NCBI GenBank assembly: GCA_036490475.1 | Contig: DASXDT010000006.1 | Location: 124,001-188,000 of the forward strand | Reading direction: 5' to 3' | Origin: Candidatus Tumulicola sp. | GTDB taxonomy: Bacteria > Vulcanimicrobiota > Vulcanimicrobiia > Vulcanimicrobiales > Vulcanimicrobiaceae | DNA: 64,000 nt | In this document: positions 1 through 64,000 of the stretch, in pieces | Layout: each line of letters starts with the position of its first letter | Numbering within the stretch: position 1 is the stretch's first letter | Program-made: the position numbers and the translations under genes | The notes under the pieces: model-generated | The model's database searches: none | The model's input: only the letters and a program-made list of their open reading frames with translations | Told to the model about the DNA's origin: nothing

Positions 1-2
1 TG

Positions 3-1823
3 TTTCACAGCGATTTTTTCGGCCTGCTCGGGCCTTTTCCTGAGACCTTGGGTGAGGCCGAGGTCGCACAAATTGATTCCAGAACGTGGGATCCGCAGTA
101 CCGGACGCTGTTCGTTCCAAACGATGGCAGCTTTTATTTTCACCGGGCGATTTTTGATTACTACTTCGAAAGCGGCGACGAGAGCCAGGTCCGATTTCTC
201 CCTAGCATGACGATGGCCGCGGGGTCGAAGTGGACTCCGTACGACGGCGCTCAGGCCGAGCTCAAAGCCCTCGACGAACTCATTCCCGACGGGGCCGATC
301 CATCGATGCAACATCTGTTACTGCAGATGGCGGGGATCAAGCACATCGTCGTCCATCAGATCGGCGTACCCGGCGCCGGCGTACGACTCGCCGGCAACAA
401 TTCCAGACAGTACCTCGAAGCTGCGCTGCAGCGAAGCGGCGTGGCATCGCTCGAGCAATCCTTGGGCGATCGCACGCTCTGGAGTTTCGCCGACCCCGTG
501 ACGCGGGCGTACGCGCCCGACTGCGTTTTCGGCGTACCGCCGCAAGCGGGTCCGTACGACATACTAGCGCTGGGGCACGCCGCCGCGCCATGCGCACGGC
601 CAGCTGCGATTCCCGCCGACAGTACCCAGCGTTCGCTGGAGGTCTACCCGTCGTCGATGTTCCGTACGAACCCGGCGCCCGGTATCCCGTTAGGCGATCT
701 GAAATCGAACGTCCAGTTTGTCTCGGCTTCACGTCAAGGCTTCGTCACAACGGTGCCGAGTGGCGTTAACGACGTAGAAACCGTAAAGCTTTCGCAGATG
801 CCGGCCAAGGCGACCGGCATATCGATGCGCATGTATTCGAGCGGCCCGCGCCGCGTGTGGGTGCAGCTCTTTGCCCCCGACGACAGCAACTACTACCAAG
901 CTATGGTCGATTTCAGCGGCAAAGTGCAGGACGTCGTGCTCAATTTCTCCATATTCGGGCGGGTCGGTTACCCGGAACGCAACGCGATCCGTGTCGCTCG
1001 TTTTGTGTCCCGCAACGATCAGCCGCGTGACGAGCAGATGTATCTGGGATCGGTCCGCTGGGTAACCCACCCATCGCATTCTAGGAACGCTAGCTATCTG
1101 GCGCTCGCAACGAATCGCTGGGACCAATACTATTTCGGCAGCGATCGGCCGCACGTATTGTTTGAAGCATTGCCCGGGATGGCCCCGGTATACACCGCCA
1201 TCAGCGTAGCGCGTACGGGCAATTACGCCATTTTCGCTCACGTCCAAGAGTATCAACGCCCACTGTCGCTGCAAGTTTCTGTCGAAGGAAAGTGGAGCCC
1301 GTGCTCTCCTAGCCGTTCGGTTGCCGACGTGTCGGAGCGCTTGATTAGTCTAACGCAGACCCGGCTGACTGCCGGTACGCACACGATCGGTATGCGTTAC
1401 TGCAGCATCCCCCCGCGCCCTCGCACGCAAGACGTCGGGGTGCAATCGTTGATTGTTGCCGCAGCCGGCTTGGCTCCGCCCGCGCAATGGTCGACGGGCA
1501 GCGTCGACACCGACGTTATCGATCAACGGGGCGGAGCCATCGTGCTGCAGACCAGTTCTCACCTGGTGGTATTGACGGATGCGTTCGACGATCGTTGGAC
1601 GGCTGAGCAGAACGGCACACCTCTGGCGCACATTATGGTCAACGGCTACGCGAACGGCTGGCTCGTGCCCGATCCAGGGGCTGGTGGCGTCGTCGTGACC
1701 TTCGCGCCGCAGCGCTTTTTTACGCTCGGAATGAACATTACGTTCATCCTGATATTTCTTGGACTCGGCGCAATCGTGCTCATTCTCATCACACGCAGGC
1801 AGACGGCCGTCGCGACACCCTAA
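3..1823 (+). CDS. C-terminal part of a large membrane protein (glycosyltransferase/YfhO-like), cut by window start
   Basis: The reading frame is open to the left edge of the window, so the true start lies outside; the first in-window start-like codon is a TTG at 48. What remains is a long soluble region of about 560 residues followed by one hydrophobic helix near the C-terminus and a short basic tail. Before that helix comes a small beta-rich module in which an exposed residue run of the type 'VVLTDAFDDRWTAEQNG' precedes a final beta strand. This layout is typical of the outer-face domain and last transmembrane segment of YfhO-like or arabinofuranosyltransferase-like integral membrane proteins. 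The assignment rests on overall pattern, not on a catalytic motif, because the multi-helix N-terminal part is missing. A lipoprotein gene follows 20 bases downstream on the same strand. Confidence 0.55.
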   Translation, partial: FHSDFFGLLGPFPETLGEAEVAQIDSRTWDPQYRTLFVPNDGSFYFHRAIFDYYFESGDESQVRFLPSMTMAAGSKWTPYDGAQAELKALDELIPDGADPSMQHLLLQMAGIKHIVVHQIGVPGAGVRLAGNNSRQYLEAALQRSGVASLEQSLGDRTLWSFADPVTRAYAPDCVFGVPPQAGPYDILALGHAAAPCARPAAIPADSTQRSLEVYPSSMFRTNPAPGIPLGDLKSNVQFVSASRQGFVTTVPSGVNDVETVKLSQMPAKATGISMRMYSSGPRRVWVQLFAPDDSNYYQAMVDFSGKVQDVVLNFSIFGRVGYPERNAIRVARFVSRNDQPRDEQMYLGSVRWVTHPSHSRNASYLALATNRWDQYYFGSDRPHVLFEALPGMAPVYTAISVARTGNYAIFAHVQEYQRPLSLQVSVEGKWSPCSPSRSVADVSERLISLTQTRLTAGTHTIGMRYCSIPPRPRTQDVGVQSLIVAAAGLAPPAQWSTGSVDTDVIDQRGGAIVLQTSSHLVVLTDAFDDRWTAEQNGTPLAHIMVNGYANGWLVPDPGAGGVVVTFAPQRFFTLGMNITFILIFLGLGAIVLILITRRQTAVATP

Positions 1824-1843
1824 CGATCTTTTGGAGGTATTGC

Positions 1844-2494
1844 ATGCGATCCACACACAGGTTGGCTCTCCTCGTTAGCGCGTGGTGTGCAGTTGGGGTG
1901 CTCGCAGGCTGCGCTCCACAAACACAAAGCTCGCTGCCCGTAACGAGCTCGACGGAGCAACCCGCGACGCCTGAGGCAAAGACATCGCCCCCATCATGCA
2001 AAGGGCAACAGACAACGAAACAGTACGCGACGGTTGAAGAACAACTGCAAGCGGCGGGCGGCAGAGCTTGCGTTCCGGCCTTCGGCGGGTTCGGTGGGAA
2101 GATCGCTTACCCGAACCTCAATCCGTCCATCGACGTGACGATTACAAGTAGCACGACCAACTATAACAATATGCCGAACCTGGGCAGCGGAACGCCGATC
2201 CTGTACATTCAGCTCAGCATCTCGGGCGCAACGTCGTTCGGGCAGACACTACCGGCGGGCGGCGCGCTTGTCGGCGCCGGCATCGTCCCAAAGCAAATTT
2301 ATACGGCGTTCGGCCAGGCCTCCGCCTTCGGATTCAAACAGAACCTGACTCCGTGCTATTCGCGCGCTGGAAAGAGTACGTACGGCGGCAAACTCGGCGG
2401 CTTTGGAAAACTGCTCGAGGGGCAGAGCGCTCCTAGTGCGGCCACCGCCGTCGTGGAAATCTATCCGGGAAAGCAAGCCTCGCTGAAGTGCTAA
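1844..2494 (+). CDS. Hypothetical lipoprotein
   Basis: A 216-residue protein with a clear lipoprotein signal: a basic start, a hydrophobic stretch and the lipobox LAGC with Cys at residue 23. A strong ribosome binding site GGAGG lies at 1833-1837, six bases before the ATG. The mature part starts with a Ser/Thr/Pro-rich linker and then has a Gly-rich globular region with several Cys residues (for example in SCKG, RACVP, TPCYS and the C-terminal LKC) that could form disulfides. I do not recognise a family. It follows the truncated membrane protein by 20 bases and is probably co-transcribed; the next gene converges on it with a 10-base gap. Confidence 0.7.
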   Translation: MRSTHRLALLVSAWCAVGVLAGCAPQTQSSLPVTSSTEQPATPEAKTSPPSCKGQQTTKQYATVEEQLQAAGGRACVPAFGGFGGKIAYPNLNPSIDVTITSSTTNYNNMPNLGSGTPILYIQLSISGATSFGQTLPAGGALVGAGIVPKQIYTAFGQASAFGFKQNLTPCYSRAGKSTYGGKLGGFGKLLEGQSAPSAATAVVEIYPGKQASLKC

Positions 2495-2504
2495 TGCGCG
2501 AGCA

Positions 2505-3203
2505 TTAGGTACCCGAATAGAGCGGCGCGCGCGTTCCGTCCGACCAGTGCGAGACGGGAATAAAAAAGCACGTCCACGGTTCTGGCATCGTATCGCGTGC
2601 GTCGAAAACGATGGGGGAGAGAAGGCGATCGGCTCCCCAGCTCGCTCCGGCATTTGCGCTGTCGGCCGCGGACGAAAATATCATTACGTGCGAATACCAA
2701 GCCTTTGCATCGTCGTTTAAGTATTGCGATTTGGACATCATGTATGCCATCGAGCCGGGAGCCGGCACCGGTAACCTGTGATCGGCGATCTCCGCGACGA
2801 TACGAGCTTGGATCTGCGACTTGCTCGCGCCCGCTACCGCCATCTTCGTTCGTTCGAACGTATATACGAGCACCGTGCGCGCTGCGGCGGCGTTGTAACA
2901 CGTGGGCGCGCGCATCGCGGTACTCCAAAAGTTTGGGGCTGCGAACGGCTGCATCCACCCTCGCTCGACGATACAAACGAAGCCATTTCGGCCCTTCTGC
3001 GCGACGGCGTAACCGTGGGCTCCCAAAACCATGATGGTCGCGTACTGCGAAATCGACACCGGCGCGGCGCTTCGCGCGAGCGCCACCTCAGCTCGCGCAT
3101 CCACGAGATACTGCGAGACCGGGGCCATCGTATCGTTGCCGGCGGTCGCAGCAAGCGTAAGAACGCCGCAGAAGAGCGCGCAAACTCGAATTAGGATCGT
3201 CAT
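2505..3203 (-). CDS. Hypothetical exported protein
   Basis: A 232-residue protein starting with a short basic segment and a hydrophobic signal sequence ending near residues 20-22 (TLAATAG), so it is probably secreted or periplasmic. The rest has alternating hydrophobic segments and several Cys residues and matches no family I know. A region rich in G lies just upstream of the ATG and could serve as a ribosome binding site. It sits 56 bases downstream of the methyltransferase on the same strand and may be the last gene of the small leftward unit XdhC-methyltransferase-this gene. Function unknown. Confidence 0.6.
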   Translation of the reverse strand: MTILIRVCALFCGVLTLAATAGNDTMAPVSQYLVDARAEVALARSAAPVSISQYATIMVLGAHGYAVAQKGRNGFVCIVERGWMQPFAAPNFWSTAMRAPTCYNAAAARTVLVYTFERTKMAVAGASKSQIQARIVAEIADHRLPVPAPGSMAYMMSKSQYLNDDAKAWYSHVMIFSSAADSANAGASWGADRLLSPIVFDARDTMPEPWTCFFIPVSHWSDGTRAPLYSGT

Positions 3204-3259
3204 CTATAAAGCCCCCCAGCTTCCTCGGTGCTCTGCTAACGTCCCAACCGGATGTTTTG

Positions 3260-3973
3260 CTACGCTGTCGGTACCGGGTTTCCGATTTCGAACATGAGAA
3301 AGCGAGGCCGCCGCTTGAGCCGTAAGAACAGGCCCGGGTCGCGCCACAATAGGTGCGTAGCCGGCTGAGGCACTGCGGTCCGGCGAAGAACGAAGCCTGC
3401 ATCGGCGATCGCTTGAAGCATCTGGGTCAACGGGCGATAATAGCACGACACCTCGAACCCGAACGATGGCCAACGTTCCTTTACGAGGACGCATTCGTTC
3501 GAATCTATACCTGGCGGTGCTTCGTTGGGGTGCGTTACCGAGAAAAACATCGAACCACCGGGCCGTAACAACGAGCGGCAGTTACTAAGACCGCCTTTCC
3601 AATCTTTGACGTAATCGAGCACGAGGGAACAAACGATTACGTCGATTGCATTACGTTCGACCAATTCGAACGGTTCGCGAACATCGTGCACGCGAATGCG
3701 AGCGCGCCCCTCGAGGCGCGACGCCGCGATGGCGGCAAGCTGCGGGCTTGCATCGATACCGGTCAGCGTTCGAGGGTTACGTTCCGCGAAAAGCGCCAAC
3801 AGTGTGCCGGCGCCGCAGCCAACGTCCATAACATCTTTGTCCGCAATATCGCCGACGAGATCGAGCATCGAAGGACGTTCGTACGAGGCGTTATACGGCG
3901 ATCGCTCCGCATGCCCGGCGAACGCCAGAGCGCGATCGACGTACAAATGGTCGTTCAAACGGGGTTGCGGCAC
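3260..3973 (-). CDS. Class I SAM-dependent methyltransferase
   Basis: A 237-residue protein, GTG start, with the Rossmann-type methyltransferase fold. The SAM-binding motif I is VMDVGCGAGTLLALF around residues 50-65, followed by an acidic residue on strand 2 (GIDAS), a DVRE segment and the post-motif region IDVIVCSLVLDYV. These are features of the Methyltransf_11/25 families acting on small molecules or quinone-like substrates; the substrate cannot be read from sequence. It starts 17 bases after the xdhC stop codon and is probably in the same transcript. Confidence 0.85.
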   Translation of the reverse strand: MPQPRLNDHLYVDRALAFAGHAERSPYNASYERPSMLDLVGDIADKDVMDVGCGAGTLLALFAERNPRTLTGIDASPQLAAIAASRLEGRARIRVHDVREPFELVERNAIDVIVCSLVLDYVKDWKGGLSNCRSLLRPGGSMFFSVTHPNEAPPGIDSNECVLVKERWPSFGFEVSCYYRPLTQMLQAIADAGFVLRRTAVPQPATHLLWRDPGLFLRLKRRPRFLMFEIGNPVPTA

Positions 3974-3990
3974 AGAAAGTGTTCGCCGGG

Positions 3991-4941
3991 CTAGATGCGC
4001 TTCGCTAATTCGGGTTCGCGCCGGTGAATCGGGTGATGCGAAGCCGCTAACGTGCCGCCGCCTCCACCGCGGGCCGTCGCGACGATTTCGGCGACGATCG
4101 AAAGTGCGGTTTCGGCGATCGTAACGCCGCCGAGATCGAGTCCGGCTGGCCCGTAAATGCGGGCGATGTCGGCTTCATCAAAGCCGTCTTCTTGCAACGC
4201 ATCGCGACGCGAACGTTGCGCGCGGCGGCTCCCCAGTAATCCGACGTACGGAGCACTGCTGCGCAGACCGCAACGCAACGCCGGCAAATCGATTTTCGGA
4301 TCGTGCGACAGCACCACCAACGGTGTCGTCTCACCGAGCAGTATGGGCAGTACGTCGTCCGGCCACGCGACCATGATTTCATCGACCGCCGGAAGGCGAT
4401 CGCTCGTCGCAAATGCGGCTCTGGGGTCGATCGCGAGCGTCCGAAAATCGAGTCGTCGCGCAAACTCCGCGAGTTCGTTTGCCAATGCCGTCGCCCCGAC
4501 GACGACGATCGTCCGGCGTTTCGAAACGCGTAGGTGAAACACGCCCCTACTTCCATTTCGTCCATCGGGTACGTCGAAATCGGCGTCGTCTCTGCCCTCG
4601 GCGGCGCGTTGCGCAAACGATGCAAATGCTTCATCCGGCTTCCACACGCTGATATCGAGGGAGCCGCCGCATCCGCTGCTGCCGGTTAGCAGGTCGTCGC
4701 CGCTCAGGTCGATCGTTAGATCGCGTACCCTCCCGTCGACCGCGGTCGCACGAGCGGCCTCAACGATATCCGACTCATAGCAGCCCGCACCGACGTTGCC
4801 GACGATGCTTCCGTCGAGCGCGATCGCCATCGACGTGCCGATTTCGGCCGCTGCGGCGTCACGCCGCCCGACCAGCGTCGCGATCGCAAACGGAACGCGC
4901 GAACGCTGCCACGCGAGCGCACGCGCAAAGACCGCGCGCAC
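3991..4941 (-). CDS. xdhC: XdhC/CoxI family molybdoenzyme maturation factor
   Basis: A 316-residue protein with the two-part XdhC layout. The N-terminal domain carries GNVGAGCYES, which corresponds to the GxVSGGCVE signature, and SGCGG, matching the conserved GCGG segment. The C-terminal domain is a Rossmann fold starting near VVVGATALANELAEFARRL, with the conserved ending GLDLGGVTIAETALSIVAEIV. XdhC proteins bind the molybdenum cofactor and help insert a sulfido ligand before delivery to xanthine dehydrogenase or CO dehydrogenase-like enzymes. No molybdoenzyme gene is in the window, so the client is unknown. GTG start; a small acidic protein gene ends nine bases upstream. Confidence 0.85.
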   Translation of the reverse strand: MRAVFARALAWQRSRVPFAIATLVGRRDAAAAEIGTSMAIALDGSIVGNVGAGCYESDIVEAARATAVDGRVRDLTIDLSGDDLLTGSSGCGGSLDISVWKPDEAFASFAQRAAEGRDDADFDVPDGRNGSRGVFHLRVSKRRTIVVVGATALANELAEFARRLDFRTLAIDPRAAFATSDRLPAVDEIMVAWPDDVLPILLGETTPLVVLSHDPKIDLPALRCGLRSSAPYVGLLGSRRAQRSRRDALQEDGFDEADIARIYGPAGLDLGGVTIAETALSIVAEIVATARGGGGGTLAASHHPIHRREPELAKRI

Positions 4942-4950
4942 TGCCGGCGC

Positions 4951-5133
4951 CTACTTCTGCTCGGGCTCTTCCAACTGTCGGCCAGTCAGCAGCGGGAGCA
5001 GTGTCTCGGCTTGCGTGATGAGTTGTTCGCCGGAAATCATATCGGTCGCATCGGCGTCCACGACGCCGTCGCGGAGTTGGTCGATGCCTTCTTCGACTTG
5101 GGATTCGGGATCGTTGGGCGGTCGTTCAGTCAT
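4951..5133 (-). CDS. Small acidic protein of unknown function
   Basis: A 60-residue protein rich in Glu, Asp, Gln and Leu with no signal peptide or membrane segment. I prefer the ATG at 5133 because a GGGGAAG ribosome binding site lies nine bases upstream; an in-frame TTG at 5151 would add six residues but overlaps that site. The C-terminal half (GEQLITQAETLLPLLTGRQLEE) could form an amphipathic helix. It is immediately upstream of xdhC on the same strand and probably co-transcribed with it. No family recognised. Confidence 0.55.
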   Translation of the reverse strand: MTERPPNDPESQVEEGIDQLRDGVVDADATDMISGEQLITQAETLLPLLTGRQLEEPEQK

Positions 5134-5153
5134 GTTCGTATACTTCCCCAATT

Positions 5154-5193
5154 ATGAAAAGTTAACGGGGCGACACGTCGCACGTGCCGCCCC
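5154..5193 (-). terminator. Rho-independent terminator after the S53 peptidase
   Basis: Read leftward, 5193-5183 and 5177-5167 form an 11-base-pair stem (GGGGCG then GCACG against CGTGT then CGCCCC, one G-T pair) closing a 5-base loop. It is followed by AACTTTTC. It lies 30 bases past the stop codon of the S53 peptidase gene and would end leftward transcription before the small acidic protein gene. Confidence 0.65.
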
Positions 5194-5223
5194 GCCTGGT
5201 TTATTCCAGAATAACGACCGGCG

Positions 5224-6405
5224 TTAGAACGCCTTGTAGCCGTTCGGTGAACCCCAGCCGCCAGGGCCGGAGTAGTTGCCGTATTGGCCCGTACCTGCCG
5301 TGCACAGATAGCTTCCGTTACACGAGCCATCGCTTCCGGCTAAGACAGGGTAGAGGTGCTTCTGGGCCTTTTTGGTCCACAGCTTCTTGCCGCCGTTCTG
5401 CTTCGTCGAATTTCCGGCTGCACCGAAGATCCCGCCGATGAGCGGTGACGAGATGCTCGTCCCGGCGACGGTAAACCAGCCGCCTTCGTTATAGGTGTCG
5501 TACTCAGCGACTTCTTGCGCCACGGCCGAAACGTCGTTGGCCGTGCGGTTCGAACAGCCAGGGTCCTTTTGCCATGTCGGTTTCGGTTCCGAGGAGCAGC
5601 CGGCACCCGAGTCGCGCCAGATCGTCTCTGAGTAGCCGCGCTTTCCTTTGGCCGTCAATAGGACCGTTCCACCGACGGAAACGACCGAGTCGTAGCTCGC
5701 CGGGTATGCGATTCCGTAGCCCGCATCGCCCGCGCTGGCGACATACGTGATGCCGGGTTGATCGAAGTCGCTGCGAACCATTCCGCCGCCGTCGTAGCTG
5801 TTGCTCACGACCGTAGCACCGAGTTTGACTGCTTCGGCTTCTGCTGCGCTAAGATCGGCCGAGCTGTTCGAGTTCGCCTCGACCAAGTAGATCGTGCACG
5901 CCGGGCAACCGACCGATACCATTTCGATATCGAGATCTTCTTCAAGAGCCCAGCCGGTGTTGCCGGCCGGATAGTTGCTCGTCTGCCCCGTCTGATTGTA
6001 CTTCGTAAACGTCGGGGCCGGAATACTGAAGTACGAACGGTATGCAGCCAGGTCGCTCGCCGCGTTCGGATTATCATACGCATCGACGATCGCCACGATC
6101 TGACCCTTACCGCCGGTCGGCTTCAGGTTGTACGCCTGGAGGATTTCGGGCGCGGTGATACCGGCGACATCGGGTCGGACTGCCGGTCCAACGAGAGCGT
6201 CGCACTGAGCCTGGTTGATGCGGCTGCCGCTGCATGCGGGGTGGTAGCTCGTCATCGGGAACACCGGCGTGCTATGCGCGCCGGCCGGCAAACTGGCGCC
6301 CGCGCCGCTCCCGGATGGCAGCGTAGAAGTTCCAGCGTTGGAGCTGCACGCCGCGATTGCGAACATAGCCGCAATTGGCATCGCCCGCTGAATGAAATGG
6401 TTCAC
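5224..6405 (-). CDS. S53 family (sedolisin/kumamolisin-like) serine-carboxyl peptidase, lipoprotein
   Basis: A 393-residue exported protein. The signal sequence ends in AIAAC, a lipobox with Cys at residue 20, so it is probably anchored to a membrane and faces outward. The S53 catalytic set is visible: Glu and Asp in LEEDLDIEM (spacing of four), the oxyanion-hole Asp in SAGDAGYG, and the nucleophile Ser in GTSISSP. The C-terminal GWGSPNG region corresponds to the calcium-binding end of the family. Family members act as endopeptidases, usually at acid pH. The usual inhibitory propeptide of roughly 150-200 residues is missing: only about 50 residues separate the lipobox from the catalytic core. 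GTG start with AAAGG seven bases upstream. A homologous gene lies at 7006-8304. Confidence 0.88.
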   Translation of the reverse strand: MNHFIQRAMPIAAMFAIAACSSNAGTSTLPSGSGAGASLPAGAHSTPVFPMTSYHPACSGSRINQAQCDALVGPAVRPDVAGITAPEILQAYNLKPTGGKGQIVAIVDAYDNPNAASDLAAYRSYFSIPAPTFTKYNQTGQTSNYPAGNTGWALEEDLDIEMVSVGCPACTIYLVEANSNSSADLSAAEAEAVKLGATVVSNSYDGGGMVRSDFDQPGITYVASAGDAGYGIAYPASYDSVVSVGGTVLLTAKGKRGYSETIWRDSGAGCSSEPKPTWQKDPGCSNRTANDVSAVAQEVAEYDTYNEGGWFTVAGTSISSPLIGGIFGAAGNSTKQNGGKKLWTKKAQKHLYPVLAGSDGSCNGSYLCTAGTGQYGNYSGPGGWGSPNGYKAF

Positions 6406-6480
6406 AAGAGACCTTTCTATAGCCTTAGCAACGTATTCTTGAGGAGGGGACCCTTTCTTCTCATCGCCACGAGGTTTGAC

Positions 6481-7005
6481 CTACTTCGGAGGGGGCGGTG
6501 AGCCGGCGTGCAGCGGGCCATCTGTAGCCGAACGATGGATAAGTGGAAACGTGCTGATTCCGGCGGCGGTTCGTATGGTTGAAACGTCGGCGGTAAGGGT
6601 TTTGATTGCCGCGTTTTCGCTGGGACATTGGAGATCGGGTGAGGTCCAGTCTTGCCATGTGACGTGCGTCGAGGAGCCGAACGAAGCGCTCTTCATGCAG
6701 GCTCCTTCGGTGCTCGGTGCCGCCTTAGCGGCCTTCAGGTCGGTGAAAAACTGGGCCGCCTGCTTTGACGTCAGAACGAACGTATGGACGCTGCTTTGTA
6801 CGATGCCCGCGCGATTTTGCATGACGGACGACGCACGGCCGCCCGATTCTACCGTTATCTTGAAGCCAAGCGTATTCGTCGATCCGGAGTTGAGGATCGT
6901 CGCTTGGTCCGTGGGCGCCGGCGTAGCGGCGATAACGGCAGCCGCGGTTGCGGCACAGGCCACGCCGATTGCTGCCGCGATGTAGGCCATCGTCGATGCG
7001 CGCAT
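6481..7005 (-). CDS. Small exported protein coupled to an S53 peptidase gene
   Basis: A 174-residue protein with an N-terminal hydrophobic signal (residues 5-27) and a proline tail at the C-terminus. The middle holds NTLGFKITVESGG, which looks like an edge-strand beta domain, and two Cys residues (GACMKS and LQCPS) that could pair. Its ATG follows the stop codon TAG of the upstream S53 peptidase with no gap, so translation is very likely coupled. Seventy-five bases downstream begins a second S53 peptidase. No family is recognised; a partner, chaperone or inhibitor of the propeptide-less peptidases is possible from position only, and nothing in the sequence proves it. Confidence 0.65.
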   Translation of the reverse strand: MRASTMAYIAAAIGVACAATAAAVIAATPAPTDQATILNSGSTNTLGFKITVESGGRASSVMQNRAGIVQSSVHTFVLTSKQAAQFFTDLKAAKAAPSTEGACMKSASFGSSTHVTWQDWTSPDLQCPSENAAIKTLTADVSTIRTAAGISTFPLIHRSATDGPLHAGSPPPPK

Positions 7006-8304
7006 CTAAAATGCTCCCAGGCCGTTCGGCGATCCGAGGCCCGTCGGCCCATCGTAGCCGACGGCGGCTTGGCAAATGTATCCGACTGACGACGCGCAGC
7101 TTCCGGTCACCGGCGCGTACAGATTATTGCCGCTCGTGATGTCGTATAAGTGCGTTTTGTTCTGCCAGACGTGCTGCGGCGCGTTAATCGACTTGCCGTT
7201 GCCGGCGCGTGCGAAAATTCCCGCGATAATCGGCGTCGATGCACTGGTTCCGCCGAACGCCGTCCATCCGCCGTATCCGCTAAAGTAGACCGCGACCGGC
7301 GTCAAAACGGACGCTTCGGCAGCGACGTCGGCCTCGGACCGGTACTTACACTGTCCGTCGGTTTCCCAGGACGGCTTTTTCACGATGGTGCTGCAGCCGC
7401 TGCCGGTTCCACCGCAGCTTCCGCTGCACTCGTTGTCGGCAAGCTCGTTCCACACGGTCTCGCTCCAACCGCGGTTATTATCGGCGTGTTTGAGCAGCGT
7501 GCCGCCCACACACACGACCGTCGATAGCGAGCACGGTTGCTGCGGTCCGCCGCAGTCACCGAGGCCGCCGCCCTCGTCGCCGGCAGCCGCGACGAACACG
7601 TGCCCCGCAGTAGAGAACGTCGGGTTTGACCCCTGTCCGCCACCGCTGCACGACTTATATTCGCTTACACCGTATGAGTTGCTAATAACGATTGCACCGA
7701 GCTTGACGGCTTCGCCGACCGCAGCGTACAAGTTTGACGTCGAGTTGTCATTGGCTTCGATCAACAAAAGGTGACAGGCCGCGCACATCGCCGATGCCAT
7801 GTCGAGATCGAGCGCTTGTTCTCCCGACCAACTTACATTCGCAGGCGGCAGTTTCGTGCCGCCGGTTTGGTTGCGAATCTTCAGACAACTGCTGTTCGTG
7901 GTGCAGGCAGATTCTTTGTAGTACGAACGGTAGGCAGCGAGATCGGCCGATGCGTTCGGATAGCCGTAGGCATCCACGATCGCGATCAGCGTCGGGTGGC
8001 CGGTAGGCAATGCGTAAGCTGCGATCAGATCCTTCGGCCCGTACCCTGCGTGCGTCGTGTTGGGGTTCAAGTCGTTGGCACGCAAGTCCGAGCGTTCCAG
8101 CGCAAAACAGCGCATTTGGCCGACTCCCTGCACGGGCGGGCAGACGCGATTGACCGCATCCGGCCGAAGCAGCGGGATCTCACCGCTACCGCTTGCCGCG
8201 AATCCGGCGCCGGACGCCTGTGGAACGATGCCGCCACCGCCTTGACACGCTGCTAATGCGATTATCCCAGCCAGCGCGAGCATGCGAACGGAGAAGCGGT
8301 GCAT
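7006..8304 (-). CDS. S53 family serine-carboxyl peptidase, lipoprotein (second copy)
   Basis: A 432-residue homologue of the gene at 5224-6405. The signal peptide ends in IALAAC (lipobox, Cys at residue 20). Catalytic residues appear as Glu and Asp in EQALDLDM, the oxyanion Asp in AAAGDEGGG, and Ser in GTSASTP. The C-terminus YDGPTGLGSPNG is the normal calcium-site ending of S53 enzymes. It has more Cys residues than its neighbour, including CAAC after the Glu/Asp pair and a cluster around ECSGSCGGTGSGC, suggesting a disulfide-stabilised extracellular form. Like its neighbour it lacks the propeptide. It heads the leftward unit and is divergent from the alkyltransferase-like gene. Confidence 0.88.
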   Translation of the reverse strand: MHRFSVRMLALAGIIALAACQGGGGIVPQASGAGFAASGSGEIPLLRPDAVNRVCPPVQGVGQMRCFALERSDLRANDLNPNTTHAGYGPKDLIAAYALPTGHPTLIAIVDAYGYPNASADLAAYRSYYKESACTTNSSCLKIRNQTGGTKLPPANVSWSGEQALDLDMASAMCAACHLLLIEANDNSTSNLYAAVGEAVKLGAIVISNSYGVSEYKSCSGGGQGSNPTFSTAGHVFVAAAGDEGGGLGDCGGPQQPCSLSTVVCVGGTLLKHADNNRGWSETVWNELADNECSGSCGGTGSGCSTIVKKPSWETDGQCKYRSEADVAAEASVLTPVAVYFSGYGGWTAFGGTSASTPIIAGIFARAGNGKSINAPQHVWQNKTHLYDITSGNNLYAPVTGSCASSVGYICQAAVGYDGPTGLGSPNGLGAF

Positions 8305-8414
8305 CGGGACCTCCGAAGGGTTCTGCAGTATGGGTCGCTATTTCTAGTAACGTGCCGAGACGAGCGAGCGTTCCAGTCTCGATCAAGTCTTGCATACCGG
8401 CGGGCGAGGCCCCT

Positions 8415-8912
8415 ATGGAGTTTTGCCTCCGGACGCCCTGGAATCGCGTTTTACGCGTGCGCGGCGACGGCGAACGGATCGTCGAAAGTGATTTCGTTGC
8501 CTTAAGTCATCCTCTGCACCGGTCGAGCGACCCGCTGCTTCGCGAGGCCGCGGACCAGCTGCGGGCGTATTTTCGCGGCGCCGTGCGGCGCTTCGACCTC
8601 CCGTTGCTGCTCAACGGAACCGCGTTACAGTGCGACGCGTGGGCCTGCGTTTCCGAACTCGAGGTCGGCGAATTCGTTTCGTATGCCGACGTCGCGCGTG
8701 CGATCGCGCGGCCGGCAGCGCATCGCGGCGTCGCGGCCGCAATGAGCGCTGCACCGCTCGATCTTTTCATACCGGCGCATCGTGTCATTGGAAGCGACGG
8801 GCGCGTTCGCGGAGCGCTTCCTGGTTCGATGCGCGCTACGCTCGTCGCGTTCGAACGAGCGACCCTCGCAAAGAAGCAAATTCCAGAAGTTACTGTTTTA
8901 CCGCGTCGATGA
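8415..8912 (+). CDS. O6-alkylguanine alkyltransferase homologue lacking the active-site Cys (ATL-like)
   Basis: A 165-residue protein with the DNA-binding domain of O6-methylguanine-DNA methyltransferase. The family hallmark PCHR reads PAHR here (LFIPAHRVIGSDGRVRG), so the alkyl-accepting Cys is replaced by Ala. The preceding recognition helix region (EFVSYADVARAIARP then AAAMSAAPLD) and the LPGSMRATLVAFE segment are otherwise normal. Cys-less homologues (ATL proteins, usually PWHR or PAHR) bind alkylated guanine and hand it to nucleotide excision repair. I chose the ATG at 8415 because the protein homology starts there and a GAGGC lies upstream. The last 23 bases overlap the convergent lipoprotein gene. 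Confidence 0.75.
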   Translation: MEFCLRTPWNRVLRVRGDGERIVESDFVALSHPLHRSSDPLLREAADQLRAYFRGAVRRFDLPLLLNGTALQCDAWACVSELEVGEFVSYADVARAIARPAAHRGVAAAMSAAPLDLFIPAHRVIGSDGRVRGALPGSMRATLVAFERATLAKKQIPEVTVLPRR

Positions 8913-9585
8913 TCACGATGCCGCGGCCGCCGAAATCCCGGAGCAGCGATAAGGCGTTAACGGCCGCACCGATCGGCGTGTTAGGATCGGTCGCTTCTGA
9001 TATCGTAAACCCGGTCTGCCGTTTCGCTTGCTGATCGATCGGGTCACGGAGCGACTGCGGCAGCAACTTGAACTTCCCCACCATGCCCAGCATCGGGCCC
9101 GCTTTTGCGTCGAGCGTCTCGGGATCGACGGCCAGCACGACAATTCCGTGCTGTTTTCCGTTTTCGACGCGTTCGAACACTTGGAAGTCGACGCCGAGGT
9201 CGCGCGTATGCGAGCGAACCGCTTCGACGGTGTTTCCCGCCAGCGCGTTGTGGTATCCGCCGGGAGGATGCGCGTTGAGATCGCCAAGCCAGGCTTCGAG
9301 CGTCGGCATGAAGGCTTGCGTTCCCGCCACGACGTCGTGACCGTCGTAGGTTCCGGCCCCTTGCGTGAAGATCGCGTTATCGCCGACGCCGGGACGTTTG
9401 GTAATGGTAGTGTGCCATTGGCGCGCCGACAGGATGGCGGCGCCATCGAACATCGGAAAGTCGACCGGATCGGTGGGGGCCGGTGACGGCTCGCCCGCGC
9501 CCGATTGAGTCCCATGATGGCCGCCCGAACATCCGGCGGCGACGGCTATCGCGAATACGATGCCGCGTAAGCGCTTGGAAATCAT
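8890..9585 (-). CDS. Hypothetical lipoprotein
   Basis: A 231-residue protein with signal sequence and lipobox VAAGC (Cys at residue 19), then a His/Gly/Pro-rich linker and a globular domain of about 180 residues. The domain has a mixed alpha/beta look (TLEAWLGDLNAHPPGG; VDFQVFERVENGKQHGIVVLAVD) and no Cys besides the lipidated one. I do not recognise a family. It overlaps the end of the ATL-like gene by 23 bases on the opposite strand and is divergent from the chagasin-like gene with a 68-base gap. Confidence 0.65.
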   Translation of the reverse strand: MISKRLRGIVFAIAVAAGCSGGHHGTQSGAGEPSPAPTDPVDFPMFDGAAILSARQWHTTITKRPGVGDNAIFTQGAGTYDGHDVVAGTQAFMPTLEAWLGDLNAHPPGGYHNALAGNTVEAVRSHTRDLGVDFQVFERVENGKQHGIVVLAVDPETLDAKAGPMLGMVGKFKLLPQSLRDPIDQQAKRQTGFTISEATDPNTPIGAAVNALSLLRDFGGRGIVIIDAVKQ

Positions 9586-9653
9586 GACCGCGGCGGCTTC
9601 GAGGAGATGCGACAGCGTACCCGTAAGGCTGGATTTTCAGCAACGGAGGTACC

Positions 9654-10052
9654 ATGGCGATTACATCGATCTTGCGCGCGGGCGCCGCGGCACTGTTGTT
9701 TTTGGCATGCTCGTCTCCGGCCGTCGCCCTGGCGCCGCATACGCCGGTCTTCATCGATCCTACGGCACCCGTGAACGTCAGCGCCGGTGAAGAGTTCTTC
9801 CTTGCGATGCCGTCCAACGCCACGACCGGCTACCAATGGACGCAAACGACGGCGGACGGCACCATCATCGCCTACGAGGGCAACGTCTACGAAGAGCCGT
9901 TTCAGTCGCTTCCCGGCGCGGGCGGACAGCAGATATTTATCTATCACGCGAATCGCAGCGGGTCGACCGTCGTGACGCTGATCTACGCGCGGTCATGGGT
10001 GCCGAACGACCCGTCGAAGCAAACCGTCACCTTCAACATTACGGTGAAATAA
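9654..10052 (+). CDS. Chagasin-like (I42) cysteine peptidase inhibitor, exported
   Basis: A 132-residue protein with a signal peptide of about 26 residues (ending around AVALA). The mature domain of about 105 residues has the three inhibitory loops of the I42 family: SNATTGYQW (residues 54-62, consensus NPTTGYxW), PGAGG (87-91) and the final YARSW (111-115, consensus RPW). Family members fold as an Ig-like beta barrel and block papain-type cysteine peptidases by inserting these loops in the active site. A strong ribosome binding site GGAGGT is at 9645-9650. The stop codon abuts the GTG start of the dioxygenase gene, so this inhibitor begins a rightward operon with tryptophan-degrading enzymes, an unexpected pairing. 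Confidence 0.85.
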   Translation: MAITSILRAGAAALLFLACSSPAVALAPHTPVFIDPTAPVNVSAGEEFFLAMPSNATTGYQWTQTTADGTIIAYEGNVYEEPFQSLPGAGGQQIFIYHANRSGSTVVTLIYARSWVPNDPSKQTVTFNITVK

Positions 10053-10841
10053 GTGAGCGATTCCGACCCACGCCTGTCGTACGGCTCGTATCTTCAGGTC
10101 GGCCCGTTGCTGGGGTTGCAGCGGCCGCTATCAGAGCCGGCACACCATGACGAGTTGTTGTTCATCGTTATCCATCAAGTGTACGAACTCTGGTTCAAAC
10201 AGATCTTACACGAGCTCGACGCCGCAATGCGATCGATCGACGCGGACGATTTATTGCGCACGTCCAAGCGCTTCCGCCGCATCGACGCGATCCAGCGGCT
10301 GTTGGAACAACAAATCGATGTGCTCGAAACGATGACCCCGCAAGAGTTCAACCAATTTCGCGATAACCTCAATCCGGCCAGCGGCTTTCAATCGGTTCAG
10401 TTTCGAGAGATCGAGTTCGCGAGCGGATTGCAACGTCCCAACATTTTAAGCCAGATCGAACTCGATCCGGAGCAGCGGGAGCGACTGGAGCGGCGGATGG
10501 CCGAACCGACGCTCTACGATCGCGCGAAAAGCCTCTTACGACGTCGCGGCTTCGCCGTCGATACGCACGACCGGCTGCTCGAAACGTTCCATACGATTTA
10601 CACGCGCGAAGACCAGTATTACGATCTGTATCTTTTTCTTGAGGAATTGATCGAGTTCGACGAGCGGCTGTTGCTGTGGCGAGGCCGCCACGTTCGAATG
10701 GTCGAGCGTATGATCGGGGCGAAGACGGGTACCGGGGGTTCGTCGGGAGCGGCCTACCTGACTCGAACGCTCGAGACCAAACTATTTCCCGAACTATGGG
10801 AAGTTCGCACGACGCTCGGCGGTTCGCCGGCGTACGCTTAA
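10053..10841 (+). CDS. kynA: Tryptophan 2,3-dioxygenase
   Basis: Haem enzyme that opens the indole ring of L-Trp to give N-formylkynurenine, the first step of the kynurenine pathway. The 262-residue sequence carries the family signatures: HHDELLFIVIHQVYELWFKQ (residues 31-50) near the substrate pocket, and RHVRMVERMIG followed by KTGTGGSSG, in which His213 is the haem ligand and the Thr-Gly-Gly segment closes over the substrate. Length is normal for bacterial forms. GTG start immediately after the inhibitor stop codon; the kynureninase-like gene starts eight bases after its stop. No kynurenine formamidase gene is in the window. Confidence 0.95.
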   Translation: MSDSDPRLSYGSYLQVGPLLGLQRPLSEPAHHDELLFIVIHQVYELWFKQILHELDAAMRSIDADDLLRTSKRFRRIDAIQRLLEQQIDVLETMTPQEFNQFRDNLNPASGFQSVQFREIEFASGLQRPNILSQIELDPEQRERLERRMAEPTLYDRAKSLLRRRGFAVDTHDRLLETFHTIYTREDQYYDLYLFLEELIEFDERLLLWRGRHVRMVERMIGAKTGTGGSSGAAYLTRTLETKLFPELWEVRTTLGGSPAYA

Positions 10842-10849
10842 GGAACGCG

Positions 10850-11995
10850 ATGACGACGACAGTTACCAAAGCGCTCGAACGCGAGCATTTCCCGATCCTC
10901 GACGATTCGACGTATCTTGTCAGCCACTCGATGGGCGCTGCACCGCTAGGCGCGAAAGCGGCGCTCGAATCGTATTGGAACGAGTGGGCCGCAGAAGGCC
11001 CCGAAGCCTGGGAAAAGTGGCTTCCACGCATCGCAGAGACCGCCGACGGAATCGGCAGGCTGATCGGTGCGCCGGACGGCAGCGTCTTTTTGGGCCCGAA
11101 CGTTTCGTCGTTTCAAGCCGCGCTCGCGACCTGCATTCCGCTGCAAGGCGAACGCAACGAAGTGCTGTACGAATCGCTGCAATTTCCGTCGCTCACCTAC
11201 GTATGGAGCGAGTGGAAACGGTTCGGCGCCGTCATCAAGACGGTCGACTCGTCCGACGGCCGCACCATTCCAACCGAACGCATCGTCGATGCGATCACCG
11301 AGCGCACCGCAATCGCGGTGCTGTCGCACGCGTACTACGTTTCGGGGGCGATTGCCGACGTTCGAACAATTCAGCGCCGGTGTCGCGAGGTCGGCGCGCT
11401 CTTGTGCGTCGACGCGTATCAAACGACCGGCATCTATCCGTACGACGCCACCGAATGGGATCTCGACATCGTCACCGGTGGTTCGCATAAGTGGTTGTGC
11501 GGCGGCCCCGGCTGTGGATGGCTGTACGTCAAACCCGCCCTGCTGGACCGCTTTCGTCCGGCCGTGACCGGCTGGATGGCACACGCGCGGCCGTTTGCAT
11601 TCGAACCCGCTCCGATCGACTACGCGCCGACGATGTACCGCTTCGGCAACGGAACGCCGACGATTCCAGGGTACGTGGCCGCCAAAGCCGGACACGACCT
11701 CATTCACCGAGTCGGAGTGGCACGGATTCGGGAACACAACGTACGACTGACGACGATGCTAGCCGGCATGGCGCTCGAGCGCGGCTTGCGCGTCAACACG
11801 CCGCTCGAGCCGGAGCGCCGCACCGGATGGATCGGCATCGATTTCGACGATTCCGAACGAGTCTGCCGCGCCCTCATCGAGCGACGCGTCTTCGTCGATT
11901 ACCGGCCTGGTTGCGGGATCCGCGTCAGTCCGCACTTCTACACGACCGACGCAGAAATCGACGACTTTTTCGAAACGCTCGACGACCTGCGCTGA
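10850..11995 (+). CDS. kynU: Kynureninase-like PLP enzyme (aminotransferase class V fold)
   Basis: A 381-residue fold-type I PLP enzyme. The internal aldimine Lys is K214 in GGSHKWLCGGPG, which resembles the kynureninase signature around its Lys, and the pyridine-nitrogen Asp is D188 in LLCVDAYQ. The N-terminal SHSMGAAP replaces the NSLG motif of classical kynureninases. The ATG at 10850 has AAGGA five bases upstream, overlapping the dioxygenase stop codon. Position directly after tryptophan 2,3-dioxygenase supports cleavage of kynurenine to anthranilate and alanine; another class V activity cannot be ruled out from sequence. Confidence 0.78.
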   Translation: MTTTVTKALEREHFPILDDSTYLVSHSMGAAPLGAKAALESYWNEWAAEGPEAWEKWLPRIAETADGIGRLIGAPDGSVFLGPNVSSFQAALATCIPLQGERNEVLYESLQFPSLTYVWSEWKRFGAVIKTVDSSDGRTIPTERIVDAITERTAIAVLSHAYYVSGAIADVRTIQRRCREVGALLCVDAYQTTGIYPYDATEWDLDIVTGGSHKWLCGGPGCGWLYVKPALLDRFRPAVTGWMAHARPFAFEPAPIDYAPTMYRFGNGTPTIPGYVAAKAGHDLIHRVGVARIREHNVRLTTMLAGMALERGLRVNTPLEPERRTGWIGIDFDDSERVCRALIERRVFVDYRPGCGIRVSPHFYTTDAEIDDFFETLDDLR

Positions 11996-12030
11996 AACTT
12001 TCGCGGCCGTAGCGCGGTCGCACGTGTGCC

Positions 12031-13368
12031 GTGATCGTCGATCATCGTAACCCCGGCGCCGCTTTCCGGCGCCTTTCGTTGCCCGTTGCCGCCCAATTGG
12101 TCGGCGATCAACTTTTGGGCATCGTCGACACGATCGTGATCGGTAGCTTAGGTGCCGTCGCACTCGCCGGCGCTACGGCAGCAAACGTCACGTTTCTGGT
12201 GATCGTCTTCTCGGTGTTCGGATTGTTGAGCGGCACGGCGATCGTCGCCGCGCAACGCATCGGTGCCGGCGATATCGATGGATTCGCGTTGACGGTGCGG
12301 TCCGGTGCATTGATCCCGTTGCTCTGCGGCACCGGTTACCTATTGTTAGCGTTCGTGGGCGCGCAACCGGTGATCCATTTGCTGGTCGGGCATCTGCCCA
12401 GCGCAGACGCGAGCGCGACCTACTTGATGCTACGCTGCGCGTCGATCATACCGATCGCGATTTCGGGCACCTCGATCGTCGGATTGTCCGCGGCCGGAAA
12501 CCGCATTCTGGGCGTGCTGGTGCTCTTGACGATCAATCTCGTCCACATTCCCTTGGTTCTGGTGCTCGCGCTGGGTTGGTGGACGCATCACCCATACGGC
12601 ATCGTCGGAGCGGGGGTATCCTCGCTGCTGTCGGAAACGGTCGGAATGATCTGCGCGGTCGTCTATGTTGCGGCCAAACCTTCATACAAAATATTCGCTC
12701 GCGCTCGCATTTCGGTTTCGGAGGCGTTGCGTTGCGCGCGCATCGGATTACCCGAATCGATCTTCTTAGTCGGCGTGATGCTCCCGGACGTCGTCATCGT
12801 CGCGATGTTGGCGCCGCTCGGGCCCACGATCGTTTCCGCATTCCGCGCTCTAAACGTCGTATCTGACTTGACCTTGGCATTGCCGTTACCGCTGCAGCAA
12901 GCGGCACAAACGGTCATCGGACAACGCCTCGGCGCCGGCGATCCCGATGGCGCGCGTTGGTTCCTGTTGCGTGCCCAACGGTTCGCGACGGTGCTCGGTT
13001 TTGCGGGCGGAGCGATCGCCGCAGCGTTCGCGTGGCCGTTGGCATTCGCGTTCACCTTGAACGCGACCGTGGCAAGCATTGCCGCACTGCCGCTAGCGTT
13101 ACATATGATCACGCTTCCGCTCAAAGGATGGGCCATGGTTTCTCTCGCGCCGATCAGAGCTGCCGGCGATACGCAGTTTTCTATGGCGATCGGTTTGGCG
13201 TGTAGCGCTTTGGTCATTCCGTTTGCCTGGTTCGGTATCGAACGGTTGCATATCGGGTTGTACGCGATTCCGCTCGGCTGGATCGCAGCGTGGGTAGTAC
13301 GCGCGGTCTGGACCCAGATCAAACTCCGCGACGGCGAGTGGGCGCGCCGGCCGCGCCTAGCGGTGTAG
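12031..13368 (+). CDS. MATE family efflux transporter
   Basis: A 445-residue integral membrane protein with about 12 hydrophobic segments arranged as two similar halves, characteristic of MATE antiporters that export organic cations, drugs or metabolites in exchange for H+ or Na+. The N-terminal half begins with LSLPVAAQLVGDQLLGIVDTIVIGSLG and the second half with GLPESIFLVGVMLPDVVIVAML; both are typical first-helix regions of MATE repeats. GTG start, 35 bases after the kynureninase-like gene; the glycosidase follows three bases after its stop. Export of a tryptophan-derived metabolite is a reasonable guess from context only. Confidence 0.9.
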   Translation: MIVDHRNPGAAFRRLSLPVAAQLVGDQLLGIVDTIVIGSLGAVALAGATAANVTFLVIVFSVFGLLSGTAIVAAQRIGAGDIDGFALTVRSGALIPLLCGTGYLLLAFVGAQPVIHLLVGHLPSADASATYLMLRCASIIPIAISGTSIVGLSAAGNRILGVLVLLTINLVHIPLVLVLALGWWTHHPYGIVGAGVSSLLSETVGMICAVVYVAAKPSYKIFARARISVSEALRCARIGLPESIFLVGVMLPDVVIVAMLAPLGPTIVSAFRALNVVSDLTLALPLPLQQAAQTVIGQRLGAGDPDGARWFLLRAQRFATVLGFAGGAIAAAFAWPLAFAFTLNATVASIAALPLALHMITLPLKGWAMVSLAPIRAAGDTQFSMAIGLACSALVIPFAWFGIERLHIGLYAIPLGWIAAWVVRAVWTQIKLRDGEWARRPRLAV

Positions 13369-13371
13369 GGC

Positions 13372-15507
13372 GTGTCGATGCTACGGTTCGGAGTCGCAAC
13401 CGCAGACCATCAGTGCGAAGCCTACGACGGAAACGACGACGTGCGGGACGTGTGGGAACGCGTGCGAGCGTTAGTGCCTCGCGGTAAAGCCACCGATTTC
13501 TGGAATCGCTACGGCGAAGATGTCGAGCTCGCGAAAAGCCTCGGCTGCACGGCATTTCGACTTTCCCTGTCGTGGGCGCGGCTCGAACCGCAGCCCGGCG
13601 TTTGGAATGACGAATCGTTCGCACATTACCGCGACGTGTTGCAATCGATTCGCGCAGCCGGAATGTCGGCCATCGTCACGCTCGTCCACAATACGTGGCC
13701 GTTGCACGTGCAAGCCGCCGGCGGAGGCGCGGGACCGCTCGACGCGGAGTTTCCCAACCGTGTTACGGCCTTTGCGACCGAGGTCGCGCAACGCCTCGGC
13801 GACCTGATCGACGACTACGTAACGCTCAACGAGCCGAACCAGCTGGTGTACGGCTGGATCAAAGGTTTCTGGATGCCCGCCTACGCGATGCCGCCCGGAC
13901 AGCCGCCGTATCAAACCGGCGACGAACAGATGGACGACGTCTTGATCCTTATTCCGAACCTGTTTCGCGCACACGCCAAGGCGCGCGATGCGATTCGCGC
14001 GATCCGCCCAACCGCACGCGTCGGCACGAATCCGCTGGTGTTGGGATTGCCGCAATGGTTGCAGCGTTGGGTCGACCGCAACGCCACGCACCTCCGTTCG
14101 CCCAACGACGCCAAGCGCCAAGCGGCGCGCATCGCGCAGTCCGCGATTGCCGAAGGCGGACGAGTGGATTGCTCGATCGCCCAGTTGACGCTAACCCGGC
14201 AGCGAGAGCAGCACGCGTTCTTCTCGGAGCCGTACTTTTGCACGCATCTCGCGGCGCTGCACGCGGCAACGCTCTCGCTACCCGACACGCAAACCTGGCG
14301 CGCGAACGTCGGCGTCGTTTCGCAGACGCTGACGGCCGACATCGTCGGCGGCTGGTTTCCGGCTGCGACCGTCTGCTATTTCGAATCGATGGAAGCGGCG
14401 GTCGCAGCGCTCCGTGCGGAAACGGTCGACGCTGTTTTCGACGACGAAGCGATGCTACGGGCGTTCGTGGATGGCGGCTTTTCGTCGACCCGGTTGCCCA
14501 GTTCCGAGCAGTATTTCGCCGTCGCGATGGCGCTCGGAAGCCGAACGCTGCTCAACATCGCGGACCGAGCGATTCGCGATCTGCGAGCGCAACGTTCGGA
14601 TATCCCGAACGCGCGCAATCGGAAAACGATCGCACACCTGGGCGATGGCGACGCACGCGCAGATGCTTCGAACGTGGCCGTACCCGACATGGACCGGTCG
14701 ATCGAACGGATTCGCAAGCGCGGCGTGCTGCGCGTCGGCGTACATCCGGGCGTTCCCGGCTTATGCGAACTGGTCAAGTCGGCGACGAAGCCCTCGGAAC
14801 GGTATAGCGGATTGGAACCGCAGGTCGCGCGCGCCATCGCGAAGCGTATTTTCGGAGATCCGGATCGCGTGCGGTTCGTCGAAGTCGGGGGCGCCCAGCG
14901 GCTGCAAGCGACGCGCTCGTGGGTCCATACGATCTTTGCGTTTCGCAAGAGCATCGCCATCTTCGGAACGCTCCTCGGAACGAATTGGTGGAACCTGGGT
15001 ATGGCCGGCAAGCTGCCCGGCTTTCTGTGTCCACCAGAATGTGTCGGCACGCTCGATTTTGTCGGCCTGGATTATTATTGGGGCGTGCCGTCTATTTGGC
15101 CGTCGCAACTGCACCGCCTCAGTGCTGCGGCGGATTTTCAATATGCGAACGCGCCGGTATGGCCGAGCGCACTCGATTCAATTCTCACCCAGGCCACACG
15201 CGACTTTCCGGGCAAGCCGATTTTCATCATCGAAAACGGATGCGTCGCCCGCGCGGCGGGCTTCAGTCGCGCCGACTATCTCCGCGCGCACGTCGAACAA
15301 GTGCGACGATCGGTCGAACGCGGCGCGCCGGTTGAAGCGTATCTCTGCTGGAGCATCACGTCGAACCGAGAGTGGGGTTTGCCGTTCGACGACGGCAGCG
15401 ACTTCGGTTTATATCACATCGATCTCGATACCGATCCCTCTCTCAAGCGCATGCCGACCGAATCCAGCCGCGAGTACGCTTCGCTGATCGTCAGTCAGAA
15501 GAGCTAA
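13372..15507 (+). CDS. GH1 glycosidase with a nested, apparently circularly permuted amino-acid-binding (SBP_bac_3) domain
   Basis: A 711-residue protein with no signal peptide. Residues 1-245 and 514-711 form a GH1 (beta-glucosidase-type) barrel: Gln14 and His106 of the -1 site, acid/base Glu154 in TLNEPN, nucleophile Glu621 in IIENG, and the CWSITSNREWG end motif. Between them lies a solute-binding domain in swapped order. Residues about 255-408 match the second part of an SBP_bac_3 protein (GRVDCSIAQLTLTRQRE, FFSEPYF, then TVDAVFDDEAM). Residues about 441-513 match its first part (SIERIRKRGVLRVGVHPGVP, then YSGLEPQVARAIAKRIFGDP). Ligand residues Arg278 (carboxylate) and Asp358 (amino group) appear kept. 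GTG start; an ATG two codons later is possible. Last gene of the rightward Trp-catabolism run; the final 17 bases overlap the convergent phosphatase. Confidence 0.82.
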   Translation: MSMLRFGVATADHQCEAYDGNDDVRDVWERVRALVPRGKATDFWNRYGEDVELAKSLGCTAFRLSLSWARLEPQPGVWNDESFAHYRDVLQSIRAAGMSAIVTLVHNTWPLHVQAAGGGAGPLDAEFPNRVTAFATEVAQRLGDLIDDYVTLNEPNQLVYGWIKGFWMPAYAMPPGQPPYQTGDEQMDDVLILIPNLFRAHAKARDAIRAIRPTARVGTNPLVLGLPQWLQRWVDRNATHLRSPNDAKRQAARIAQSAIAEGGRVDCSIAQLTLTRQREQHAFFSEPYFCTHLAALHAATLSLPDTQTWRANVGVVSQTLTADIVGGWFPAATVCYFESMEAAVAALRAETVDAVFDDEAMLRAFVDGGFSSTRLPSSEQYFAVAMALGSRTLLNIADRAIRDLRAQRSDIPNARNRKTIAHLGDGDARADASNVAVPDMDRSIERIRKRGVLRVGVHPGVPGLCELVKSATKPSERYSGLEPQVARAIAKRIFGDPDRVRFVEVGGAQRLQATRSWVHTIFAFRKSIAIFGTLLGTNWWNLGMAGKLPGFLCPPECVGTLDFVGLDYYWGVPSIWPSQLHRLSAAADFQYANAPVWPSALDSILTQATRDFPGKPIFIIENGCVARAAGFSRADYLRAHVEQVRRSVERGAPVEAYLCWSITSNREWGLPFDDGSDFGLYHIDLDTDPSLKRMPTESSREYASLIVSQKS

Positions 15508-16264
15508 ACACGGTCGCGATCTCGCCGTGTATCCGGCGGTTGGTCGCCAGGATCGACGGCGCGTCTAGGCGAGCGCGTTCTCCGTTGGTTTGTGACACCG
15601 TGCCGCCGGCCTCGCGAATCAGCAGCGTCCCTGCGGCGACGTCCCATGGTTTGAGATCGAACTCCCAAAAGCCATCGAACCGGCCGGAGGCGACGAACGC
15701 CAGATCCAACGCCGCGCTTCCGTCGCGCCGAACCGCTTGCGCGCGATCCGACATCGCCGCGAACCATTTGCCGTTGCGTGCATAATCGGATGGCTGGAAG
15801 CCGGTGCAAACCATCGCGTCGCCAAGACGTTGGACGGTCGAAACCTGGATCGGCGCTCCGTTCAATCGTGCGCCCTCGCCACGACGAGCCGTAAAACACT
15901 CGTCGATGGCCGGCGCATAGATGACGCCCGCAAGGAGTTCTCCATCGCGCTCGTAGCCGATCGACACGCAATACAGCGGATATCCGTGCGCGAAGTTGGT
16001 CGTTCCGTCCAGCGGATCGACGATCCAGCGCTCTCCCGAGCTGCCCGCTCGCGATCCACTCTCTTCGGCTAAAACGGCGGCGTTCGGAAACGAGCGACAC
16101 AACCGTTGGAGAACCGCGGACTCGGCGGCGCGGTCGGCGTCGGTCACCAGGTCGCCCCGTCGCCCTTTCTCGCTCACCATTCCCGGGTCGCGAGCATGAC
16201 GCGAGAGGAGAGCCCCGGCTTCGCGCGCTGCAGTGATCGCGACGTCGAGAGGATCGACCGGCAT
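15491..16264 (-). CDS. suhB: Inositol monophosphatase family protein
   Basis: A 257-residue Mg2+-dependent phosphatase of the IMPase/SuhB family, which hydrolyses inositol-1-phosphate or related sugar phosphates. The metal-binding signatures are complete: LAEES (Glu of motif A), WIVDPLDGTTNFAH (Asp-Pro-Leu-Asp-Gly motif) and the C-terminal PWDVAAGTLLIREAGG. Length is normal. The gene points left, toward the glycosidase, and its upstream side faces the M-box leader, so it is divergent from the Mg2+ transport operon. Other family activities (histidinol phosphate, fructose-1,6-bisphosphate, PAP) cannot be excluded. Confidence 0.88.
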   Translation of the reverse strand: MPVDPLDVAITAAREAGALLSRHARDPGMVSEKGRRGDLVTDADRAAESAVLQRLCRSFPNAAVLAEESGSRAGSSGERWIVDPLDGTTNFAHGYPLYCVSIGYERDGELLAGVIYAPAIDECFTARRGEGARLNGAPIQVSTVQRLGDAMVCTGFQPSDYARNGKWFAAMSDRAQAVRRDGSAALDLAFVASGRFDGFWEFDLKPWDVAAGTLLIREAGGTVSQTNGERARLDAPSILATNRRIHGEIATVFSSSD

Positions 16265-16331
16265 CTTCGACCGGTTGGACGCGAACGCTCCGCTTCCGCT
16301 CGAAGGCGAAGGGCGCTCGTGCTTTCCGGGG

Positions 16332-16337
16332 TATACT
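16332..16337 (+). promoter_or_regulatory. Likely -10 element of the Mg2+ operon leader
   Basis: TATACT at 16332-16337 matches the sigma-70 type -10 consensus at five of six positions and would place the transcription start about seven bases later, just before the M-box begins. I see no good -35 box at the usual distance. Confidence 0.45.
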
Positions 16338-16344
16338 GGGGTCG

Positions 16345-16528
16345 AGTTACCTCGCTAGGTGAGGCGTCCACGCAACTACACGCCGCTGCCCCGAAACGTC
16401 GAGAGACGCCAAGTGGGTGGACCAGACTACGCCGATACAAGGCGATGTCTAACGCGGCTACGACCGGCAAAGCCTTCGGGCTTCGGTTTCGACGGTGCGT
16501 GGTGTCAAAGCTCGGTGCGAATGGGGTG
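16345..16528 (+). promoter_or_regulatory. M-box (ykoK leader) Mg2+ riboswitch
   Basis: The leader matches the ykoK/M-box consensus in order: CTAGGTGAGGC (16355-16365), GCCGCTGCCC with the following GAAACGTC and GAGACGCCAAG (about 16382-16413), a variable helix, and the 3' closing segment GTGTCAAAGCTC with GCGA (about 16502-16520). M-box RNAs fold when Mg2+ is high and switch off Mg2+ uptake genes. The closing helix can pair TCGC at 16352-16355 with GCGA at 16517-16520 and extend through CC at 16350-16351 with GG at 16523-16526. That 3' strand is also the Shine-Dalgarno region (GGGG 16523-16526, six bases before the ATG at 16533), so folding would directly hide the ribosome binding site. The downstream genes, an MgtE-domain protein and an Nramp-related transporter, agree with this. 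Confidence 0.88.
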
Positions 16529-16532
16529 CGAA

Positions 16533-17837
16533 ATGGCGTTCACGCAGGGATTTATCTCTGATTTGGTCGGTCGGCGAGCGACCGTCAATGATTTAACGAT
16601 CGGCAAAGTTGCCGATTTTCTCATCACTAGTCCGGACGACGCTTTTCCGCCGATCGACGGATTGGTGATTAAAACTGCGCGCGGTTTGCGCTTTGCACCG
16701 ATGGACACCGTGGCCGACGTCGACCGAAACGGAACGGTGGCGTTGACCGTCACACCCGACAAAGCCGCGCCCAGCGACGACGAGCGCCTCTATCTGGTTG
16801 CCGACCTGCTCGATAAGCAGATCGTCGACGTGAACGGCCGTAAGGTCGTGCGCATCAACGACATCGAGGTCGCCGATACCGGCGGCCGTTTGCGCGTGTT
16901 GGCTGCCGATGTCGGCGTCGGTGGACTGCTGCGGCGATTGGGGCTGCGCTCGCTCGGACGGCGAGTAACGCCGGTTAACGCGCCAGGGATGCCGAATTCG
17001 ATGATCGCGTGGAGTGCGGTCTCACCCATCCGCGAAGCGAATCCGGCCAACGTGCGGCTTTCGGTGACGCAAAACCGGCTCGCCCGGCTGCATCCGTCGG
17101 AACTGGCCGAAATCATCAGCGAACTTTCGGCGCGCGAAGCCGCCGCGGTCGTAGGACAGCTCGACGACGAGACTGCCGCCGACGCGTTCGAACATCTCGA
17201 CGTCGAGAAGCAAAAGACGATCATCGGCGATATCGGTACCGAGCGTGCCGCCGACATCATCGAAGAGATGGATGCCGACGATGCCGCCGATCTTCTCGGC
17301 GAGCTGCCCGCGGAACGGCAATCCGAGCTGCTGGCGGAGATGAACGATTACACCGCCGGTGAGCTGCGCGAACTCGTCAAGTACGATGAAGATACGGCCG
17401 GCGGTCTCATGACCACCGACTTCGTTTGGATTTACCCGCACCGCACCACCGAAGCGACCATCCGCAAGATTCGGGAAATCGCTCCGGCGACGGAGTTCAT
17501 TTACTATCTTTACGTGCTCGACAAGAACGACCACCTGATGGGAACGATCTCGCTGCGCACCCTGCTGCTGGCGTTGCCGACGGCCTTTATCGACCGCGTC
17601 ATGAATACCGACGTCGTCAGCGTCGCGGCCGATACGCCGGCCGTCGAAGTGGCCGCGACGATCGCCCGCTACGACCTGTTGGCCGTTCCTGTACTGCGCG
17701 ACGACGGCACGATGATCGGAATCGTGACGGTCGACGACGCCATCGACGCGATCATGCCAGGCGACGTCGCCAAGAAGCTGCCGCGCTTCACCGCACGCCA
17801 CCATTCGGTTTCAACCGGTGTCAGCTCCGGTACCTGA
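16533..17837 (+). CDS. Soluble PRC-barrel / MgtE_N / CBS-pair protein (Mg2+ transport regulator)
   Basis: A 434-residue protein with no transmembrane segment. The N-terminal part has two PRC-barrel-like units (about residues 5-75 and 90-135). Next come MgtE_N helical repeats (about 180-300), rich in Glu/Asp-Ala-Ala-Asp motifs such as DADDAADLLGELPAERQ. A CBS-domain pair follows, starting at EDTAGGLMTTDFVW and ending near VTVDDAIDAIMPGD. This is the cytosolic Mg2+-sensing half of an MgtE channel without the pore. It is controlled by the M-box and overlaps the start of the Nramp-related transporter by 20 bases, so it probably acts as that transporter's Mg2+-sensing gate. The ATG at 16533 has GGGGTG upstream; a longer in-frame extension would run through the riboswitch. 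Confidence 0.85.
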   Translation: MAFTQGFISDLVGRRATVNDLTIGKVADFLITSPDDAFPPIDGLVIKTARGLRFAPMDTVADVDRNGTVALTVTPDKAAPSDDERLYLVADLLDKQIVDVNGRKVVRINDIEVADTGGRLRVLAADVGVGGLLRRLGLRSLGRRVTPVNAPGMPNSMIAWSAVSPIREANPANVRLSVTQNRLARLHPSELAEIISELSAREAAAVVGQLDDETAADAFEHLDVEKQKTIIGDIGTERAADIIEEMDADDAADLLGELPAERQSELLAEMNDYTAGELRELVKYDEDTAGGLMTTDFVWIYPHRTTEATIRKIREIAPATEFIYYLYVLDKNDHLMGTISLRTLLLALPTAFIDRVMNTDVVSVAADTPAVEVAATIARYDLLAVPVLRDDGTMIGIVTVDDAIDAIMPGDVAKKLPRFTARHHSVSTGVSSGT

Positions 17838-19131
17838 AACGGCCGCGTCCGGCCCTCGGCCACGCAAACGTTCGCTCCTAAAATCGCTGATGATCTTCGC
17901 GGCGATTTTAGGTCCGGGTTTCATCACGGCCTCGGCCGGCAACGACGTCGGCGGCATTCTGCAATATTCACAAGCCGGTGCGCAATTCGGATACTCGCTG
18001 CTGTGGGTGATGATTCCGCTGGCGATCGCGCTGATCGTCGTGCAAGAGATGGCGACGCGCATGGGGACGGTCACCGGCAAAGGCCTCGCTGCACTCGTGC
18101 GCGAGAACTTTGGCGTTCGCATTTCCTTCATCGCGATGTTGCTGCTCTTCTTCATCAACACGCTGTTGACGAGTACCGAATTCGCCGGCATCGCCGCAGC
18201 GGCCCAGATCTTCGGTATATCGAAGTATCTGGCGGTCCCGGTCGCACTGATCGTCGTGTTTCTCTTCGTATTGCGCTTCGACAACAAAATCGTCGAGCGA
18301 ACGTTCGTCGTTTTATCCTTGATCTATCTGACGTATATCGGGTCGGCGGTGATGGCACATCCCAACTGGCACGAGGTCGCCCACGGAGCGTTGGTTCCGT
18401 CGTTTCCGTTTCGTACGGTCGGTTGGATTGCGGCCGTCGTGGGGTTAATCGGGACCACCATCTCCCCGTACATGCAGTTCTTCCTACAGTCGGCGGTCGT
18501 CGAAAAAGGTAGGCGCGCCAACCAGCTGACGGCCGCTCGGATCGACGTCGTGAACGGCTCGGTCCTAGCGATCGTCCTGGCCGGCTTCATGATCATCGCC
18601 AATGCTGCCACGATCTATCTCGCGAACCAGCACGGCGCGCACATCGTCGCGAATACCGTGTCGGACTTCGCTGCGGCGCTCAAGCCGCTCGCCGGTGAAT
18701 CTGCCGCCGTCATCTTCGCGCTCGGCATTTTGAATGCAGGCGTATTTACCGCCGCCGTACTTCCACTCTCCACGTCGTACATTATTTGTGAAGCCCTGGG
18801 ATTCGAAGCTGCGATCGATCGCACGTTCGAACAGGCGCCGGTCTTCTTCTCACTGTTCGCGGCCGGTCTGGTCGCAGGCGCGGCCATCGTACTGATCCCG
18901 AATTTGCCGTTACTGCAGTTGGTGCTGTTCGCCCAAGTACTGCAAGGCATCGTGCTCCCGGCCGAGCTCGTCTTGATGCTCATCATCATCAACCGCACGC
19001 ACATCATGGGGCGCCACACCAACTCGCCGGTGGCCAACGCGATCGCCTGGACCACCGTCGTGGTCGTCGGATCGTTATCCGTGCTGTATGTGGCCGGACA
19101 ATTTTTTCCAAGATTGCTTGGGTCGCATTAA
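17818..19131 (+). CDS. Nramp-related Mg2+ transporter (NRMT-like)
   Basis: A 437-residue membrane protein of the SLC11/Nramp fold with about 11 helices. The metal-site motifs differ from classical Mn2+/Fe2+ transporters. The DPGN of helix 1 reads SAGND in GPGFITASAGNDVGG, and the MPHN of helix 6 region reads SPYM in GTTISPYMQFFLQS. Loss of the soft-metal Met in helix 6, together with an M-box riboswitch and an MgtE-domain partner, fits the Nramp-related magnesium transporter group described from clostridia and Eggerthella. GTG start inside the previous gene (20-base overlap) suggests translational coupling. The regulator gene begins directly after its stop codon. Confidence 0.85.
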   Translation: MSAPVPETAASGPRPRKRSLLKSLMIFAAILGPGFITASAGNDVGGILQYSQAGAQFGYSLLWVMIPLAIALIVVQEMATRMGTVTGKGLAALVRENFGVRISFIAMLLLFFINTLLTSTEFAGIAAAAQIFGISKYLAVPVALIVVFLFVLRFDNKIVERTFVVLSLIYLTYIGSAVMAHPNWHEVAHGALVPSFPFRTVGWIAAVVGLIGTTISPYMQFFLQSAVVEKGRRANQLTAARIDVVNGSVLAIVLAGFMIIANAATIYLANQHGAHIVANTVSDFAAALKPLAGESAAVIFALGILNAGVFTAAVLPLSTSYIICEALGFEAAIDRTFEQAPVFFSLFAAGLVAGAAIVLIPNLPLLQLVLFAQVLQGIVLPAELVLMLIIINRTHIMGRHTNSPVANAIAWTTVVVVGSLSVLYVAGQFFPRLLGSH

Positions 19132-20241
19132 ATGCAGGCCGGCGATTCCGCCCGTCGACTAGTCGAGCTGGCCGAGGCGATGGCGCAGGCGAGTCATTCC
19201 GGCATCGCGTCGATGGCCGGTGAGTTCGCCAAGCGCATCGACTGCGGCATCGTCGTCGAGGACGAGCACCACCGGAGCATTGCAACCATTACCAACGGTT
19301 CGCACGATGACGCGCACCGACTGAAAGTCGCCATCGGCAGCGACGCCGATCCGGCCGGCTGGCTGATCGTGCTTCGCTCTAGCACGAATGACGACGCGGC
19401 CGGTCTCGACCTGTCGATGCGCGTCGCGGCGGCGGCATTTGCGACGCAATTACGGCGTTCGAACGATCGCACACGGCGAAGCGAGTTCTGGGAACGCTTG
19501 TGCGCGGGAGACTATCGCGACGCGCCGTCCGCCCGCGATGACGCGAGCGCATGCGGCGTCACGTTGCGAAACGCCTACACCGCCGTCGCGTTCGAACCCG
19601 ACCCCGCAACGCCGGCCGACGATCGTCGCGTGGCGCGCGATGCGATCGCCGGAGCCTTTCACCTGGAAGACCCGTCGATCGGAGCCATCGAGGACGCTGG
19701 AACGTCGATCGTGTTCGTTCCAACCGAACGCGAGATCGATGCCAGCAACGTTCGAGCGAACGCCGAACTCCTCGCGCGAAACTGCGCGCGCCGTCAGCCG
19801 CCGTTGCCGCTATGGGGCGGCGTCGGAACGGTCGAGCCGCCAATGCGCCTGCGCGAGAGCGCCGGCCGCGCACGCGCAGCGCTCGCCATCGCGCGGCGCG
19901 TCTTTGCCGAGCCACGCGTGGCGGCCTACGATGCCCTCGGCGCCTATCCGGTGTTGTACTTCGGGGATGTCTCCACGCTGCACGACTTCGCAAAGCGGAT
20001 CCTCGGGCCGTTGCGCGCCTACGACGAATCGCATCAAACCGAACTCGAACGCACGCTGCGCGTCTACTTCGAAACCGGCGAAAATCTCAAGGTCGCGGCC
20101 GGCAAGCTCGACGTTCACCGTCACACCGTCCTCTATCGATTACGGCAGATCGCCGAGATCTGCGCTCTGTCTCTGGAGAACCACCATGACCAACTGGCAT
20201 TCCGCGTAGCGATGGCGATCGATGCACTCCACACCGCCTGA
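19132..20241 (+). CDS. PucR/CdaR-type transcriptional regulator
   Basis: A 369-residue protein. The C-terminal 80 residues are the PucR-type helix-turn-helix domain: LERTLRVYFETGENLKVAAGKL followed by DVHRHTVLYRLRQIAEI, which is highly conserved in activators of purine, amino acid and sugar-acid catabolism. The N-terminal 150 residues may be a GAF-like sensor (IDCGIVVEDEHHRSIATI), followed by a GGDEF-like central region (VGTVEPPMRLRESAGRARAALAIARR) usual in this family. ATG directly after the transporter stop codon; the last 20 bases overlap the GS-like gene, which is its most likely target or partner. Confidence 0.85.
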   Translation: MQAGDSARRLVELAEAMAQASHSGIASMAGEFAKRIDCGIVVEDEHHRSIATITNGSHDDAHRLKVAIGSDADPAGWLIVLRSSTNDDAAGLDLSMRVAAAAFATQLRRSNDRTRRSEFWERLCAGDYRDAPSARDDASACGVTLRNAYTAVAFEPDPATPADDRRVARDAIAGAFHLEDPSIGAIEDAGTSIVFVPTEREIDASNVRANAELLARNCARRQPPLPLWGGVGTVEPPMRLRESAGRARAALAIARRVFAEPRVAAYDALGAYPVLYFGDVSTLHDFAKRILGPLRAYDESHQTELERTLRVYFETGENLKVAAGKLDVHRHTVLYRLRQIAEICALSLENHHDQLAFRVAMAIDALHTA

Positions 20242-21535
20242 ACGCCGCCGCCCCGCCGGCAAGCGCGACGTGCTCAAACTTGCCACCGAACAAAACGTGC
20301 GGTTCGTTCGCCTCGCGTTCGCCGACATTCTCGGCGTCAGTAAGAACGTATCGATTCCCGTTTCAGAACTCGACGACGCGCTCGCCGGCCGCGTTACGTT
20401 CGACGGCGGGTCGATCGACGGATTCGTGCGCGGCGAAGAGCTGGATATGCAACTGCGGCCCGATCCGGCGACCTTCGCGATCTACCCGTGGTCGAGCGGC
20501 GAAGGGCGCGAAGCACGGTTGATCTGCGACATCGCGATGCCGGACGGAACGCCCTTCGAAGGCTGCCCGCGCACCACGCTTCGGCGCGCGCTCGAAGCGT
20601 CGGGAAGTTTGGCGAGCGTCCGTGCCGGAGTCGAAGCCGAGTTCTTCTTGTTCGCGCATCGCGCCGACGACGAAGCCTCGACCGCAACGGTCGACGTCGG
20701 TTCGTACTTCGATTTCTTGCCCAACGATCGCGGCGAAGACGCACGCAACGCGATCGTCGCCGCACTCGGTGCGATGGGCGTGCCGGTCGCGTCGGCGCAT
20801 CACGAGCACGCCCCCGGGCAACACGAGATCGATCTCCGCCACGACGACCCGCTTGCGACAGCCGATCACGTCATGACGTTGCGAACGGTCGCCAAACACG
20901 TCGCGGCCGGCTTCGGACTCGATGCAACGTTTATGCCCAAGCCGCTCGAAGATCGCGCCGGCAACGGCCTGCACGTCGACTTCCGTCTCGACGATCGATT
21001 CGACGCAGACTCCGCGTCGCACGTCGTGGGCGGTTTATTGGCGCACGCGCCGGCGGCGACGGCAGTCTGCAATCCGACCGTTAACTCGTACAAGCGATTG
21101 GTCGCAGCGTGGGACGCGCCCATCTATACCGTCTGGTCGGAGCGCAGCGCAAACGCGATGGTCCGGGTGCCGCCTGGCCAGAGCCCACCACGCGTCGAGA
21201 TGCGCAGCCCCGATCCAGCCTGCAATCCGTATCTCGCGTTGGCGGTGCTGATCGGGGCGGCCGCCGACGGTATCCGGCAACGAACGCTGGCCGGACCGCC
21301 GTTTTCGGGTTCGACCTACGATCTTGACGAACGCAAACGCCGCGAATTCGGCATCGGGATTCTTCCGAAATCGCTGCGACAGGCGATCGACGAGCTGGAT
21401 CGCGATCCGGTGGTGCGAGCCGCGCTCGGCGATCACATCTACCACGCGTTTCGAGAGGCAAAACTTGCCGAATACGAACGCTATCGCCGCGCCGTGCACC
21501 CGTGGGAGCGCGAACGCTACTTGCGCCTCTACTGA
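20222..21535 (+). CDS. Glutamine synthetase family protein (GSI-like)
   Basis: A 437-residue member of the glutamine synthetase I superfamily, which makes gamma-glutamyl amides from glutamate, ATP and ammonia or an amine. Recognisable motifs are FDGGSIDGF in the N-terminal domain, EAEFFLF, APGQHEID (metal-binding Glu), NPTVNSYKRLV, ERSANAMVRVP and EMRSPDPACNPYLAL. The usual GxGMHxHxS ATP/metal motif reads GNGLHVDFR (residues 247-255): the second His and the Ser are replaced by Asp253 and Arg255. There is no classical adenylylation-site region. The PucR neighbour and the odd motif suggest an amine or amino-acid-catabolic ligase rather than the housekeeping enzyme. ATG start inside the pucR-like gene. 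Confidence 0.82.
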   Translation: MHSTPPERRRPAGKRDVLKLATEQNVRFVRLAFADILGVSKNVSIPVSELDDALAGRVTFDGGSIDGFVRGEELDMQLRPDPATFAIYPWSSGEGREARLICDIAMPDGTPFEGCPRTTLRRALEASGSLASVRAGVEAEFFLFAHRADDEASTATVDVGSYFDFLPNDRGEDARNAIVAALGAMGVPVASAHHEHAPGQHEIDLRHDDPLATADHVMTLRTVAKHVAAGFGLDATFMPKPLEDRAGNGLHVDFRLDDRFDADSASHVVGGLLAHAPAATAVCNPTVNSYKRLVAAWDAPIYTVWSERSANAMVRVPPGQSPPRVEMRSPDPACNPYLALAVLIGAAADGIRQRTLAGPPFSGSTYDLDERKRREFGIGILPKSLRQAIDELDRDPVVRAALGDHIYHAFREAKLAEYERYRRAVHPWERERYLRLY

Positions 21536-22950
21536 TTGGCGCGAAGTTCGCGCGCGGCCGTCTGCAACCGGCCCCACAACCGCTCGACGTCGTCGCGCGT
21601 GGTACGCAAGTTGCCGATCGCAACGCGGATCGCGTACCGCCCTCGCAACTTCGTATGTGAGATAAATCCTTCACCGCTGGCATTCACGGCATCTAATACT
21701 CGCTCGTTGAACGCGTTACGCTCGTTCTCGGGTGTGCCGCAATAGCGAAAACAGACGACCGATAGTGGATGCGGGGCGAGCAACTCCCAATCGTCGCTCG
21801 CTTCGATCCGAGCAGCGAATTGCTGCGCCAACGCGACGTGCTCGCGCAACAAGGCGCGAATGCCTTCGACCCCGAGGCGACGTAGCACGAACCACAGTTT
21901 GAGCGCACGAAACCGCCGTCCTAGCTGCAATCCATAATCCATGTAGTTCACGACGTCCGTCTCCGGCGTCGTGAGATATTCCGGAACCAAGCTAAACGCT
22001 TGCCGCACCATCGACTCGTCCTTGACGAACAACACCGACAAATCCATCGGAACGAAGAGCCATTTGTGCGGATTAACCACGAACGAGTCGGCGCGTTCGG
22101 CACCGCGTAATAGCCCTCGCAACTCGGGAACCGCACCGGCGTTACCGGCGTACGCCGCGTCGGCGTGCAACCAAATTCCAAAGCGCTCCGCGATATCGGC
22201 GATGTCGTCGAGCGGATCGAACGATGTGGTCGACGTCGTACCGGCGGTTGCAACGATTGCGAGCGGCCGCATTCCCGCGGCGATGTCGGCCGCAATTCGC
22301 CGTTCGAGTTCGCGAGCATCCATCGAAAAATTTGCGTCCGACGGAATTTGCACGACGTTATCTTGGCCGATTCCCAGCGCGATTGCGGCTTTCTCGACGT
22401 GCGAATGCGTTTGATCGCTGATATACACGCGCAATCGCGGCAGGTCGCGTCCGGTCATACCCAGCCGGCGCACGTCGAGGCCGAGCGCCTCACGGGCGGC
22501 CGCCAGCGCGGTGAAGCCGGCAATCGACGCCGTGTCGTAGATAATGCCCGTCCAATCGGCCGGCAGTCCGAGCAGATCGGCCAGCCATCGCATCGTTACC
22601 TGTTCGAGTTCGGTGGCAGCGGGCGACGTGCGCCACAGCATCGCTTTCACGTCGAGCGTGGCGGCTAGCGCTTCGGCTGCGACGGCGCTGGGTTCGGCGC
22701 TGGTCGCGAAATAGGCGAAAAAGCGCGGATGATTCCAGTGTGTCGTCGCGGGGACGATGATTTCTTTAAAATCGTGGAAGATACGCTCGAACGATTCGCC
22801 GTGCTCCGGCGGGCGCTCGGGCAACCGTGCCGTCACATCGCCGGGGCGCACCGCAGGAAGGACGCGATACTCTTCGGGGTTAGCATAATACTCGGCGATC
22901 CAACGACCGACCGATGCGAAGTCGCGTTCGAGCGAATCGAATCCGTTCAT
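21529..22950 (-). CDS. Group II PLP-dependent decarboxylase (aromatic L-amino acid decarboxylase type)
   Basis: A 473-residue PLP enzyme. The catalytic Lys is K296 in FVVNPHKWLFVPMDLS, with the PLP-contact region WLHADAAYAG (residues 260-269) and ATAGTTSTTSFDP. The N-terminal HWNHPRFFAYFATSAEPSA is characteristic of the aromatic L-amino acid decarboxylase family acting on Trp, Tyr, Phe or DOPA. In this amino-acid-degrading neighbourhood it would make an aromatic amine, but plant-type aldehyde synthases share the same fold, so substrate and outcome are open. It converges on the GS-like gene with a 7-base overlap. Confidence 0.88.
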   Translation of the reverse strand: MNGFDSLERDFASVGRWIAEYYANPEEYRVLPAVRPGDVTARLPERPPEHGESFERIFHDFKEIIVPATTHWNHPRFFAYFATSAEPSAVAAEALAATLDVKAMLWRTSPAATELEQVTMRWLADLLGLPADWTGIIYDTASIAGFTALAAAREALGLDVRRLGMTGRDLPRLRVYISDQTHSHVEKAAIALGIGQDNVVQIPSDANFSMDARELERRIAADIAAGMRPLAIVATAGTTSTTSFDPLDDIADIAERFGIWLHADAAYAGNAGAVPELRGLLRGAERADSFVVNPHKWLFVPMDLSVLFVKDESMVRQAFSLVPEYLTTPETDVVNYMDYGLQLGRRFRALKLWFVLRRLGVEGIRALLREHVALAQQFAARIEASDDWELLAPHPLSVVCFRYCGTPENERNAFNERVLDAVNASGEGFISHTKLRGRYAIRVAIGNLRTTRDDVERLWGRLQTAARELRANQ

Positions 22951-22991
22951 GCGCTATGGGTTGGCGACGCGCGCGCAGAACGCCCGTTCCC

Positions 22992-23381
22992 GTGAACCAT
23001 CGATCCGTCGTTTCGTCCGATGCGCCGTCGCCGATCGGACCCTATAGTCAAGCCATCGTTTCCGGGCAAGACGTGTTCTGCAGCGGGCAGATCCCCCTCG
23101 ACCCGCAGACCGGCAATATCGTCGAAGGCGATATCGCGGCGCAAACACAACGCGTGCTCGACAATTTGCAGGCCGTACTGGTTGCTGCCGGGGCGAGCTT
23201 CGACGACGTCGTAAAAACGACGATCTTTCTTATCGATATGGGTGACTTCTCGGCCGTAAACGCTGCGTACGAACGTGCTTTCGGGCGGGCAAAGCCCGCC
23301 CGATCGACGGTAGCGGTAGCGGCGTTACCGCGCGGCGCGCGTGTCGAGATCGACTGTATCGCGCGCCTGAAAAACGCCTAG
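22992..23381 (+). CDS. ridA: RidA family enamine/imine deaminase
   Basis: A 129-residue protein of the RidA/YjgF family, which hydrolyses reactive 2-aminoacrylate-type enamines released by PLP enzymes. Family signatures are SPIGPYSQAI at residues 11-20, FCSGQIPLDP, the long helix QTQRVLDNLQAVLVAAG, and the C-terminal active-site segment with Arg in KPARSTVAVAALPRGARVEID. I chose the GTG at 22992 because homology starts there. It is divergent from the PLP decarboxylase with a 41-base gap, which suits a role in removing imine by-products. Confidence 0.9.
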   Translation: MNHRSVVSSDAPSPIGPYSQAIVSGQDVFCSGQIPLDPQTGNIVEGDIAAQTQRVLDNLQAVLVAAGASFDDVVKTTIFLIDMGDFSAVNAAYERAFGRAKPARSTVAVAALPRGARVEIDCIARLKNA

Positions 23382-23391
23382 ACGAAGCCCT

Positions 23392-24594
23392 CTAGGGAAC
23401 GGTTTGCGTCGAAGCCGTACGTAGTTTGGCAGTTTCTTCGGAGGCCATGCGCGCGACGTCAGGATCGAGCGATTGTTTCGCTGCGGCCAGCTGCGTGAGG
23501 GCCAGCGAGTTATTGCCTTGCGCGGCGTAGGCCAGCGCCAGCAAGTAGCGGATACGCCCGTCCGAAGGAGCTGCTGCGATTCCACGAAGCAGCGCCGATT
23601 GCGCGAGCGGGTACAGTGCATTGTGCTCGTAGTCGATACCGAGGTCCACGTATGCTTCGGGCAGATAGGGTCCCACGACCGTCGCTTGCACGTAGTATTG
23701 CACGGCACGCTTCCAGTCGCCGTTGCGGTCGGCTAAGAAACCGAAGTTGACGAGCGCTTCGGGGCGTTCCGGTTCGAGTTGCCGGGCGCGCGCGAGCGAG
23801 GGCTTCGCCGAATCGCCGTCGCCCGATTCTAAGAACGCAGCGCCGAGGTTATTCGTGCAGCTGTAGTTGGTGTTATCGATCGACAGGCACTTGCGGAAAT
23901 AGGTGACCGCATCGGCGTAATCGCGCGTATCGAAATAGGCGAGTCCGACGCCGTTGAGCGCAGTCAACGATTGGGGATCGCTATCGAGCGCGCGTTTGAA
24001 AAACGCGAGCGCTTCGACCGGACGGTGCAGCGTCGCATAGATTTGCCCGACTTCGGCTTGAATGTTGGCGTCGGTCGGTTCGCTGGCGGCGAGCTGTTCC
24101 ATCTGCGTTTGGTAGGCGTTGAGATCGCCTTTACGCTGATGCATCGCGACCAGGTCGCCGACAGAATCGGTTCCGGGTAGCGCCGCATTGAACTGCGCGA
24201 TTGCATCGTCGACGCGATTTTCGGTCGCATATACGACACCGAGCCGGTTATGCGTCTCTTTATCGGTCGGCATATGTTGCAGAATGTGCAAATACACCAC
24301 TTCGGCTTTGTCGAGTCGGCCTTGGCGATAATATAAATCGCCGAGGAATCGTTCGGGTGAGGCTTCGCCCGGATGCGACACAACGTAGGTCTCGAGGCCT
24401 TTGACCGCCCCGGCGAGGTCGCCGGCGGCGATACGCTCGCGGGCCGCGTGTATGGCTCCTTGCGGGTCGGACACGAAGATCGGCTCGAAGATCGATGGGT
24501 CGTTCACGAGCTTGGTTTGGGCGAAAGCCCGGCCCCCTGCCAGCGCGACCAGCACGAATACGATAACGGCGTATTTTGAAAATCGGCGATTCAT
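23392..24594 (-). CDS. Exported tetratricopeptide-repeat protein
   Basis: A 400-residue protein with a Sec signal peptide of about 25 residues (ending AGGRAFA). The mature part is built of tandem 34-residue TPR units, recognisable by repeats such as PERFLGDLYYRQGRLDKAEVVY, ALNGVGLAYFDTRDYADAVTYF and ALVNFGFLADRNGDWKRAVQYY. TPR arrays bind other proteins; this one is probably periplasmic. A GGGGAGG ribosome binding site lies just upstream of the ATG, and a TATAAT box 36-41 bases upstream. It does not overlap its neighbours, and its partner is unknown. Confidence 0.85.
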   Translation of the reverse strand: MNRRFSKYAVIVFVLVALAGGRAFAQTKLVNDPSIFEPIFVSDPQGAIHAARERIAAGDLAGAVKGLETYVVSHPGEASPERFLGDLYYRQGRLDKAEVVYLHILQHMPTDKETHNRLGVVYATENRVDDAIAQFNAALPGTDSVGDLVAMHQRKGDLNAYQTQMEQLAASEPTDANIQAEVGQIYATLHRPVEALAFFKRALDSDPQSLTALNGVGLAYFDTRDYADAVTYFRKCLSIDNTNYSCTNNLGAAFLESGDGDSAKPSLARARQLEPERPEALVNFGFLADRNGDWKRAVQYYVQATVVGPYLPEAYVDLGIDYEHNALYPLAQSALLRGIAAAPSDGRIRYLLALAYAAQGNNSLALTQLAAAKQSLDPDVARMASEETAKLRTASTQTVP

Positions 24595-24629
24595 GGCAAC
24601 CTCCCCGACGGACCCAGTTCTCTCTACCG

Positions 24630-24658
24630 ATTATAACGCCCGCAAGGGCGCTCCGTGA
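24630..24658 (-). promoter_or_regulatory. Candidate promoter of the TPR gene
   Basis: Read leftward, a perfect TATAAT occupies 24635-24630, ending 35 bases before the ATG. The -35 region (24658-24653) is a weak match to consensus. It overlaps the stem of the hairpin at 24644-24676. Confidence 0.5.
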
Positions 24659-24676
24659 CGCCGAGAAGCCCTTTTT
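24644..24676 (+). terminator. Rightward terminator-like hairpin between the TPR gene and nuoN
   Basis: AAGGGC at 24644-24649 pairs with GCCCTT at 24668-24673, with an inner CTC/GAG pair, followed by TTT directly before the nuoN stop codon. The T-tract is on the + strand, so it would stop rightward (antisense) transcription entering nuo rather than end the leftward nuo transcript, which has no T-run on its own 3' side. Confidence 0.4.
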
Positions 24677-26107
24677 CTAACGCACCAACGGCAGCACGTC
24701 GCTGGGCGTAAGCGGATAGAAGGTCATGATCACGACTGCTACCGTGCATATGCCGGCGCTCAGCCAAGCAAGCGGGACGAACGGCCGTACGTCTCGCACC
24801 CGATGCTGCGTCTGCGAATACATTGCAAACACGACCTTAGCGTAGGCGTACAGCGAAATCGCCGTACCGACGATCAGCAGCGCGGCCATCCAAACGTAGC
24901 CGGCTCCGACGCTCGAGGACAGGATCAAGATTTTTCCGAGGAAGCCGGCGGTGGGCGGCAGTCCCGCCATTCCGATTAGGAAGAACGTCATCGAGGCAGC
25001 CAGCCAGGGGCGGCGCTGTGCCAGCCCGGCGTAGTTGCCAAGCCACGAGCCTTCTTCCCCTCCACCCGACATCGCGGCAGCGACCGCGAACGCCCCGAGG
25101 TTCATAAACGAATACGCGACCAGGTAATACATGGCGTAGCGCAGCCCGAGGGCCGTCGTGCCTGCCATTGCGGTGAGAATATACCCGACCTGTGCGATGC
25201 CGGAATAGGCCAGCAGCCGCTTGAGATCGTGCTGCGCCAACATGCCGACGTTGCCGGCAATCATCGAGATCCCAGCCACGATCCAGATCGGCAACAGCAC
25301 CGCCCCGGCGGCCGCCGACGGCAACGCGGCATACGCGAATCGAGCGAAAACTGCCAACACCGCGGCTTTGGTTGCCACGCTCATGAACGCGGTGACCGGC
25401 AACGGCGCGCCTTCGTACACATCGGGCGCCCACGTATGGAACGGAACCAAACTCATCTTGAACGCCAAGCCGACTAAGAACAAGCCGGCACCTAACCAAA
25501 AAATCGGACTGGACGCCAACGCCGGATTCACGAAATCGGCGAACTGCACGCTACCGGTCGCGCCGAAGAGCAGACCCATTCCATAGAGCATGAAGCCCGA
25601 CGCAGTCGAGCTGAGGATCAAGTATTTGAGCGCGGCCTCGCGCGCGGTCTTGCGATCGACGAGACCGCACAGACAATACAGCGCCAGCGAAAGCAGTTCG
25701 AGGCCGAGGAAGACCGTCATGAGATTGGCGGAGCCGGCCATCAGCATAGCGCCGCACGCGCTCCACAACATCAAGGCAACGGTGCCGCCGAGCACTTCTT
25801 CGTCACCGAGGGCTCCATATAAGACGAGCGATCCGGCCAACGCGATCAGAACGACGATTTCGAAGACGGATGTAAAACCGCCGGTGAGAAATCCGCCGAA
25901 AAACGTACTGCGATCGTGACCGTATTGACTCGCCGCGAATCCGGCCGCGGCGGCGGCTCCGGCCAGCCCGATGGCGATGTTCAGATAGCGCGGCGCGTGC
26001 TTACGCGAAAAGAGATCCGCCACCAGCACCAGCAGTCCGGCGACGCCGACGATCCCGATCGGCAGCAGCGCCAACCAGTCGCCGGTCGTAAACGGAAGCG
26101 CGATCAC
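24677..26107 (-). CDS. nuoN: NADH-quinone oxidoreductase subunit N
   Basis: A 476-residue membrane subunit of complex I, one of the three antiporter-like proton-pumping subunits. It has about 14 helices and the conserved NuoN region VPFHTWAPDVYEGAPLPVTAFMSV with KLLAYSGIAQVGY-type sequence (RLLAYSGIAQVGYIL). I set the start at GTG 26107, which overlaps the nuoM stop as GTGA and fits the normal N-terminus; the longer open frame upstream is only the shadow of nuoM. Last gene of the nuo operon. Confidence 0.93.
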   Translation of the reverse strand: MIALPFTTGDWLALLPIGIVGVAGLLVLVADLFSRKHAPRYLNIAIGLAGAAAAAGFAASQYGHDRSTFFGGFLTGGFTSVFEIVVLIALAGSLVLYGALGDEEVLGGTVALMLWSACGAMLMAGSANLMTVFLGLELLSLALYCLCGLVDRKTAREAALKYLILSSTASGFMLYGMGLLFGATGSVQFADFVNPALASSPIFWLGAGLFLVGLAFKMSLVPFHTWAPDVYEGAPLPVTAFMSVATKAAVLAVFARFAYAALPSAAAGAVLLPIWIVAGISMIAGNVGMLAQHDLKRLLAYSGIAQVGYILTAMAGTTALGLRYAMYYLVAYSFMNLGAFAVAAAMSGGGEEGSWLGNYAGLAQRRPWLAASMTFFLIGMAGLPPTAGFLGKILILSSSVGAGYVWMAALLIVGTAISLYAYAKVVFAMYSQTQHRVRDVRPFVPLAWLSAGICTVAVVIMTFYPLTPSDVLPLVR

Positions 26108-27492
26108 TTCGGAATCCCCGCAAATGCGGCCATGATCGCGTGCGGCTGCACGCCGACGATGACCAGCGCGGCCAACAGCGGCGCGACCGCTAATCCTTCG
26201 AGCCAGTTCATATCCGGACGTATCGGTAAATCGTCGACCGGGGGACCGTTCATTACATCCTGATACAGGCGGATAAAGTATGCCGATGCGAGGACGATCG
26301 CGACCAACGCGACGATCGCGGCCCACAGTCCGCCGGCCTGGTAGACGCCGATCAGAATCACGAGCTCGCCCGCAAAACCGGCCAAGCCGGGCAAACCGAG
26401 TGCGGCGACGCACGCAATGCAAAACGCCCCCGCCATGCGCGGATTGTCGCGGCCGAGTCCGCCAAGCCGCAGGACCGAACGCGTTCCTTCACGCTCCTCG
26501 ACGTACCCCAACAGCAGAAACAGCGCGGCCGAAAACAGTCCGTGCGCGACCAGATACACCATCGCGCCTTCGAGCGCGACGCGATTACCGATTGCGACGG
26601 CGATCAGAATCAAGCCTAAGTGCGAAAGCGAAGAATACGCCACGATGCGCTTCGCGTCGTTCGCGACCAGCGCCGCAACGGCTCCGTACAACAACGAAAT
26701 CGCGCCCAGCACGATGAGCAACGGTGCGTACTCGTGCACGTAGTCCGGTAAGAACGCTAGCCCGATCGCCAGGAATCCGTACAAGCCGGCTTTGGACTGC
26801 ACCGCGGAAACGACGGCGACCATCGGCGATGGTAAAGCAGAGTACGTCAACGGCATCCACGTGTGCAGCGGCCACACCGGCGTTTTCACGAGAAACGCTA
26901 TTGCAAAGCCGGCAAAGATCCACGGAGCCCACGCGCCGGCGAGATGCACGTCGGTACGGCCGATGACGTCGGTCGAACCGTAAATGACGCCGAACGCGGC
27001 GGTTGCCATCAGCAACAACAAGCCGCCCGCAAAGTTGTAGATGAAGTAGCGCCAGGCCGTGGCCGGATGCACGCTCCACCCGATCAATCCGAGGAAGACC
27101 GGCACGAGCATCAGATCCCAAAACAGTGCAAATGCCAGCAGATCGCGCGAGAGAAACAATCCCAGCATCGCGCCTTCGAGCACCAGCATCCACGCGACGA
27201 AGCCGCGCGTTCGCGGCACGTTAGTGACCGCGATGGCGCATGCCGTGCAGAGCGCCAACAACAGTGCTAGCCAAAATGAAACGGGCGTTGAGCCAAAGTG
27301 AAATGCCGCTTCGAACGGGCGGGAAAGCCAGCGGAAACTCCACTCCTGGTCGACACCCGCGATGGTCATGACGAACGTGGCAACCGCGACGATCGTTCCG
27401 AGCACGCGCGAAATCCGATTGTCGTCGCGTGGTAGCGCGCACAGCACGCCGGCACCGACGAACGGCAGCAGAATGGTCGCAAGTACCAGCAT
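26104..27492 (-). CDS. nuoM: NADH-quinone oxidoreductase subunit M
   Basis: A 462-residue antiporter-like membrane subunit of complex I. Conserved features include AIAFLVKTPVWPLHTWMPLTYS with the functional Lys in helix 7 (the LVKTP segment) and RIVAYSSLSHLGLILIA. The ATG at 27492 shares one base with the nuoL stop (TGATG). Its C-terminal PK-stop overlaps the nuoN GTG by four bases. Length is a little shorter than the enterobacterial protein but normal for the family. Confidence 0.93.
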   Translation of the reverse strand: MLVLATILLPFVGAGVLCALPRDDNRISRVLGTIVAVATFVMTIAGVDQEWSFRWLSRPFEAAFHFGSTPVSFWLALLLALCTACAIAVTNVPRTRGFVAWMLVLEGAMLGLFLSRDLLAFALFWDLMLVPVFLGLIGWSVHPATAWRYFIYNFAGGLLLLMATAAFGVIYGSTDVIGRTDVHLAGAWAPWIFAGFAIAFLVKTPVWPLHTWMPLTYSALPSPMVAVVSAVQSKAGLYGFLAIGLAFLPDYVHEYAPLLIVLGAISLLYGAVAALVANDAKRIVAYSSLSHLGLILIAVAIGNRVALEGAMVYLVAHGLFSAALFLLLGYVEEREGTRSVLRLGGLGRDNPRMAGAFCIACVAALGLPGLAGFAGELVILIGVYQAGGLWAAIVALVAIVLASAYFIRLYQDVMNGPPVDDLPIRPDMNWLEGLAVAPLLAALVIVGVQPHAIMAAFAGIPK

Positions 27493-29474
27493 CAGTGCGT
27501 TCCCACGGCGGCGATTGCGTAGTACACGATAAAGCACGCTGCCCCAAACGCCAGGACGAGTGCGTACGCACGCACGAGCCCGGTTTCGAAGGAACGCATC
27601 AACGTTCCCAAGCCGCGCGCGACGGTCGCCACCTCGCGAACCGCGCCGTCGATCACGTGTGGATCCACGAAGCGGGTGAAGGCGGCTCCAAGCCACGTCG
27701 ACGGCCGCACGATCAACACGTCGATGGCTTCGTTAAAGTAGAACAGGTGCGTCAAGACCGGCGGAGTGCCGAAGGTCTCCGCACGCAGACGTTCGACCGC
27801 GTTCGCGAGCGCGGCGCCGGTGGCGTAGCGGCTATATGCGGCACCGAATCCCGCGAGCACGAACAGCAGCACGATGCCGGATGCGACGAGTTCGGAAACC
27901 GGCGCTGCGGGCAACGCTTGCAAAGGGAATTGCGGCGCGAAGTATTGCGACCACAGCGAATGCTCGCCGCCAAACATCAACACCGCGCCGATCGCTACCG
28001 TTGGAACGATCAATACTGCAACCGGTAGCCCCATCAACCACGCCGGCGGATGATGGTGCGACGCTGCGTGCGACGGCACGGCAGTCTGCGGACGAGCGAT
28101 ACCCAATTGCGCCGGATCGACATCGCCACGATAGTTGCCCAAGAACGTGACGAACAGCAGGCGGAACATATAGTACGCCGTGATGCCCGCCGTTAGTGCG
28201 CCTGCGAGCGCGAGCCACGGATGTCCGTGCTCCAACGCTCCGTAGATCACTTGGTCCTTCGAGAAGAATCCGCTGAGCGGCGGAATGCCGCAAATCGAGA
28301 GCACGCCGGTAAGAATCGCCCAGAACGCCAGCGGCATGCGTTTGCGCAAACCGCCCATACGCCGCACGTCTTGTTCGTCGGCCAGCGCGTGAATGACGAT
28401 ACCGGCGGCCAAAAAAAGCTGCGCTTTAAAGAATGCGTGCGTAAAGAAATGTGCGACGCCGCCGGTGTACGCGCCGACGCCGACGCCCATGATCATGTAG
28501 CCGATCTGCGACATCGTCGAGTAAGCCAGGATTCGTTTGATATCCCACTGCACGCAGCCGAGAATGCCGCCGGCAACCGCCGTCAAACCGCCAATGACCC
28601 CGGCCAGTTCTTGTGCGTGCGGACTGGCGCTCCACAGCGGAGCGCAGCGCGCGATCAAATAGACGCCGGCCGTGACCATGGTGGCCGCATGAATCAGGGC
28701 CGACACCGGCGTCGGGCCTTCCATCGCGTCGGGCAACCAGGTGTGAAACGGAATCTGGGCCGATTTGGCCGCCGCACCGATAAATAGACCGATGCAAATC
28801 GCGAAGAGCAATCCGGGACCGTACGAACCGGCTGCCGCGAATCCGTCGCCGTACCCGATCGAACCGGTCACCGAGAAGATCGCGAAAATCGCAAACATAA
28901 TGCCGGCGTCGCCGGCGACGTTGATAACCAGCGCTTTACGCGCCGCGGCCACCGCCGACGGGCGCTCGAACCAGAATCCGATCAGGAAATACGATGCGAG
29001 GCCGACGAGACCCCAACCGACGAGCAGCCCGACAAAGTTGTCGGACAACACCAGCGTGAGCATCGCGAACACGAAAAAGTTGAGATAGGCGAAAAAGCGC
29101 GCGTTGGCGCGATCGCCGTCCATATACCCGATCGAATACAGATGGATCAAGAAGCCGACACCGGTGACGATCAAGGTCCACAGCAGCGACAGCGGATCGA
29201 GCAGCAATCCAAAATCGAAGCTACCCGGCATCCACGATCCGAGCATCTGGCGCGCGCCGAGCGCGCTACCGGCATGTTGCGTACCGGCCGGCCACGATAT
29301 GACGGCCAACACGAACGAAACGCCGAGGATCGCACTGGCGAGCCACCCGGCGCGCGCGCGCAACTGTGGGCCGAACGCCCAGCAGAGAATCGCGCCGGCC
29401 AGCGGCAGCAACCAGAGCGCGACGATCGCCGGATACGACCCGTCGACGCCGAGAATATGATGCACGCCGCTCAT
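27492..29474 (-). CDS. nuoL: NADH-quinone oxidoreductase subunit L
   Basis: A 660-residue membrane subunit of complex I, the distal antiporter-like pump with the long lateral helix. Signatures are SIGYMDGD, the AKSAQIPFHTWLPDAMEGPTP motif with Lys in AAAKSAQ, and RILAYSTMSQIGYM. The C-terminal 150 residues contain the hydrophobic amphipathic region expected of the connecting helix. ATG at 29474 overlaps the nuoK stop by four bases (ATGA). Confidence 0.95.
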   Translation of the reverse strand: MSGVHHILGVDGSYPAIVALWLLPLAGAILCWAFGPQLRARAGWLASAILGVSFVLAVISWPAGTQHAGSALGARQMLGSWMPGSFDFGLLLDPLSLLWTLIVTGVGFLIHLYSIGYMDGDRANARFFAYLNFFVFAMLTLVLSDNFVGLLVGWGLVGLASYFLIGFWFERPSAVAAARKALVINVAGDAGIMFAIFAIFSVTGSIGYGDGFAAAGSYGPGLLFAICIGLFIGAAAKSAQIPFHTWLPDAMEGPTPVSALIHAATMVTAGVYLIARCAPLWSASPHAQELAGVIGGLTAVAGGILGCVQWDIKRILAYSTMSQIGYMIMGVGVGAYTGGVAHFFTHAFFKAQLFLAAGIVIHALADEQDVRRMGGLRKRMPLAFWAILTGVLSICGIPPLSGFFSKDQVIYGALEHGHPWLALAGALTAGITAYYMFRLLFVTFLGNYRGDVDPAQLGIARPQTAVPSHAASHHHPPAWLMGLPVAVLIVPTVAIGAVLMFGGEHSLWSQYFAPQFPLQALPAAPVSELVASGIVLLFVLAGFGAAYSRYATGAALANAVERLRAETFGTPPVLTHLFYFNEAIDVLIVRPSTWLGAAFTRFVDPHVIDGAVREVATVARGLGTLMRSFETGLVRAYALVLAFGAACFIVYYAIAAVGTH

Positions 29475-29776
29475 CCGCGCAACAACCTAATATCGTCGAC
29501 GTCGACGTGCCGCTCGGAACGGAACGTCGTGACGACGATCGCGAGGCCGATCGCAGCCTCGGCCGCTGCCACAGTAATCACCAGAAACGCGAAGACCTGT
29601 CCCGCGTTGGCCACCCACGATCTAGCGTAGGCGATAAAGAGCAAGTTGGCGGCATTGAACATCAGCTCTATGCTCATCAACATCACCAGCGGATTGCGAC
29701 GCACCACGACGCCCGCAACGCCGAGAAAGAACATGACCGCCGACAGTCCTACGTAATCGGCAATAGGCACCGGCAC
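29471..29776 (-). CDS. nuoK: NADH-quinone oxidoreductase subunit K
   Basis: A 101-residue three-helix membrane subunit of complex I. The second helix carries the conserved Glu of LMSIELMFNAANL and the third the conserved Glu of ITVAAAEAAIGLAI; both are needed in the central proton pathway. GTG start with a strong GGGGAGGA ribosome binding site seven bases upstream. Only one base separates it from nuoJ. Confidence 0.95.
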   Translation of the reverse strand: MPVPIADYVGLSAVMFFLGVAGVVVRRNPLVMLMSIELMFNAANLLFIAYARSWVANAGQVFAFLVITVAAAEAAIGLAIVVTTFRSERHVDVDDIRLLRG

Positions 29777-29777
29777 G

Positions 29778-30377
29778 TCAGTCTCCTCCCCGCAGAATCG
29801 CCTCGCGGTTCGAGCGTTCGACTTGCTCGGCGTGACGGCGCGTTGGGACGAACGGGCCGCGATCTCCGGCCAACATCACGACCCCGATGACGGCGACCAT
29901 CAGAATCAAGGCGGTGACTTCGAACGGCAACAGATGTACCGTGAATAAGGCTTTGCCGAAGTCAGCGACGCTGCCGAAGACGTTTGCGGTTCCGACAGGT
30001 CCGAGCGTCGACGTACCGCTCGCGGAAACGAGCGTGCCGCGTTGGGTCGAGGCGGCGTACGTCAAAAAACCGAGCGCGCCGAGTAAGATGATGGTTGCCG
30101 GAATCCACACGCGCGGCAACCGGTTCGGTCCCATCGAAAATGGAGCGACGCCGCTGCTGAGCAACGCGATCACGAAAACGAACAGAATCAGGATCGCACC
30201 CGAATACACGATGATCTGCATCACGGCCAAAAATTCGGCCGAAAGCGTCATGTAGAGTGCGGCGAGCGCTGCGAAGTTGGCGAGCAGTGCGACGACGCTG
30301 TAGACCGGTTTCCGCGCCGAAATCGTCCATACCGCGCTGGCAATGACGAACGCGGCTAAGAACCAGAACGCGATCAT
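29778..30377 (-). CDS. nuoJ: NADH-quinone oxidoreductase subunit J
   Basis: A 199-residue, five-helix membrane subunit of complex I. The conserved helix 3 region reads LAVMQIIVYSGAILILFVFVIALL, which holds the pi-bulge involved in coupling quinone reduction to pumping. The C-terminal 25 residues are polar and cytosolic. ATG at 30377 overlaps the nuoI stop by four bases. Confidence 0.95.
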   Translation of the reverse strand: MIAFWFLAAFVIASAVWTISARKPVYSVVALLANFAALAALYMTLSAEFLAVMQIIVYSGAILILFVFVIALLSSGVAPFSMGPNRLPRVWIPATIILLGALGFLTYAASTQRGTLVSASGTSTLGPVGTANVFGSVADFGKALFTVHLLPFEVTALILMVAVIGVVMLAGDRGPFVPTRRHAEQVERSNREAILRGGD

Positions 30378-30970
30378 CCCGCCAGCCCCTTGCGCTGGGT
30401 CTTGAGAATTTCGCCACGGAACGTCGCGGAGTACCCTTCGGCGACGTCGGTCGTGGACTTGATTTCCGCCACGCGACCTAAATCGCCGGGGATCCCGCCG
30501 GGACGCTCGTCAGGCGCGGCGCCGACACCCGCATCGGGCGGCACGAGTAGACGGTTCTTATCGTACACGAACGAACCGCGACGGTAGTCGGCCATTTCGA
30601 AACGCGGGGTAAGCACGATCGCGTCGGTCGGACACGCTTCTTCGCACATGCCGCAAAAGATGCATCGCAGCTCGTCGATCTCGTAGCGCGCGGCGTACCG
30701 TTCGCCGGGCGAGCGCCGTTCGTCCGGAGCGTTCTCGGCACCGATCACGGTGATTGCATTGGCCGGGCACGCGCTCGAGCACAATTCGCAGCCGATGCAG
30801 CGCTCTTTGCCATCGTCGTAGCGGCGTAATTCGTGCAAACCGTGGAAGCGCGGCGCGTGCTGTTTTTTCACCGTCGGGTATTCGATCGTCGGCCGCTTTT
30901 TGAACATGTAGCCGAACGTAATCGAAAAACCCCTGAGAATCGCGCCGACGTTGTAGAGATTTTTTCTCAC
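30374..30970 (-). CDS. nuoI: NADH-quinone oxidoreductase subunit I
   Basis: A 198-residue peripheral-arm subunit with two [4Fe-4S] clusters (N6a and N6b). The two ferredoxin motifs are CIGCELCSSACP and CIFCGMCEEACP, separated by about 45 residues. An N-terminal amphipathic helix (AILRGFSITFGYMFKK) anchors it to the membrane arm. The C-terminal extension beyond the second cluster is about 75 residues. It begins two bases inside the end region of nuoH. Confidence 0.95.
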   Translation of the reverse strand: MRKNLYNVGAILRGFSITFGYMFKKRPTIEYPTVKKQHAPRFHGLHELRRYDDGKERCIGCELCSSACPANAITVIGAENAPDERRSPGERYAARYEIDELRCIFCGMCEEACPTDAIVLTPRFEMADYRRGSFVYDKNRLLVPPDAGVGAAPDERPGGIPGDLGRVAEIKSTTDVAEGYSATFRGEILKTQRKGLAG

Positions 30971-30971
30971 G

Positions 30972-31979
30972 TTATCCTCGCAGCGCCACGATGACGGCGG
31001 TTACCACCAAGTTTAGCGTCGCGATCGGCAGCAGCACTTTCCAGCCAAACGCCATCAGGCGGTCGTAGCGTAGTCGTGGAAGCGTCGCGCGCAGCCAAAT
31101 GTAAAAGAACATGAAGCCGGCGACCTTCATCAAGAACCAAATGACGCCCGGCACCATCGTCAAACCGAACGGCGCGTTCCAGCCTCCGAAAAACAGCAGC
31201 GTGGCGATACACGAGACGGTCAGCATATTCACGTACTCGGCGATGAAGAACAAACCGAAGCGCAAACCCGAATATTCGGTGTGAAACCCGGCGACGAGTT
31301 CGGTTTCGGCCTCGACCAAGTCGAACGGCGTGCGGTTGGTTTCGGCCACCGCCGTGATCACGTACACGACAAACCCGACGATTTGCGGCACGAAGAACCA
31401 CCAGCGGTTTTGGGCTGCCACGATTCCATCGAGCGACGTCGTGCCGGCGAGAATCAGCACGCCGATAAACGACAAAGACATCGCGAGTTCGTAGCTGATC
31501 ATCTGCGCGGTCCCGCGGATGCTGCCTAACAACGGATACTTCGAACCGGAGGCCCAGCCGCCTAACGAGATACCGTACACGCCGATCGACGTAATCGCGA
31601 GAATAACGAGAATGCCGGCGTTGACGTTGCCGATCGCCCACGTTCCCGCGGACGACGAACCGAACGGAATGACCGCGTATACCGCAAAGGCGGTCAACAG
31701 CGAGATGAACGGCGCAAGCCGGTAGATCAGTGGATCGGCAGTTGCCGGCGTCAGATCTTCCTTCAGCATGAGTTTCGCCGCATCGGCGGCCGGCTGCATC
31801 AAGCCCCACGGTCCTACGCGATTCGGCCCGGGGCGCAGCTGCATCCAGCCCAACACTTTGCGTTCGGCCAACATGGAATACGCGAACGTCGTCATTACGA
31901 CGACGAGCAGTACGATCGATTTCACCAAAACGACCAGCCACAACGGCGCGGCATTGACCGTGTCGACGACTCCTTGCAT
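30972..31979 (-). CDS. nuoH: NADH-quinone oxidoreductase subunit H
   Basis: A 335-residue membrane subunit with eight helices that forms the quinone-binding site at the junction of the two complex I arms. Conserved segments are ERKVLGWMQLRPGPNRVGPWG, KLMLKEDLTPATADP and ETNRTPFDLVEAETELVAGF (the acidic loop). The ATG at 31979 overlaps the nuoG stop (TGATG). A longer open frame extends upstream but is the shadow of nuoG. Confidence 0.95.
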   Translation of the reverse strand: MQGVVDTVNAAPLWLVVLVKSIVLLVVVMTTFAYSMLAERKVLGWMQLRPGPNRVGPWGLMQPAADAAKLMLKEDLTPATADPLIYRLAPFISLLTAFAVYAVIPFGSSSAGTWAIGNVNAGILVILAITSIGVYGISLGGWASGSKYPLLGSIRGTAQMISYELAMSLSFIGVLILAGTTSLDGIVAAQNRWWFFVPQIVGFVVYVITAVAETNRTPFDLVEAETELVAGFHTEYSGLRFGLFFIAEYVNMLTVSCIATLLFFGGWNAPFGLTMVPGVIWFLMKVAGFMFFYIWLRATLPRLRYDRLMAFGWKVLLPIATLNLVVTAVIVALRG

Positions 31980-33970
31980 CAACGCGCCACCACGGCAGAG
32001 AGCCCCGCATCGTTGCGCGCCTCGAGCGTGGCCACCGTCGGATCGTTGCGCCACGTACCGCCGCCCGACAAGATGCGCGGTGCGCTGGACGGAGCATCCG
32101 GCGATTGCTCCCAAGCGAACGGTCCGGAACCGAAGCCGAACGAGTCGGACGTCGCTGCGGCGCTCTCTGCAACCGCGCGTTCCAGCGTTTCCTGCGACGG
32201 CAGATCGACGTCCAGCGACTCCGCCAAGCCGATCAACATCTCTAAATCCGAAAGTACGCCGGCCGGCGCTTCGATGGACGCACGAACGTCGAGGACCGCC
32301 CCGGTGAGCGCGGTCGTCGTCCCAAATTTTTCGAAGGCGCCCTTGGCCGGCAGCACGAGGGTCGCCAGCTGTGCGGTTTCGGTGACGAACAGTTCGCTCA
32401 CCGCCAAGAACGGAATCGCAGACAGCGTTTGCGCTATGGCTGCTCCATTGGCGGCGTTGCGAACCGGATTAACGCCGAACAGCGACAGCACGTCGAGTTT
32501 CCCGGCCGCTGCGTCTTCGAACATCTGCACCGCCCCGCGCGCTGAATCTTCGGGACGATAGCCGGGCCGCGCGTTGGGCAACATGCCCATGGCTTCGGCG
32601 CCGCGCGCGTTGCCTTGTTCGCTCGCGATGTAGGTTCGTACACCGGCAATGCCTGCAAACGCTTGCGCGAAGGCGCGTCCGACGGCAGCGTCCACACCGT
32701 CCCAAATCAATGCGACCCGTTCGACGCCGTCCGGAAGCGAAGCGCGCGCTCGTGCGGGATCGTCCTCGCGAATCAGCGTGGCGTTGCCATGCAAGCGCGC
32801 TTTACGTACGCGCAACCACATCACGGGCGCCAGTTCTTCGGGCGAGCCACCGGCGATGACGATCGCCTGCGCGTTCTCCAGCTCCTCGTACGTCCCGCCG
32901 TTTACGCCCGGCGTGGCCTGCCGTTGGCGACCCGCTCGCCAGTCCAAATTGGGCGTGCCGAACTCGCGAAACACGTGCTGCAACACATACGCTTCCTCGT
33001 TGGTCAAGCGTCCGCCGCCGATCGCCCCGGCGCCGTTGGCACCCAAACGCTCGCGCGCCGAACGCAACGCTTTCGCCCACAGGGCAAAGGCGTCGTCCCA
33101 GCCGATTTGCACGAACGTGCCGTTCTTCTTATACAGCGGTTGCGTTACGCGCTCTGGCGAGTTGTAGAAAGCGATATTGTAGCGTCCGCGATCGCACAGC
33201 CAGCCGTCGGACACGGTGTCGTCTTCGATCGACATCGTGCGCAGCAACGTTCCGTACCGAACGTCGGCAAACTCCCCGCAGCCAACCGCACATTGCGTGC
33301 ACGTCGTTTTCGTACGGTTGAGATCCCAGGGACGCGACTTGAACCGATAGGTCTTGGACGTCAACGCACCGACCGGACACAATTCGGTGACGTTCCCCGT
33401 GAAGTTGTGTTCGTACGGACGATCGGTGGCCGTTGCAATGATATCGCCGGCGCCGCGGTCTTTTACGACCAGTTGGCGCTCGTCGGCGATGATATCGTCG
33501 AATCGCACGCATCGTTGACACACGACGCAACGTTCTTCATCGAGCACGATGGTCGGACCGAGATCGACGGCCTTCGGCTTGCGCGTCTTCGGGTCGACGA
33601 CGTCGGACGTCGGTCGCGCGTACGCCATTGCGTAGTCCTGAAGATCGCACTCGCCGCCTTTGTCGCAAATCGGACAATCGAGCGGATGATTGACCAGAAG
33701 TAGTTCGAGAATCATCGCGCGCCCCGCATCCACGCGCTCACCTTGGGTTCGCACCACCATGCCCTCGGCGGCCGGCGTGTTGCAGGCGATCTGCAGCTTC
33801 GGCATACCGTCGATTTCGACCAAACACACGCGGCACAGACCGGCCGGCCCGAGCTTTGGGTGATAGCAGTACACCGGAATTTCTTGCTTGACGGTTTTCG
33901 CCGCTTCGACCAGCAACGTGCCCTTCGGGACGGAAACCGGAACGCCGTCGATCGTCAGGTTGACGTTCAT
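31979..33970 (-). CDS. nuoG: NADH-quinone oxidoreductase subunit G
   Basis: A 663-residue peripheral-arm subunit. The N-terminal region holds the iron-sulfur ligands: a [2Fe-2S] site around CYHPKLGPAGLCRVCLVEIDG, the His/Cys site HPLDCPICDKGGECDLQD, and CVVCQRCVRFDD. Next is CTQCAVGCGEFADV, the start of the molybdopterin-oxidoreductase-like domain, which carries no cofactor in complex I. Shorter than the enterobacterial protein, as in many phyla. The ATG at 33970 overlaps the nuoF stop by four bases. Confidence 0.95.
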   Translation of the reverse strand: MNVNLTIDGVPVSVPKGTLLVEAAKTVKQEIPVYCYHPKLGPAGLCRVCLVEIDGMPKLQIACNTPAAEGMVVRTQGERVDAGRAMILELLLVNHPLDCPICDKGGECDLQDYAMAYARPTSDVVDPKTRKPKAVDLGPTIVLDEERCVVCQRCVRFDDIIADERQLVVKDRGAGDIIATATDRPYEHNFTGNVTELCPVGALTSKTYRFKSRPWDLNRTKTTCTQCAVGCGEFADVRYGTLLRTMSIEDDTVSDGWLCDRGRYNIAFYNSPERVTQPLYKKNGTFVQIGWDDAFALWAKALRSARERLGANGAGAIGGGRLTNEEAYVLQHVFREFGTPNLDWRAGRQRQATPGVNGGTYEELENAQAIVIAGGSPEELAPVMWLRVRKARLHGNATLIREDDPARARASLPDGVERVALIWDGVDAAVGRAFAQAFAGIAGVRTYIASEQGNARGAEAMGMLPNARPGYRPEDSARGAVQMFEDAAAGKLDVLSLFGVNPVRNAANGAAIAQTLSAIPFLAVSELFVTETAQLATLVLPAKGAFEKFGTTTALTGAVLDVRASIEAPAGVLSDLEMLIGLAESLDVDLPSQETLERAVAESAAATSDSFGFGSGPFAWEQSPDAPSSAPRILSGGGTWRNDPTVATLEARNDAGLSAVVAR

Positions 33971-35232
33971 GCGGTCACCGGTTGCGGCACGCCCGAAACG
34001 CGCGACGCAAATTGCTCGGGAAACTGAACGATGACCGATTTGAGGAACGGCTCGATCGAATCGCCCAACGCGCACAAATTCAAACCGGTGATCGTCGACG
34101 ATACTCGCAGCAGCATGTCGATATCGCCGGGAACGCCCTCGCTATGCACCAAGCGCTCCAATACCCGCTCGAGCCAGTGTCCGCCTTCGCGACAGGGCGT
34201 GCATTGGCCGCACGATTCGTGCGCGAAAAATCGCACCAAATTATACGCGGCTTTCACAAAGTCAGTCGTATCGTCGAAAACGACGAACGCGCCCGACCCC
34301 AGCATCGACCCGGCCTTGGCCATGTTTTCGTAATCGTATGGCAGATCGAGATGCTCCTCAAAAATGCACGCCGACGAACCGCCGCCGGGTTGAACCGCCA
34401 TGAACGAGCGACCCGCGCGCAATCCTCCGGCGATATCGATAATTTCTCGTACGGTCGTTCCGAGCGCGACTTCGTAGTTGCCGGGCTTTTGCACGTGACC
34501 CGAAACGGACACGATTTTGTAACCTTTGCTGCGCTCGGTGCCGACCGCAGCGAACCACTCGGCCCCGCGTTCGAGGATCGGCACGAGGTAGGCGAGCGTT
34601 TCGACGTTGTTGACGACGGTGGGCTTACCGTATAAGCCGGCGATGGCCGGAAAGGGTGGTTTGAGCCGCGGCTCGCCGCGCTTACCCTCCAGCGAGTTGA
34701 GCAGACCGGTTTCTTCGCCGCAGATATAGGCGCCGGCGCCCCGATGTACCGTGACTTCGAGGTCGAAGCCGGTGCCGAAAATATTCGAACCGAGCATGCC
34801 GGCAGCGCGCGCTTCTTCGACTGCTGCCGAGAAAATCTCGTATCCGCGCTTGAACTCGCCGCGAATATAGATGTACGCGTGATGGCACGCGATGCCATAC
34901 GAACCGAGCAACATGCCTTCGAGCACCAAGTGCGGCGCTTCTTCGATCAGCATGTGATCTTTGAACGTGCCGGGTTCGGCTTCGTCGCTGTTACACACCA
35001 AGTACCGGACGTTTTGGTCGGTCGGAAGGAACGACCACTTCTTTCCCGTCGGAAAACCGGCCCCGCCGCGCCCGCGTAGTCCGGAACGTTCCGCCAGATC
35101 CAGCACGTCGGACGGCTTGAGTTCGCGCACCGCGCGCTCCCATTGCTTGTACCCGCCGCGATCGCGATAGACGGAGATGTCCCGGAGGTCGGCCTCGCCG
35201 ATGCCGGCGGTCAATACTTTAGTGACCGGCAC
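33967..35232 (-). CDS. nuoF: NADH-quinone oxidoreductase subunit F
   Basis: A 421-residue subunit that binds NADH, FMN and cluster N3. The FMN/NADH site reads RGRGGAGFPTGKKWSF and GAGAYICGEETGLLNSLEG, and the cluster ligands are ESCGQCTPCREG with a later Cys in NLCALGD. I selected the GTG at 35232 because the conserved N-terminus starts there and AAGAAG is upstream; an ATG ten codons earlier is also possible. The start lies inside the 3' end of nuoE (14-base overlap). Confidence 0.94.
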   Translation of the reverse strand: MPVTKVLTAGIGEADLRDISVYRDRGGYKQWERAVRELKPSDVLDLAERSGLRGRGGAGFPTGKKWSFLPTDQNVRYLVCNSDEAEPGTFKDHMLIEEAPHLVLEGMLLGSYGIACHHAYIYIRGEFKRGYEIFSAAVEEARAAGMLGSNIFGTGFDLEVTVHRGAGAYICGEETGLLNSLEGKRGEPRLKPPFPAIAGLYGKPTVVNNVETLAYLVPILERGAEWFAAVGTERSKGYKIVSVSGHVQKPGNYEVALGTTVREIIDIAGGLRAGRSFMAVQPGGGSSACIFEEHLDLPYDYENMAKAGSMLGSGAFVVFDDTTDFVKAAYNLVRFFAHESCGQCTPCREGGHWLERVLERLVHSEGVPGDIDMLLRVSSTITGLNLCALGDSIEPFLKSVIVQFPEQFASRVSGVPQPVTA

Positions 35233-35998
35233 GTTCGCCCGCTTCTTCCCGTTCGACGACATCGACCACGCGCTTCGAATCCGTAACCGCGCGTTCGCGA
35301 GTTCCGCGGAAAAAATCGGAATCGCCCGCGACGATCCGATCCAGCATAATGATGCCGCTCTTGTCACCAACGCCGCCCGCGTTGTTCGGGCTCTCGACGC
35401 CTTGCGCTCCCGGCGACTTGCGACCCGTCGACACTTGGTCGTCGGCACGCAGGCGCCAGGTGCGAGCGGGCGCTGCGGTCTGCGAGGCAGGCGCGACGCC
35501 GTAGGTTCCGGCGCGCATCGAATCGAGCATCGCCTCGATCTTGTCTGGCGTCAGATCGTACACGAACTCGAGATTTACTTGCATGCACGACGCTCGATCG
35601 CAGGCCGCCAAACATTCGACTTCTTCGTACGAGAACACACCGTCCGAGGTCGTTTCTAAATGACCGACACCGAGACGTTCGCGGAAGTATGCCATGACGT
35701 CGTCCGCGCCGTTGATCGCGCATGCTAGGCCGCGGCATGGCTGCAGCATATACCGGCCGACCGGTTTGCGATACAACAGCGTGTAGAACGATACCGTGCC
35801 CTCGGTTTCGGCCGGCGTAATCGACAGCATGTCCGACACCGCTTCGATCGCGTCCTGGCTGACGTAGCCTTGTGCTTCTTGAAAGAGATGCATGAGCATC
35901 AGCAACGCCGAGCGTTTTTCTTCGTACCGACCGATGATGGTCTCGCACTGCGGCTGCAGACGGGCGCGTAGCGCGGCGAAATCCGTCGTGCCGTTCAC
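35219..35998 (-). CDS. nuoE: NADH-quinone oxidoreductase subunit E with a C-terminal extension
   Basis: Thioredoxin-fold subunit with the [2Fe-2S] cluster N1a. Ligands are Cys88 and Cys93 (QPCRGLACAI) and Cys129 and Cys133 (ECLAACDRAS). The core ends near residue 165, as in other NuoE proteins, but the gene continues for about 90 residues with a low-complexity, Ala/Gly/Arg/Asp-rich tail that has no resemblance to a known domain. GTG start overlapping the nuoD stop by four bases. The tail overlaps the nuoF start region. Confidence 0.93.
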   Translation of the reverse strand: MNGTTDFAALRARLQPQCETIIGRYEEKRSALLMLMHLFQEAQGYVSQDAIEAVSDMLSITPAETEGTVSFYTLLYRKPVGRYMLQPCRGLACAINGADDVMAYFRERLGVGHLETTSDGVFSYEEVECLAACDRASCMQVNLEFVYDLTPDKIEAMLDSMRAGTYGVAPASQTAAPARTWRLRADDQVSTGRKSPGAQGVESPNNAGGVGDKSGIIMLDRIVAGDSDFFRGTRERAVTDSKRVVDVVEREEAGERAGH

Positions 35999-37215
35999 CG
36001 GTCGACCTCGCCGAAGACCGGGTCGAGCGAACCGAGGATCACGACCAGATCGGCAATCAGATTGCCCGGGGCCAAGCTCTTGACCGATTGCAAATTGTAC
36101 ATGCTCGGCGGCCGCGTGCGGATACGATACGGGCGGTTTTCTCCGTTGCTCACGACGTAATAGCCGAGCTCTCCGCGCGGCGACTCGACGGCCTGATACA
36201 CGTCACCCGGCGGCACCCGGAACCCTTCGCTGACGACCTTGAAGTGGTGGATCAAGGCTTCCATCGACAACGCAATCGTCTCTTTGGGCGGCCCGGCAAC
36301 CTTTGGATCGTCGATCATCACGGGACCGGGTTGGTTTAGGCGCTCGCGTACCTGTTTGAGGATGCGATGCGACTGCTCCATTTCGTCGAGACGCACGAGA
36401 AAGCGCGCGTAGGCGTCGCCTTCGTCGCGTACCGGAACGTCGAAATCGTACGTTTCGTAACCGGTGTACGGAAATGCCTTACGCACGTCGTAGGCGATGC
36501 CGCTGCCGCGCAGGCTCGGGCCGGTGACGTTCCATTGCAGCGCTTCTTCGGGCGAGAGTATTCCGATGCCGATGGTGCGATCTTGAAAGATCGGATTGGC
36601 CTGCAGCAGGCCGCGCAGATCGCGCATGCGCCCGGGGAATTTGGTGAGAAACGCGTCGAATTCGTCGTTGAATCCGGCCGGCAGATCGCCGTTAAGGCCA
36701 CCCACGCGAACGTAGTTTGGATGCATGCGCGCGCCGCCCGACGCTTCGGACATGTCGAGAATGTTCTCGCGCAAATCGAAGCAATAGAAAAACACGGAAA
36801 TTGCTCCGAGATCGATGCCGTGCGTTCCGAGCCAGACGCAATGCGACGCGATGCGCGTCAGCTCCATAACCATCACGCGGATGTCGAGCGCGCGCTGCGG
36901 TATGCGATCGCTGATACCCAGCAGCTTTTCGACGGCAAGCGCGTAGCACAACGAGTTAGACTCGGGCGCGAGGTAATCCATGCGCTCGATGACGGTTTGG
37001 GCTTGCGACCAGAAGAGATTTTCGGCCGTCTTCTCTATGCCGGTGTGCAGGTAGCCGATCTCCGGCTCGGCCTTCACAACGCTCTCGCCCTCGATCTCGA
37101 GAACGATTTGCAAAACGCCGTGAGTCGATGGATGCTGTGGCCCCATCGACAACACCATCGCGTTGCCTTCTTGCGAAACTATTTCCGGCGTTAGCACCTG
37201 GGTGGAAAGGCTCAC
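35995..37215 (-). CDS. nuoD: NADH-quinone oxidoreductase subunit D
   Basis: A 406-residue subunit forming the quinone-reduction chamber with NuoB and NuoH. It contains MGPQHPSTHGVLQIVLEIEGE with the quinone-site His, the EIGYLHTGIEKTAEN segment, the VWLGTHGIDLGA region and the C-terminal DLVVILGSLDPVFGEVDR typical of the family. It descends from the hydrogenase large subunit but lacks the nickel-binding Cys residues, as expected. GTG start overlapping the nuoC stop (GTGA). Confidence 0.95.
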   Translation of the reverse strand: MSLSTQVLTPEIVSQEGNAMVLSMGPQHPSTHGVLQIVLEIEGESVVKAEPEIGYLHTGIEKTAENLFWSQAQTVIERMDYLAPESNSLCYALAVEKLLGISDRIPQRALDIRVMVMELTRIASHCVWLGTHGIDLGAISVFFYCFDLRENILDMSEASGGARMHPNYVRVGGLNGDLPAGFNDEFDAFLTKFPGRMRDLRGLLQANPIFQDRTIGIGILSPEEALQWNVTGPSLRGSGIAYDVRKAFPYTGYETYDFDVPVRDEGDAYARFLVRLDEMEQSHRILKQVRERLNQPGPVMIDDPKVAGPPKETIALSMEALIHHFKVVSEGFRVPPGDVYQAVESPRGELGYYVVSNGENRPYRIRTRPPSMYNLQSVKSLAPGNLIADLVVILGSLDPVFGEVDR

Positions 37216-37817
37216 GTTGCGTTCCCCTCGCGGGCGCGCTTCACTTGATCTTGCAACGCCGCAAGCGTTTCACCCGACGGCGGCGTTCCGGCTTGCACGT
37301 TGCTCTTTAACGCGAACGCGGGACGCGGAGAGCGTTCGGCCGCCGCACCGCGAACCGGGTAGTCCTTGCGCAGTGGATGGCCCTCCCACGTGTACGGCAT
37401 TTGAATGCGCCGCAAATCACGATGACCGTCGAACACGATCCCAAAGAGATCGAATACTTCGCGCTCGGCCCAGTCGGCCGACTTCCATAAGTCCATCACG
37501 GATGGAAGGTGCGGCTCGTCATCGGGCACGCCACAGAGGATGCGAACGCGTTGCGGTTTACCGATCGTTTCGGGCGTCGCGCGCTGCGGAGCGAGACGCA
37601 ACAGATGATAGACCACGTCGAACCGCGGCGTGCGTCCCAAATAATCGACGGCCCCGAGGTCGAGCAGCATCGCATAGCCATCGGCTTTGAGCGCTTCGAG
37701 GCGAGCGCGCAGCGCGGCGATTTCTACTCGTTCGATGACGGCGTCATCGATATCCGGACGGAGCGCCGTCGGATCGAGCGCGGCTCCTGCGAGGGGCGGC
37801 GTTTGCGTGCTCGGCAT
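37212..37817 (-). CDS. nuoC: NADH-quinone oxidoreductase subunit C
   Basis: A 201-residue peripheral-arm subunit of complex I. The 30 kDa-subunit signature is present as DWAEREVFDLFGIVFDGHRDLRRI and the following MPYTWEGHPLRKDYPV. A Pro/Ala-rich N-terminus of about 25 residues precedes the conserved domain. It stands 15 bases downstream of nuoB and is separate from nuoD, not fused as in enterobacteria. Confidence 0.95.
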   Translation of the reverse strand: MPSTQTPPLAGAALDPTALRPDIDDAVIERVEIAALRARLEALKADGYAMLLDLGAVDYLGRTPRFDVVYHLLRLAPQRATPETIGKPQRVRILCGVPDDEPHLPSVMDLWKSADWAEREVFDLFGIVFDGHRDLRRIQMPYTWEGHPLRKDYPVRGAAAERSPRPAFALKSNVQAGTPPSGETLAALQDQVKRAREGNAT

Positions 37818-37832
37818 GCGTCGGCTCCTCGC

Positions 37833-38312
37833 TTACGACCGGGCCAGGATCCCGCCGCGACCGCCTTCACGGATCTGCTGCTGGATCAAGTTGACCGCGT
37901 ATAAGAGACCGTCCGGTGTCGGCGGACAGCCCGGCACGTACACGTCGACCGGCACGATGGTATCGATGCCCTGAACGACCGCGTAATTATCGAAGATGCC
38001 GCCGGAGCTAGCACACGCGCCCATCGAGATCACCCACTTCGGGTCGGCCATCTGGTCGTACAAACGCTTTACGACGGGCGCCATTTTCCAGGCGACACGG
38101 CCGGACACAATCATCAAGTCGGCCTGGCGCGGCGAACTGCGAAAGACCTCAGAACCCAGCCGCGCGATGTCGTACTCGGCCGAAGTGACGGTCATCATCT
38201 CAATGGCACAACATGCGAGCCCCATGGTCAAGGGCCACACCGACGAGCTCTGCGCCCAGCGTGCAACTTCATCGACACGCGCGAGCAGAAACTGGCCGGG
38301 ACTCACCGCCAT
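37833..38312 (-). CDS. nuoB: NADH-quinone oxidoreductase subunit B
   Basis: A 159-residue subunit carrying cluster N2, the terminal [4Fe-4S] centre that reduces quinone. Ligands are the tandem Cys pair of [10 protein letters not shown], the Cys in [12 protein letters not shown] and the Cys in [12 protein letters not shown]. The ATG at 38312 overlaps the end of nuoA by ten bases; an in-frame ATG 21 bases upstream is less likely. Normal length. Confidence 0.95.
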
Positions 38313-38656
38313 ACGAAGCCGCCCTTCTTCCATACGTAGGCGTAGCCGATTGCCAACACCACGATGAACACGGCCATCTCGAGCAACCCGAAGACACGCA
38401 GCTGGTGCATCAGGACGGCCCACGGATAAAACGACGCAGCCTCGACATCGAAGATGACGAACAGCATCGCAACCAAATAAAACCGCACCGGAAAGCGCCC
38501 CGCGACGGCCGAGGTGGGCTCGACGCCACATTCGTACGCTTCCGATTTTTGCGGATTCGGCTTACGACGGCCCAGCAGTCCCGGCAGTATGGTAAACATC
38601 AGCGCCGCTGCAAGCGCGACGCAGAGGAAGATCGCGACCGGGACGTACGGATTCAT
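38303..38656 (-). CDS. nuoA: NADH-quinone oxidoreductase subunit A
   Basis: A 117-residue membrane subunit with three helices. The conserved loop [41 protein letters not shown] (in parts) is unmistakable, including the Glu-Cys-Gly motif and the Asp-Val-Glu of helix 2. First gene of the leftward nuoA-N operon. GGAGG lies about 20 bases upstream of the ATG, further than ideal. The 96-base gap to the divergent exported-protein gene must hold the operon promoter, which I could not place. Confidence 0.93.
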
Positions 38657-38717
38657 GGCGGTGGGACGTTTTCACAACCTCCGCACGATGACCTGGCGAG
38701 TTGTCGAACCGTGGCGT

Positions 38718-38746
38718 TTGCGCTAAGCCGTCCGTTGCCGTACAAT
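38718..38746 (+). promoter_or_regulatory. Candidate promoter giving a leaderless transcript
   Basis: TTGCGC (38718-38723) and TACAAT (38741-38746) are separated by 17 bases, the ideal sigma-70 spacing. The ATG of the next gene begins at 38753, six bases after the -10 box, where transcription itself would be expected to start, and no Shine-Dalgarno sequence fits between. Confidence 0.45.
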
Positions 38747-38752
38747 TCGCGC

Positions 38753-39277
38753 ATGCGTTATTTCGTTTTGGGAGCGTTGCTGCTATTCTCGCTCGGTGAC
38801 GGCTGCTCGTCGTCCCCGGGAGTTGTCGGCGTGCAAGATTACGGCCAGGTAACCGGCCGAGTGCTCGATGCGATGACGAACCGTCCGATTTCGGCCGCGC
38901 TGGTTTCGGTCGGCTCGTTGTACACTGCGTCGGCCGACGCGCGCGGCGCGTTCACGTTAACGAAGGTGCCGGCAGGCGATCAGACGGTTACGGCTCGGGC
39001 CCCGGGCTACACCCCGGCGACGGCGGACATTACGATCGAGAAAGATAAGGGCGCCTCGATCGGTTACATCCGGCTCGTTCCGCTGATCCATCCGGCCGGG
39101 TTGCCGACCCTAGCGCCGCCTGCCACGCCGACGCCGAAGACCTCCCCGAGTACGGCACCGACCGAGGCTCCGGCACCTGGCGTCGCACCTACGCCGGGCG
39201 GCGAACCCAATCCGGCGGCCGCACCGCCGTCGTCCGCAACGCCGTCGCCTTCGCCCTCGGGCTCAACGAGCAGCTAG
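38753..39277 (+). CDS. Exported protein with carboxypeptidase regulatory-like (Ig-type) domain and Pro-rich tail
   Basis: A 174-residue protein. The signal sequence runs to about residue 18 and ends in GDGCSSS; this may be a lipobox, although Asp at -2 is unusual. Residues 30-105 are a CarboxypepD_reg-like beta-sandwich (VTGRVLDAMTNRPISAALV, then FTLTKVPAGDQTVTARAPGY), found in many surface proteins. The remaining 65 residues are a Pro/Thr/Ala/Ser linker-like tail with no further domain. Its ATG lies six bases after a good -10 box. It is divergent from nuoA and its stop overlaps the antiporter gene end by four bases. Confidence 0.8.
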   Translation: MRYFVLGALLLFSLGDGCSSSPGVVGVQDYGQVTGRVLDAMTNRPISAALVSVGSLYTASADARGAFTLTKVPAGDQTVTARAPGYTPATADITIEKDKGASIGYIRLVPLIHPAGLPTLAPPATPTPKTSPSTAPTEAPAPGVAPTPGGEPNPAAAPPSSATPSPSPSGSTSS

Positions 39278-40863
39278 TTTAGTCGCAGGGCGGCGAGATC
39301 GAGGTCGTACTCGATCGACCGAAAGATCTCGTCCGGAATCTCGCCACTCTCGCGAAGTCGTGTGATAGCCGTCCGCTCGCCTTCGAGTGCCAAGCATTGC
39401 AGGCGGTGATCGATTTGCGACTCGACTGCAGCCTCGTCGTCCTCGCGCTGCGCCTTACCCCGCAAGACGTCGATGCGATGACGATACTCTTCGATGAGCC
39501 GGCCGCCGACTTCCATCTCCGGGCCACCGGTATGATCGCGCATGTGCGTGCGTAACTGGGCCATTCCCGCTTCGAGCGCAACGATGCGCAGGCGGTTTTC
39601 GCGGCCGTGACCGCGGCTGGACTCGGTCATCCCCAAGCGCTCGATCAGCGGGCCGAGCGTGAGCCCTTGCAGCACGAGCGTGACGAACACAACGCAGACG
39701 GTAAAGAAAATCACCACGCTGCGCTCGGGGAAAAGCTGATCCCCGAACGTGTACGGCAAGGCCAAAGCGGCGGCCAGCGACACGATGCCGCGCATTCCCG
39801 ACCATCCGATCAGGGTGACCGCCTGCCATGGCGGCGACGGATCTCTCGCGCGAACGCGCGCGCTGAACAAGCGCGGCAGATACGTCGCGGGAAACACCCA
39901 TACCAGCCTGATGGCGATTACTAAAAACGCCACGAGCGCGCCGTACAGCGCATAGTCGCGCACGTGCGGCTCTAATTCCAGCAGAATTGCCGGCAGTTGC
40001 AGGCCGATGAGCAGAAACGCGAACGCGTTCAGCACGTACGTTAGCACGCGCCACACGCCGGAGTTGAGCAAGCGCGATTCGGAATCGATGAAATGCCGAG
40101 ACCGCCAACTCAATACGACGCCGGCCGTCACCGCAGCCAAGACGCCCGAGAAGTGAAACTCTTCTGCCGGTAGATAGGCCGCGTAGGGTGCCAGTAGCGA
40201 GACGATGCTGGCGGTCGTCGGATCGTCGAAGCCGCGTTTGCGCATGTAGCGCAAAATCGCTTCGAGTATGAGCGCGCTGGCCAACCCGACGACCACACCG
40301 CCGATCGCGACCACCAAGAACGAGATGCCGGCGCGCACCAGCGAAAACGTGCCGAGCACTGTCGCAGCCACCGCAAAGCGGTACAGAACCAGCGCGGTCG
40401 CGTCGTTGACCAGGCACTCGCCTAAGATGATGGCCGAAATCCGGCGCGGGATCGAGAGACGCTCGAAGATTGCTTCGGCTGCGACCGCATCGGGCGGCGA
40501 CACGATCGCCCCAAGAGTAAAGGCGATCGGCCAACCAAAACCCGGAACGACCGCATGCACGACCACGGCGACGACGACCGTCGTAAAGATGACGAGGCCG
40601 AAGGCCAGCAACGAGATCGGCCGCCAGTTGCGCCGCAACTCCAATGAATCCGTCGACCACGCTGCGGAATACAATAGCGGCGGTAGTACCACCAGCAGGA
40701 TGATCTCGGGGTCGAGATGCGGATGCGGTAAATTGCGCGCGAACGCCAAACCGACGCCTCCGATCACGAACGAGATCGGATACGGAATGTTGAGCCGCCT
40801 CGCGAGGATGCTCAACACGACGACGATGCTGAGAAACGTTACGAGCAGCAGCGCGTCGGTCAT
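39274..40863 (-). CDS. CPA1 family Na+(K+)/H+ antiporter
   Basis: A 529-residue membrane protein. The first 400 residues carry about 12 helices of the NhaP/CPA1 antiporter fold. The ion-binding Asn-Asp pair is in GECLVNDATALVLYRFA and the helix-4 region reads FTLGAIVSPPDAVAAEAI. The C-terminal 130 residues are a charged helical cytosolic domain (EYRHRIDVLRGKAQREDDEAAVESQ), as in regulated bacterial NhaP proteins. Its start codon is only 26 bases from the start of the divergent K+ channel gene, suggesting joint control of ion balance. Confidence 0.9.
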   Translation of the reverse strand: MTDALLLVTFLSIVVVLSILARRLNIPYPISFVIGGVGLAFARNLPHPHLDPEIILLVVLPPLLYSAAWSTDSLELRRNWRPISLLAFGLVIFTTVVVAVVVHAVVPGFGWPIAFTLGAIVSPPDAVAAEAIFERLSIPRRISAIILGECLVNDATALVLYRFAVAATVLGTFSLVRAGISFLVVAIGGVVVGLASALILEAILRYMRKRGFDDPTTASIVSLLAPYAAYLPAEEFHFSGVLAAVTAGVVLSWRSRHFIDSESRLLNSGVWRVLTYVLNAFAFLLIGLQLPAILLELEPHVRDYALYGALVAFLVIAIRLVWVFPATYLPRLFSARVRARDPSPPWQAVTLIGWSGMRGIVSLAAALALPYTFGDQLFPERSVVIFFTVCVVFVTLVLQGLTLGPLIERLGMTESSRGHGRENRLRIVALEAGMAQLRTHMRDHTGGPEMEVGGRLIEEYRHRIDVLRGKAQREDDEAAVESQIDHRLQCLALEGERTAITRLRESGEIPDEIFRSIEYDLDLAALRLN

Positions 40864-40889
40864 GCCCGCGGCTTCCCTACAACGGCTTT

Positions 40890-41993
40890 ATGTCCCGCCG
40901 CGTCGAAGCGTACGTACGCGTGGCGTACGAGATTATCGCGTTGCTGCTGGGCGGCATCATCATTCTTACGACGCTCAACGACGTCTTTCAAACGGCGATC
41001 GTACCGCGCGCCGTCGGCCGTCGTTTGCGCATGAGTTATTACGTGTGGCGCGGGGCCTGGAACGTGTGGCCGTCGCTCGCATGGAACGTCGCCGGAGGCG
41101 ATGCCGAGCGGCGTGAAGATTTGCTCGCGCTATTCGCGCCGGCCATGTTGATGCTGCTGCCGATCATGTGGGGGCTGTTCCTGATCGTTGGGTTCGGAAC
41201 GATTTTTTGGAGTTTGCGATACGGGTTGTCGCCGCGCGGAGGGAACTTCGGCGACACCGCCTATTTTGCCGGTACGTCGCTAACCACGCTCGGATTCGGC
41301 GACATCGTCGGACGCTCGGGCATTGCGCGATTTGTTTCGATCGTCGCGGCGTCGACCGGCCTCGGCCTGTTTTCGATCATCACCGCATACTTGTTTTCAC
41401 TCTTCGGCTCGTTTCAGGCGCGCGAAACATTCGTCGTGATGCTGGGTGCTCGCACCGGCGTACCACCGAGCGGCGTCGACCTGCTAACCATCGCCGGCCA
41501 CGGCGGTACGAGAAGCAATCTCCCGACGCTCATGATCGAGGCACAGCGCTGGATCGCGCAAGTCATGGAAAGCCATCTGGCCTATCCGGTGCTGGCATAT
41601 TTCCGATCGAGCCACGACTACCAGTCCTGGATCGGAACCCTTGGAACGCTGCTGGATTCTGCAACGCTCGTAATGACCACGATCGAAGCGGTCGACGACG
41701 GTCAGGCGCGGGTACTCTACGACCTCGGCCGCCATGCCACACACGATCTCGCCGGGCACTTAGGTGTCGAGTGGAAAGGTACCGCCCCCGGCCTGGAGCA
41801 GGCCGAGTTCGAGCGCGCCTGCACGCACCTGCGCGACGCGGGTTACCGGATTGACGACGCGGAGGCGGCGTGGAGTCGATTCTCTTCGCTGCGCGGCGCG
41901 TACGCACCGCAACTCGACGCCCTCGCCCGCTTCTTCGCGATCCCACCGCTGCAGTGGATCGGCGACCGCAGTCCGCTATCGCGGCCGCACTAG
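40890..41993 (+). CDS. Two-pore-segment potassium channel family protein
   Basis: A 367-residue protein with a hydrophobic N-terminal helix, two further helices and a pore loop holding the K+ selectivity filter TTLGFGD (about residues 130-136), followed by a lining helix. This is the Ion_trans_2 architecture. The C-terminal 200 residues are cytosolic, helical and unlike RCK/TrkA_N domains; I see no nucleotide-binding Gly motif in them. It is divergent from the CPA1 antiporter. Gating signal unknown. Confidence 0.85.
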   Translation: MSRRVEAYVRVAYEIIALLLGGIIILTTLNDVFQTAIVPRAVGRRLRMSYYVWRGAWNVWPSLAWNVAGGDAERREDLLALFAPAMLMLLPIMWGLFLIVGFGTIFWSLRYGLSPRGGNFGDTAYFAGTSLTTLGFGDIVGRSGIARFVSIVAASTGLGLFSIITAYLFSLFGSFQARETFVVMLGARTGVPPSGVDLLTIAGHGGTRSNLPTLMIEAQRWIAQVMESHLAYPVLAYFRSSHDYQSWIGTLGTLLDSATLVMTTIEAVDDGQARVLYDLGRHATHDLAGHLGVEWKGTAPGLEQAEFERACTHLRDAGYRIDDAEAAWSRFSSLRGAYAPQLDALARFFAIPPLQWIGDRSPLSRPH

Positions 41994-42008
41994 CCGGCCG
42001 AACGCGTT

Positions 42009-42701
42009 CTAGAAGCCGTGCACCCGATCGACGCGGTGCAGAAACGCACGCGCATCGTCGATCGGAACCGCAAACCCGATGCTGGGTTCATCGTCGAAAC
42101 GCGAATCCGCCAGACCGACGATCTCACCGCTGTCGGCGATAAAAACCGGGCCGCCGCTGTCTCCCGGAATAACCGCCGCGGTTACCTCGATCGCATCCTT
42201 TCGAACCGACGAAAGCAATCCCGAACTTAACGAGGTCGCGAGCCCGAGATCTTCATCTTCGAATTCATCCGGCACGGGATATCCCAGCAGTCCGACCTGG
42301 CGTCCGACGTACGGGTGCAGATTGCCGGATGTACCCAGCTTGACGACCGGCAAATTCGGCTGGCGCGTACGCAGCAGTGCGACGTCTTTGTCGTCGTTGG
42401 TTGCAATGACGGTAGCCGGGATCCGCTTGCGATTGCCGCTCGTAACGTGCAAGTCCCACGCGCCTTGCACCGCGTGCGCAACCGTCAGTACGTCGCTGCC
42501 CCACGGTCCCGATGCGATGACGAATCCGGTGGCGAATGCTTCGTCGTATTTGTCTTTCTTATGCTCGGGCGGAATCTTCATCGTGAGCAGCACCACCGAC
42601 GGTTCGATCGCACGCACGGACGCAACCAACGCGTCGTCCGAGTTGCGCGTACAGGCGCACAGCGCCAACGAAGCGAGCAGGGCGAGGGATCGCAGCGTCA
42701 A
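42009..42701 (-). CDS. Trypsin-like serine protease, lipoprotein
   Basis: A 230-residue exported protease of the S1/Deg type. From a TTG start at 42701 the protein begins with a perfect lipoprotein signal, the lipobox ALCAC placing Cys at residue 17; this start also gives a TTGA overlap with the hflX stop codon. The catalytic triad is His in LTVAHAV, Asp in NDDKDVALLR and Ser in IPGDSGGPV. There is no PDZ domain, unlike DegP/HtrA. It is the last gene of the btuF-hflX-protease unit; its substrate is unknown. Confidence 0.85.
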   Translation of the reverse strand: MTLRSLALLASLALCACTRNSDDALVASVRAIEPSVVLLTMKIPPEHKKDKYDEAFATGFVIASGPWGSDVLTVAHAVQGAWDLHVTSGNRKRIPATVIATNDDKDVALLRTRQPNLPVVKLGTSGNLHPYVGRQVGLLGYPVPDEFEDEDLGLATSLSSGLLSSVRKDAIEVTAAVIPGDSGGPVFIADSGEIVGLADSRFDDEPSIGFAVPIDDARAFLHRVDRVHGF

Positions 42702-43741
42702 CCGAGACGTTCGCGTATGACGTCGCGCAATCGATCGACGCCTTCTCCCGTACGGGCGCTGATGCACAACTCACCCGGCGGCGGCTGTGCGCTCTCACGA
42801 TCGCATTTGTTGAACACGTGCAGTTGCGGTTTCCGGTTCAGTTCCAGTTCTTCCAGAAGCGCGTCGACCGCCGCTCGCTGGCGCGGCCAATCTGAGTTGC
42901 TCGCGTCGATCACGTGGACCAGCAAATCGGCATCCGTCAATTCTTCGAGCGTCGCGCGAAACGCGTTCACCAAATCCTTGGGAAGATCGGTGATGAAGCC
43001 AACGGTGTCGGCGACGCGTGCATACCGGCCATCGCCGAGATACGCGCGGCGCACCGTGGGATCGAGGGTCGCGAACGGTCGATCGGCTACCAATGCGTCG
43101 CTGCGTGTGAGCGCGTTGAGCAGCGAAGACTTGCCGGCGTTAGTATAGCCGACCAGCGAAATCAGCGACTCGCTGCGATGCGACGAACGCCGCAGATCGC
43201 GTTGGCGCCGAACGTCGGCTAACTGGCGTTCGAGCGTTGCAACGCGTTCGCCGATGCGCCGGCGATCGACTTCGAGTTTGGTTTCACCCGGCCCGCGAGT
43301 TCCGATGCCGCCACCCAACCGGGAAAGATCCGCACCGATACCGATCAGGTTCGATTGGCGATAGCGCAGTTGCGCCAGTTCGACCTGCAGCTTACCTTCG
43401 CGGCTTCGCGCGTGTTGCGAGAACACGTCGAGAATCAGCATCGTTCTGTCGACGATGGGCAATGCGATCTTCGCCTCGAGATTTTTACGCTGGCGCGGCC
43501 GCAAATCGTTGAAACTCAACAAAAGTCCGGCCCCTAACTCCTTAGCACGTTCGGCGATTTCCAGAACTTTGCCGCTGCCGATCATCGTCGCGGGGTCGAC
43601 GGCATCGCGTTTTTGCACGATGCGTTCGATCACGGTCGCACCCGATGCGGCCGCCAACGCTTCGAACTCTTCCAGCTCGGGTTCTAACGGCCGGCGCACA
43701 TCCTGCAGATCGACGGCGACCACGATCGCTCGCGTACTCAT
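42698..43741 (-). CDS. hflX: Ribosome-associated GTPase HflX
   Basis: A 347-residue GTPase that splits or rescues stalled ribosomes. The N-terminal HflX domain includes DPATMIGSGKVLEIAE and the Gly-rich GGGIGTRGPGETKLEVDRR segment. The G domain has G1 in GYTNAGKSSLLN, the G3 DTVGF motif and the G4 NKCD motif. The ATG at 43741 overlaps the btuF stop by four bases (ATGA). Slightly shorter than the E. coli protein at the C-terminus. Lying inside a B12-uptake unit is unusual for this housekeeping gene. Confidence 0.93.
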   Translation of the reverse strand: MSTRAIVVAVDLQDVRRPLEPELEEFEALAAASGATVIERIVQKRDAVDPATMIGSGKVLEIAERAKELGAGLLLSFNDLRPRQRKNLEAKIALPIVDRTMLILDVFSQHARSREGKLQVELAQLRYRQSNLIGIGADLSRLGGGIGTRGPGETKLEVDRRRIGERVATLERQLADVRRQRDLRRSSHRSESLISLVGYTNAGKSSLLNALTRSDALVADRPFATLDPTVRRAYLGDGRYARVADTVGFITDLPKDLVNAFRATLEELTDADLLVHVIDASNSDWPRQRAAVDALLEELELNRKPQLHVFNKCDRESAQPPPGELCISARTGEGVDRLRDVIRERLG

Positions 43742-44580
43742 GATGCGATCGGTTTCAGGCGATCGATCAGCCAGCGAATGCCATCGTTGTATTGCGGACC
43801 CGGACGCATCAGAATATCGGGCGGCTGCACGGTGTAGACGCGTCGCGCGCGCACCGCTTGCAACCGGCTCCATGGAACCGTACCGAGCGCCGCATCCAGA
43901 TGCACCATCGGATCGGCAACGATGATTGCGGGCTGCGCGCGCATCAGCGCTTCGGAACTATACTGCGCGTACGCCGCGGGTAAATCGGATGCCGCGTTGG
44001 TACCGCCGGCCAGCGCGATGAGCGTCGCGACGTACGACCGATTGCCGGCCGTCCAGATCGGCGCGTTGCCCAGCACGACGAACACCGACGGAGCGCGGCG
44101 AAACGCGTGCGTTTGGGCGTGCAGTTCGGCCGTCGTACGACGGAGGCCGGCCACCTTTTCATCCGCTTGCGCGCGCCGGCCGCACAGCGCGCCGATCGTG
44201 CGCAGGTTGCTAAAGATCGTCTCGTAGCCGTCGTCGTCCAAGAGCACGATGCGAACGCCGGCGTGCTGCAACGCCTGCGTTTGTCGCGCCTGCGAACGAA
44301 TTCCGACCGCGACGTCGGGATGGAGGGCGACGATGCGCTCGGCATCGATCGACGACGCATCGGCCACGCGCGGCAACGCCCTCGCGCGCGGATCGTCGGT
44401 AAAGGCCGAAACGGCAACGAGATTGCCGCCGGCGCCGATCGTGTATAAATCGTCTGCGACGAACGGTGCCAACGCGACGATACGCGCGCGCGTCGTGCCG
44501 AGTGCCGGTGCCGACTGCATGCGGCCGGCGCAAGCGGACAAAACAACAACGACGAGTACGAAAAGCCAACGCGATCGCAT
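43738..44580 (-). CDS. btuF: Cobalamin ABC transporter substrate-binding lipoprotein
   Basis: A 280-residue class III binding protein (PF01497 type) with lipobox VLSAC. It shows the family signature RIVALAPFVADDLYTIGAGGNLVAVS at the start of the mature protein and ends with a C-terminal lobe containing YSSEALMRAQPAIIV and the final WLIDRLK. The link to B12 comes from location: the divergent genes are a B12 riboswitch, TonB receptor, FecCD permease and ATPase, which otherwise lack a binding protein. A siderophore-binding role is the alternative. ATG at 44580. Confidence 0.85.
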   Translation of the reverse strand: MRSRWLFVLVVVVLSACAGRMQSAPALGTTRARIVALAPFVADDLYTIGAGGNLVAVSAFTDDPRARALPRVADASSIDAERIVALHPDVAVGIRSQARQTQALQHAGVRIVLLDDDGYETIFSNLRTIGALCGRRAQADEKVAGLRRTTAELHAQTHAFRRAPSVFVVLGNAPIWTAGNRSYVATLIALAGGTNAASDLPAAYAQYSSEALMRAQPAIIVADPMVHLDAALGTVPWSRLQAVRARRVYTVQPPDILMRPGPQYNDGIRWLIDRLKPIAS

Positions 44581-44636
44581 CCGCCGCCCTTTCTGCCGCC
44601 AGGAAGGGCCGCCTGCCGCCCCAAACGTGGACGATA

Positions 44637-44775
44637 GGTTTGCGCGCGGGAAGCCGGTGAGATGCCGGCACGGTCGCGCCACTGTATGCGGGGAGCCGCT
44701 CGACGCCACTGTCCTTTGGATGGGAAGACGCGAGCAAACGACGACGATCCGCGAGTCAGGATACCGCTGCAAACC
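44637..44775 (+). promoter_or_regulatory. Cobalamin (AdoCbl) riboswitch aptamer
   Basis: The conserved blocks occur in order: GGGAAGCCGGTGAGATGCCGGCAC (in parts, 44648-44671), GCGCCACTGTATGC (44676-44689), GGGAAGACGCGAGC (44722-44735) and the B12 box GAGTCAGGATACC (44753-44765). The closing helix is perfect: GGTTTGC at 44637-44643 pairs with GCAAACC at 44769-44775. It lies on the + strand immediately before btuB and should switch off btuBCD when cobalamin is sufficient. Confidence 0.92.
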
Positions 44776-44783
44776 ATGCACCG

Positions 44784-44806
44784 TCCTCCTCGCGTAAAGG
44801 AAGGGA
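44784..44806 (+). promoter_or_regulatory. Shine-Dalgarno-sequestering hairpin of the cobalamin riboswitch
   Basis: TCCTCCT at 44784-44790 can pair with AGGAAGGGA at 44798-44806 across a short loop. The second strand is the btuB ribosome binding site (AAGGAAGG, eight bases before the ATG), so this hairpin would block translation. No T-tract follows, which argues for translational rather than transcriptional control. Confidence 0.6.
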
Positions 44807-44812
44807 TCGTCC

Positions 44813-46738
44813 ATGTTGCCGTTTTTTGCGGCCGCCGTTGCGGCCGTCACCTCGCCCGTCCCATCGGCTTCGCCATCGCCGATTCCGCAAATCGTGCGCG
44901 TCGTTACCAGCGACCGCTCTGCGGAAGCGATATCGAAGGCCACCCGTGTCACCTACGTCGTGACGAAACAGCAAATCAAAGAAAATGGGTACCGCACGAT
45001 CGGTTCGGCGTTGACGAAACTGCCGGGCGTCGAAATCGAGAGTTACGGCGCCATCGGGTCCAACGTCTCGTTCGGTATTCGCGGCAATAACAGTGCGCAA
45101 GTGCTGGTGTTGGTCGACGGCATGCCGGCTCCCGGAGGTTTAGCAGGCAGCGTCAACCTCGGCACTTTCTCCACGGCGGGTATCGATCGAATCGAGGTGG
45201 TCGAAGGCGGTGGCTCGACGCTGTACGGCACCGGCGCCGTCGGCGGCATCATCAACATCATCACCGATCGCTCTACCCAAAGCAACGGAATCGCGCGGTA
45301 CGGAAGCTTCGGCGACACCGAGTTCCAAGCCGGCGCCGAGGGCTTGATCATCGACCGCACGTATGCGAATAACGCGTTCGGGTTGCCGTCGTACACATCG
45401 TTTGGCACGGTCATGCCGACGACACGCAACAACTCGAACTACGGTGCGACGACCCTGCGCTATTCAGGCTCCAAGACGTTCGGTTCGATCACTGCCGAAA
45501 TCAACTTGAGTACTGCCGACGAGGTTATCGGGTCGCCCGGATATTATCCATACGTGTCGACGACGTCGCTGCAAAATGAAGTCGATAATATCGCCGGGCT
45601 CACCCTGCACCATAACGGCGCGCAATCGACCACGACGTTGCAATTGGGCGGCACGCAGCAGCAACTCGCCTATAACTGCAACGAGACTCAAGAACCGTTC
45701 GAGTGCGGTCAACCTTCGCAGTCGCTCAGCTTCGAATCGCGCGTCACCGCCAATCTGCGGAACGCCGTCGACGCCGGAAATCAACACCTGGTGTACGGCA
45801 TCGATCTGTCGCGTGGGACCGTGATGGCGAATAGCGGCGGCGCACCGGTGGTCGTGCCGTCGGGTGCTCCCCAGCCACCGGCGGTCACGACCGCCGGATT
45901 GGCACAGACCGCGGCGTACGTTCAAGATAACGTCGATTTCTCGCGCTCGTTACATGCTTATGCGGGTATTCGCGGCGAGCGCGATGGAGCTCAGGGCGGC
46001 GCGATCTCGCCTTCGGTCGGGATCGAAGCCGATGCGGGCAACGGTGTTGCTCTGAAGGTGAATTACGCGACGGCGTTTCGCGCGCCCAACGCCAGCGAAC
46101 TATACTACCCCGGCTACGGAAACCCGAACCTACAGCCGGAACGTTCGCAGGTTGCCGACGCAACATTGCATTTTACCGGCGGCGCGGTCACGGCCTCGGC
46201 CGGATGGTTTAGCACCCGCAGCAACGATTTGATCGTCTCGACCCTGATCGAATGTCTGCCTCCCTCTTATCTCAATTGTATTTACCTGCCTGAAAACGTT
46301 GCGCATGCGCTGCAACAAGGCTTCACGTTGGAAGGCGCAACCCGGCCGCACGGCGGAATCAGCGCGTCATTTAATGCAACCGACTTGTATACTGCGGAGA
46401 ACCTTACATCGAATACGCGATTGTCGAACGACCCGGTCATGACCGTCAATCTCGGGCTTAAATTCGTACCGGCTAGGTCGGGCATTTTCGGCGGCGCGGA
46501 GATTTGGGAGCGCGTTGTCGGACAACGCGGCTCGGTCGACTATGCGCAACCGCTCTTCTTTCAGCCGGCGGCGTATTCGAATTTGACGGCGTACGTCGAC
46601 TTCCGTGTCGCACCGAAGATCAATCTGTACTTGCGCGGTTACAATCTCGGCAACGAGCGCTATGCCGACGTTGGATCTCCGTTCGGGGGATATCCGATGC
46701 CGGGACGCTCCTTTGCGCTCGAGTTGCAAACGAGGTGA
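44813..46738 (+). CDS. btuB: TonB-dependent outer-membrane receptor, probably for cobalamin
   Basis: A 641-residue outer-membrane receptor. The N-terminal plug domain is clear: TSDRSAEAISKATRVTYVVTKQQIKENGYRTIGSALTKLPGVEI in parts, then FGIRGNNSAQVLVLVDGMPAPG and IDRIEVVEGGGSTLYGTGAVGGIINIIT. The 22-strand barrel follows and ends in an aromatic-rich strand (FALELQTR, without the usual terminal Phe). The signal peptide is short and Pro/Ser-rich after residue 13. Cobalamin specificity is inferred from the riboswitch directly upstream and the BtuCD genes downstream. The btuC ATG overlaps its stop codon. Confidence 0.92.
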   Translation: MLPFFAAAVAAVTSPVPSASPSPIPQIVRVVTSDRSAEAISKATRVTYVVTKQQIKENGYRTIGSALTKLPGVEIESYGAIGSNVSFGIRGNNSAQVLVLVDGMPAPGGLAGSVNLGTFSTAGIDRIEVVEGGGSTLYGTGAVGGIINIITDRSTQSNGIARYGSFGDTEFQAGAEGLIIDRTYANNAFGLPSYTSFGTVMPTTRNNSNYGATTLRYSGSKTFGSITAEINLSTADEVIGSPGYYPYVSTTSLQNEVDNIAGLTLHHNGAQSTTTLQLGGTQQQLAYNCNETQEPFECGQPSQSLSFESRVTANLRNAVDAGNQHLVYGIDLSRGTVMANSGGAPVVVPSGAPQPPAVTTAGLAQTAAYVQDNVDFSRSLHAYAGIRGERDGAQGGAISPSVGIEADAGNGVALKVNYATAFRAPNASELYYPGYGNPNLQPERSQVADATLHFTGGAVTASAGWFSTRSNDLIVSTLIECLPPSYLNCIYLPENVAHALQQGFTLEGATRPHGGISASFNATDLYTAENLTSNTRLSNDPVMTVNLGLKFVPARSGIFGGAEIWERVVGQRGSVDYAQPLFFQPAAYSNLTAYVDFRVAPKINLYLRGYNLGNERYADVGSPFGGYPMPGRSFALELQTR

Positions 46739-47715
46739 TGGTGCGTCTCGCCGTCTTACTGCTGCTCGCGCTATGCGCATCGGCAGCCGGTCTGCTGATC
46801 GGCGGTACGGCCCTTGGGGGCGGTGAGATTCTGCACGCACTGATGCACCCGTACGGTACCGGCGTCGTCGATCGCATCGTGTGGGATTTGCGCCTGCCAC
46901 GAGTGTGTATTGCGGCCGTCGTCGGCGCCTGTTTAGCGTTGTGCGGTGCGTTGCTGCAAGGCATGCTGCGTAACCCGCTGGTAGATCCATATCTCACCGG
47001 CGTGAGCGCTGGTTCGGCCGCCGCGATCGCCGTTGCGCTAATGATCGGCGTCGCGCCGGCGGGGCTGCCGGCGATCGGTTTCGGTGCGGGACTCGGCGCC
47101 GCGATACTCGTAGCCGCGTTGGCGCGGCGCGGAAGCGGCATCGATTCGAATCGTTTGATCTTGGCCGGCGTTTCGCTATCGACGCTCTTCGCGGCAATCG
47201 TCACCCTGGCAATCGTACGCGCGCAATCCAGCGACTTCGCCGGAGCGGTGGTTGCATGGTTGGCCGGTTCGATGGCGGGGCGCGACTGGCACGATCTTTG
47301 GACGGTCCTACCTTATGCCGGCGCCGGCATCGTCTTGGCGACCTTCAGCGTGCCGGCACTCAACGCATTGCGCGTCGGCGATGTACGCGCGCGCAGTGCC
47401 GGTGTCGATATCGATCGCGCGCAATGGATCATCCTCGCGGCGTCGTCGCTGTTGGCGGCAAGCAGCGTCGTATTGGCAGGCATGGTCGGGTTTATCGGTC
47501 TCATCGTCCCGCATATCGCTCGTCGCCTGGTCGGGTCGGACGCGCGCGTCATGCTTCCCGCATGCGCGCTGCTCGGCGCCGCGTTGTGTACCGCTGCCGA
47601 CGCGATCTGCCGCTGGATCGTCGCACCGGCAGAACTGCCGATCGGCGTATTGCTGGCATTCATCGGGGTTCCGGCGTTTCTGTATTTATATCTTCGCCAG
47701 GGCGCGCCACGATGA
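46738..47715 (+). CDS. btuC: Cobalamin ABC transporter permease (FecCD family)
   Basis: A 325-residue inner-membrane permease with about ten helices. Family signatures are the early RLPRVCIAAVVGACLALCGALLQGMLRNPLVDPYLTGVSAG region and the coupling-helix motif MVGFIGLIVPHIARRLVG. The protein forms a homodimer with the ATPase BtuD and receives substrate from BtuF. ATG at 46738 shares its first base with the btuB stop codon; a longer in-frame extension upstream is the shadow of btuB. Confidence 0.92.
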   Translation: MVRLAVLLLLALCASAAGLLIGGTALGGGEILHALMHPYGTGVVDRIVWDLRLPRVCIAAVVGACLALCGALLQGMLRNPLVDPYLTGVSAGSAAAIAVALMIGVAPAGLPAIGFGAGLGAAILVAALARRGSGIDSNRLILAGVSLSTLFAAIVTLAIVRAQSSDFAGAVVAWLAGSMAGRDWHDLWTVLPYAGAGIVLATFSVPALNALRVGDVRARSAGVDIDRAQWIILAASSLLAASSVVLAGMVGFIGLIVPHIARRLVGSDARVMLPACALLGAALCTAADAICRWIVAPAELPIGVLLAFIGVPAFLYLYLRQGAPR

Positions 47716-48479
47716 TCGCATTGACGAATCTCGCGCTGACCGCCGGAAAGCGTACCGTACTCGCCGGAATCGACGCGACGTTCGAGCGTGGCGCGTTCAC
47801 GGCGGTGCTTGGCGCGAACGGCGCCGGCAAAACGACGCTGCTGCGCGGTATCGCCGGGTTGCGCGCACCGGCGGAAGGCTCGATTCGCATCGATGGAGTC
47901 GACGTGCACGCTCTGCCGTCAACGCAACGCGCGTTGCGGGTTGCGATGATCGCCGCCGACGAGGTCGTGCTGGAAGGTCTAACGGTCCGCGAAGTCGTCG
48001 CCACCGGGCGTTTTCCGCACCATCGGTGGTGGGAGTGGAACGAACGGCCGCAGGATCGCGAGGCGGTGGCACGGGCACTCGACGACGTCGCGCTGGCCGA
48101 CTTCGCGCGCCGGCCGATCGAGACGCTCTCCAGCGGCGAACGGCAGCGCGCTTGGATCGCGCTGGGCCTGGCGCAAGAGACACCCGTACTGTTGCTCGAC
48201 GAGCCCACGAGCCACCTCGACGTACGCGCCGCGCACGTCGTGCTTCGGCTCTTACGAGGGCTGTGCGCCGCCGGCAAGACGATCGTTTGCGTTTTGCACG
48301 ACGTCAACGAGGCGGCCGCGTTTGCCGATCGCGTCGCACTGATCGGCGACGGCGGAATCATCGCTGCAGGCGCGTGCGATACGGTGCTCGAGCGTACGAA
48401 CTTGGAACGCGCTTACGGTATCGCTATGGAACGCGTCGCGATGCCGGACGGCAGCGTCCGGCTGTTCGTGCCCGACTGA
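47712..48479 (+). CDS. btuD: Cobalamin ABC transporter ATP-binding protein
   Basis: A 255-residue ABC ATPase. Walker A is GANGAGKTT, the ABC signature LSSGERQR, Walker B VLLLDEPTSHLD and the switch His is in VLHDVNEAA. The ATG at 47712 overlaps the btuC stop by four bases (ATGA). Together with BtuC and the divergent BtuF it makes a full type II importer; it closely resembles FecE/FhuC proteins, so B12 specificity again rests on the riboswitch. Confidence 0.92.
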   Translation: MIALTNLALTAGKRTVLAGIDATFERGAFTAVLGANGAGKTTLLRGIAGLRAPAEGSIRIDGVDVHALPSTQRALRVAMIAADEVVLEGLTVREVVATGRFPHHRWWEWNERPQDREAVARALDDVALADFARRPIETLSSGERQRAWIALGLAQETPVLLLDEPTSHLDVRAAHVVLRLLRGLCAAGKTIVCVLHDVNEAAAFADRVALIGDGGIIAAGACDTVLERTNLERAYGIAMERVAMPDGSVRLFVPD

Positions 48480-48481
48480 AC

Positions 48482-48865
48482 TTAGCGGTGCAGACGCAGG
48501 TCGGTGCTGAGCACCCAGCCGCGTATGTGCTGGTATTTGCCGGATGTGATGATGATGCCGATGGCGTCTTCGTAACCGTTCTGCAGCCGCAACTGCACGA
48601 AGTCGGGCACGCACGATTCGACCGTCGCACGCGTTCCTTGCGAAACGAGCCGTGCGTGCGGCAGCAGTTCGCGTGAGATGTCGAACGAAGCCGCGTTGTA
48701 GTCACGTAGCCGGAAGCGGGAATCCCACAACAGCACGTCGGGGTCATCTGCCTCGCTGTACAGCACGACGTGATTGCCCGCGTGGAGGTCGCACTGCGCG
48801 AACGCGGCCGTCGACATCACGGCGGCCATCGCGAGCGCCAATACGAACACCGCGACGTTACGCAC
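48482..48865 (-). CDS. Small exported protein of unknown function
   Basis: A 127-residue protein with a Sec signal peptide (residues 1-23, ending TAAFA). The mature part of about 100 residues is predicted mostly beta, with two Cys residues (AQCDLH and ESCVPD) that may form a disulfide, and ends in GWVLSTDLRLHR, which resembles the end of a bacterial SH3-like module. I cannot name a family with confidence. Its start overlaps the end of the phosphatase gene by eight bases, so the two are probably co-transcribed. Confidence 0.65.
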   Translation of the reverse strand: MRNVAVFVLALAMAAVMSTAAFAQCDLHAGNHVVLYSEADDPDVLLWDSRFRLRDYNAASFDISRELLPHARLVSQGTRATVESCVPDFVQLRLQNGYEDAIGIIITSGKYQHIRGWVLSTDLRLHR

Positions 48866-50216
48866 CGGCGTCCTCTTTCACGATGACCACGAGCAGCGCC
48901 AAATCGTCCCGCAGCCGGTTGGCGCCGCGCTCCGCCACGCTGCTCGCGAGCGCGTCGGCCAAGTCTTGAGCCCGAGCTGGAGCCAGTCCGATCAGTGCCT
49001 GCGCTCCGTCGGTACCGAGCATGTCGCCTTTGCGGTCGCGGGCTTCGGTGAGACCGTCCGTCGCCAGCACGAGCGCGTCGCCCGGTCGAAGCTGCACGGC
49101 ACGCGTTTCGAAATCCGATTGCATCACGCCCAAAATCGGCCCCGTAACCTCGAGCGTCCGAACGTCCCCTTTCGAGCGCAGGAACGCCGCGTCGTGACCG
49201 GCGCTTGCGTAGCGAAATTCGAACGTTTCGGTGTCGAGCATCCCCACCAGCATCGAAACAAAGAGGTCCCGATTGCGCACGGTTCGCTCGAACGTCTCGT
49301 TGAATTCGGCCAACAGCATACCGGGGTCGTCGTGCCGCAACGACATCCCCCGGACGGTGAATTTAATGAACGCCGTCAACACCGCGGCGTCGATGCCTTT
49401 GCCGCTAACGTCGGCAATCATCAACAACGCGCGCTGCGGCGTCGTTCGGAAAACGTCGAACACGTCGCCGCCGACCGCCACGCGGATCGACGCCGACCGG
49501 TAGGCCGTGCCGACGTCGCAGTGCGGCAACGGTACCGATTCGCTTCGAAACGCGCGCTGCAACGTCTGGGTGGTCGTGCGTTCTTCTTCGAGCTCGCGAT
49601 CCAGACGGCCGCGATAGGCGTTGAAGAGAATCGCCAGCACTCCGAACAGCAATAACCAAAACGCACGCACGTACGCCGACCGATCCAGTTGCGCTTGCGT
49701 GCTGCCGGCGAATGCGGCGTTGGCTGCGGCCAAGTCACGACGCAGCACAGCGACGACTCGCGACTCGTAGTCGGTGAATAATTTATTTCGCATGTCCAGA
49801 TCGGCGATCTGCGTTGCGTTCGGGCGGCGTAGCAGCGGGACGGCTACCTGTTGCCGCCAGTTATCCTGAATCAGCGCGTAGTCGGCCAGCACGCGATCGG
49901 CATCGTTGAGACGCTGGACTCGTAGCGTCCGCCGCACCGATGCGAGTTTGGTGTCGAAATCTTGGACGGCATCATCGTATTGCTCGGTGTAGAACGAGTC
50001 CCGCGACAACGAATATCCGCGCAGCGCATTTTCTTCGACGATCTGTAAACGGCGCAACTCTTCAAACGTGAGCTGTGCGAGCTGGATGCTCGCCTGACGA
50101 TCGAACGTAGCGGCCATATTGGCGCGCGTCTGAAACGCGCCCACGACCGCGATGGCGACGGCCACGACCAGGAACGCCGTCAGTAGCGCGGTCGCCGAAA
50201 CGCGACCAAGCGGCAT
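48858..50216 (-). CDS. Membrane-bound SpoIIE/PP2C-type phosphatase with CHASE3-like sensor
   Basis: A 452-residue protein from the ATG at 50216. A first helix (about residues 8-28) and a second helix near 190-205 bracket an extracytoplasmic helical domain of about 160 residues, rich in Arg/Glu/Gln, like CHASE3 sensors. The C-terminal 230 residues are a PP2C-type Ser phosphatase: GGDVFDVF, IADVSGKGIDAAV, ASAGHDAAFL and ATDGLTEARD carry the metal-binding Asp residues. Such proteins dephosphorylate anti-anti-sigma factors in partner-switching cascades. The start region is duplicated in tandem just upstream, so an in-frame ATG or GTG in the second copy cannot be excluded as a start. Confidence 0.85.
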   Translation of the reverse strand: MPLGRVSATALLTAFLVVAVAIAVVGAFQTRANMAATFDRQASIQLAQLTFEELRRLQIVEENALRGYSLSRDSFYTEQYDDAVQDFDTKLASVRRTLRVQRLNDADRVLADYALIQDNWRQQVAVPLLRRPNATQIADLDMRNKLFTDYESRVVAVLRRDLAAANAAFAGSTQAQLDRSAYVRAFWLLLFGVLAILFNAYRGRLDRELEEERTTTQTLQRAFRSESVPLPHCDVGTAYRSASIRVAVGGDVFDVFRTTPQRALLMIADVSGKGIDAAVLTAFIKFTVRGMSLRHDDPGMLLAEFNETFERTVRNRDLFVSMLVGMLDTETFEFRYASAGHDAAFLRSKGDVRTLEVTGPILGVMQSDFETRAVQLRPGDALVLATDGLTEARDRKGDMLGTDGAQALIGLAPARAQDLADALASSVAERGANRLRDDLALLVVIVKEDAGA

Positions 50217-50266
50217 TGGCGTTCTCACGCTATGCCGCGACCAAGCGGCATCGGCGTTCTCACGCT
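50202..50266. repeat. 30-base tandem direct repeat at the phosphatase start
   Basis: GCGACCAAGCGGCATTGGCG and the following TTCTCACGCT (50202-50231) recur at 50237-50266 with one T-to-C change and a 5-base spacer, a 35-base unit. Read on the - strand each copy contains an ATG in the same context, so the phosphatase start codon and its upstream bases are duplicated. Confidence 0.85.
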
Positions 50267-50341
50267 GCGCTCCGCGGACCGATCCAAGCGTCACCGGCGA
50301 GCCGAGGGGTCGAGATGCGAACCTCCGAACAGGATTGCGCC

Positions 50342-51691
50342 ATGCAAAACGGGTTAAACCCAGGAATTTTCAAGTCGTACGACGTGCGCGGAATTTATCC
50401 GGCCGAACTAAACGACGACACCGCATACCAGATCGGACGCTGCTTCGCCGCGATGCTCGGCGCCAAGCGCATTGCCGTAGGCCGCGATATGCGTCCTTCC
50501 GGGCGTTCGCTCTTCGACGCGTTCGCTCGCGGAGCGTGCGAATCCGGCACCGACATCCTCGATATCGGACTCGTTTCGACCGACGCGCTCTATTTTGCGG
50601 TCGGGAAATACGGCCTGGACGGCGGCGCGATGATCACGGCATCGCATAACCCGGCGCAATATAACGGCATGAAGCTGACGCGCTCCGAGGCGCGCGCAAT
50701 CTCGCTCGACACCGGGCTGGGTGAAATACGCGACCGGTTGATCGCGGGCGATCTTCCGCCGGCCGCCGCAACCCCCGGCACGATCGAGCACCGCAACGTC
50801 CTCGATGCTTTCGCCGAACACTGCCTCTCCTTTGTCGACGTTTCGAGCATCAAACCGTTCAAAATCGCCATCGACGCGGGGAATGGGATGGCCGGCGAGA
50901 CCGTTCCGTACGTGTTCAAACGATTGCCGTGTGAAGTCGTTCCGCTCTACTTCGAGCTGGACGGCAATTTCCCAAACCACCCCGCCAGTCCGATCGAGCC
51001 GGAGAATATGGCCGACGTGCAGGCCGCCGTCGTGCGCGGCAAATGCGACCTCGGCGTGGCGTTCGATGGCGATGCCGATCGCATGTTCGTCGTCGATGAA
51101 TCTGGGCGTTTGGTCGATGGCAGCACCGTTACGGCGCTGGTCGCGCTGAATACGTTAAAAAAACATCCTGGTGCCACGATTTTATACAACTTGATCAACA
51201 GCCGAAGCGTCCCCGAGCTGATCGAAAAAGCCGGCGGCGTTCCGGTTCGCTCCAAAGTCGGCCATTCGATCATTAAAGGCGTGATGCGCGAGCGCGACGC
51301 GGTTTTTGGCGGCGAACATAGCGGCCACTTTTACTTTCGAGATAATTGGTATGCAGATTCCGGAATGATCGCGCTGCTGCAGTGTCTCGAGGTGTTTTCG
51401 AAAGCCGGCGCACCGGTGAGCGAGGTGATCGCGCCGATCGATACGCGCGCGCGGTCGGGCGAAATCAATAGCCGCATCGAGGACGTTCCGGGAAAGCTCC
51501 GCGAGATCGAGCGTCACTACGCCGGTGCGCAGGTCGATCACCTCGACGGCATTACGATCGCCTATCCGAACTGGTGGATGAACGTGCGCCCATCGAACAC
51601 GGAGCCGCTACTGCGACTCAACGTCGAAGGCGATACACGCGACTTGATGGAGCGTAACCGGGACGAAGCTCTGGCGCTCATCCGCTCGTAA
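50342..51691 (+). CDS. manB: Phosphomannomutase/phosphoglucomutase
   Basis: A 449-residue alpha-D-phosphohexomutase that moves phosphate between C6 and C1 of mannose or glucose. The four active-site loops are complete: phosphoserine loop TASHNPAQYNG, metal loop DGDADR, sugar-binding loop GGEHSGH and phosphate-binding loop RPSNTEP. The ATG at 50342 has CAGGA about eight bases upstream and gives the normal N-terminus (GIFKSYDVRGIYP). It supplies sugar nucleotides for glycans and starts a rightward run with the dynamin-like gene twelve bases further. Confidence 0.92.
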   Translation: MQNGLNPGIFKSYDVRGIYPAELNDDTAYQIGRCFAAMLGAKRIAVGRDMRPSGRSLFDAFARGACESGTDILDIGLVSTDALYFAVGKYGLDGGAMITASHNPAQYNGMKLTRSEARAISLDTGLGEIRDRLIAGDLPPAAATPGTIEHRNVLDAFAEHCLSFVDVSSIKPFKIAIDAGNGMAGETVPYVFKRLPCEVVPLYFELDGNFPNHPASPIEPENMADVQAAVVRGKCDLGVAFDGDADRMFVVDESGRLVDGSTVTALVALNTLKKHPGATILYNLINSRSVPELIEKAGGVPVRSKVGHSIIKGVMRERDAVFGGEHSGHFYFRDNWYADSGMIALLQCLEVFSKAGAPVSEVIAPIDTRARSGEINSRIEDVPGKLREIERHYAGAQVDHLDGITIAYPNWWMNVRPSNTEPLLRLNVEGDTRDLMERNRDEALALIRS

Positions 51692-51703
51692 GGGCGTTTG
51701 ACC

Positions 51704-54409
51704 ATGTCGGAATCCGACGCGCTGCGTCGCTACGAACGTGCGCGCGACGATGTGGTCGCACAGCTCGCGCTGCTCGAGGAACGTCTAACCGGCGAACGGC
51801 AGTCGGCCGTCGCAGCCGCGCGCAAACGGTTGGCTCGAGGTAAGTTCGTCCTCGCCATCGTCGGAGAATTCTCCAGCGGCAAGTCATTTCTCATCAACGT
51901 CTTGCTCGAAAAATTCCGTTACGAGGACACCGGCGGCGCGCGCCAGCTGGTCGGGTTGTTGACGACCGATATCAATCCGACGACGGCCACCATTACCGAG
52001 CTCGGTTACGGGACCTCCGACGAAGCCACTGCGGTGTACGAAGACGGTCGCACCGAGCGCATTCCGCTGGCATCGCTGGGCCGATTTACAGCCGTGGGTT
52101 CCGGCGACGCCGGCGGATTGCACGACGCGACCGCCGACGAACGCGACGCGCCGAGGCAGGTCACCGTGAAGACCGACTCGCCGTTCTTGCAGCGTGGGTT
52201 CGTAGTCGCCGATACTCCCGGCCTCGCTTCGGTCAATCCGGCGCACCGGCGCGCGACGCTGCAGTTTCTGCCATCCGCCGATGCCGTGGTGTACGCAATC
52301 GACACGCAGCAGCCGTTTACCGAAGGCGACGCCGCATTTCTCGGAATCATACGCGAGCATATCGACTCGATCTTCATCGTGCAGACGAAGATCGATTTAT
52401 GGCAAGAGATGCAAGGCGGACGGCCGGCGTGGGAAGACGCGTTCGACCGCATCGCGAGATTGGCCGCGATTCACGCGCCTGGCACGTACGTGCTGCCGCT
52501 TTCGGCACGCCAGTACGCGCAAGGGGTACTCGACGGCGACGCCGCTGCAGCCGACGCGAGCCGCTTTCCACACTTCCTCAACGTGTTGGATGCCTCGTTG
52601 GTCGATCGCACCGGGCGAGCGCGCTTACGGCGCGCGGGCGAACGCGCCGCCGATGCATCCAGCGACGAACTCGAACGATTGGACGGCGATTTGGCGATGC
52701 TGGCGCTCGACGATGCCGCGCTCGAGCGGCGTCGCGCGGCCGCCGTTCCCGAACTGCGCCAACTCGACGAGCGCTGTCGCGAACGGCGCGAAGCGTTCAT
52801 GGCGGCCGGAACGGAGCGGCGTCTAGATATCGACCGGCGCGGCGCGGAACTGAGCACCGAGTTGGAACGAGCGCTGGCCCAAGCGTTCGATACGGCCGAC
52901 GTCGCGCGGTTGCGCGATCGCCAACGCCTGCACGTGGTTGCCGACCGAGTTGTGGCACACGTCGTCGGCGATTTCGCACAAGTTACGGCGTCGTCCGTGG
53001 TCGACGAGCTCGACGCCGGCTTGGCCGAAGCCCGCGCGTTGGTACCGTTGCGCTGGTCGGCCGGCGAATCGGCGGCCCACGCATTTGGAACGCAGGCGGG
53101 AACCACGCGCTGGGGGGGTGACGTGCGCGCGGCGATCGCATCCACCATCGTTTTCGAAGCGATCGGCGGTCCGTCGATTGCGCTGGTTTCCGATATCGCG
53201 GGACGCTTCGCGGCACGCCGTTCGGGCGACTACATGAAACGAGAACTGATCGCCGACTTGCGATCCGAGATCTTCCCGCGGCTACGCGCCGAAATCGCAT
53301 CGTTCGTCGCCGATGCCGGGGTACGGCTGCAGCACATTTACGACGATCTCGCACATGCGTTAGGGCGCGCCGCAATCGCCAAGCGCGACGGCGATTTAGG
53401 CAGCATCGAACGCGCGTTGGAAGCGCGCGGTTTGGGCGATGCGGCGGCCGCAGGGGCGCGGTTACGTGCACGCCGCCAAGCCGTTGAGGATGCGGCCGCA
53501 CACGTCGCCAAAGCTGCGGGCGCGTTCGTTTCGGCCGCGAGCGAATCGGCGCCGGCCGATGCCGGGCCGGCCATCGTACGGTCGGCGCACGCCGCCCGTG
53601 CGTTCGACCCCGTGTCGTACGATCGCGGTTTGCAGCCGCAACGTTGGCGTGTGGCCGTCTTCGGAGCACTACGCCGCGGTAAGTCGAGCTTGATCAACGC
53701 CTTTGCAGGCCGCACCGCGATCGACGATCGCATCGCCGGCAGCGTGCGGTTTCCGATCCACGTGCGCTACGGAGATCGAGATACGGCGTTCGCGCTGGAC
53801 GAGCGTGGCGAGTGGGAAGAAATACCGTTCGCAAGCGCGGCCGACGCGGCGGCCGAACGCGCCGTGCTGGTGCTGGTGCCGTGGAACTTACCGCGCGAAC
53901 TCGTGCTGGTGCACGTGCCGGCGTTCGACTCGGGCGATCCGCATGCTGAGGACGTCAACGTTGCGGTTGCAACGCACGCCAGCGAGATGGTGTGCTTATT
54001 TTCGCGCCAACTTTCGGATCGCGAGCTGGATCTGTACGCGCAATTAGCCGAGTTGGGGCGGCCAATGCTGTTCGCGCACACCATCGCCGATAACGAATCG
54101 TCGAACGAACGCCGGCACGTCGTCGAGCTGGCCGCCGGCTATTTACAAGAACATAACGTCGCGGTCGAGCGAATCTTCACCGTTTCGGCCCGCGACTACG
54201 AAACTGCACGAGCGGCCGGGCGTGCCGCTTCGCCGTGGAACGAAACCGAAGCGCTCCGTTCGACGCTCGAAGCCCATGCGGAAACGCACATGTCGCGCCT
54301 GCAGCGGCGTGCTGCGGCCGCGTCGACGCCGCGGGAGACCGAGCCATCCGCCGAGACGCCGGGCCGCCCGCGGGGGTTGTTCGCGCGGCTACTCGGCAGG
54401 CAGCAGTAG
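51704..54409 (+). CDS. Bacterial dynamin-like protein with two GTPase modules
   Basis: A 901-residue protein. The first G domain has G1 GEFSSGKS (residues 54-61), G3 DTPG (170-173) and G4 TKID (228-231). A long helical stalk region (about 270-640) follows, with a hydrophobic segment near TIVFEAIGGPSIALVSDIAG that could touch membrane. A second G domain starts near residue 645: its G1 is intact (GALRRGKSS, about 654-662), but the G3 position reads VPAFDSG and the G4 position AHTIADNE, so GTP hydrolysis there is doubtful. Double-module dynamins such as B. subtilis DynA fuse and protect membranes. ATG start at 51704; a TTG two codons upstream is possible. Confidence 0.82.
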   Translation: MSESDALRRYERARDDVVAQLALLEERLTGERQSAVAAARKRLARGKFVLAIVGEFSSGKSFLINVLLEKFRYEDTGGARQLVGLLTTDINPTTATITELGYGTSDEATAVYEDGRTERIPLASLGRFTAVGSGDAGGLHDATADERDAPRQVTVKTDSPFLQRGFVVADTPGLASVNPAHRRATLQFLPSADAVVYAIDTQQPFTEGDAAFLGIIREHIDSIFIVQTKIDLWQEMQGGRPAWEDAFDRIARLAAIHAPGTYVLPLSARQYAQGVLDGDAAAADASRFPHFLNVLDASLVDRTGRARLRRAGERAADASSDELERLDGDLAMLALDDAALERRRAAAVPELRQLDERCRERREAFMAAGTERRLDIDRRGAELSTELERALAQAFDTADVARLRDRQRLHVVADRVVAHVVGDFAQVTASSVVDELDAGLAEARALVPLRWSAGESAAHAFGTQAGTTRWGGDVRAAIASTIVFEAIGGPSIALVSDIAGRFAARRSGDYMKRELIADLRSEIFPRLRAEIASFVADAGVRLQHIYDDLAHALGRAAIAKRDGDLGSIERALEARGLGDAAAAGARLRARRQAVEDAAAHVAKAAGAFVSAASESAPADAGPAIVRSAHAARAFDPVSYDRGLQPQRWRVAVFGALRRGKSSLINAFAGRTAIDDRIAGSVRFPIHVRYGDRDTAFALDERGEWEEIPFASAADAAAERAVLVLVPWNLPRELVLVHVPAFDSGDPHAEDVNVAVATHASEMVCLFSRQLSDRELDLYAQLAELGRPMLFAHTIADNESSNERRHVVELAAGYLQEHNVAVERIFTVSARDYETARAAGRAASPWNETEALRSTLEAHAETHMSRLQRRAAAASTPRETEPSAETPGRPRGLFARLLGRQQ

Positions 54410-54451
54410 ACGCCCGCTCGTCGAATCAGACCGACCGAAGGAGCCACGCGC

Positions 54452-55597
54452 ACGTCCAATTCAACGGTTTTCGCCCCAGCATTCATCGCCGTCGGCGATG
54501 GGGCTTCGACCTTCGGACGCTTGGTCGTCGAGGATGGCCGCATTGCCGCCGTTCTTCCCGCCGATGGACCGTGGGATGTCGCCGTTCCGCCGCGCGCGAC
54601 CATCGCGCCCGGTCTAATCGACGTCCACACAAACGGCGCCGCCGACGCGCTGTTTAATCGCGATCAAGGCAACGCCGTCGCCATCGCCTCCAGCGAATAC
54701 GCCCGCTGCGGCGCGACCGGCTTTGTCGCCGGCGTTATGACCGCGCCGTTCGAATCGATGCTGCATGCGGCGGCCGAAATCGTCGAGGCGGCGCATCAGC
54801 TCGACGAACACGGCGCGCGCGGGGCACGCTGTCTCGGGGTCCATTTCGAAGGGCCGTTTCTCAACCCGAAGTTCCGTCGCGTCCATCGCCAAGAGTGGCT
54901 CGCGCCGGCCAGCGCCGAACGCGCGCGCGAAATGGTCGACGCGTGCATGGGCGGTTGCGTGTTGGTGACGATGGCGCCCGAAGTCGAAGGCGCCGGCGAT
55001 GCGCTGCGGGTGTTCTTAGAAAATGGGGTGGTTTGCTCGGCCGGCCACACCGCGTCGCGATATCGCGAAGGACTGCTGGCGATCGCGTTGGGCTTTCGCT
55101 CGCTGACGCACGCCTTCAACGGCATGCCGCCGCTCGACCATCGCGACCCGTCGATTCTGGCCGCGTTCATTCAAGACCGGCGCACCTTCGTGCAACTGAT
55201 TTGCGACGGATTTCACGTCGCGCCGGTGATGGTCGACGTGCTGCATCGAACGCTGGGCGATCGCATCATCCTGGCGACCGACAACATGCCGGCCGCCGAT
55301 CCCGGCTACCACATTGCCGATGGGTTGGTGCGGTCGGCCGACGGCACGATCGCGGGCAGCGCGTTACGGATCGACGATGCCGTCCGCAACTACATGTCGT
55401 ACGCGCAGATTCCGTTCGCGCAGGCGGTCGTCGCAGCGACCCACGCTCCCGCAAAACTCATCGGCCAGGAACGCGAGATGGGGCGCATCGTCCCGCGCAT
55501 GCGCGCCGACCTTTCGGTGTGGGATGAGGAATATCGCATCGCGAGTACGATCGTCGGCGGACGGTTCGTGTACCAGCGCGACGAAGTTCCGGCGTAG
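54452..55597 (+). CDS. nagA: N-acetylglucosamine-6-phosphate deacetylase with an apparent ACG start
   Basis: Amidohydrolase that removes acetate from GlcNAc-6-phosphate in amino-sugar recycling. Metal and catalytic residues are visible: GLIDVHTNGA, Glu in HFEGPFLNP, His in SAGHTAS, His in THAFNGM and the catalytic Asp in ILATDNMPA. The N-terminal beta strand (STVFAPAFIAVGDG) lies upstream of any in-frame ATG, GTG or TTG. A strong AAGGAG at 54438-54443 stands eight bases before an ACG at 54452, which I take as the start (381 residues). The fallback TTG at 54521 would delete 23 residues of the small beta domain. Confidence 0.78.
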   Translation, partial: TSNSTVFAPAFIAVGDGASTFGRLVVEDGRIAAVLPADGPWDVAVPPRATIAPGLIDVHTNGAADALFNRDQGNAVAIASSEYARCGATGFVAGVMTAPFESMLHAAAEIVEAAHQLDEHGARGARCLGVHFEGPFLNPKFRRVHRQEWLAPASAERAREMVDACMGGCVLVTMAPEVEGAGDALRVFLENGVVCSAGHTASRYREGLLAIALGFRSLTHAFNGMPPLDHRDPSILAAFIQDRRTFVQLICDGFHVAPVMVDVLHRTLGDRIILATDNMPAADPGYHIADGLVRSADGTIAGSALRIDDAVRNYMSYAQIPFAQAVVAATHAPAKLIGQEREMGRIVPRMRADLSVWDEEYRIASTIVGGRFVYQRDEVPA

Positions 55598-55609
55598 CGC
55601 CATTCGCGT

Positions 55610-56515
55610 TTAGACGACGTCGACCAAATCGTCGTCCTGCCCGATCGGCCGGTCGCGCTTAGCCGCAGCCGAACGGAGCATGACGAACGCTGCATAGAAC
55701 ACGACGATCACGACCAGCCAGCGCACCGCGACGAGCGGGAGCGATTTAACGATATAGGCGGCGATCAACACGCCGGGCACGCCGCCCAGGATCAAACCCA
55801 GCGCCGCACGCATCGAGAACGCTTTGTAGCGGATAAAGCGAAGGCTTGCGAACGGCATCAAAAACGCACACGCGCCCATCATGATGGGGAACGCGGCGAT
55901 CGGGTTCATCCCCAATAGGCTGATCAAAATCATGCACGGCGCATACATCCCGATGCCGATCGTCATCAAGGCTCCCAAAATAAAGCACACGACGATACCG
56001 ACCAGCAGCCGCACACCGGATAAGCCCAGCGCGGTCCCGCCGGTTAAGCCGAAATGGCTGCCCTCCAAGTTGCTGAGCACAAATAATATGGCGGCCGCTA
56101 CCAGCGCAACGCCCATCCCGATCTGCACGTAACGCCGCGGCAGTTGCGAAACGACGCCGGCGCCGAGCCACGCGCCGGCCACCGCAGCCAGAATCAATCC
56201 GACGAGCGTGACGGGCGCCACGGTGACGATCGTAATAAAAACCGCCGCCTCTACGATCGTCGGTATGGTGTGACCGACGTTGAGCGTTCCGGGTATCTGC
56301 TCGTCAGGAACGAGCTTCCATAACTTAAACATCGACGTGGTCGGAGCGAACGACCCAATCCCGAGCGTATCGAAGAAATCTGTGATAAAGCCGACGGCGG
56401 CTTCGATCGGTTTCGGCCAGCCGGCGCGATGCTCCGGAAGCGCTCGAACCAGCGCGACGACGATCAGCACGGCCACAACGCCCAATGCGATATGCAGGAT
56501 GAGTTGAACGCTCAT
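55610..56515 (-). CDS. TauE/SafE (TSUP) family membrane transporter
   Basis: A 301-residue protein with about eight hydrophobic helices in two similar halves, the arrangement of the TSUP family that moves sulfite, sulfoacetate, thiosulfate and similar anions. The first repeat starts at IEAAVGFITDFFDTLGIGSFAPTT and the second near LVGIVVCFILGALMTIGIGMYAP; these are the family's conserved half-motifs. It is the last gene in the leftward cysK-asparaginase-metH-GNAT unit, and a role in sulfur anion movement fits the sulfur amino acid neighbours. Confidence 0.82.
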   Translation of the reverse strand: MSVQLILHIALGVVAVLIVVALVRALPEHRAGWPKPIEAAVGFITDFFDTLGIGSFAPTTSMFKLWKLVPDEQIPGTLNVGHTIPTIVEAAVFITIVTVAPVTLVGLILAAVAGAWLGAGVVSQLPRRYVQIGMGVALVAAAILFVLSNLEGSHFGLTGGTALGLSGVRLLVGIVVCFILGALMTIGIGMYAPCMILISLLGMNPIAAFPIMMGACAFLMPFASLRFIRYKAFSMRAALGLILGGVPGVLIAAYIVKSLPLVAVRWLVVIVVFYAAFVMLRSAAAKRDRPIGQDDDLVDVV

Positions 56516-56549
56516 CGAGCGCCGTTATACCTTTCCGGCGCTCCGGCCT

Positions 56550-57023
56550 TCACTCGACGAGCCGTAACTCCATGAACGTCGCCTTGTCGTACGTCAGGGT
56601 GCCGTACGGTTCGCAGACGGTGAAACCGATCGATGCGTATAGCTCGTACGCCCCCGGCAAGAGGTCGCGCTGGGTGTCGAGCACGGCACGCGCGTAGCCT
56701 CGCTTGCGGCAGAAATCGACTGCGGCCGTAACGAGCGCTCGCGCCAATCCGTGCTCGCGGTAGTGCGGCCGGACGTACAGCCGCTGCACGATCGCCGTCC
56801 GGCCGTCGAGACGGGTAACGGCAATGCAGCCGGCAGCAACGTCGTCTATCAATGCGATAAACGCGGCGTTTGGTTCGCCGTACGCGGTACGGACGACGGA
56901 TACGTCCGGGTCGCGACCGTGACGCAGTTGCGCGGGAAGGCTGCGTTCGTATTCGACTAGTAGTTCGAGTAACTGCCGAAAAGCCGGCGCCTCCCGAACC
57001 TGCGCTACGGGTGCGCCCGTCAC
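56550..57023 (-). CDS. GNAT family N-acetyltransferase
   Basis: A 157-residue acetyltransferase. The acetyl-CoA site (motif A) is VQRLYVRPHYREHGLARALVTAAVDFCR, in which the R-x-x-x-G/A pattern binds the pyrophosphate; an acceptor-side strand precedes it (GCIAVTRL) and the C-terminal YELYASIGF segment is typical. The acceptor is unknown. GTG start 13 bases after the metH stop codon, so it is probably co-transcribed. Confidence 0.85.
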   Translation of the reverse strand: MTGAPVAQVREAPAFRQLLELLVEYERSLPAQLRHGRDPDVSVVRTAYGEPNAAFIALIDDVAAGCIAVTRLDGRTAIVQRLYVRPHYREHGLARALVTAAVDFCRKRGYARAVLDTQRDLLPGAYELYASIGFTVCEPYGTLTYDKATFMELRLVE

Positions 57024-57036
57024 GTTCCGGCTCGAA

Positions 57037-60000
57037 TTACGAGGCGAGTTCGCGGACCGCTGCAGCGTTGAAATATGCCGCCCGAGGATGGTGCATAACG
57101 ATAGCAGCGGTCGATTGCTCCGGCACTAACGCGTACGCGTCGGTCAACGATACGCCGATACGTTCGGTGACGTTTAAGAGCTCGAACACGTCTCGATGCT
57201 GCGCCAGGTCGGGACACGCGCCGTATCCCCAGGAGTAACGCTTTCCGCGTTCGGACGTTAGGCCCAGCTCGGCCCGGATGCGACGATGCGTGAGCTCGGC
57301 TAATGCCTCCGCCGACTGCACGGTGAAGCCGTGCAAGAAATACGACTCGCTATAGTCGCCGGCATCGTGTAATCGTGCAGTCTGCAGCGAAGCGTCCGAG
57401 CCGATCGTAACGACTTGAAGCGCGACGACGTCGCTCGCGTTTCCGCCGTCGGGTTCGCGCAGGTAATCCGCCAAACTCAAATGCTCGCCGCCGGCCTGGC
57501 GCGGAAACGCGAAACGCGCGAGAACCTTCGAGCGATCGGCCGGGTCGTAGATCAGCACTTCATCGCCCGCACCGGCCGCCGGAAAATAGCCGTACACGGC
57601 TTTGGGTTCCAATATCGCACCGGCTTCGGCATCGCCGATATAGCGCTGCAAGCGCGGCTCGAAGTCGTCGCGCAACAATCGGTCGTACGCGTCGCCTTTG
57701 GTATTCGACGCACCCCACGACAGCCGGAAGAGGCTGCGCTTGTCAAAACGCGGCCACAGTTCGCGCAACTCGACATGGTCGACCGTCCGCACTCCCCAAA
57801 AAGGAGGGACCGGAATGTCCGCGCGTTCGTCTTTCACGGCCGACCGCCGCACCGTTACATTCGCAGCGGGCGCGGGGCGTTCGCGTTGCGTCATCGCCGC
57901 CAAACGGGTCCGCTGCAGCAACTCTTCTTTGCGTTCGGTGCTGCCGGTCAGCGCGTCCATCAGGTCCAATCCTTCGAACGCATCCTTTGCATAAAACAAC
58001 CCGGGCGAGAAGAACCTTTTTCCGTCGTCCAGGAGCGCGATGCGACGGCCGAAGTCGCGGTTGATGGCAGCCCCACCGACGATCACCGGGAACGACAAGC
58101 CACGGGCGTCCTGTTCTTGCACGCAAATCGGCATCTGCTTGCTGGTCGATACCAGGAGTGCCGAAAGACCGATCGCGTCGGCGCCGACCTCTACGGCTTT
58201 GTCGAGGATCACGTTCACCGGAACTTGTTTGCCGAGATCTACGACGGTGTAACCGTTGTTCGAGAGAATCGTTTTTACGAGATTTTTGCCGATATCGTGA
58301 ACGTCGCCGAAGACGGTAGCGATTACGACCGTGCCTTTGGTCGTGCCGTCGCGCTTTTCTAAGAACTGTTCGAGATGCGAGACGGCCTTCTTCATTACTT
58401 CGGCCGACTGCAGGACGAACGGCAGAATCAGTTCGCCGCGCCCGAAACGGTCGCCAACTTCTTTCATGGCCGGAAGCAGTACGCGATTGAGCGTGTCGAT
58501 CGGGGTGCGCTCGGCCAGCACCGCATCGATCTTCGCCTCGATCCCTTCTTTGCGTCGTAACAAGATCGCCTGATGCACGCGCTCCGGCGCCGTCAACGTC
58601 GCGTCTTCGTCGACGCCGGCCGCAGCGCGCACGACGCCCGCATCGCCGATGAAGCGCTCGATCAAACGCGCTAGGGCGTCGGCGCGGCGGTTGAAGATCA
58701 GGTCGTCGCACGCCTCGCGCACGTCCGGTTCGATTTCAGGGTACGGCGTGATGTCGTTGGGATGCACGAGCGCCATGTCGAGGCCGGCGTCGACGCAATG
58801 GTGTAGGAAAACCGAGTTCAGCGCCGCTCGAGTCGGCGGCGATAGACCGAACGAGACGTTCGACACGCCGAGCGAGGTCAGTACGCCGGGCAACTCGCGC
58901 TTGATCGCGCGGATGCCTTCGATCGTCTCGACGGCCGAATCGACGAATTCGGCTTCGCCGGTTGCCAGCGTAAACGTCAGCGCGTCGAAGATCAAGGCGC
59001 CGCGCGGAATACCGTATTCGCCGACGGCGATGTCGTCGATGCGTTTCGCAACCGATAGTTTCGAATCGGCAGTCTTTGCCATTCCCGACTCGTCGATGGT
59101 TAAGGCGATGACCGCAGCGCCGTGTTCCACGGCCATCGGCAGCAGCACGTCGATCTTCGAACGACCGGCCTCGAGATGCACCGAGTTGATCACGGCGCGA
59201 CCGGGATAGTTTTCGAGCGCCGCCTCGGTGACGGCGGGCTCGGTCGAATCGATGAATAGGGGCGCTTCGGTCGACTGTGCGAGTCGGCGAACGACTTCGC
59301 GCATCTGCTCGAGTTCGTCGGGACGTTCGGTCAACGCGCAGCATATGTCGAGCGCGTAGGCTCCGCCTTCGACTTGTTCGCGCGCGACCGCGACGATCGC
59401 GTCGTAATCGTCGGCCAGCAGAAGCCGCTTGATCTTGCGCGACCCTTGGCTGTTAATGCGTTCGCCCACGACCAGCGGCCGCGGTTCTTGTTCGAGTTCG
59501 ACGGCGGTCATGGCCGATGCGAGAGCTTGCGGCCGCCGGTCGTCCCGCGGTGACGCCGCTCCTCGCTCGCGACGCGGCCCGTCTCCGAGGTCGTCGATGG
59601 CGGCACGCAGCTCGGCAATGTGCGCGGGTGTCGTCCCGCAACACCCGCCGATCGCGTCGACGCCGAACGTGCGGACGAAATCGACCAGCTCGTGCGCCAA
59701 CTGCTCCGGCGATTCGGGATAAATGGTTTCGCCGGCCGGTCCCATCAGCGGTAGACCCGCGTTCGGAATCACGCTAACGAAACACCGCGAACGTTCGCAC
59801 AGGTAGCGTACGGCGTCGCGCATCTGCGCCGGTCCGGTCGAACAGTTGAGACCGATGACGTCGATCGGCAATGCATCCAGCGTCGCGGTAACGGCGCGGA
59901 TATCCGTGCCGAGCAGCATCCGGCCTTCTTGAATTAACGTCGGCTGTGCTTGAATGGGAACGCGCCGAACGCCGCGCGCAAATTCGCGCGCGATACCGGC

Positions 60001-60546
60001 GATGGCAGCTTTGCATTCGAGCAGATCTTGCATCGTTTCCAGCAACAGAACGTCGACGCCGCCTTCGATCAAGGCCCGAGCCTGCTCGCCATAGATGTCG
60101 GCTAATTCGGCAAATGTAATTTTAGAAAGCGACGGATCGGACGACGAGACCAGCATGCCGGTCGGGCCCATCGAACCGGCCGCAAACCGCGGCCGCTCCG
60201 GCGTCGAGAATCGATCGCACGCCGCACGCGCGATTTCGGCCGCGCGGCGATTCACTTCGACGGTACGATCGCCCAAGCCGTATTCCGAGAGCTTGAGGCG
60301 CGAACCCATAAACGAATCGGTTTCGACCACATCCGCACCGGCTGCCAGATATGCGGCGTGGATTTCGGCAACGACGTCGGGGCGTTCCAGCACCAGCGCT
60401 TCGTGACAACCGCGGCGCGACAAACCGCCGAAATCGGCGTCCGACAGCTCCATCGCGATCAGTTGCGTTCCCATCGCGCCGTCGTACAACAAGACGCGGC
60501 GCGCGAGCGCGTCGAGATACGGGCTCGTGAATGGTTGCTGCATCAT
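57037..60546 (-). CDS. metH: Cobalamin-dependent methionine synthase
   Basis: A 1169-residue enzyme that transfers a methyl group from methyltetrahydrofolate through cobalamin to homocysteine. All four modules are present: a homocysteine domain with zinc ligands (GLNCS and GGCCGTTPAH), a pterin-binding domain (PLVVGERINSQGSRK), a B12-binding domain with DVHDIGKNLV, whose His is the lower cobalt ligand, and the C-terminal activation domain (GYFPAA). Length is close to the usual 1200. The ATG at 60546 overlaps the asparaginase stop. The enzyme explains why the nearby genome carries B12 uptake genes. Confidence 0.95.
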   Translation of the reverse strand: MMQQPFTSPYLDALARRVLLYDGAMGTQLIAMELSDADFGGLSRRGCHEALVLERPDVVAEIHAAYLAAGADVVETDSFMGSRLKLSEYGLGDRTVEVNRRAAEIARAACDRFSTPERPRFAAGSMGPTGMLVSSSDPSLSKITFAELADIYGEQARALIEGGVDVLLLETMQDLLECKAAIAGIAREFARGVRRVPIQAQPTLIQEGRMLLGTDIRAVTATLDALPIDVIGLNCSTGPAQMRDAVRYLCERSRCFVSVIPNAGLPLMGPAGETIYPESPEQLAHELVDFVRTFGVDAIGGCCGTTPAHIAELRAAIDDLGDGPRRERGAASPRDDRRPQALASAMTAVELEQEPRPLVVGERINSQGSRKIKRLLLADDYDAIVAVAREQVEGGAYALDICCALTERPDELEQMREVVRRLAQSTEAPLFIDSTEPAVTEAALENYPGRAVINSVHLEAGRSKIDVLLPMAVEHGAAVIALTIDESGMAKTADSKLSVAKRIDDIAVGEYGIPRGALIFDALTFTLATGEAEFVDSAVETIEGIRAIKRELPGVLTSLGVSNVSFGLSPPTRAALNSVFLHHCVDAGLDMALVHPNDITPYPEIEPDVREACDDLIFNRRADALARLIERFIGDAGVVRAAAGVDEDATLTAPERVHQAILLRRKEGIEAKIDAVLAERTPIDTLNRVLLPAMKEVGDRFGRGELILPFVLQSAEVMKKAVSHLEQFLEKRDGTTKGTVVIATVFGDVHDIGKNLVKTILSNNGYTVVDLGKQVPVNVILDKAVEVGADAIGLSALLVSTSKQMPICVQEQDARGLSFPVIVGGAAINRDFGRRIALLDDGKRFFSPGLFYAKDAFEGLDLMDALTGSTERKEELLQRTRLAAMTQRERPAPAANVTVRRSAVKDERADIPVPPFWGVRTVDHVELRELWPRFDKRSLFRLSWGASNTKGDAYDRLLRDDFEPRLQRYIGDAEAGAILEPKAVYGYFPAAGAGDEVLIYDPADRSKVLARFAFPRQAGGEHLSLADYLREPDGGNASDVVALQVVTIGSDASLQTARLHDAGDYSESYFLHGFTVQSAEALAELTHRRIRAELGLTSERGKRYSWGYGACPDLAQHRDVFELLNVTERIGVSLTDAYALVPEQSTAAIVMHHPRAAYFNAAAVRELAS

Positions 60547-61544
60547 CTCGTACCGTCCAAAAAATCCGTCGCGCGAATTTCTCCGACCGAATGACCGGCC
60601 CAATTCAGAACTGGCGGTTGCGCCAGCCGCTCCAAGCGCGCGAACGCATCGGCGTCGATGGCGCCGAGCGCGCGCAACGCAGTAATGGTTCCCGGGGCGC
60701 GGGCGCGTCCGTTGCCATCGATCACTTTCGAGGCATATCCGTACCCTTTATCGACAACGCCGACGCCGTGCACGCCTTCGGCGCCGGTCTTGCAGACGAC
60801 GTTGTCGCTCGCCTGCATCAGCACCGTATCGAGCTGATTCGTTCCGGCCACGTATTCGGGAAACGTACGCATGGCGCTTGCGACGACGTGCAGCGCACGC
60901 GCGTCGGCCGCATGTTCGTAGCTCGAAGGATCCGCCAACCGGGCGAAAGCTAACGCCGCCCTGCGCAAGCTGGTGGCATAGACGGGTATGCCGCAGCCGT
61001 CGACGCCGAGCGGCCAGGTCGCCGCGTCATCGTCGTGGACGCGCGCACAAAACTCGAGAATGCGTTGCTGCGCGGGGTGGTCGACATCGAGATAGCTCGC
61101 CACGTCGGCGTCGAGCATCAAGCTCAACGCCAAGATGCCGGCGTGCTTGCCCGAACAGTTGTTATAAATCGCCGTCGGTTCGATATCGCCGCGAATCATC
61201 GCTCGCGCGCTCGCTTCGTCGTACGGCATCTGAGGACCGCATCGCAACGCCGACTCGTCGAGACCGATCTTCGATAAAATCGAGCGCACCGCCGCGATGT
61301 GGAACGGCTCGCCGTAGTGCGATGCCGACATCACCGCTACTTCGCGCTGCTCGAACCCAAAGCGTTCGACCGCGCCGCCGGCCACGACCGCGCCGGCAAT
61401 GAACGGCTTGGCGGACGAACGCAAATAGACGGGACGGTCGACGTCGCCGCGGACGAACCGAACGCGACCGCGGACATCGACCGCGCACGCGTCGACCCGA
61501 TGCAGCGACTCTACCAAGTCGCCGCGGGTGACTTCGACCGTCAA
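60543..61544 (-). CDS. L-asparaginase II-type (PF06089) amidohydrolase
   Basis: A 333-residue protein of the Rhizobium etli-type asparaginase family, unrelated in fold to the E. coli enzymes. Conserved segments are YLRSSAKPFIAGAVV, holding the proposed nucleophile Ser and its Lys, MSASHYGEP, IYNNCSGKHAGILAL and GVDGCGIPVYA. It hydrolyses Asn to Asp plus ammonia. It sits between cysK (6 bases upstream) and metH (overlapping), so it belongs to the amino-acid operon. Confidence 0.88.
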   Translation of the reverse strand: MTVEVTRGDLVESLHRVDACAVDVRGRVRFVRGDVDRPVYLRSSAKPFIAGAVVAGGAVERFGFEQREVAVMSASHYGEPFHIAAVRSILSKIGLDESALRCGPQMPYDEASARAMIRGDIEPTAIYNNCSGKHAGILALSLMLDADVASYLDVDHPAQQRILEFCARVHDDDAATWPLGVDGCGIPVYATSLRRAALAFARLADPSSYEHAADARALHVVASAMRTFPEYVAGTNQLDTVLMQASDNVVCKTGAEGVHGVGVVDKGYGYASKVIDGNGRARAPGTITALRALGAIDADAFARLERLAQPPVLNWAGHSVGEIRATDFLDGTR

Positions 61545-61550
61545 TCGTTC

Positions 61551-62513
61551 TTACACCAGCGCCGGTTCGACGACGACGGCTTCTTGTTCGGCGAAGACGG
61601 GGTTGCTCAGATACCGTTCGCCGGTATCGCAGCCGAACGTGACGATCGTCTTGCCGGCAAACTCCGGACGCGCCGCAACGTGCAACGCAGCCCACACGTT
61701 GGCGCCGCCGGAAATACCGACCAGCATGCCTTCTTCGCGAGCCAAACGTCGAGCCGTTCCGATCGCGTCCGCGTCGGTAACGCGAATGACTTCTTCGTAC
61801 ACCGACGTATTGAGAATCGCCGGCACGAAGCCCCCGCCGGTGCCTTGAATCTTGTGCGGCCCGGGTTTTCCACCGGAGAGCACGGGAGAAGCATCCGGCT
61901 CGACCGCGATGATGTGAATGTCGCTCTTGCGCTCTTTGAGCACCTCGCCGGCGCCGGTAATGGTGCCGCCCGTCCCGACCGCGGAAACCAAGGCATCGAC
62001 GCGACCGTCGGTGTCGCGCCAGATTTCTTCGGCAGTCGTCCGGCGATGGATTTCCGGATTCGCCGGATTTTCGAACTGCTTGGGCTGAAAATACTTGGCC
62101 GGCGACGCGTTAAAAATTTCTTCGGCCCTTCGAATCGCACCGGGCATGCCTTCGGATCCCGGCGTCAATACGACTTGCGCGCCGTACGCTTTCAACAAAT
62201 TGCGGCGCTCGATCGTCATCGTTTCAGGCATAACCAGCACCAACGCATACCCTTTTGCAGCGGCGACAAACGCCAAAGCGATGCCGGTGTTACCGCTCGT
62301 TGCTTCCAGAATGATGGAGTCGGGGCGAAGATGGCCGTCGCGCTCGGCCGCCTCGATCATTGCAACGCCGATGCGGTCTTTCACCGAACCCGCCGGATTG
62401 AACGACTCCATCTTCACGAGCACCGTTCCCGGCAAGCCGCGATTCAAGCGCGGAATTTTTACCAGCGGCGTGTTGCCGAACGTGTCGGCTAAGTTTTCGT
62501 AGATCCGTGCCAT
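61551..62513 (-). CDS. cysK: Cysteine synthase (O-acetylserine sulfhydrylase)
   Basis: A 320-residue PLP enzyme that makes cysteine from O-acetylserine and sulfide. The PLP Lys is in [11 protein letters not shown], the substrate loop is [11 protein letters not shown], and the phosphate loop GTGGTITG is present. Normal CysK length with the typical start [17 protein letters not shown]. It is the first gene of the leftward unit and is divergent from the serine hydrolase with an 83-base gap that holds both promoters. Confidence 0.93.
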
Positions 62514-62596
62514 TTCTCGTCCTATAACCTTCCCCCCGGGTGGGGCGTTTCACAGTGCACCGGGGCTTTGCGCCCTCGGGCGGCTAACCTTTTTGC

Positions 62597-64000
62597 ATGC
62601 ATCGATACCGCGCCGGTCTCGCCAGTGTTCCCCTTTTGGTCGCGGCTTTGGCACTCTGCACGCCCGGGAACGGCCAGGCACAGGCGGCCGGCCCAACTCA
62701 GGCAGATGCACTGGCTGCGATACGCGCCTTTGCTCCCGTCGCGATGGAGCGGCAGGGCACGCCCGGCCTTTCGGTCGCGATCACGACCAAGCAAGGCACG
62801 GTCGATGTTATCACCCTCGGTTATGCCGATGTGGGCGCAAAGACGCCCGTCACGCCGGATACGCGCTTCGCGATCGGTTCGATCACCAAGTCGATGACGG
62901 CATTGGCTTTGATGCAGATGTACGACGGCGGCTCGCTCGATCTACAGGCACCCGTTCGCCACTATCTCCCATGGTTCCGGATCGACTCGAACGGAAAACC
63001 AATCTTGATCCACCAAGTGCTGTCGCACACCGCGGGATTACCAGACGATTATTCGTCGCAGCCGGCGTATCGCTACGACGTGGTCGCGCTTGCAAAGGCG
63101 CGGCTGTTGTTCGCTCCCGGTACGTCGTGGTCGTATTCCAACGACGGGTACGCGACGGCAGGCGCGATTTTGTCGACGCTCGACCGCCGCGCCTGGGCCG
63201 ACTCGTTGCGAGCCCGCGTATTCGATCCGATCGGCATGACCGCCGCCGCCCCAGCGTTTACTCCCGAGGCGTTGCAACGCGCGGCCGTCGGGTATCAGTG
63301 GCTGTACAACGATCGTCCCGGCTCGCTGCACCCGGCATTAACACCGTCGCCGGCGATGGACTTCGTCGATCCGGCCGGTTCGGTGCTGGCGACGCCCGAG
63401 GATATGGCTCGGTACATGCGCTTCTATCTCAATGGCGGCCACACTTCGAACGGCACCGCATTGATCTCTTCGCGAGCCTTCACGCGTATGACGAACGCGG
63501 ATCGTCTCAACGACGGTAAGGTAGCCGGAGACCCCGCGGGTGAGATGGCTGAAGCGCCGCAGATGTACCGGCGCTACGGTCTCGGATTGTCGATCGAAGA
63601 CGACGGCGGCGATCGCGTGATCGGCCACACGGGCGGCGTTTCGGGTTACACCGCCTGCATGCAGATGAATACGACACGCGGTTTCGGCGTCGTCGCGATG
63701 GCCAATCTCGTCGAAGCACCGTTACACCCGTGCGCGATCGTTCTGTATGCGATGGCGGTATTGCAAGCGCAAAGCCAAGGGCGCGCGCTTCCCGCCCCGC
63801 CGCCGGCACCCGATCTGCGGCACGTCGAAAACGCCGAACGATACGCCGGCACCTACACGTCGCAGGACGGCCGCAAATTCGAAATCGCCGCGTCCGGCGG
63901 ACAGGTATCGCTGGTCGACGCGTCCGGTACATTCGCGGCCTATCCCCGCGGCGACGATACGTTTTGGGTCGACGCTCCAAACTTCGTTCAGTTCGAGGTT
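62597..64000 (+). CDS. Exported serine hydrolase, beta-lactamase/class C fold, cut by window end
   Basis: The frame starts at ATG 62597 and stays open to the last base (468 codons), so the C-terminus lies outside the window. A signal peptide of about 30 residues ends near GQAQA. Catalytic motifs of the penicillin-binding-protein/AmpC superfamily are present: SxxK in GSITKSM, YSN in WSYSNDGYATAGAI, and HTGG in VIGHTGGVSGY. Such proteins include esterases, D-aminopeptidases and peptidoglycan enzymes; drug-resistance activity is not implied. After the catalytic domain (about residue 400) a beta-rich segment begins (RYAGTYTSQDGRKFEIA), as in lipocalin-like tails of this group. Confidence 0.88.
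   Translation, partial: MHRYRAGLASVPLLVAALALCTPGNGQAQAAGPTQADALAAIRAFAPVAMERQGTPGLSVAITTKQGTVDVITLGYADVGAKTPVTPDTRFAIGSITKSMTALALMQMYDGGSLDLQAPVRHYLPWFRIDSNGKPILIHQVLSHTAGLPDDYSSQPAYRYDVVALAKARLLFAPGTSWSYSNDGYATAGAILSTLDRRAWADSLRARVFDPIGMTAAAPAFTPEALQRAAVGYQWLYNDRPGSLHPALTPSPAMDFVDPAGSVLATPEDMARYMRFYLNGGHTSNGTALISSRAFTRMTNADRLNDGKVAGDPAGEMAEAPQMYRRYGLGLSIEDDGGDRVIGHTGGVSGYTACMQMNTTRGFGVVAMANLVEAPLHPCAIVLYAMAVLQAQSQGRALPAPPPAPDLRHVENAERYAGTYTSQDGRKFEIAASGGQVSLVDASGTFAAYPRGDDTFWVDAPNFVQFEV

Follow-up and report, generated by a model that had tools for sequence, protein, structure and literature searches.

Permuted-insertion fusion of a binding protein to an enzyme is a standard engineering design. 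In ionotropic glutamate receptors the ligand-binding core, which has the SBP fold, is split by the pore, and closure of its two lobes gates the effector. In MltF of P. aeruginosa the active site opens when a muropeptide binds the regulatory domain (PMC10746161). In M. tuberculosis GlnH the alpha groups of the ligand are held by Ser164, Arg169 and Asp250, and the aspartate side chain by Arg147, Thr162 and Trp232 (PMC6069109). The window (the whole 64,000-nucleotide stretch of Candidatus Tumulicola sp. DNA analysed here) contains a gene whose product, by profiles and structure models, is almost certainly a cytosolic retaining GH1 beta-glycosidase with a whole two-lobed, permuted amino-acid-binding domain between barrel strands 5 and 6. 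Such a protein would be a natural counterpart to the ligand-switched enzymes of engineers, its switching being putative. The preliminary description of the locus knew of no enzyme like it, and our search of open-access papers agrees, having found no description of a natural permuted SBP inside an enzyme.

The GH1 barrel

The GH1-SBP gene (13372..15507, + strand) is a single, intact open reading frame of 711 codons for amino acids, and its product has no signal peptide. The protein matches the Pfam GH1 family PF00232 with 141.3 bits (curated cut-off 22.6, E 4e-41) in two stretches that flank the insert, and the second part alone gives 59.1 bits (E 3.5e-16). Barrel part one, residues 1–255 (13372..14136, +), contains strands beta1 to beta5 and two helices (PF00232 6–220 and AlphaFold2 secondary structure), and part two, residues 517–711 (14920..15504, +), contains beta6 to beta8 (Pfam GH1 335–451). 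Of 50 aligned homologues, 49 have the catalytic acid/base Glu154, in the motif LNEP (13831..13833, +), and all 50 have the nucleophile Glu621, in the motif IENG (15232..15234, +); the alignment shows no variation at Q14, H106, N153, W660, E667 or W668. The interrupted barrel with both of its catalytic glutamates, as first described, is thus borne out. The protein is a member of GH1 by its profile, its glutamate pair and its modelled (beta/alpha)8 barrel, retaining activity is predicted, and the conserved residues indicate that most members of the family are probably catalytically competent. Two homologues stand apart: the Westiellopsis prolifica gene is present as two overlapping frames (486 and 281 amino acids), from a frameshift or a sequencing error, and in L080 (5743–7482), a member with only lobe 1 of the receptor, the acid/base glutamate is replaced by alanine (LNAP), so that this enzyme is probably impaired or changed in catalysis.

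An AlphaFold2 model of the full-length protein, made with family sequences, has a pLDDT of 88.3 and a pTM of 0.89. In it a helix of residues 244–255 leads into the insert, a helix of residues 517–531 leads out of it, and barrel strand 6 follows at 563–571. The top PDB matches of the whole model in Foldseek are all GH1 enzymes.

The permuted receptor domain and its pocket

The insert had been read as an SBP_bac_3 domain at about residues 250–513, with its halves in swapped order and its natural termini joined by a linker of about 30 residues. The swapped order stands, the limits move to about 256–516, just inside the two helices, and the linker is present but is about 25 residues long. The natural C-terminal part comes first, at residues 256–409 (14137..14598, +), and comprises a lobe-1 strand, a hinge, lobe 2, a second hinge and the C-terminal helix; it matches positions 124–271 of an SBP profile at insert positions 7–151. 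Within it, lobe 2 spans residues ~291–379 (14242..14508, +), a segment that is cleanly missing in several Eremiobacterota. The linker between the natural termini, residues 410–434 (14599..14673, +), lies at the optimum of a rotation scan (below), has a relaxed dN/dS and includes residues of low model confidence (pLDDT below 50 at 427–431). The natural N-terminal part comes second, at residues 435–516 (14674..14919, +), and matches profile positions 45–119 at insert positions 178–256. In two Eremiobacterota homologues (L054 and L021) this N-terminal half contains an extra stretch of about 50 residues or more.

Eleven standalone SBPs of normal order, taken from Eremiobacterota and cyanobacteria, went into the profile used here. 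Against it the inserts of all 39 aligned full-length members give two crossing pieces in their native order (for a Nostoc insert, profile 120–281 first and then 53–121), and all 39 give one continuous match when the halves are reordered, with 238 bits for the Nostoc insert and 106 bits for that of the window. With Pfam SBP_bac_3 (cut-off 26.4) the window insert likewise improves from 29.3 bits in two pieces to 39.8 bits in one. A rotation scan, in which the insert was restarted at every position and its best single-domain score against normal-order SBPs was recorded, does not presuppose any order; it raised the window insert from 48.6 bits to 107.5 when started at residue ~410–434, and the Nostoc member from 139 to 239 bits. 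The crossing pieces abut within 0–4 profile positions in the members inspected, and in pairwise alignments with standalone SBP relatives both halves cover a few of the same residues, so that the new break cost the domain essentially no sequence. This break is in the lobe-1 loop "R-L-x-x-L...G-x-V-D", which is uninterrupted in ordinary SBPs, in agreement with the original placement of the new termini. The abutting pieces and the rotation scan rule out two separate domains in place of one permuted domain. The insert is a derived SBP_bac_3 domain that departs from two usual features of that family, secretion and the canonical N-to-C order (permuted in 39 of 39). Such a permutation pattern could not plausibly arise by chance, and three phyla share it. 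The window comes from a genome bin of several contigs, and a local misassembly of a GH1 gene with an SBP gene might give an out-of-order SBP; however, the same order and breakpoints are found in many independent assemblies from the three phyla, named strains among them, and the gene is one open frame under purifying selection. Such an annotation or assembly artefact is refuted by these independent genomes, and its probability is negligible.

Modelled alone, the insert is predicted confidently as a single domain (pLDDT 88.4, pTM 0.85), and its first-ranked Foldseek matches are amino-acid-binding proteins, so the structural check proposed with the first reading was passed. The insert model fits glutamate-bound 5eyf to 1.9–2.0 Å over ~150 columns, a comparison that covers only one half of the insert because Foldseek aligns sequentially and the domain is permuted; that the domain is a two-lobed SBP fold rests, for the second half, on the confident single-domain model and the sequence profile. 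Matches to the tandem receptors BvgS, EvgS and GlnPQ SBD1-SBD2 span 240–269 columns, as might be expected if the C-half and N-half of the insert are the remainder of a tandem pair without its outer halves. ArgBP is matched by Foldseek at 3.0 Å in its holo form and at 6.1 Å in its apo form, and the better holo fit suggests that the insert was modelled in a closed-like state.

The pocket retains the residues that would hold an amino acid. Arg278 (14203..14205, +), the putative alpha-carboxylate anchor, aligns with GlnH Arg169 and is present in 39 of 39 full-length members; Asp358 (14443..14445, +), the putative alpha-amino anchor, aligns with GlnH Asp250 and is Asp in 36 of 39 and Glu in one; and Arg510 (14899..14901, +), again in 39 of 39, aligns with GlnH Arg147, which contacts the side-chain carboxylate (PMC6069109 for the GlnH residues). 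The preservation of Arg278 and Asp358 had been noted at the outset, and the two positions correspond to the alpha-carboxyl and alpha-amino contacts of the SBP fold. T273 of the insert occupies the GlnH Ser164 position, which is T or A among members. Cyanobacterial members have Thr or Asn and Tyr, Phe or His at the two other side-chain positions, with a Lys elsewhere in the pocket, and the retention of anchors and side-chain positions makes their receptors look Asp/Glu-like; the homology of the pocket points to acidic or polar amino acids as ligands there. The Eremiobacterota core, which includes the clade of the window, has Gln at the Thr position, is variable at the Trp/Tyr232 position and has His or Arg for the Lys, and this drift suggests that specificity has changed or binding has weakened in the window's clade. 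The best solved relatives of the restored cyanobacterial domain are the glutamate-binding protein 5eyf (7e-40, in one stretch) and M. tuberculosis GlnH (1e-35), and the restored window domain matches the Asp/Glu-binding Peb1a (4e-13).

The restored-domain matches also include the deoxyfructosyl-amino-acid binding proteins 5l9o and 5lom. These matches, and the joint conservation of the amino-acid anchors and the GH1 active site, would suit a module for substrate recruitment, in which an aminoacyl glycoside or related conjugate is held at its amino-acid end by the receptor, which presents the sugar end to the GH1 site, much like an aglycone-specific carbohydrate-binding module. We consider this improbable, since SBPs of this family bury the ligand between closed lobes (as in GlnH, PMC6069109), so that a tethered glycoside would have scant space to reach a separate site, and since the genes near the cyanobacterial and Chloroflexi members (P450, GMC oxidoreductase, patatin and SDR) suggest hydrophobic aglycones instead.

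Distribution, constraint and gene neighbourhood

Full-length genes with the same order and breakpoints are present in many Eremiobacterota, in cyanobacteria (chiefly Nostocales, and also Cyanosarcina) and in Chloroflexota, so a search of other genomes, suggested with the original reading, was answered positively. A family member, counting reduced and partial ones, is present in 29 of the 98 Eremiobacterota relatives searched, and the cyanobacteria with the full-length gene include culture-collection strains; Fischerella sp. PCC 9431 and Chlorogloeopsis fritschii PCC 6912 are among the named ones. One locus (L077) is titled as Proteobacteria, and its genome groups with the Chloroflexota set. 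Three Chloroflexota GH1 relatives without any insert (L087–L089) have GH1 parts 57–67% identical to those of full-length Eremiobacterota, cyanobacterial and Chloroflexota members, which indicates that the barrel does not need the receptor domain. Three deeper Chloroflexota GH1 outgroups (L100, L106 and L112) also lack the receptor and have a short unrelated segment at the same site, so this site seems tolerant of insertions.

In a tree of SBPs the inserted domains group apart from the standalone ones with a support of 90/76; that they form one side of the tree is consistent with a single origin. The branch to the Eremiobacterota core group that includes the window is long (1.19). On whether the insert-free L087–L089 are ancestral or secondary losses, a tree with all inserted members constrained to one clade gave an AU p of 0.21, and either history may be right. 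The genome of the window itself gave no SBP_bac_3 match at E 0.001, which is why a recent fusion with one of its own SBPs was rejected, the 90/76 grouping being only suggestive. Inspection of N termini found no signal peptide in any fused member, as expected from the cytosolic location first proposed, whereas the standalone SBP relatives have hydrophobic or lipobox secretion-type leaders; the receptor thus appears to have moved into the cytosol.

Some Eremiobacterota lack exactly lobe 2, the distal lobe: the cut lies between the two hinge strands, lobe 1 remains, and the result is a one-lobed remnant within a GH1 protein that is otherwise intact. These deletions are seen in L026, L027, L028, L029, L075, L078, L080 and L081 (alignment A1); their junctions differ (FSEPYAVA-PDGRFYAVA, FSEPYEIS-TTGTPLAAA and FSKPY-ARGYAVA), and the tree forces at least three changes in the presence or absence of the lobe. 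Its repeated deletion suggests that ligand sensing is dispensable in some lineages. Pairwise omega is 0.01–0.11 for the GH1 parts, 0.06–0.21 for lobe 1, 0.10–0.42 for lobe 2 (0.36–0.42 against close relatives in the window's clade) and mostly higher for the linker. All folded parts are under purifying selection, lobe 2 least.

The main rival to amino-acid gating, at least for Eremiobacterota, is that the insert is structural or vestigial: the receptor would only scaffold the barrel or an oligomer interface, with binding relaxed or lost, chiefly in Eremiobacterota, and lobe 1 kept as the base of the GH1 helices. Removal of lobe 2 in at least three separate changes with lobe 1 kept, the rapid evolution of lobe 2 relative to the other folded parts, the varied pocket side-chain positions in the window's clade, and the lack of the catalytic acid/base in lobe-1-only L080 all fit this reading. 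We nevertheless think it unlikely, although a serious possibility, as full-length members of all three phyla keep the Arg and Asp anchors with very few exceptions, purifying selection still acts on lobe 2 (omega range above), and the insert-free members do without any scaffold.

Immediately upstream in the window is a MATE-family transporter gene (12031..13368, +; TIGR00797 152 bits, cut-off 147.4), which ends 3 bases before the GH1-SBP gene, and the two are likely on one transcript in the window's species only. The preceding region, 10053–11995, encodes a tryptophan 2,3-dioxygenase-like protein (273.6 bits against a cut-off of 390.7) and a class-V aminotransferase-like protein that scores 91.5 bits with the kynureninase model (curated cut-off 246.4) and 95 with the SufS model. 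From this operon tryptophan or a kynurenine had been suggested as the ligand. When neighbourhoods were compared by profile and tblastn searches, these dioxygenase, aminotransferase and MATE genes lay beside no other family member among the loci examined; the array was found at the window locus only, its "kynureninase" falls well below the cut-off, and the conserved Eremiobacterota neighbour is a short-chain dehydrogenase (SDR), so that suggestion is not supported. We note that two similar lipoprotein-like proteins, putative sedolisin-type (S53) peptidases by reading, are encoded close together further upstream (5224–6405 and 7006–8304, both on the – strand).

Most Eremiobacterota relatives of the fused gene have the SDR gene alongside, divergently transcribed in about 45 loci and 71–100% identical to the reference copy at L035 (5198–5986, – strand); the SDR may share a substrate pathway with the fused glycosidase. 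Cyanobacterial neighbours encode a P450, alpha/beta hydrolases, a GMC oxidoreductase, patatin, an acetoacetate-decarboxylase-like protein and an SDR, and one Chloroflexota member has upstream a GMC oxidoreductase that is not an orthologue. These genes hint at oxidised hydrophobic aglycones and not at tryptophan. The frequent adjacency of the Eremiobacterota SDR, and the control of PknG by an SBP through a partner (PMC6069109), would also be compatible with a receptor that senses an amino acid and controls the binding of another protein, such as a neighbouring SDR or oxidoreductase, instead of catalysis in cis. The neighbours differ among phyla, however, and the window's own genome has no SDR orthologue (best match 38%), so we regard readout through a partner as decidedly improbable.

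Putative gating and comparison with known systems

The GH1-SBP protein is best explained as a beta-glycosidase of the cytosol whose activity a free amino acid would gate, a proposal that we think has an even chance of being right. A free cytosolic amino acid would bind the putative receptor and close its two lobes; because lobe 1 holds both new termini, each joined directly to a helix that flanks the beta5-beta6 segment of the barrel, closure would alter the active-site face, the signal passing along these two connecting helices, and the changed geometry or openness of that face would raise or lower glycosidase activity. In cyanobacteria the ligand would probably be acidic (Asp/Glu-like), and the Eremiobacterota core, the window included, would probably bind a different polar amino acid. 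The receptor domain would have been acquired once, from a periplasmic amino-acid SBP, possibly from a tandem SBP pair whose outer halves were lost to leave a C-half followed by an N-half, and lineages without lobe 2 would have lost sensing and kept the enzyme. It is about equally credible and doubtful that the homologues together are a naturally evolved family of cytosolic amino-acid-gated GH1 glycosidases, made by permutation and insertion, that links amino-acid status to glycoside breakdown. If this is true, the coexistence of inserted, half-deleted and insert-free members would let one follow how an allosteric switch arose and decayed, and since the states before, during and after (no insert, full receptor, lobe 1 only) occur on a well-studied scaffold with simple chromogenic assays, gain and loss of allostery would be directly testable.

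The enzyme part is most like GH1 beta-glucosidases such as 4r27 (BGL167) and the human cytosolic beta-glycosylceramidase 2e9l, which have the same fold, glutamate pair and NEP and ENG motifs but lack an insert between the beta5 and beta6 helices. The closest solved receptor relatives, whose alpha-amino and alpha-carboxyl anchors align with those of the insert, are mycobacterial GlnH, Peb1a and glutamate-binding SBPs (5eyf, 6h1u and 2v25); GlnH acts as a sensor and not as a transporter component, and SBPs of this type are, unlike the insert, secreted, standalone and in normal order.

The nearest functional precedents for the putative gating would be MltF and the engineered chimeras RG13 and XynA-XBP (PMC3375305, PMC4896006). 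In the chimeras an enzyme and a periplasmic-type binding domain are nested, as in the GH1-SBP protein, and RG13 uses circular permutation as its topological trick, so that from the receptor's side the GH1-SBP nesting is of the same kind, with the difference that here the receptor is the partner that is both permuted and inserted. Unlike these switches the GH1-SBP protein is natural, occurs in three phyla, has a GH1 enzyme and an amino-acid rather than a sugar receptor, and is cytosolic, its control by ligand being putative. MltF also joins an SBP_bac_3-related domain to a glycan-cleaving enzyme, and the GH1-SBP receptor has a weak match to the NCBIfam MltF model NF008112; control of the enzyme belongs to MltF and is putative here, and MltF is an end-to-end fusion in normal order, an envelope protein, and has a transglycosylase domain. 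The GH1-SBP protein belongs to neither the MltF nor the engineered class, and its catalytic domain is GH1, not an MltF-type transglycosylase. Ionotropic glutamate receptors resemble it in that enzyme or pore, the effector module, and an SBP-fold domain are nested, the effector interrupting the SBP-fold domain; they differ in having an ion channel as effector, in its placement elsewhere in the SBP fold, in being membrane proteins and in lacking a permutation. If the gating is true, the GH1-SBP family would employ in the cytosol a receptor fold that elsewhere is known chiefly in the periplasm and in these glutamate receptors.

Follow-up and report, generated by a model that had tools for sequence, protein, structure and literature searches.

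A candidate platform-less M-box in Candidatus Tumulicola sp., with the putative Shine-Dalgarno sequence of its gene in the closing helix, and repeated platform loss in its phylum

How might a magnesium riboswitch control a gene that starts immediately behind its aptamer? The question is raised by an M-box in the window, i.e. the entire 64,000-nucleotide stretch of Candidatus Tumulicola sp. DNA that was analysed. The features concerned are as follows.

16332..16337, + strand, TATACT, candidate -10 element (direct reading)
16344..16532, + strand, M-box (Mg2+) riboswitch aptamer (RF00380, 106 bits, E 1.3e-22, model positions 1-169, complete)
16348..16355, + strand, 5' strand of the closing helix P1 (outer six pairs 16348-16353, inner two 16354-16355; Rfam structure line and covariation)
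16517..16528, + strand, 3' strand of P1 (16517-16518, internal loop 16519-16522, then 16523-16528; Rfam structure line and covariation)
16523..16527, + strand, GGGGU, putative Shine-Dalgarno (SD) sequence of the MgtE_N-CBS gene, wholly in P1 and 5 nt before the ATG at 16533
16533..17837, + strand, MgtE_N-CBS gene without the MgtE membrane domain (Pfam MgtE_N 3.1e-27, CBS 5.2e-17; start ATG 16533)
17818..19131, + strand, Nramp-type transporter gene (Pfam Nramp 9.6e-86)

The match extends over the whole RF00380 covariance model and, at 106 bits, exceeds the gathering score of 44; an M-box at 16345-16535, as proposed in a preliminary description of this DNA, is thus confirmed, and it is the sole M-box of its genome in an Rfam RF00380 search. 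Where 60 nt of upstream sequence is available (111 phylum M-boxes), a -10-like hexamer most often ends 5-6 nt before the first aptamer model position; by direct reading there is no TTGAC ahead of the TATACT in the window. We infer that the transcript starts at the aptamer or just before it. The MgtE_N-CBS and Nramp-type genes overlap by 20 nt and are probably co-transcribed.

The window also contains a cobalamin riboswitch (RF00174, 44647-44766, + strand, 75 bits, model positions 45-169), and a 711-residue frame (13372-15507, + strand) that matches glycosyl hydrolase family 1 and, at about residues 261-406, shows weak similarity to a solute-binding protein; the solute-binding-like part is perhaps a fused or inserted domain.

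The closing helix and the start codon

In the RF00380 structure the outer part of P1 pairs 16348-16353 with 16523-16528 (U-G, A-U, C-G, C-G, U-G and C-G), and the inner part pairs 16354-16355 with 16517-16518. The preliminary description had assigned both GCGA (16517-16520) and GGGG (16523-16526) to the 3' strand; the GC of the former is indeed paired, but 16519-16522 form an internal loop, whereas GGGG lies six bases ahead of the ATG, as had been stated. The helix does not end well before 16517, an outcome that would have told against the proposal, since its pairing reaches 16517-16528.

Covariation was assessed with 188 M-boxes (112 complete ones from the phylum and 76 from elsewhere), which give 161 distinct end pairs; 11 of the 123 phylum matches (L097 and L114-L123) were excluded as cut, weak or misplaced. 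From the outermost pair (16348-16528) inwards to 16353-16523, standard pairs are formed in 97, 123, 142, 150, 155 and 157 of the 161 rows, with 28, 57, 18, 18, 17 and 12 changes on both sides, respectively. The observed covariation was equalled by none of 1000 shuffles for the inner five pairs and by 3 of 1000 for the outermost, shuffles that disregard relatedness. The four inner pairs hardly differ among the phylum's own M-boxes and hence carry little covariation information in this subset, where it is the pair 16349-16527 that gives a signal (25 changes on both sides, equalled by 0 of 1000 shuffles). All six outer pairs covary across phyla, including those that hold the SD sequence, so the helix containing it is real. 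The two outermost pairs are absent in three other phylum loci (L006, L065 and L020) and one is absent in L089.

GGGGU is the sole good SD-like stretch for the gene. Its duplex with the anti-SD sequence (-6.0 kcal/mol) is at least as strong as that of 94% of the 725 + strand ATGs in the window; its spacing to the start codon, 4 nt by duplex calculation, is short. Of 41 relatives, three have the anti-SD pattern CCTCCTT, located at the 3' end of their 16S matches; a search of the assembly that contains the window did not find it. GRGG is common as the M-box P1 3' strand among the covariation rows, and GGGG by itself therefore proves no use as an SD sequence. P1 ends at 16528, 4 nt before the ATG, and an expression platform therefore has no space. 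An intrinsic terminator between aptamer and gene is accordingly absent from this 4-nt gap, and a stricter scan of 16200-17000 found no terminators (1.0 expected).

Direct and platform-bearing M-boxes in the phylum

The survey of the phylum (Candidatus Eremiobacterota) covered 149 genomes, 96 of which have an M-box, and all 123 M-box places were retrieved. An MgtE_N-CBS ortholog stands behind the M-box in 48 of these. In six of the 48 the arrangement is direct, with the start codon at -2 to +6 relative to the aptamer end: the window locus (L001), L006, L065, L089, L015 and L115, the last having an aptamer that is truncated at its 5' side, where the contig ends, but continues as far as the base immediately preceding the ATG. 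In 39 the start is distant (56-201 nt past the aptamer), and in 36 of these (36 of the 42 non-direct places overall) the intervening space contains a terminator-like hairpin followed by a T-run, the typical platform being a ACCGGTCGC..GCGACCGGT hairpin, T's and then a strong SD sequence. The terminator finder was home-made and permissive, e.g. with 200 nt it also flags intragenic hairpins in all six direct orthologs, and the count was therefore limited to the space between aptamer and start. The phylum has 75 further M-boxes, 70 of which are followed by a hairpin and T-run within 150 nt, and since most phylum M-boxes carry them the terminator type is likely ancestral. One of these 75, L020, has an Nramp start directly behind the M-box, with a weaker SD sequence and 2-nt spacing. 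The direct lineages fall in genera g1, g14, g15, g16 and g33. The aptamers of the direct orthologs are intact, scoring 106-136.6 bits (94 bits for the one cut by its contig end).

Two genomes, G101 and G105, are sisters in the protein tree (47 of the 48 orthologs, L040 being too short and left out) with end branches of 0.012 and 0.014. Their leaders align closely until P1 and again from the start codon; between these, a single gap of about 75 nt in G101 relative to G105 corresponds to the missing terminator and normal SD sequence. Across the tree the direct or platform label needs five changes, at least four of which are forced by well supported branches, and repeated loss of the platform in the phylum is on this basis well supported. 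Placing the direct rows in one group was rejected for all six (p-AU 5e-71), for five (without L015; p-AU 1e-73) and for four (without L015 and L115; p-AU 0.01). A group of the window, L006 and L065 was not rejected (p-AU 0.26); the window's branch is weakly placed, and the window and genus g14 may have one loss in common. The label would likewise change if a terminator were regained, which may account for part of the changes counted.

Because the 3' strand of M-box P1 already resembles an SD sequence, a change of switch in a single step is possible. The evidence leans, if modestly, towards the view that one deletion between the P1 strand and the real SD sequence would turn transcriptional into translational control, and that a single gene has undergone this change four or more times within one phylum, with G101 and G105 as a near-isogenic before-and-after pair. 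The occurrence of the gene with and without a platform in sister genomes makes the question a simple experiment.

A short distance between aptamer and ATG is not a commonplace. Outside the phylum, 790 genomes around four centres (Acidobacteriota, an actinobacterium, a Desulfofundulus and a delta proteobacterium) gave 74 M-boxes, to which two more were added; none of the 76 is convincingly direct. A frame of at least 80 residues opens within 15 nt of the aptamer in eight, all of which were dismissed by eye: a terminator hairpin occupies this stretch in L188, L224, L210, L214 and L216; L212 differs little from L210, although the hairpin that the finder placed in it is a later one; in L184 the GTG falls within the P1 strand, leaving no space for an SD sequence, and later starts are present; and L252 is a weak match with a 91-residue frame. 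A scan of species genomes that required an ATG behind an M-box-like 3' end (3-9 nt past a GRGG P1 strand, a pattern that covers part of the possible sequences and that the window itself would not match) gave 51 stretches, 17 with an M-box core. The ATG opens a long frame in two of the 17, both from Eremiobacterota and both already in the phylum set. Two candidates that passed the motif filter, L142 and L146, are not M-boxes by Rfam.

Two further arrangements were observed within the phylum. In three loci of genus g21 (L119, L122 and L123) the 3' part of the M-box is broken (33-45 bits) with the same MgtE_N-CBS gene behind it, an apparent case of riboswitch decay in one genus; a TATACT-like stretch lies within the remaining leader. 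L151, on a contig shared with L006 and L104, has two M-boxes on the same strand (936-1175 and 3816-3995), one direct, before an MgtE_N-CBS gene, and the second with a terminator, before an Nramp gene.

Relation to known riboswitches and proposed mechanism

The same aptamer family (RF00380) and the same kind of gene are found in the ykoK/mgtE-type M-box of B. subtilis (Mg2+-I), which acts by an intrinsic terminator. By contrast, the window has neither a terminator nor space for one, and its SD sequence lies in P1. The same gene pair as in the window, i.e. genes for an MgtE N-domain protein and an Nramp-related transporter, is found behind the M-box in the nrmT operons according to the available portion of PMC4072509, but there, unlike in the window, the M-box acts via a terminator. 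There is a likeness in control to the pe20 Mbox of M. tuberculosis, presented in the part of PMC12810186 at hand as the first translational M-box, the ligand-bound form of which is proposed to sequester SD1. As in pe20, control in the window would be translational with an SD sequence at the aptamer end. In pe20, however, SD1 serves a small uORF, a downstream anti-SD sequence controls a second ORF, and Rho-dependent termination is involved (PMC12810186, same part); the window has no uORF, second SD sequence or anti-SD sequence between aptamer and main gene, the P1 SD sequence serving the main gene directly with nothing in between. The preliminary view that most described M-boxes use a terminator or an anti-SD hairpin should be narrowed: the literature consulted describes terminators and a single case of an anti-SD sequence, that of M. 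tuberculosis (PMC12810186).

The mode itself has precedents in other classes. Direct translation attenuation is defined in PMC2258182, the available part of which reports it for TPP, preQ1 and SAM-I riboswitches and calls its rarity elsewhere unexplained; the start codon is within 15 nt of the aptamer and, in SAM-I, the ribosome binding site is in the 3' side of P1. The window resembles these systems in that its ATG is less than 15 nt from the aptamer and, as in SAM-I, the binding site is in the 3' side of P1; it is buried in the aptamer in the sense of PMC2258182, as GGGGU (16523-16527), the best SD sequence, pairs in P1. It differs in that direct attenuation is described there for metabolite riboswitches, the term magnesium being absent from that paper. 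A literature search that reached few subscription papers found no M-box with the SD sequence of the main gene inside P1, and the portions seen of PMC9943018, PMC12121620 and PMC9111926 added nothing on direct M-boxes. The window's M-box belongs to an established riboswitch class but would work in a way so far described for others; the more interesting finding is that the platform was lost repeatedly.

The reading that we favour, with a probability of roughly 0.7, is that the window carries a platform-less M-box that controls translation directly, is OFF at high Mg2+ and was derived from a transcription attenuator by deletion. Transcription would begin at the aptamer or just before it. At high Mg2+ the aptamer would compact and hold P1 closed, masking GGGGU and excluding the ribosome, such that the MgtE_N-CBS gene and the overlapping Nramp gene would be off; at low Mg2+ P1 would open, the ribosome would take GGGGU and the operon would be on. 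The attenuator would have lost its terminator and original SD sequence, with the SD-like P1 strand taking over. The absence of a separate platform and the location of the SD sequence inside P1, both suggested in the preliminary description, are well supported by the covariation, by the terminator that orthologs have at the same place and by its repeated loss. Were this reading to hold, the M-box would amount to a start site of about 190 nt that is controlled by Mg2+ and complete in itself.

The energetics are compatible with such a switch, in that the outer six pairs of P1 (about -5.2 kcal/mol; -6.6 for all eight) and the SD duplex (-6.0) are nearly balanced, so tertiary stabilisation could decide between P1 and the ribosome. 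Mg2+ stabilises the compact M-box aptamer in B. subtilis (PMC12810186 and PMC4072509, in the parts available), and a compact aptamer so stabilised would settle the competition. Several findings count against the mechanism: folding without tertiary contacts favours another structure (-68.2 versus -58.4 kcal/mol); with P1 opened, the SD sequence is only partly free, the probability that 16523-16527 are unpaired being 0.14-0.43, or 0.26-0.71 with the 5' strand barred; the SD sequence is weaker than those of the platform orthologs (median -12.4 kcal/mol); its spacing is short; and outer pairs are missing in L006, L065, L020 and L089. The fold of the entire leader is no more stable than those of shuffled sequences (z 0.13), its energy thus being uninformative as evidence.

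Some of these features could also reflect a leader uncoupled by the loss of its terminator, in which the M-box no longer regulates, either because P1 keeps translation constantly low or because the ribosome always wins, the aptamer being a recent relic. The weakness of P1, the moderate SD sequence, the youth of the platform loss in G101 and the window aptamer's bit score, which is below those of most of the phylum's 123 M-boxes, all fit this view. We nevertheless regard it as rather unlikely, as direct loci at several places in the tree have intact aptamers, whereas the 3'-broken M-boxes of genus g21 have decayed, and a relic would not be expected to retain P1 pairing with the SD strand. Alternatively, SD masking might work mainly via transcription, the untranslated mRNA being terminated prematurely, either through Rho or at a hairpin in the coding sequence. 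Rho-dependent termination accompanies the M. tuberculosis Mbox (PMC12810186, in the part available), and the window has a hairpin followed by TTTTCTC (16597-16620, + strand, codons for IGKVADF) of -11.0 kcal/mol, equalled by 8 of 400 synonymous recodings. It is absent from the five remaining direct orthologs (-1.9 to -6.2 kcal/mol), and the stricter scan did not recover it as a terminator; such mixed control has a low probability. Being strong in the window only, an intragenic terminator was rejected as a common feature of the direct M-boxes.

Translation might instead begin at the ATG at 16521 or the GTG at 16515, both of which are in frame and open, with GGGG being the usual P1 strand, as the frequency of GRGG in the family would allow. 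The SD energies of these starts are just -3.0 and -2.8 kcal/mol, respectively, versus -6.0 for 16533, the codons ahead of 16533 are aptamer sequence, and the orthologs with dedicated SD sequences begin at the residue equivalent to that encoded at 16533, all of which make another start very improbable.

Promoters and short reading frames at the phylum's M-boxes

Of the 111 phylum M-box promoters, 99 have a TTGAC, which lies 7-8 nt before the -10-like hexamer in 61 (e.g. L064, L025 and L089) and 16-18 nt before it in 35. TTGAC-N(8,9)-TATACT occurs in the genomes of 32 of 41 relatives, where normal spacing occurs alongside, and a reversed control pattern matches few; a promoter spacer of half length would be odd.

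A conserved short ORF, mostly of 18-34 codons and starting (M/V)DDGPS or (M/V)DG, is found behind the terminator, together with a strong SD sequence, in 36 M-box loci that are unlinked to an MgtE_N gene (35 of 72 with a narrower search window), mostly about 85-130 nt past the M-box (L004, L014, L018, L034, L038, L088 and others). No Rfam families besides the M-box were found in the five such loci scanned. The short ORF may encode a leader peptide; its acidic start presumably resembles that of the mgtL peptide.
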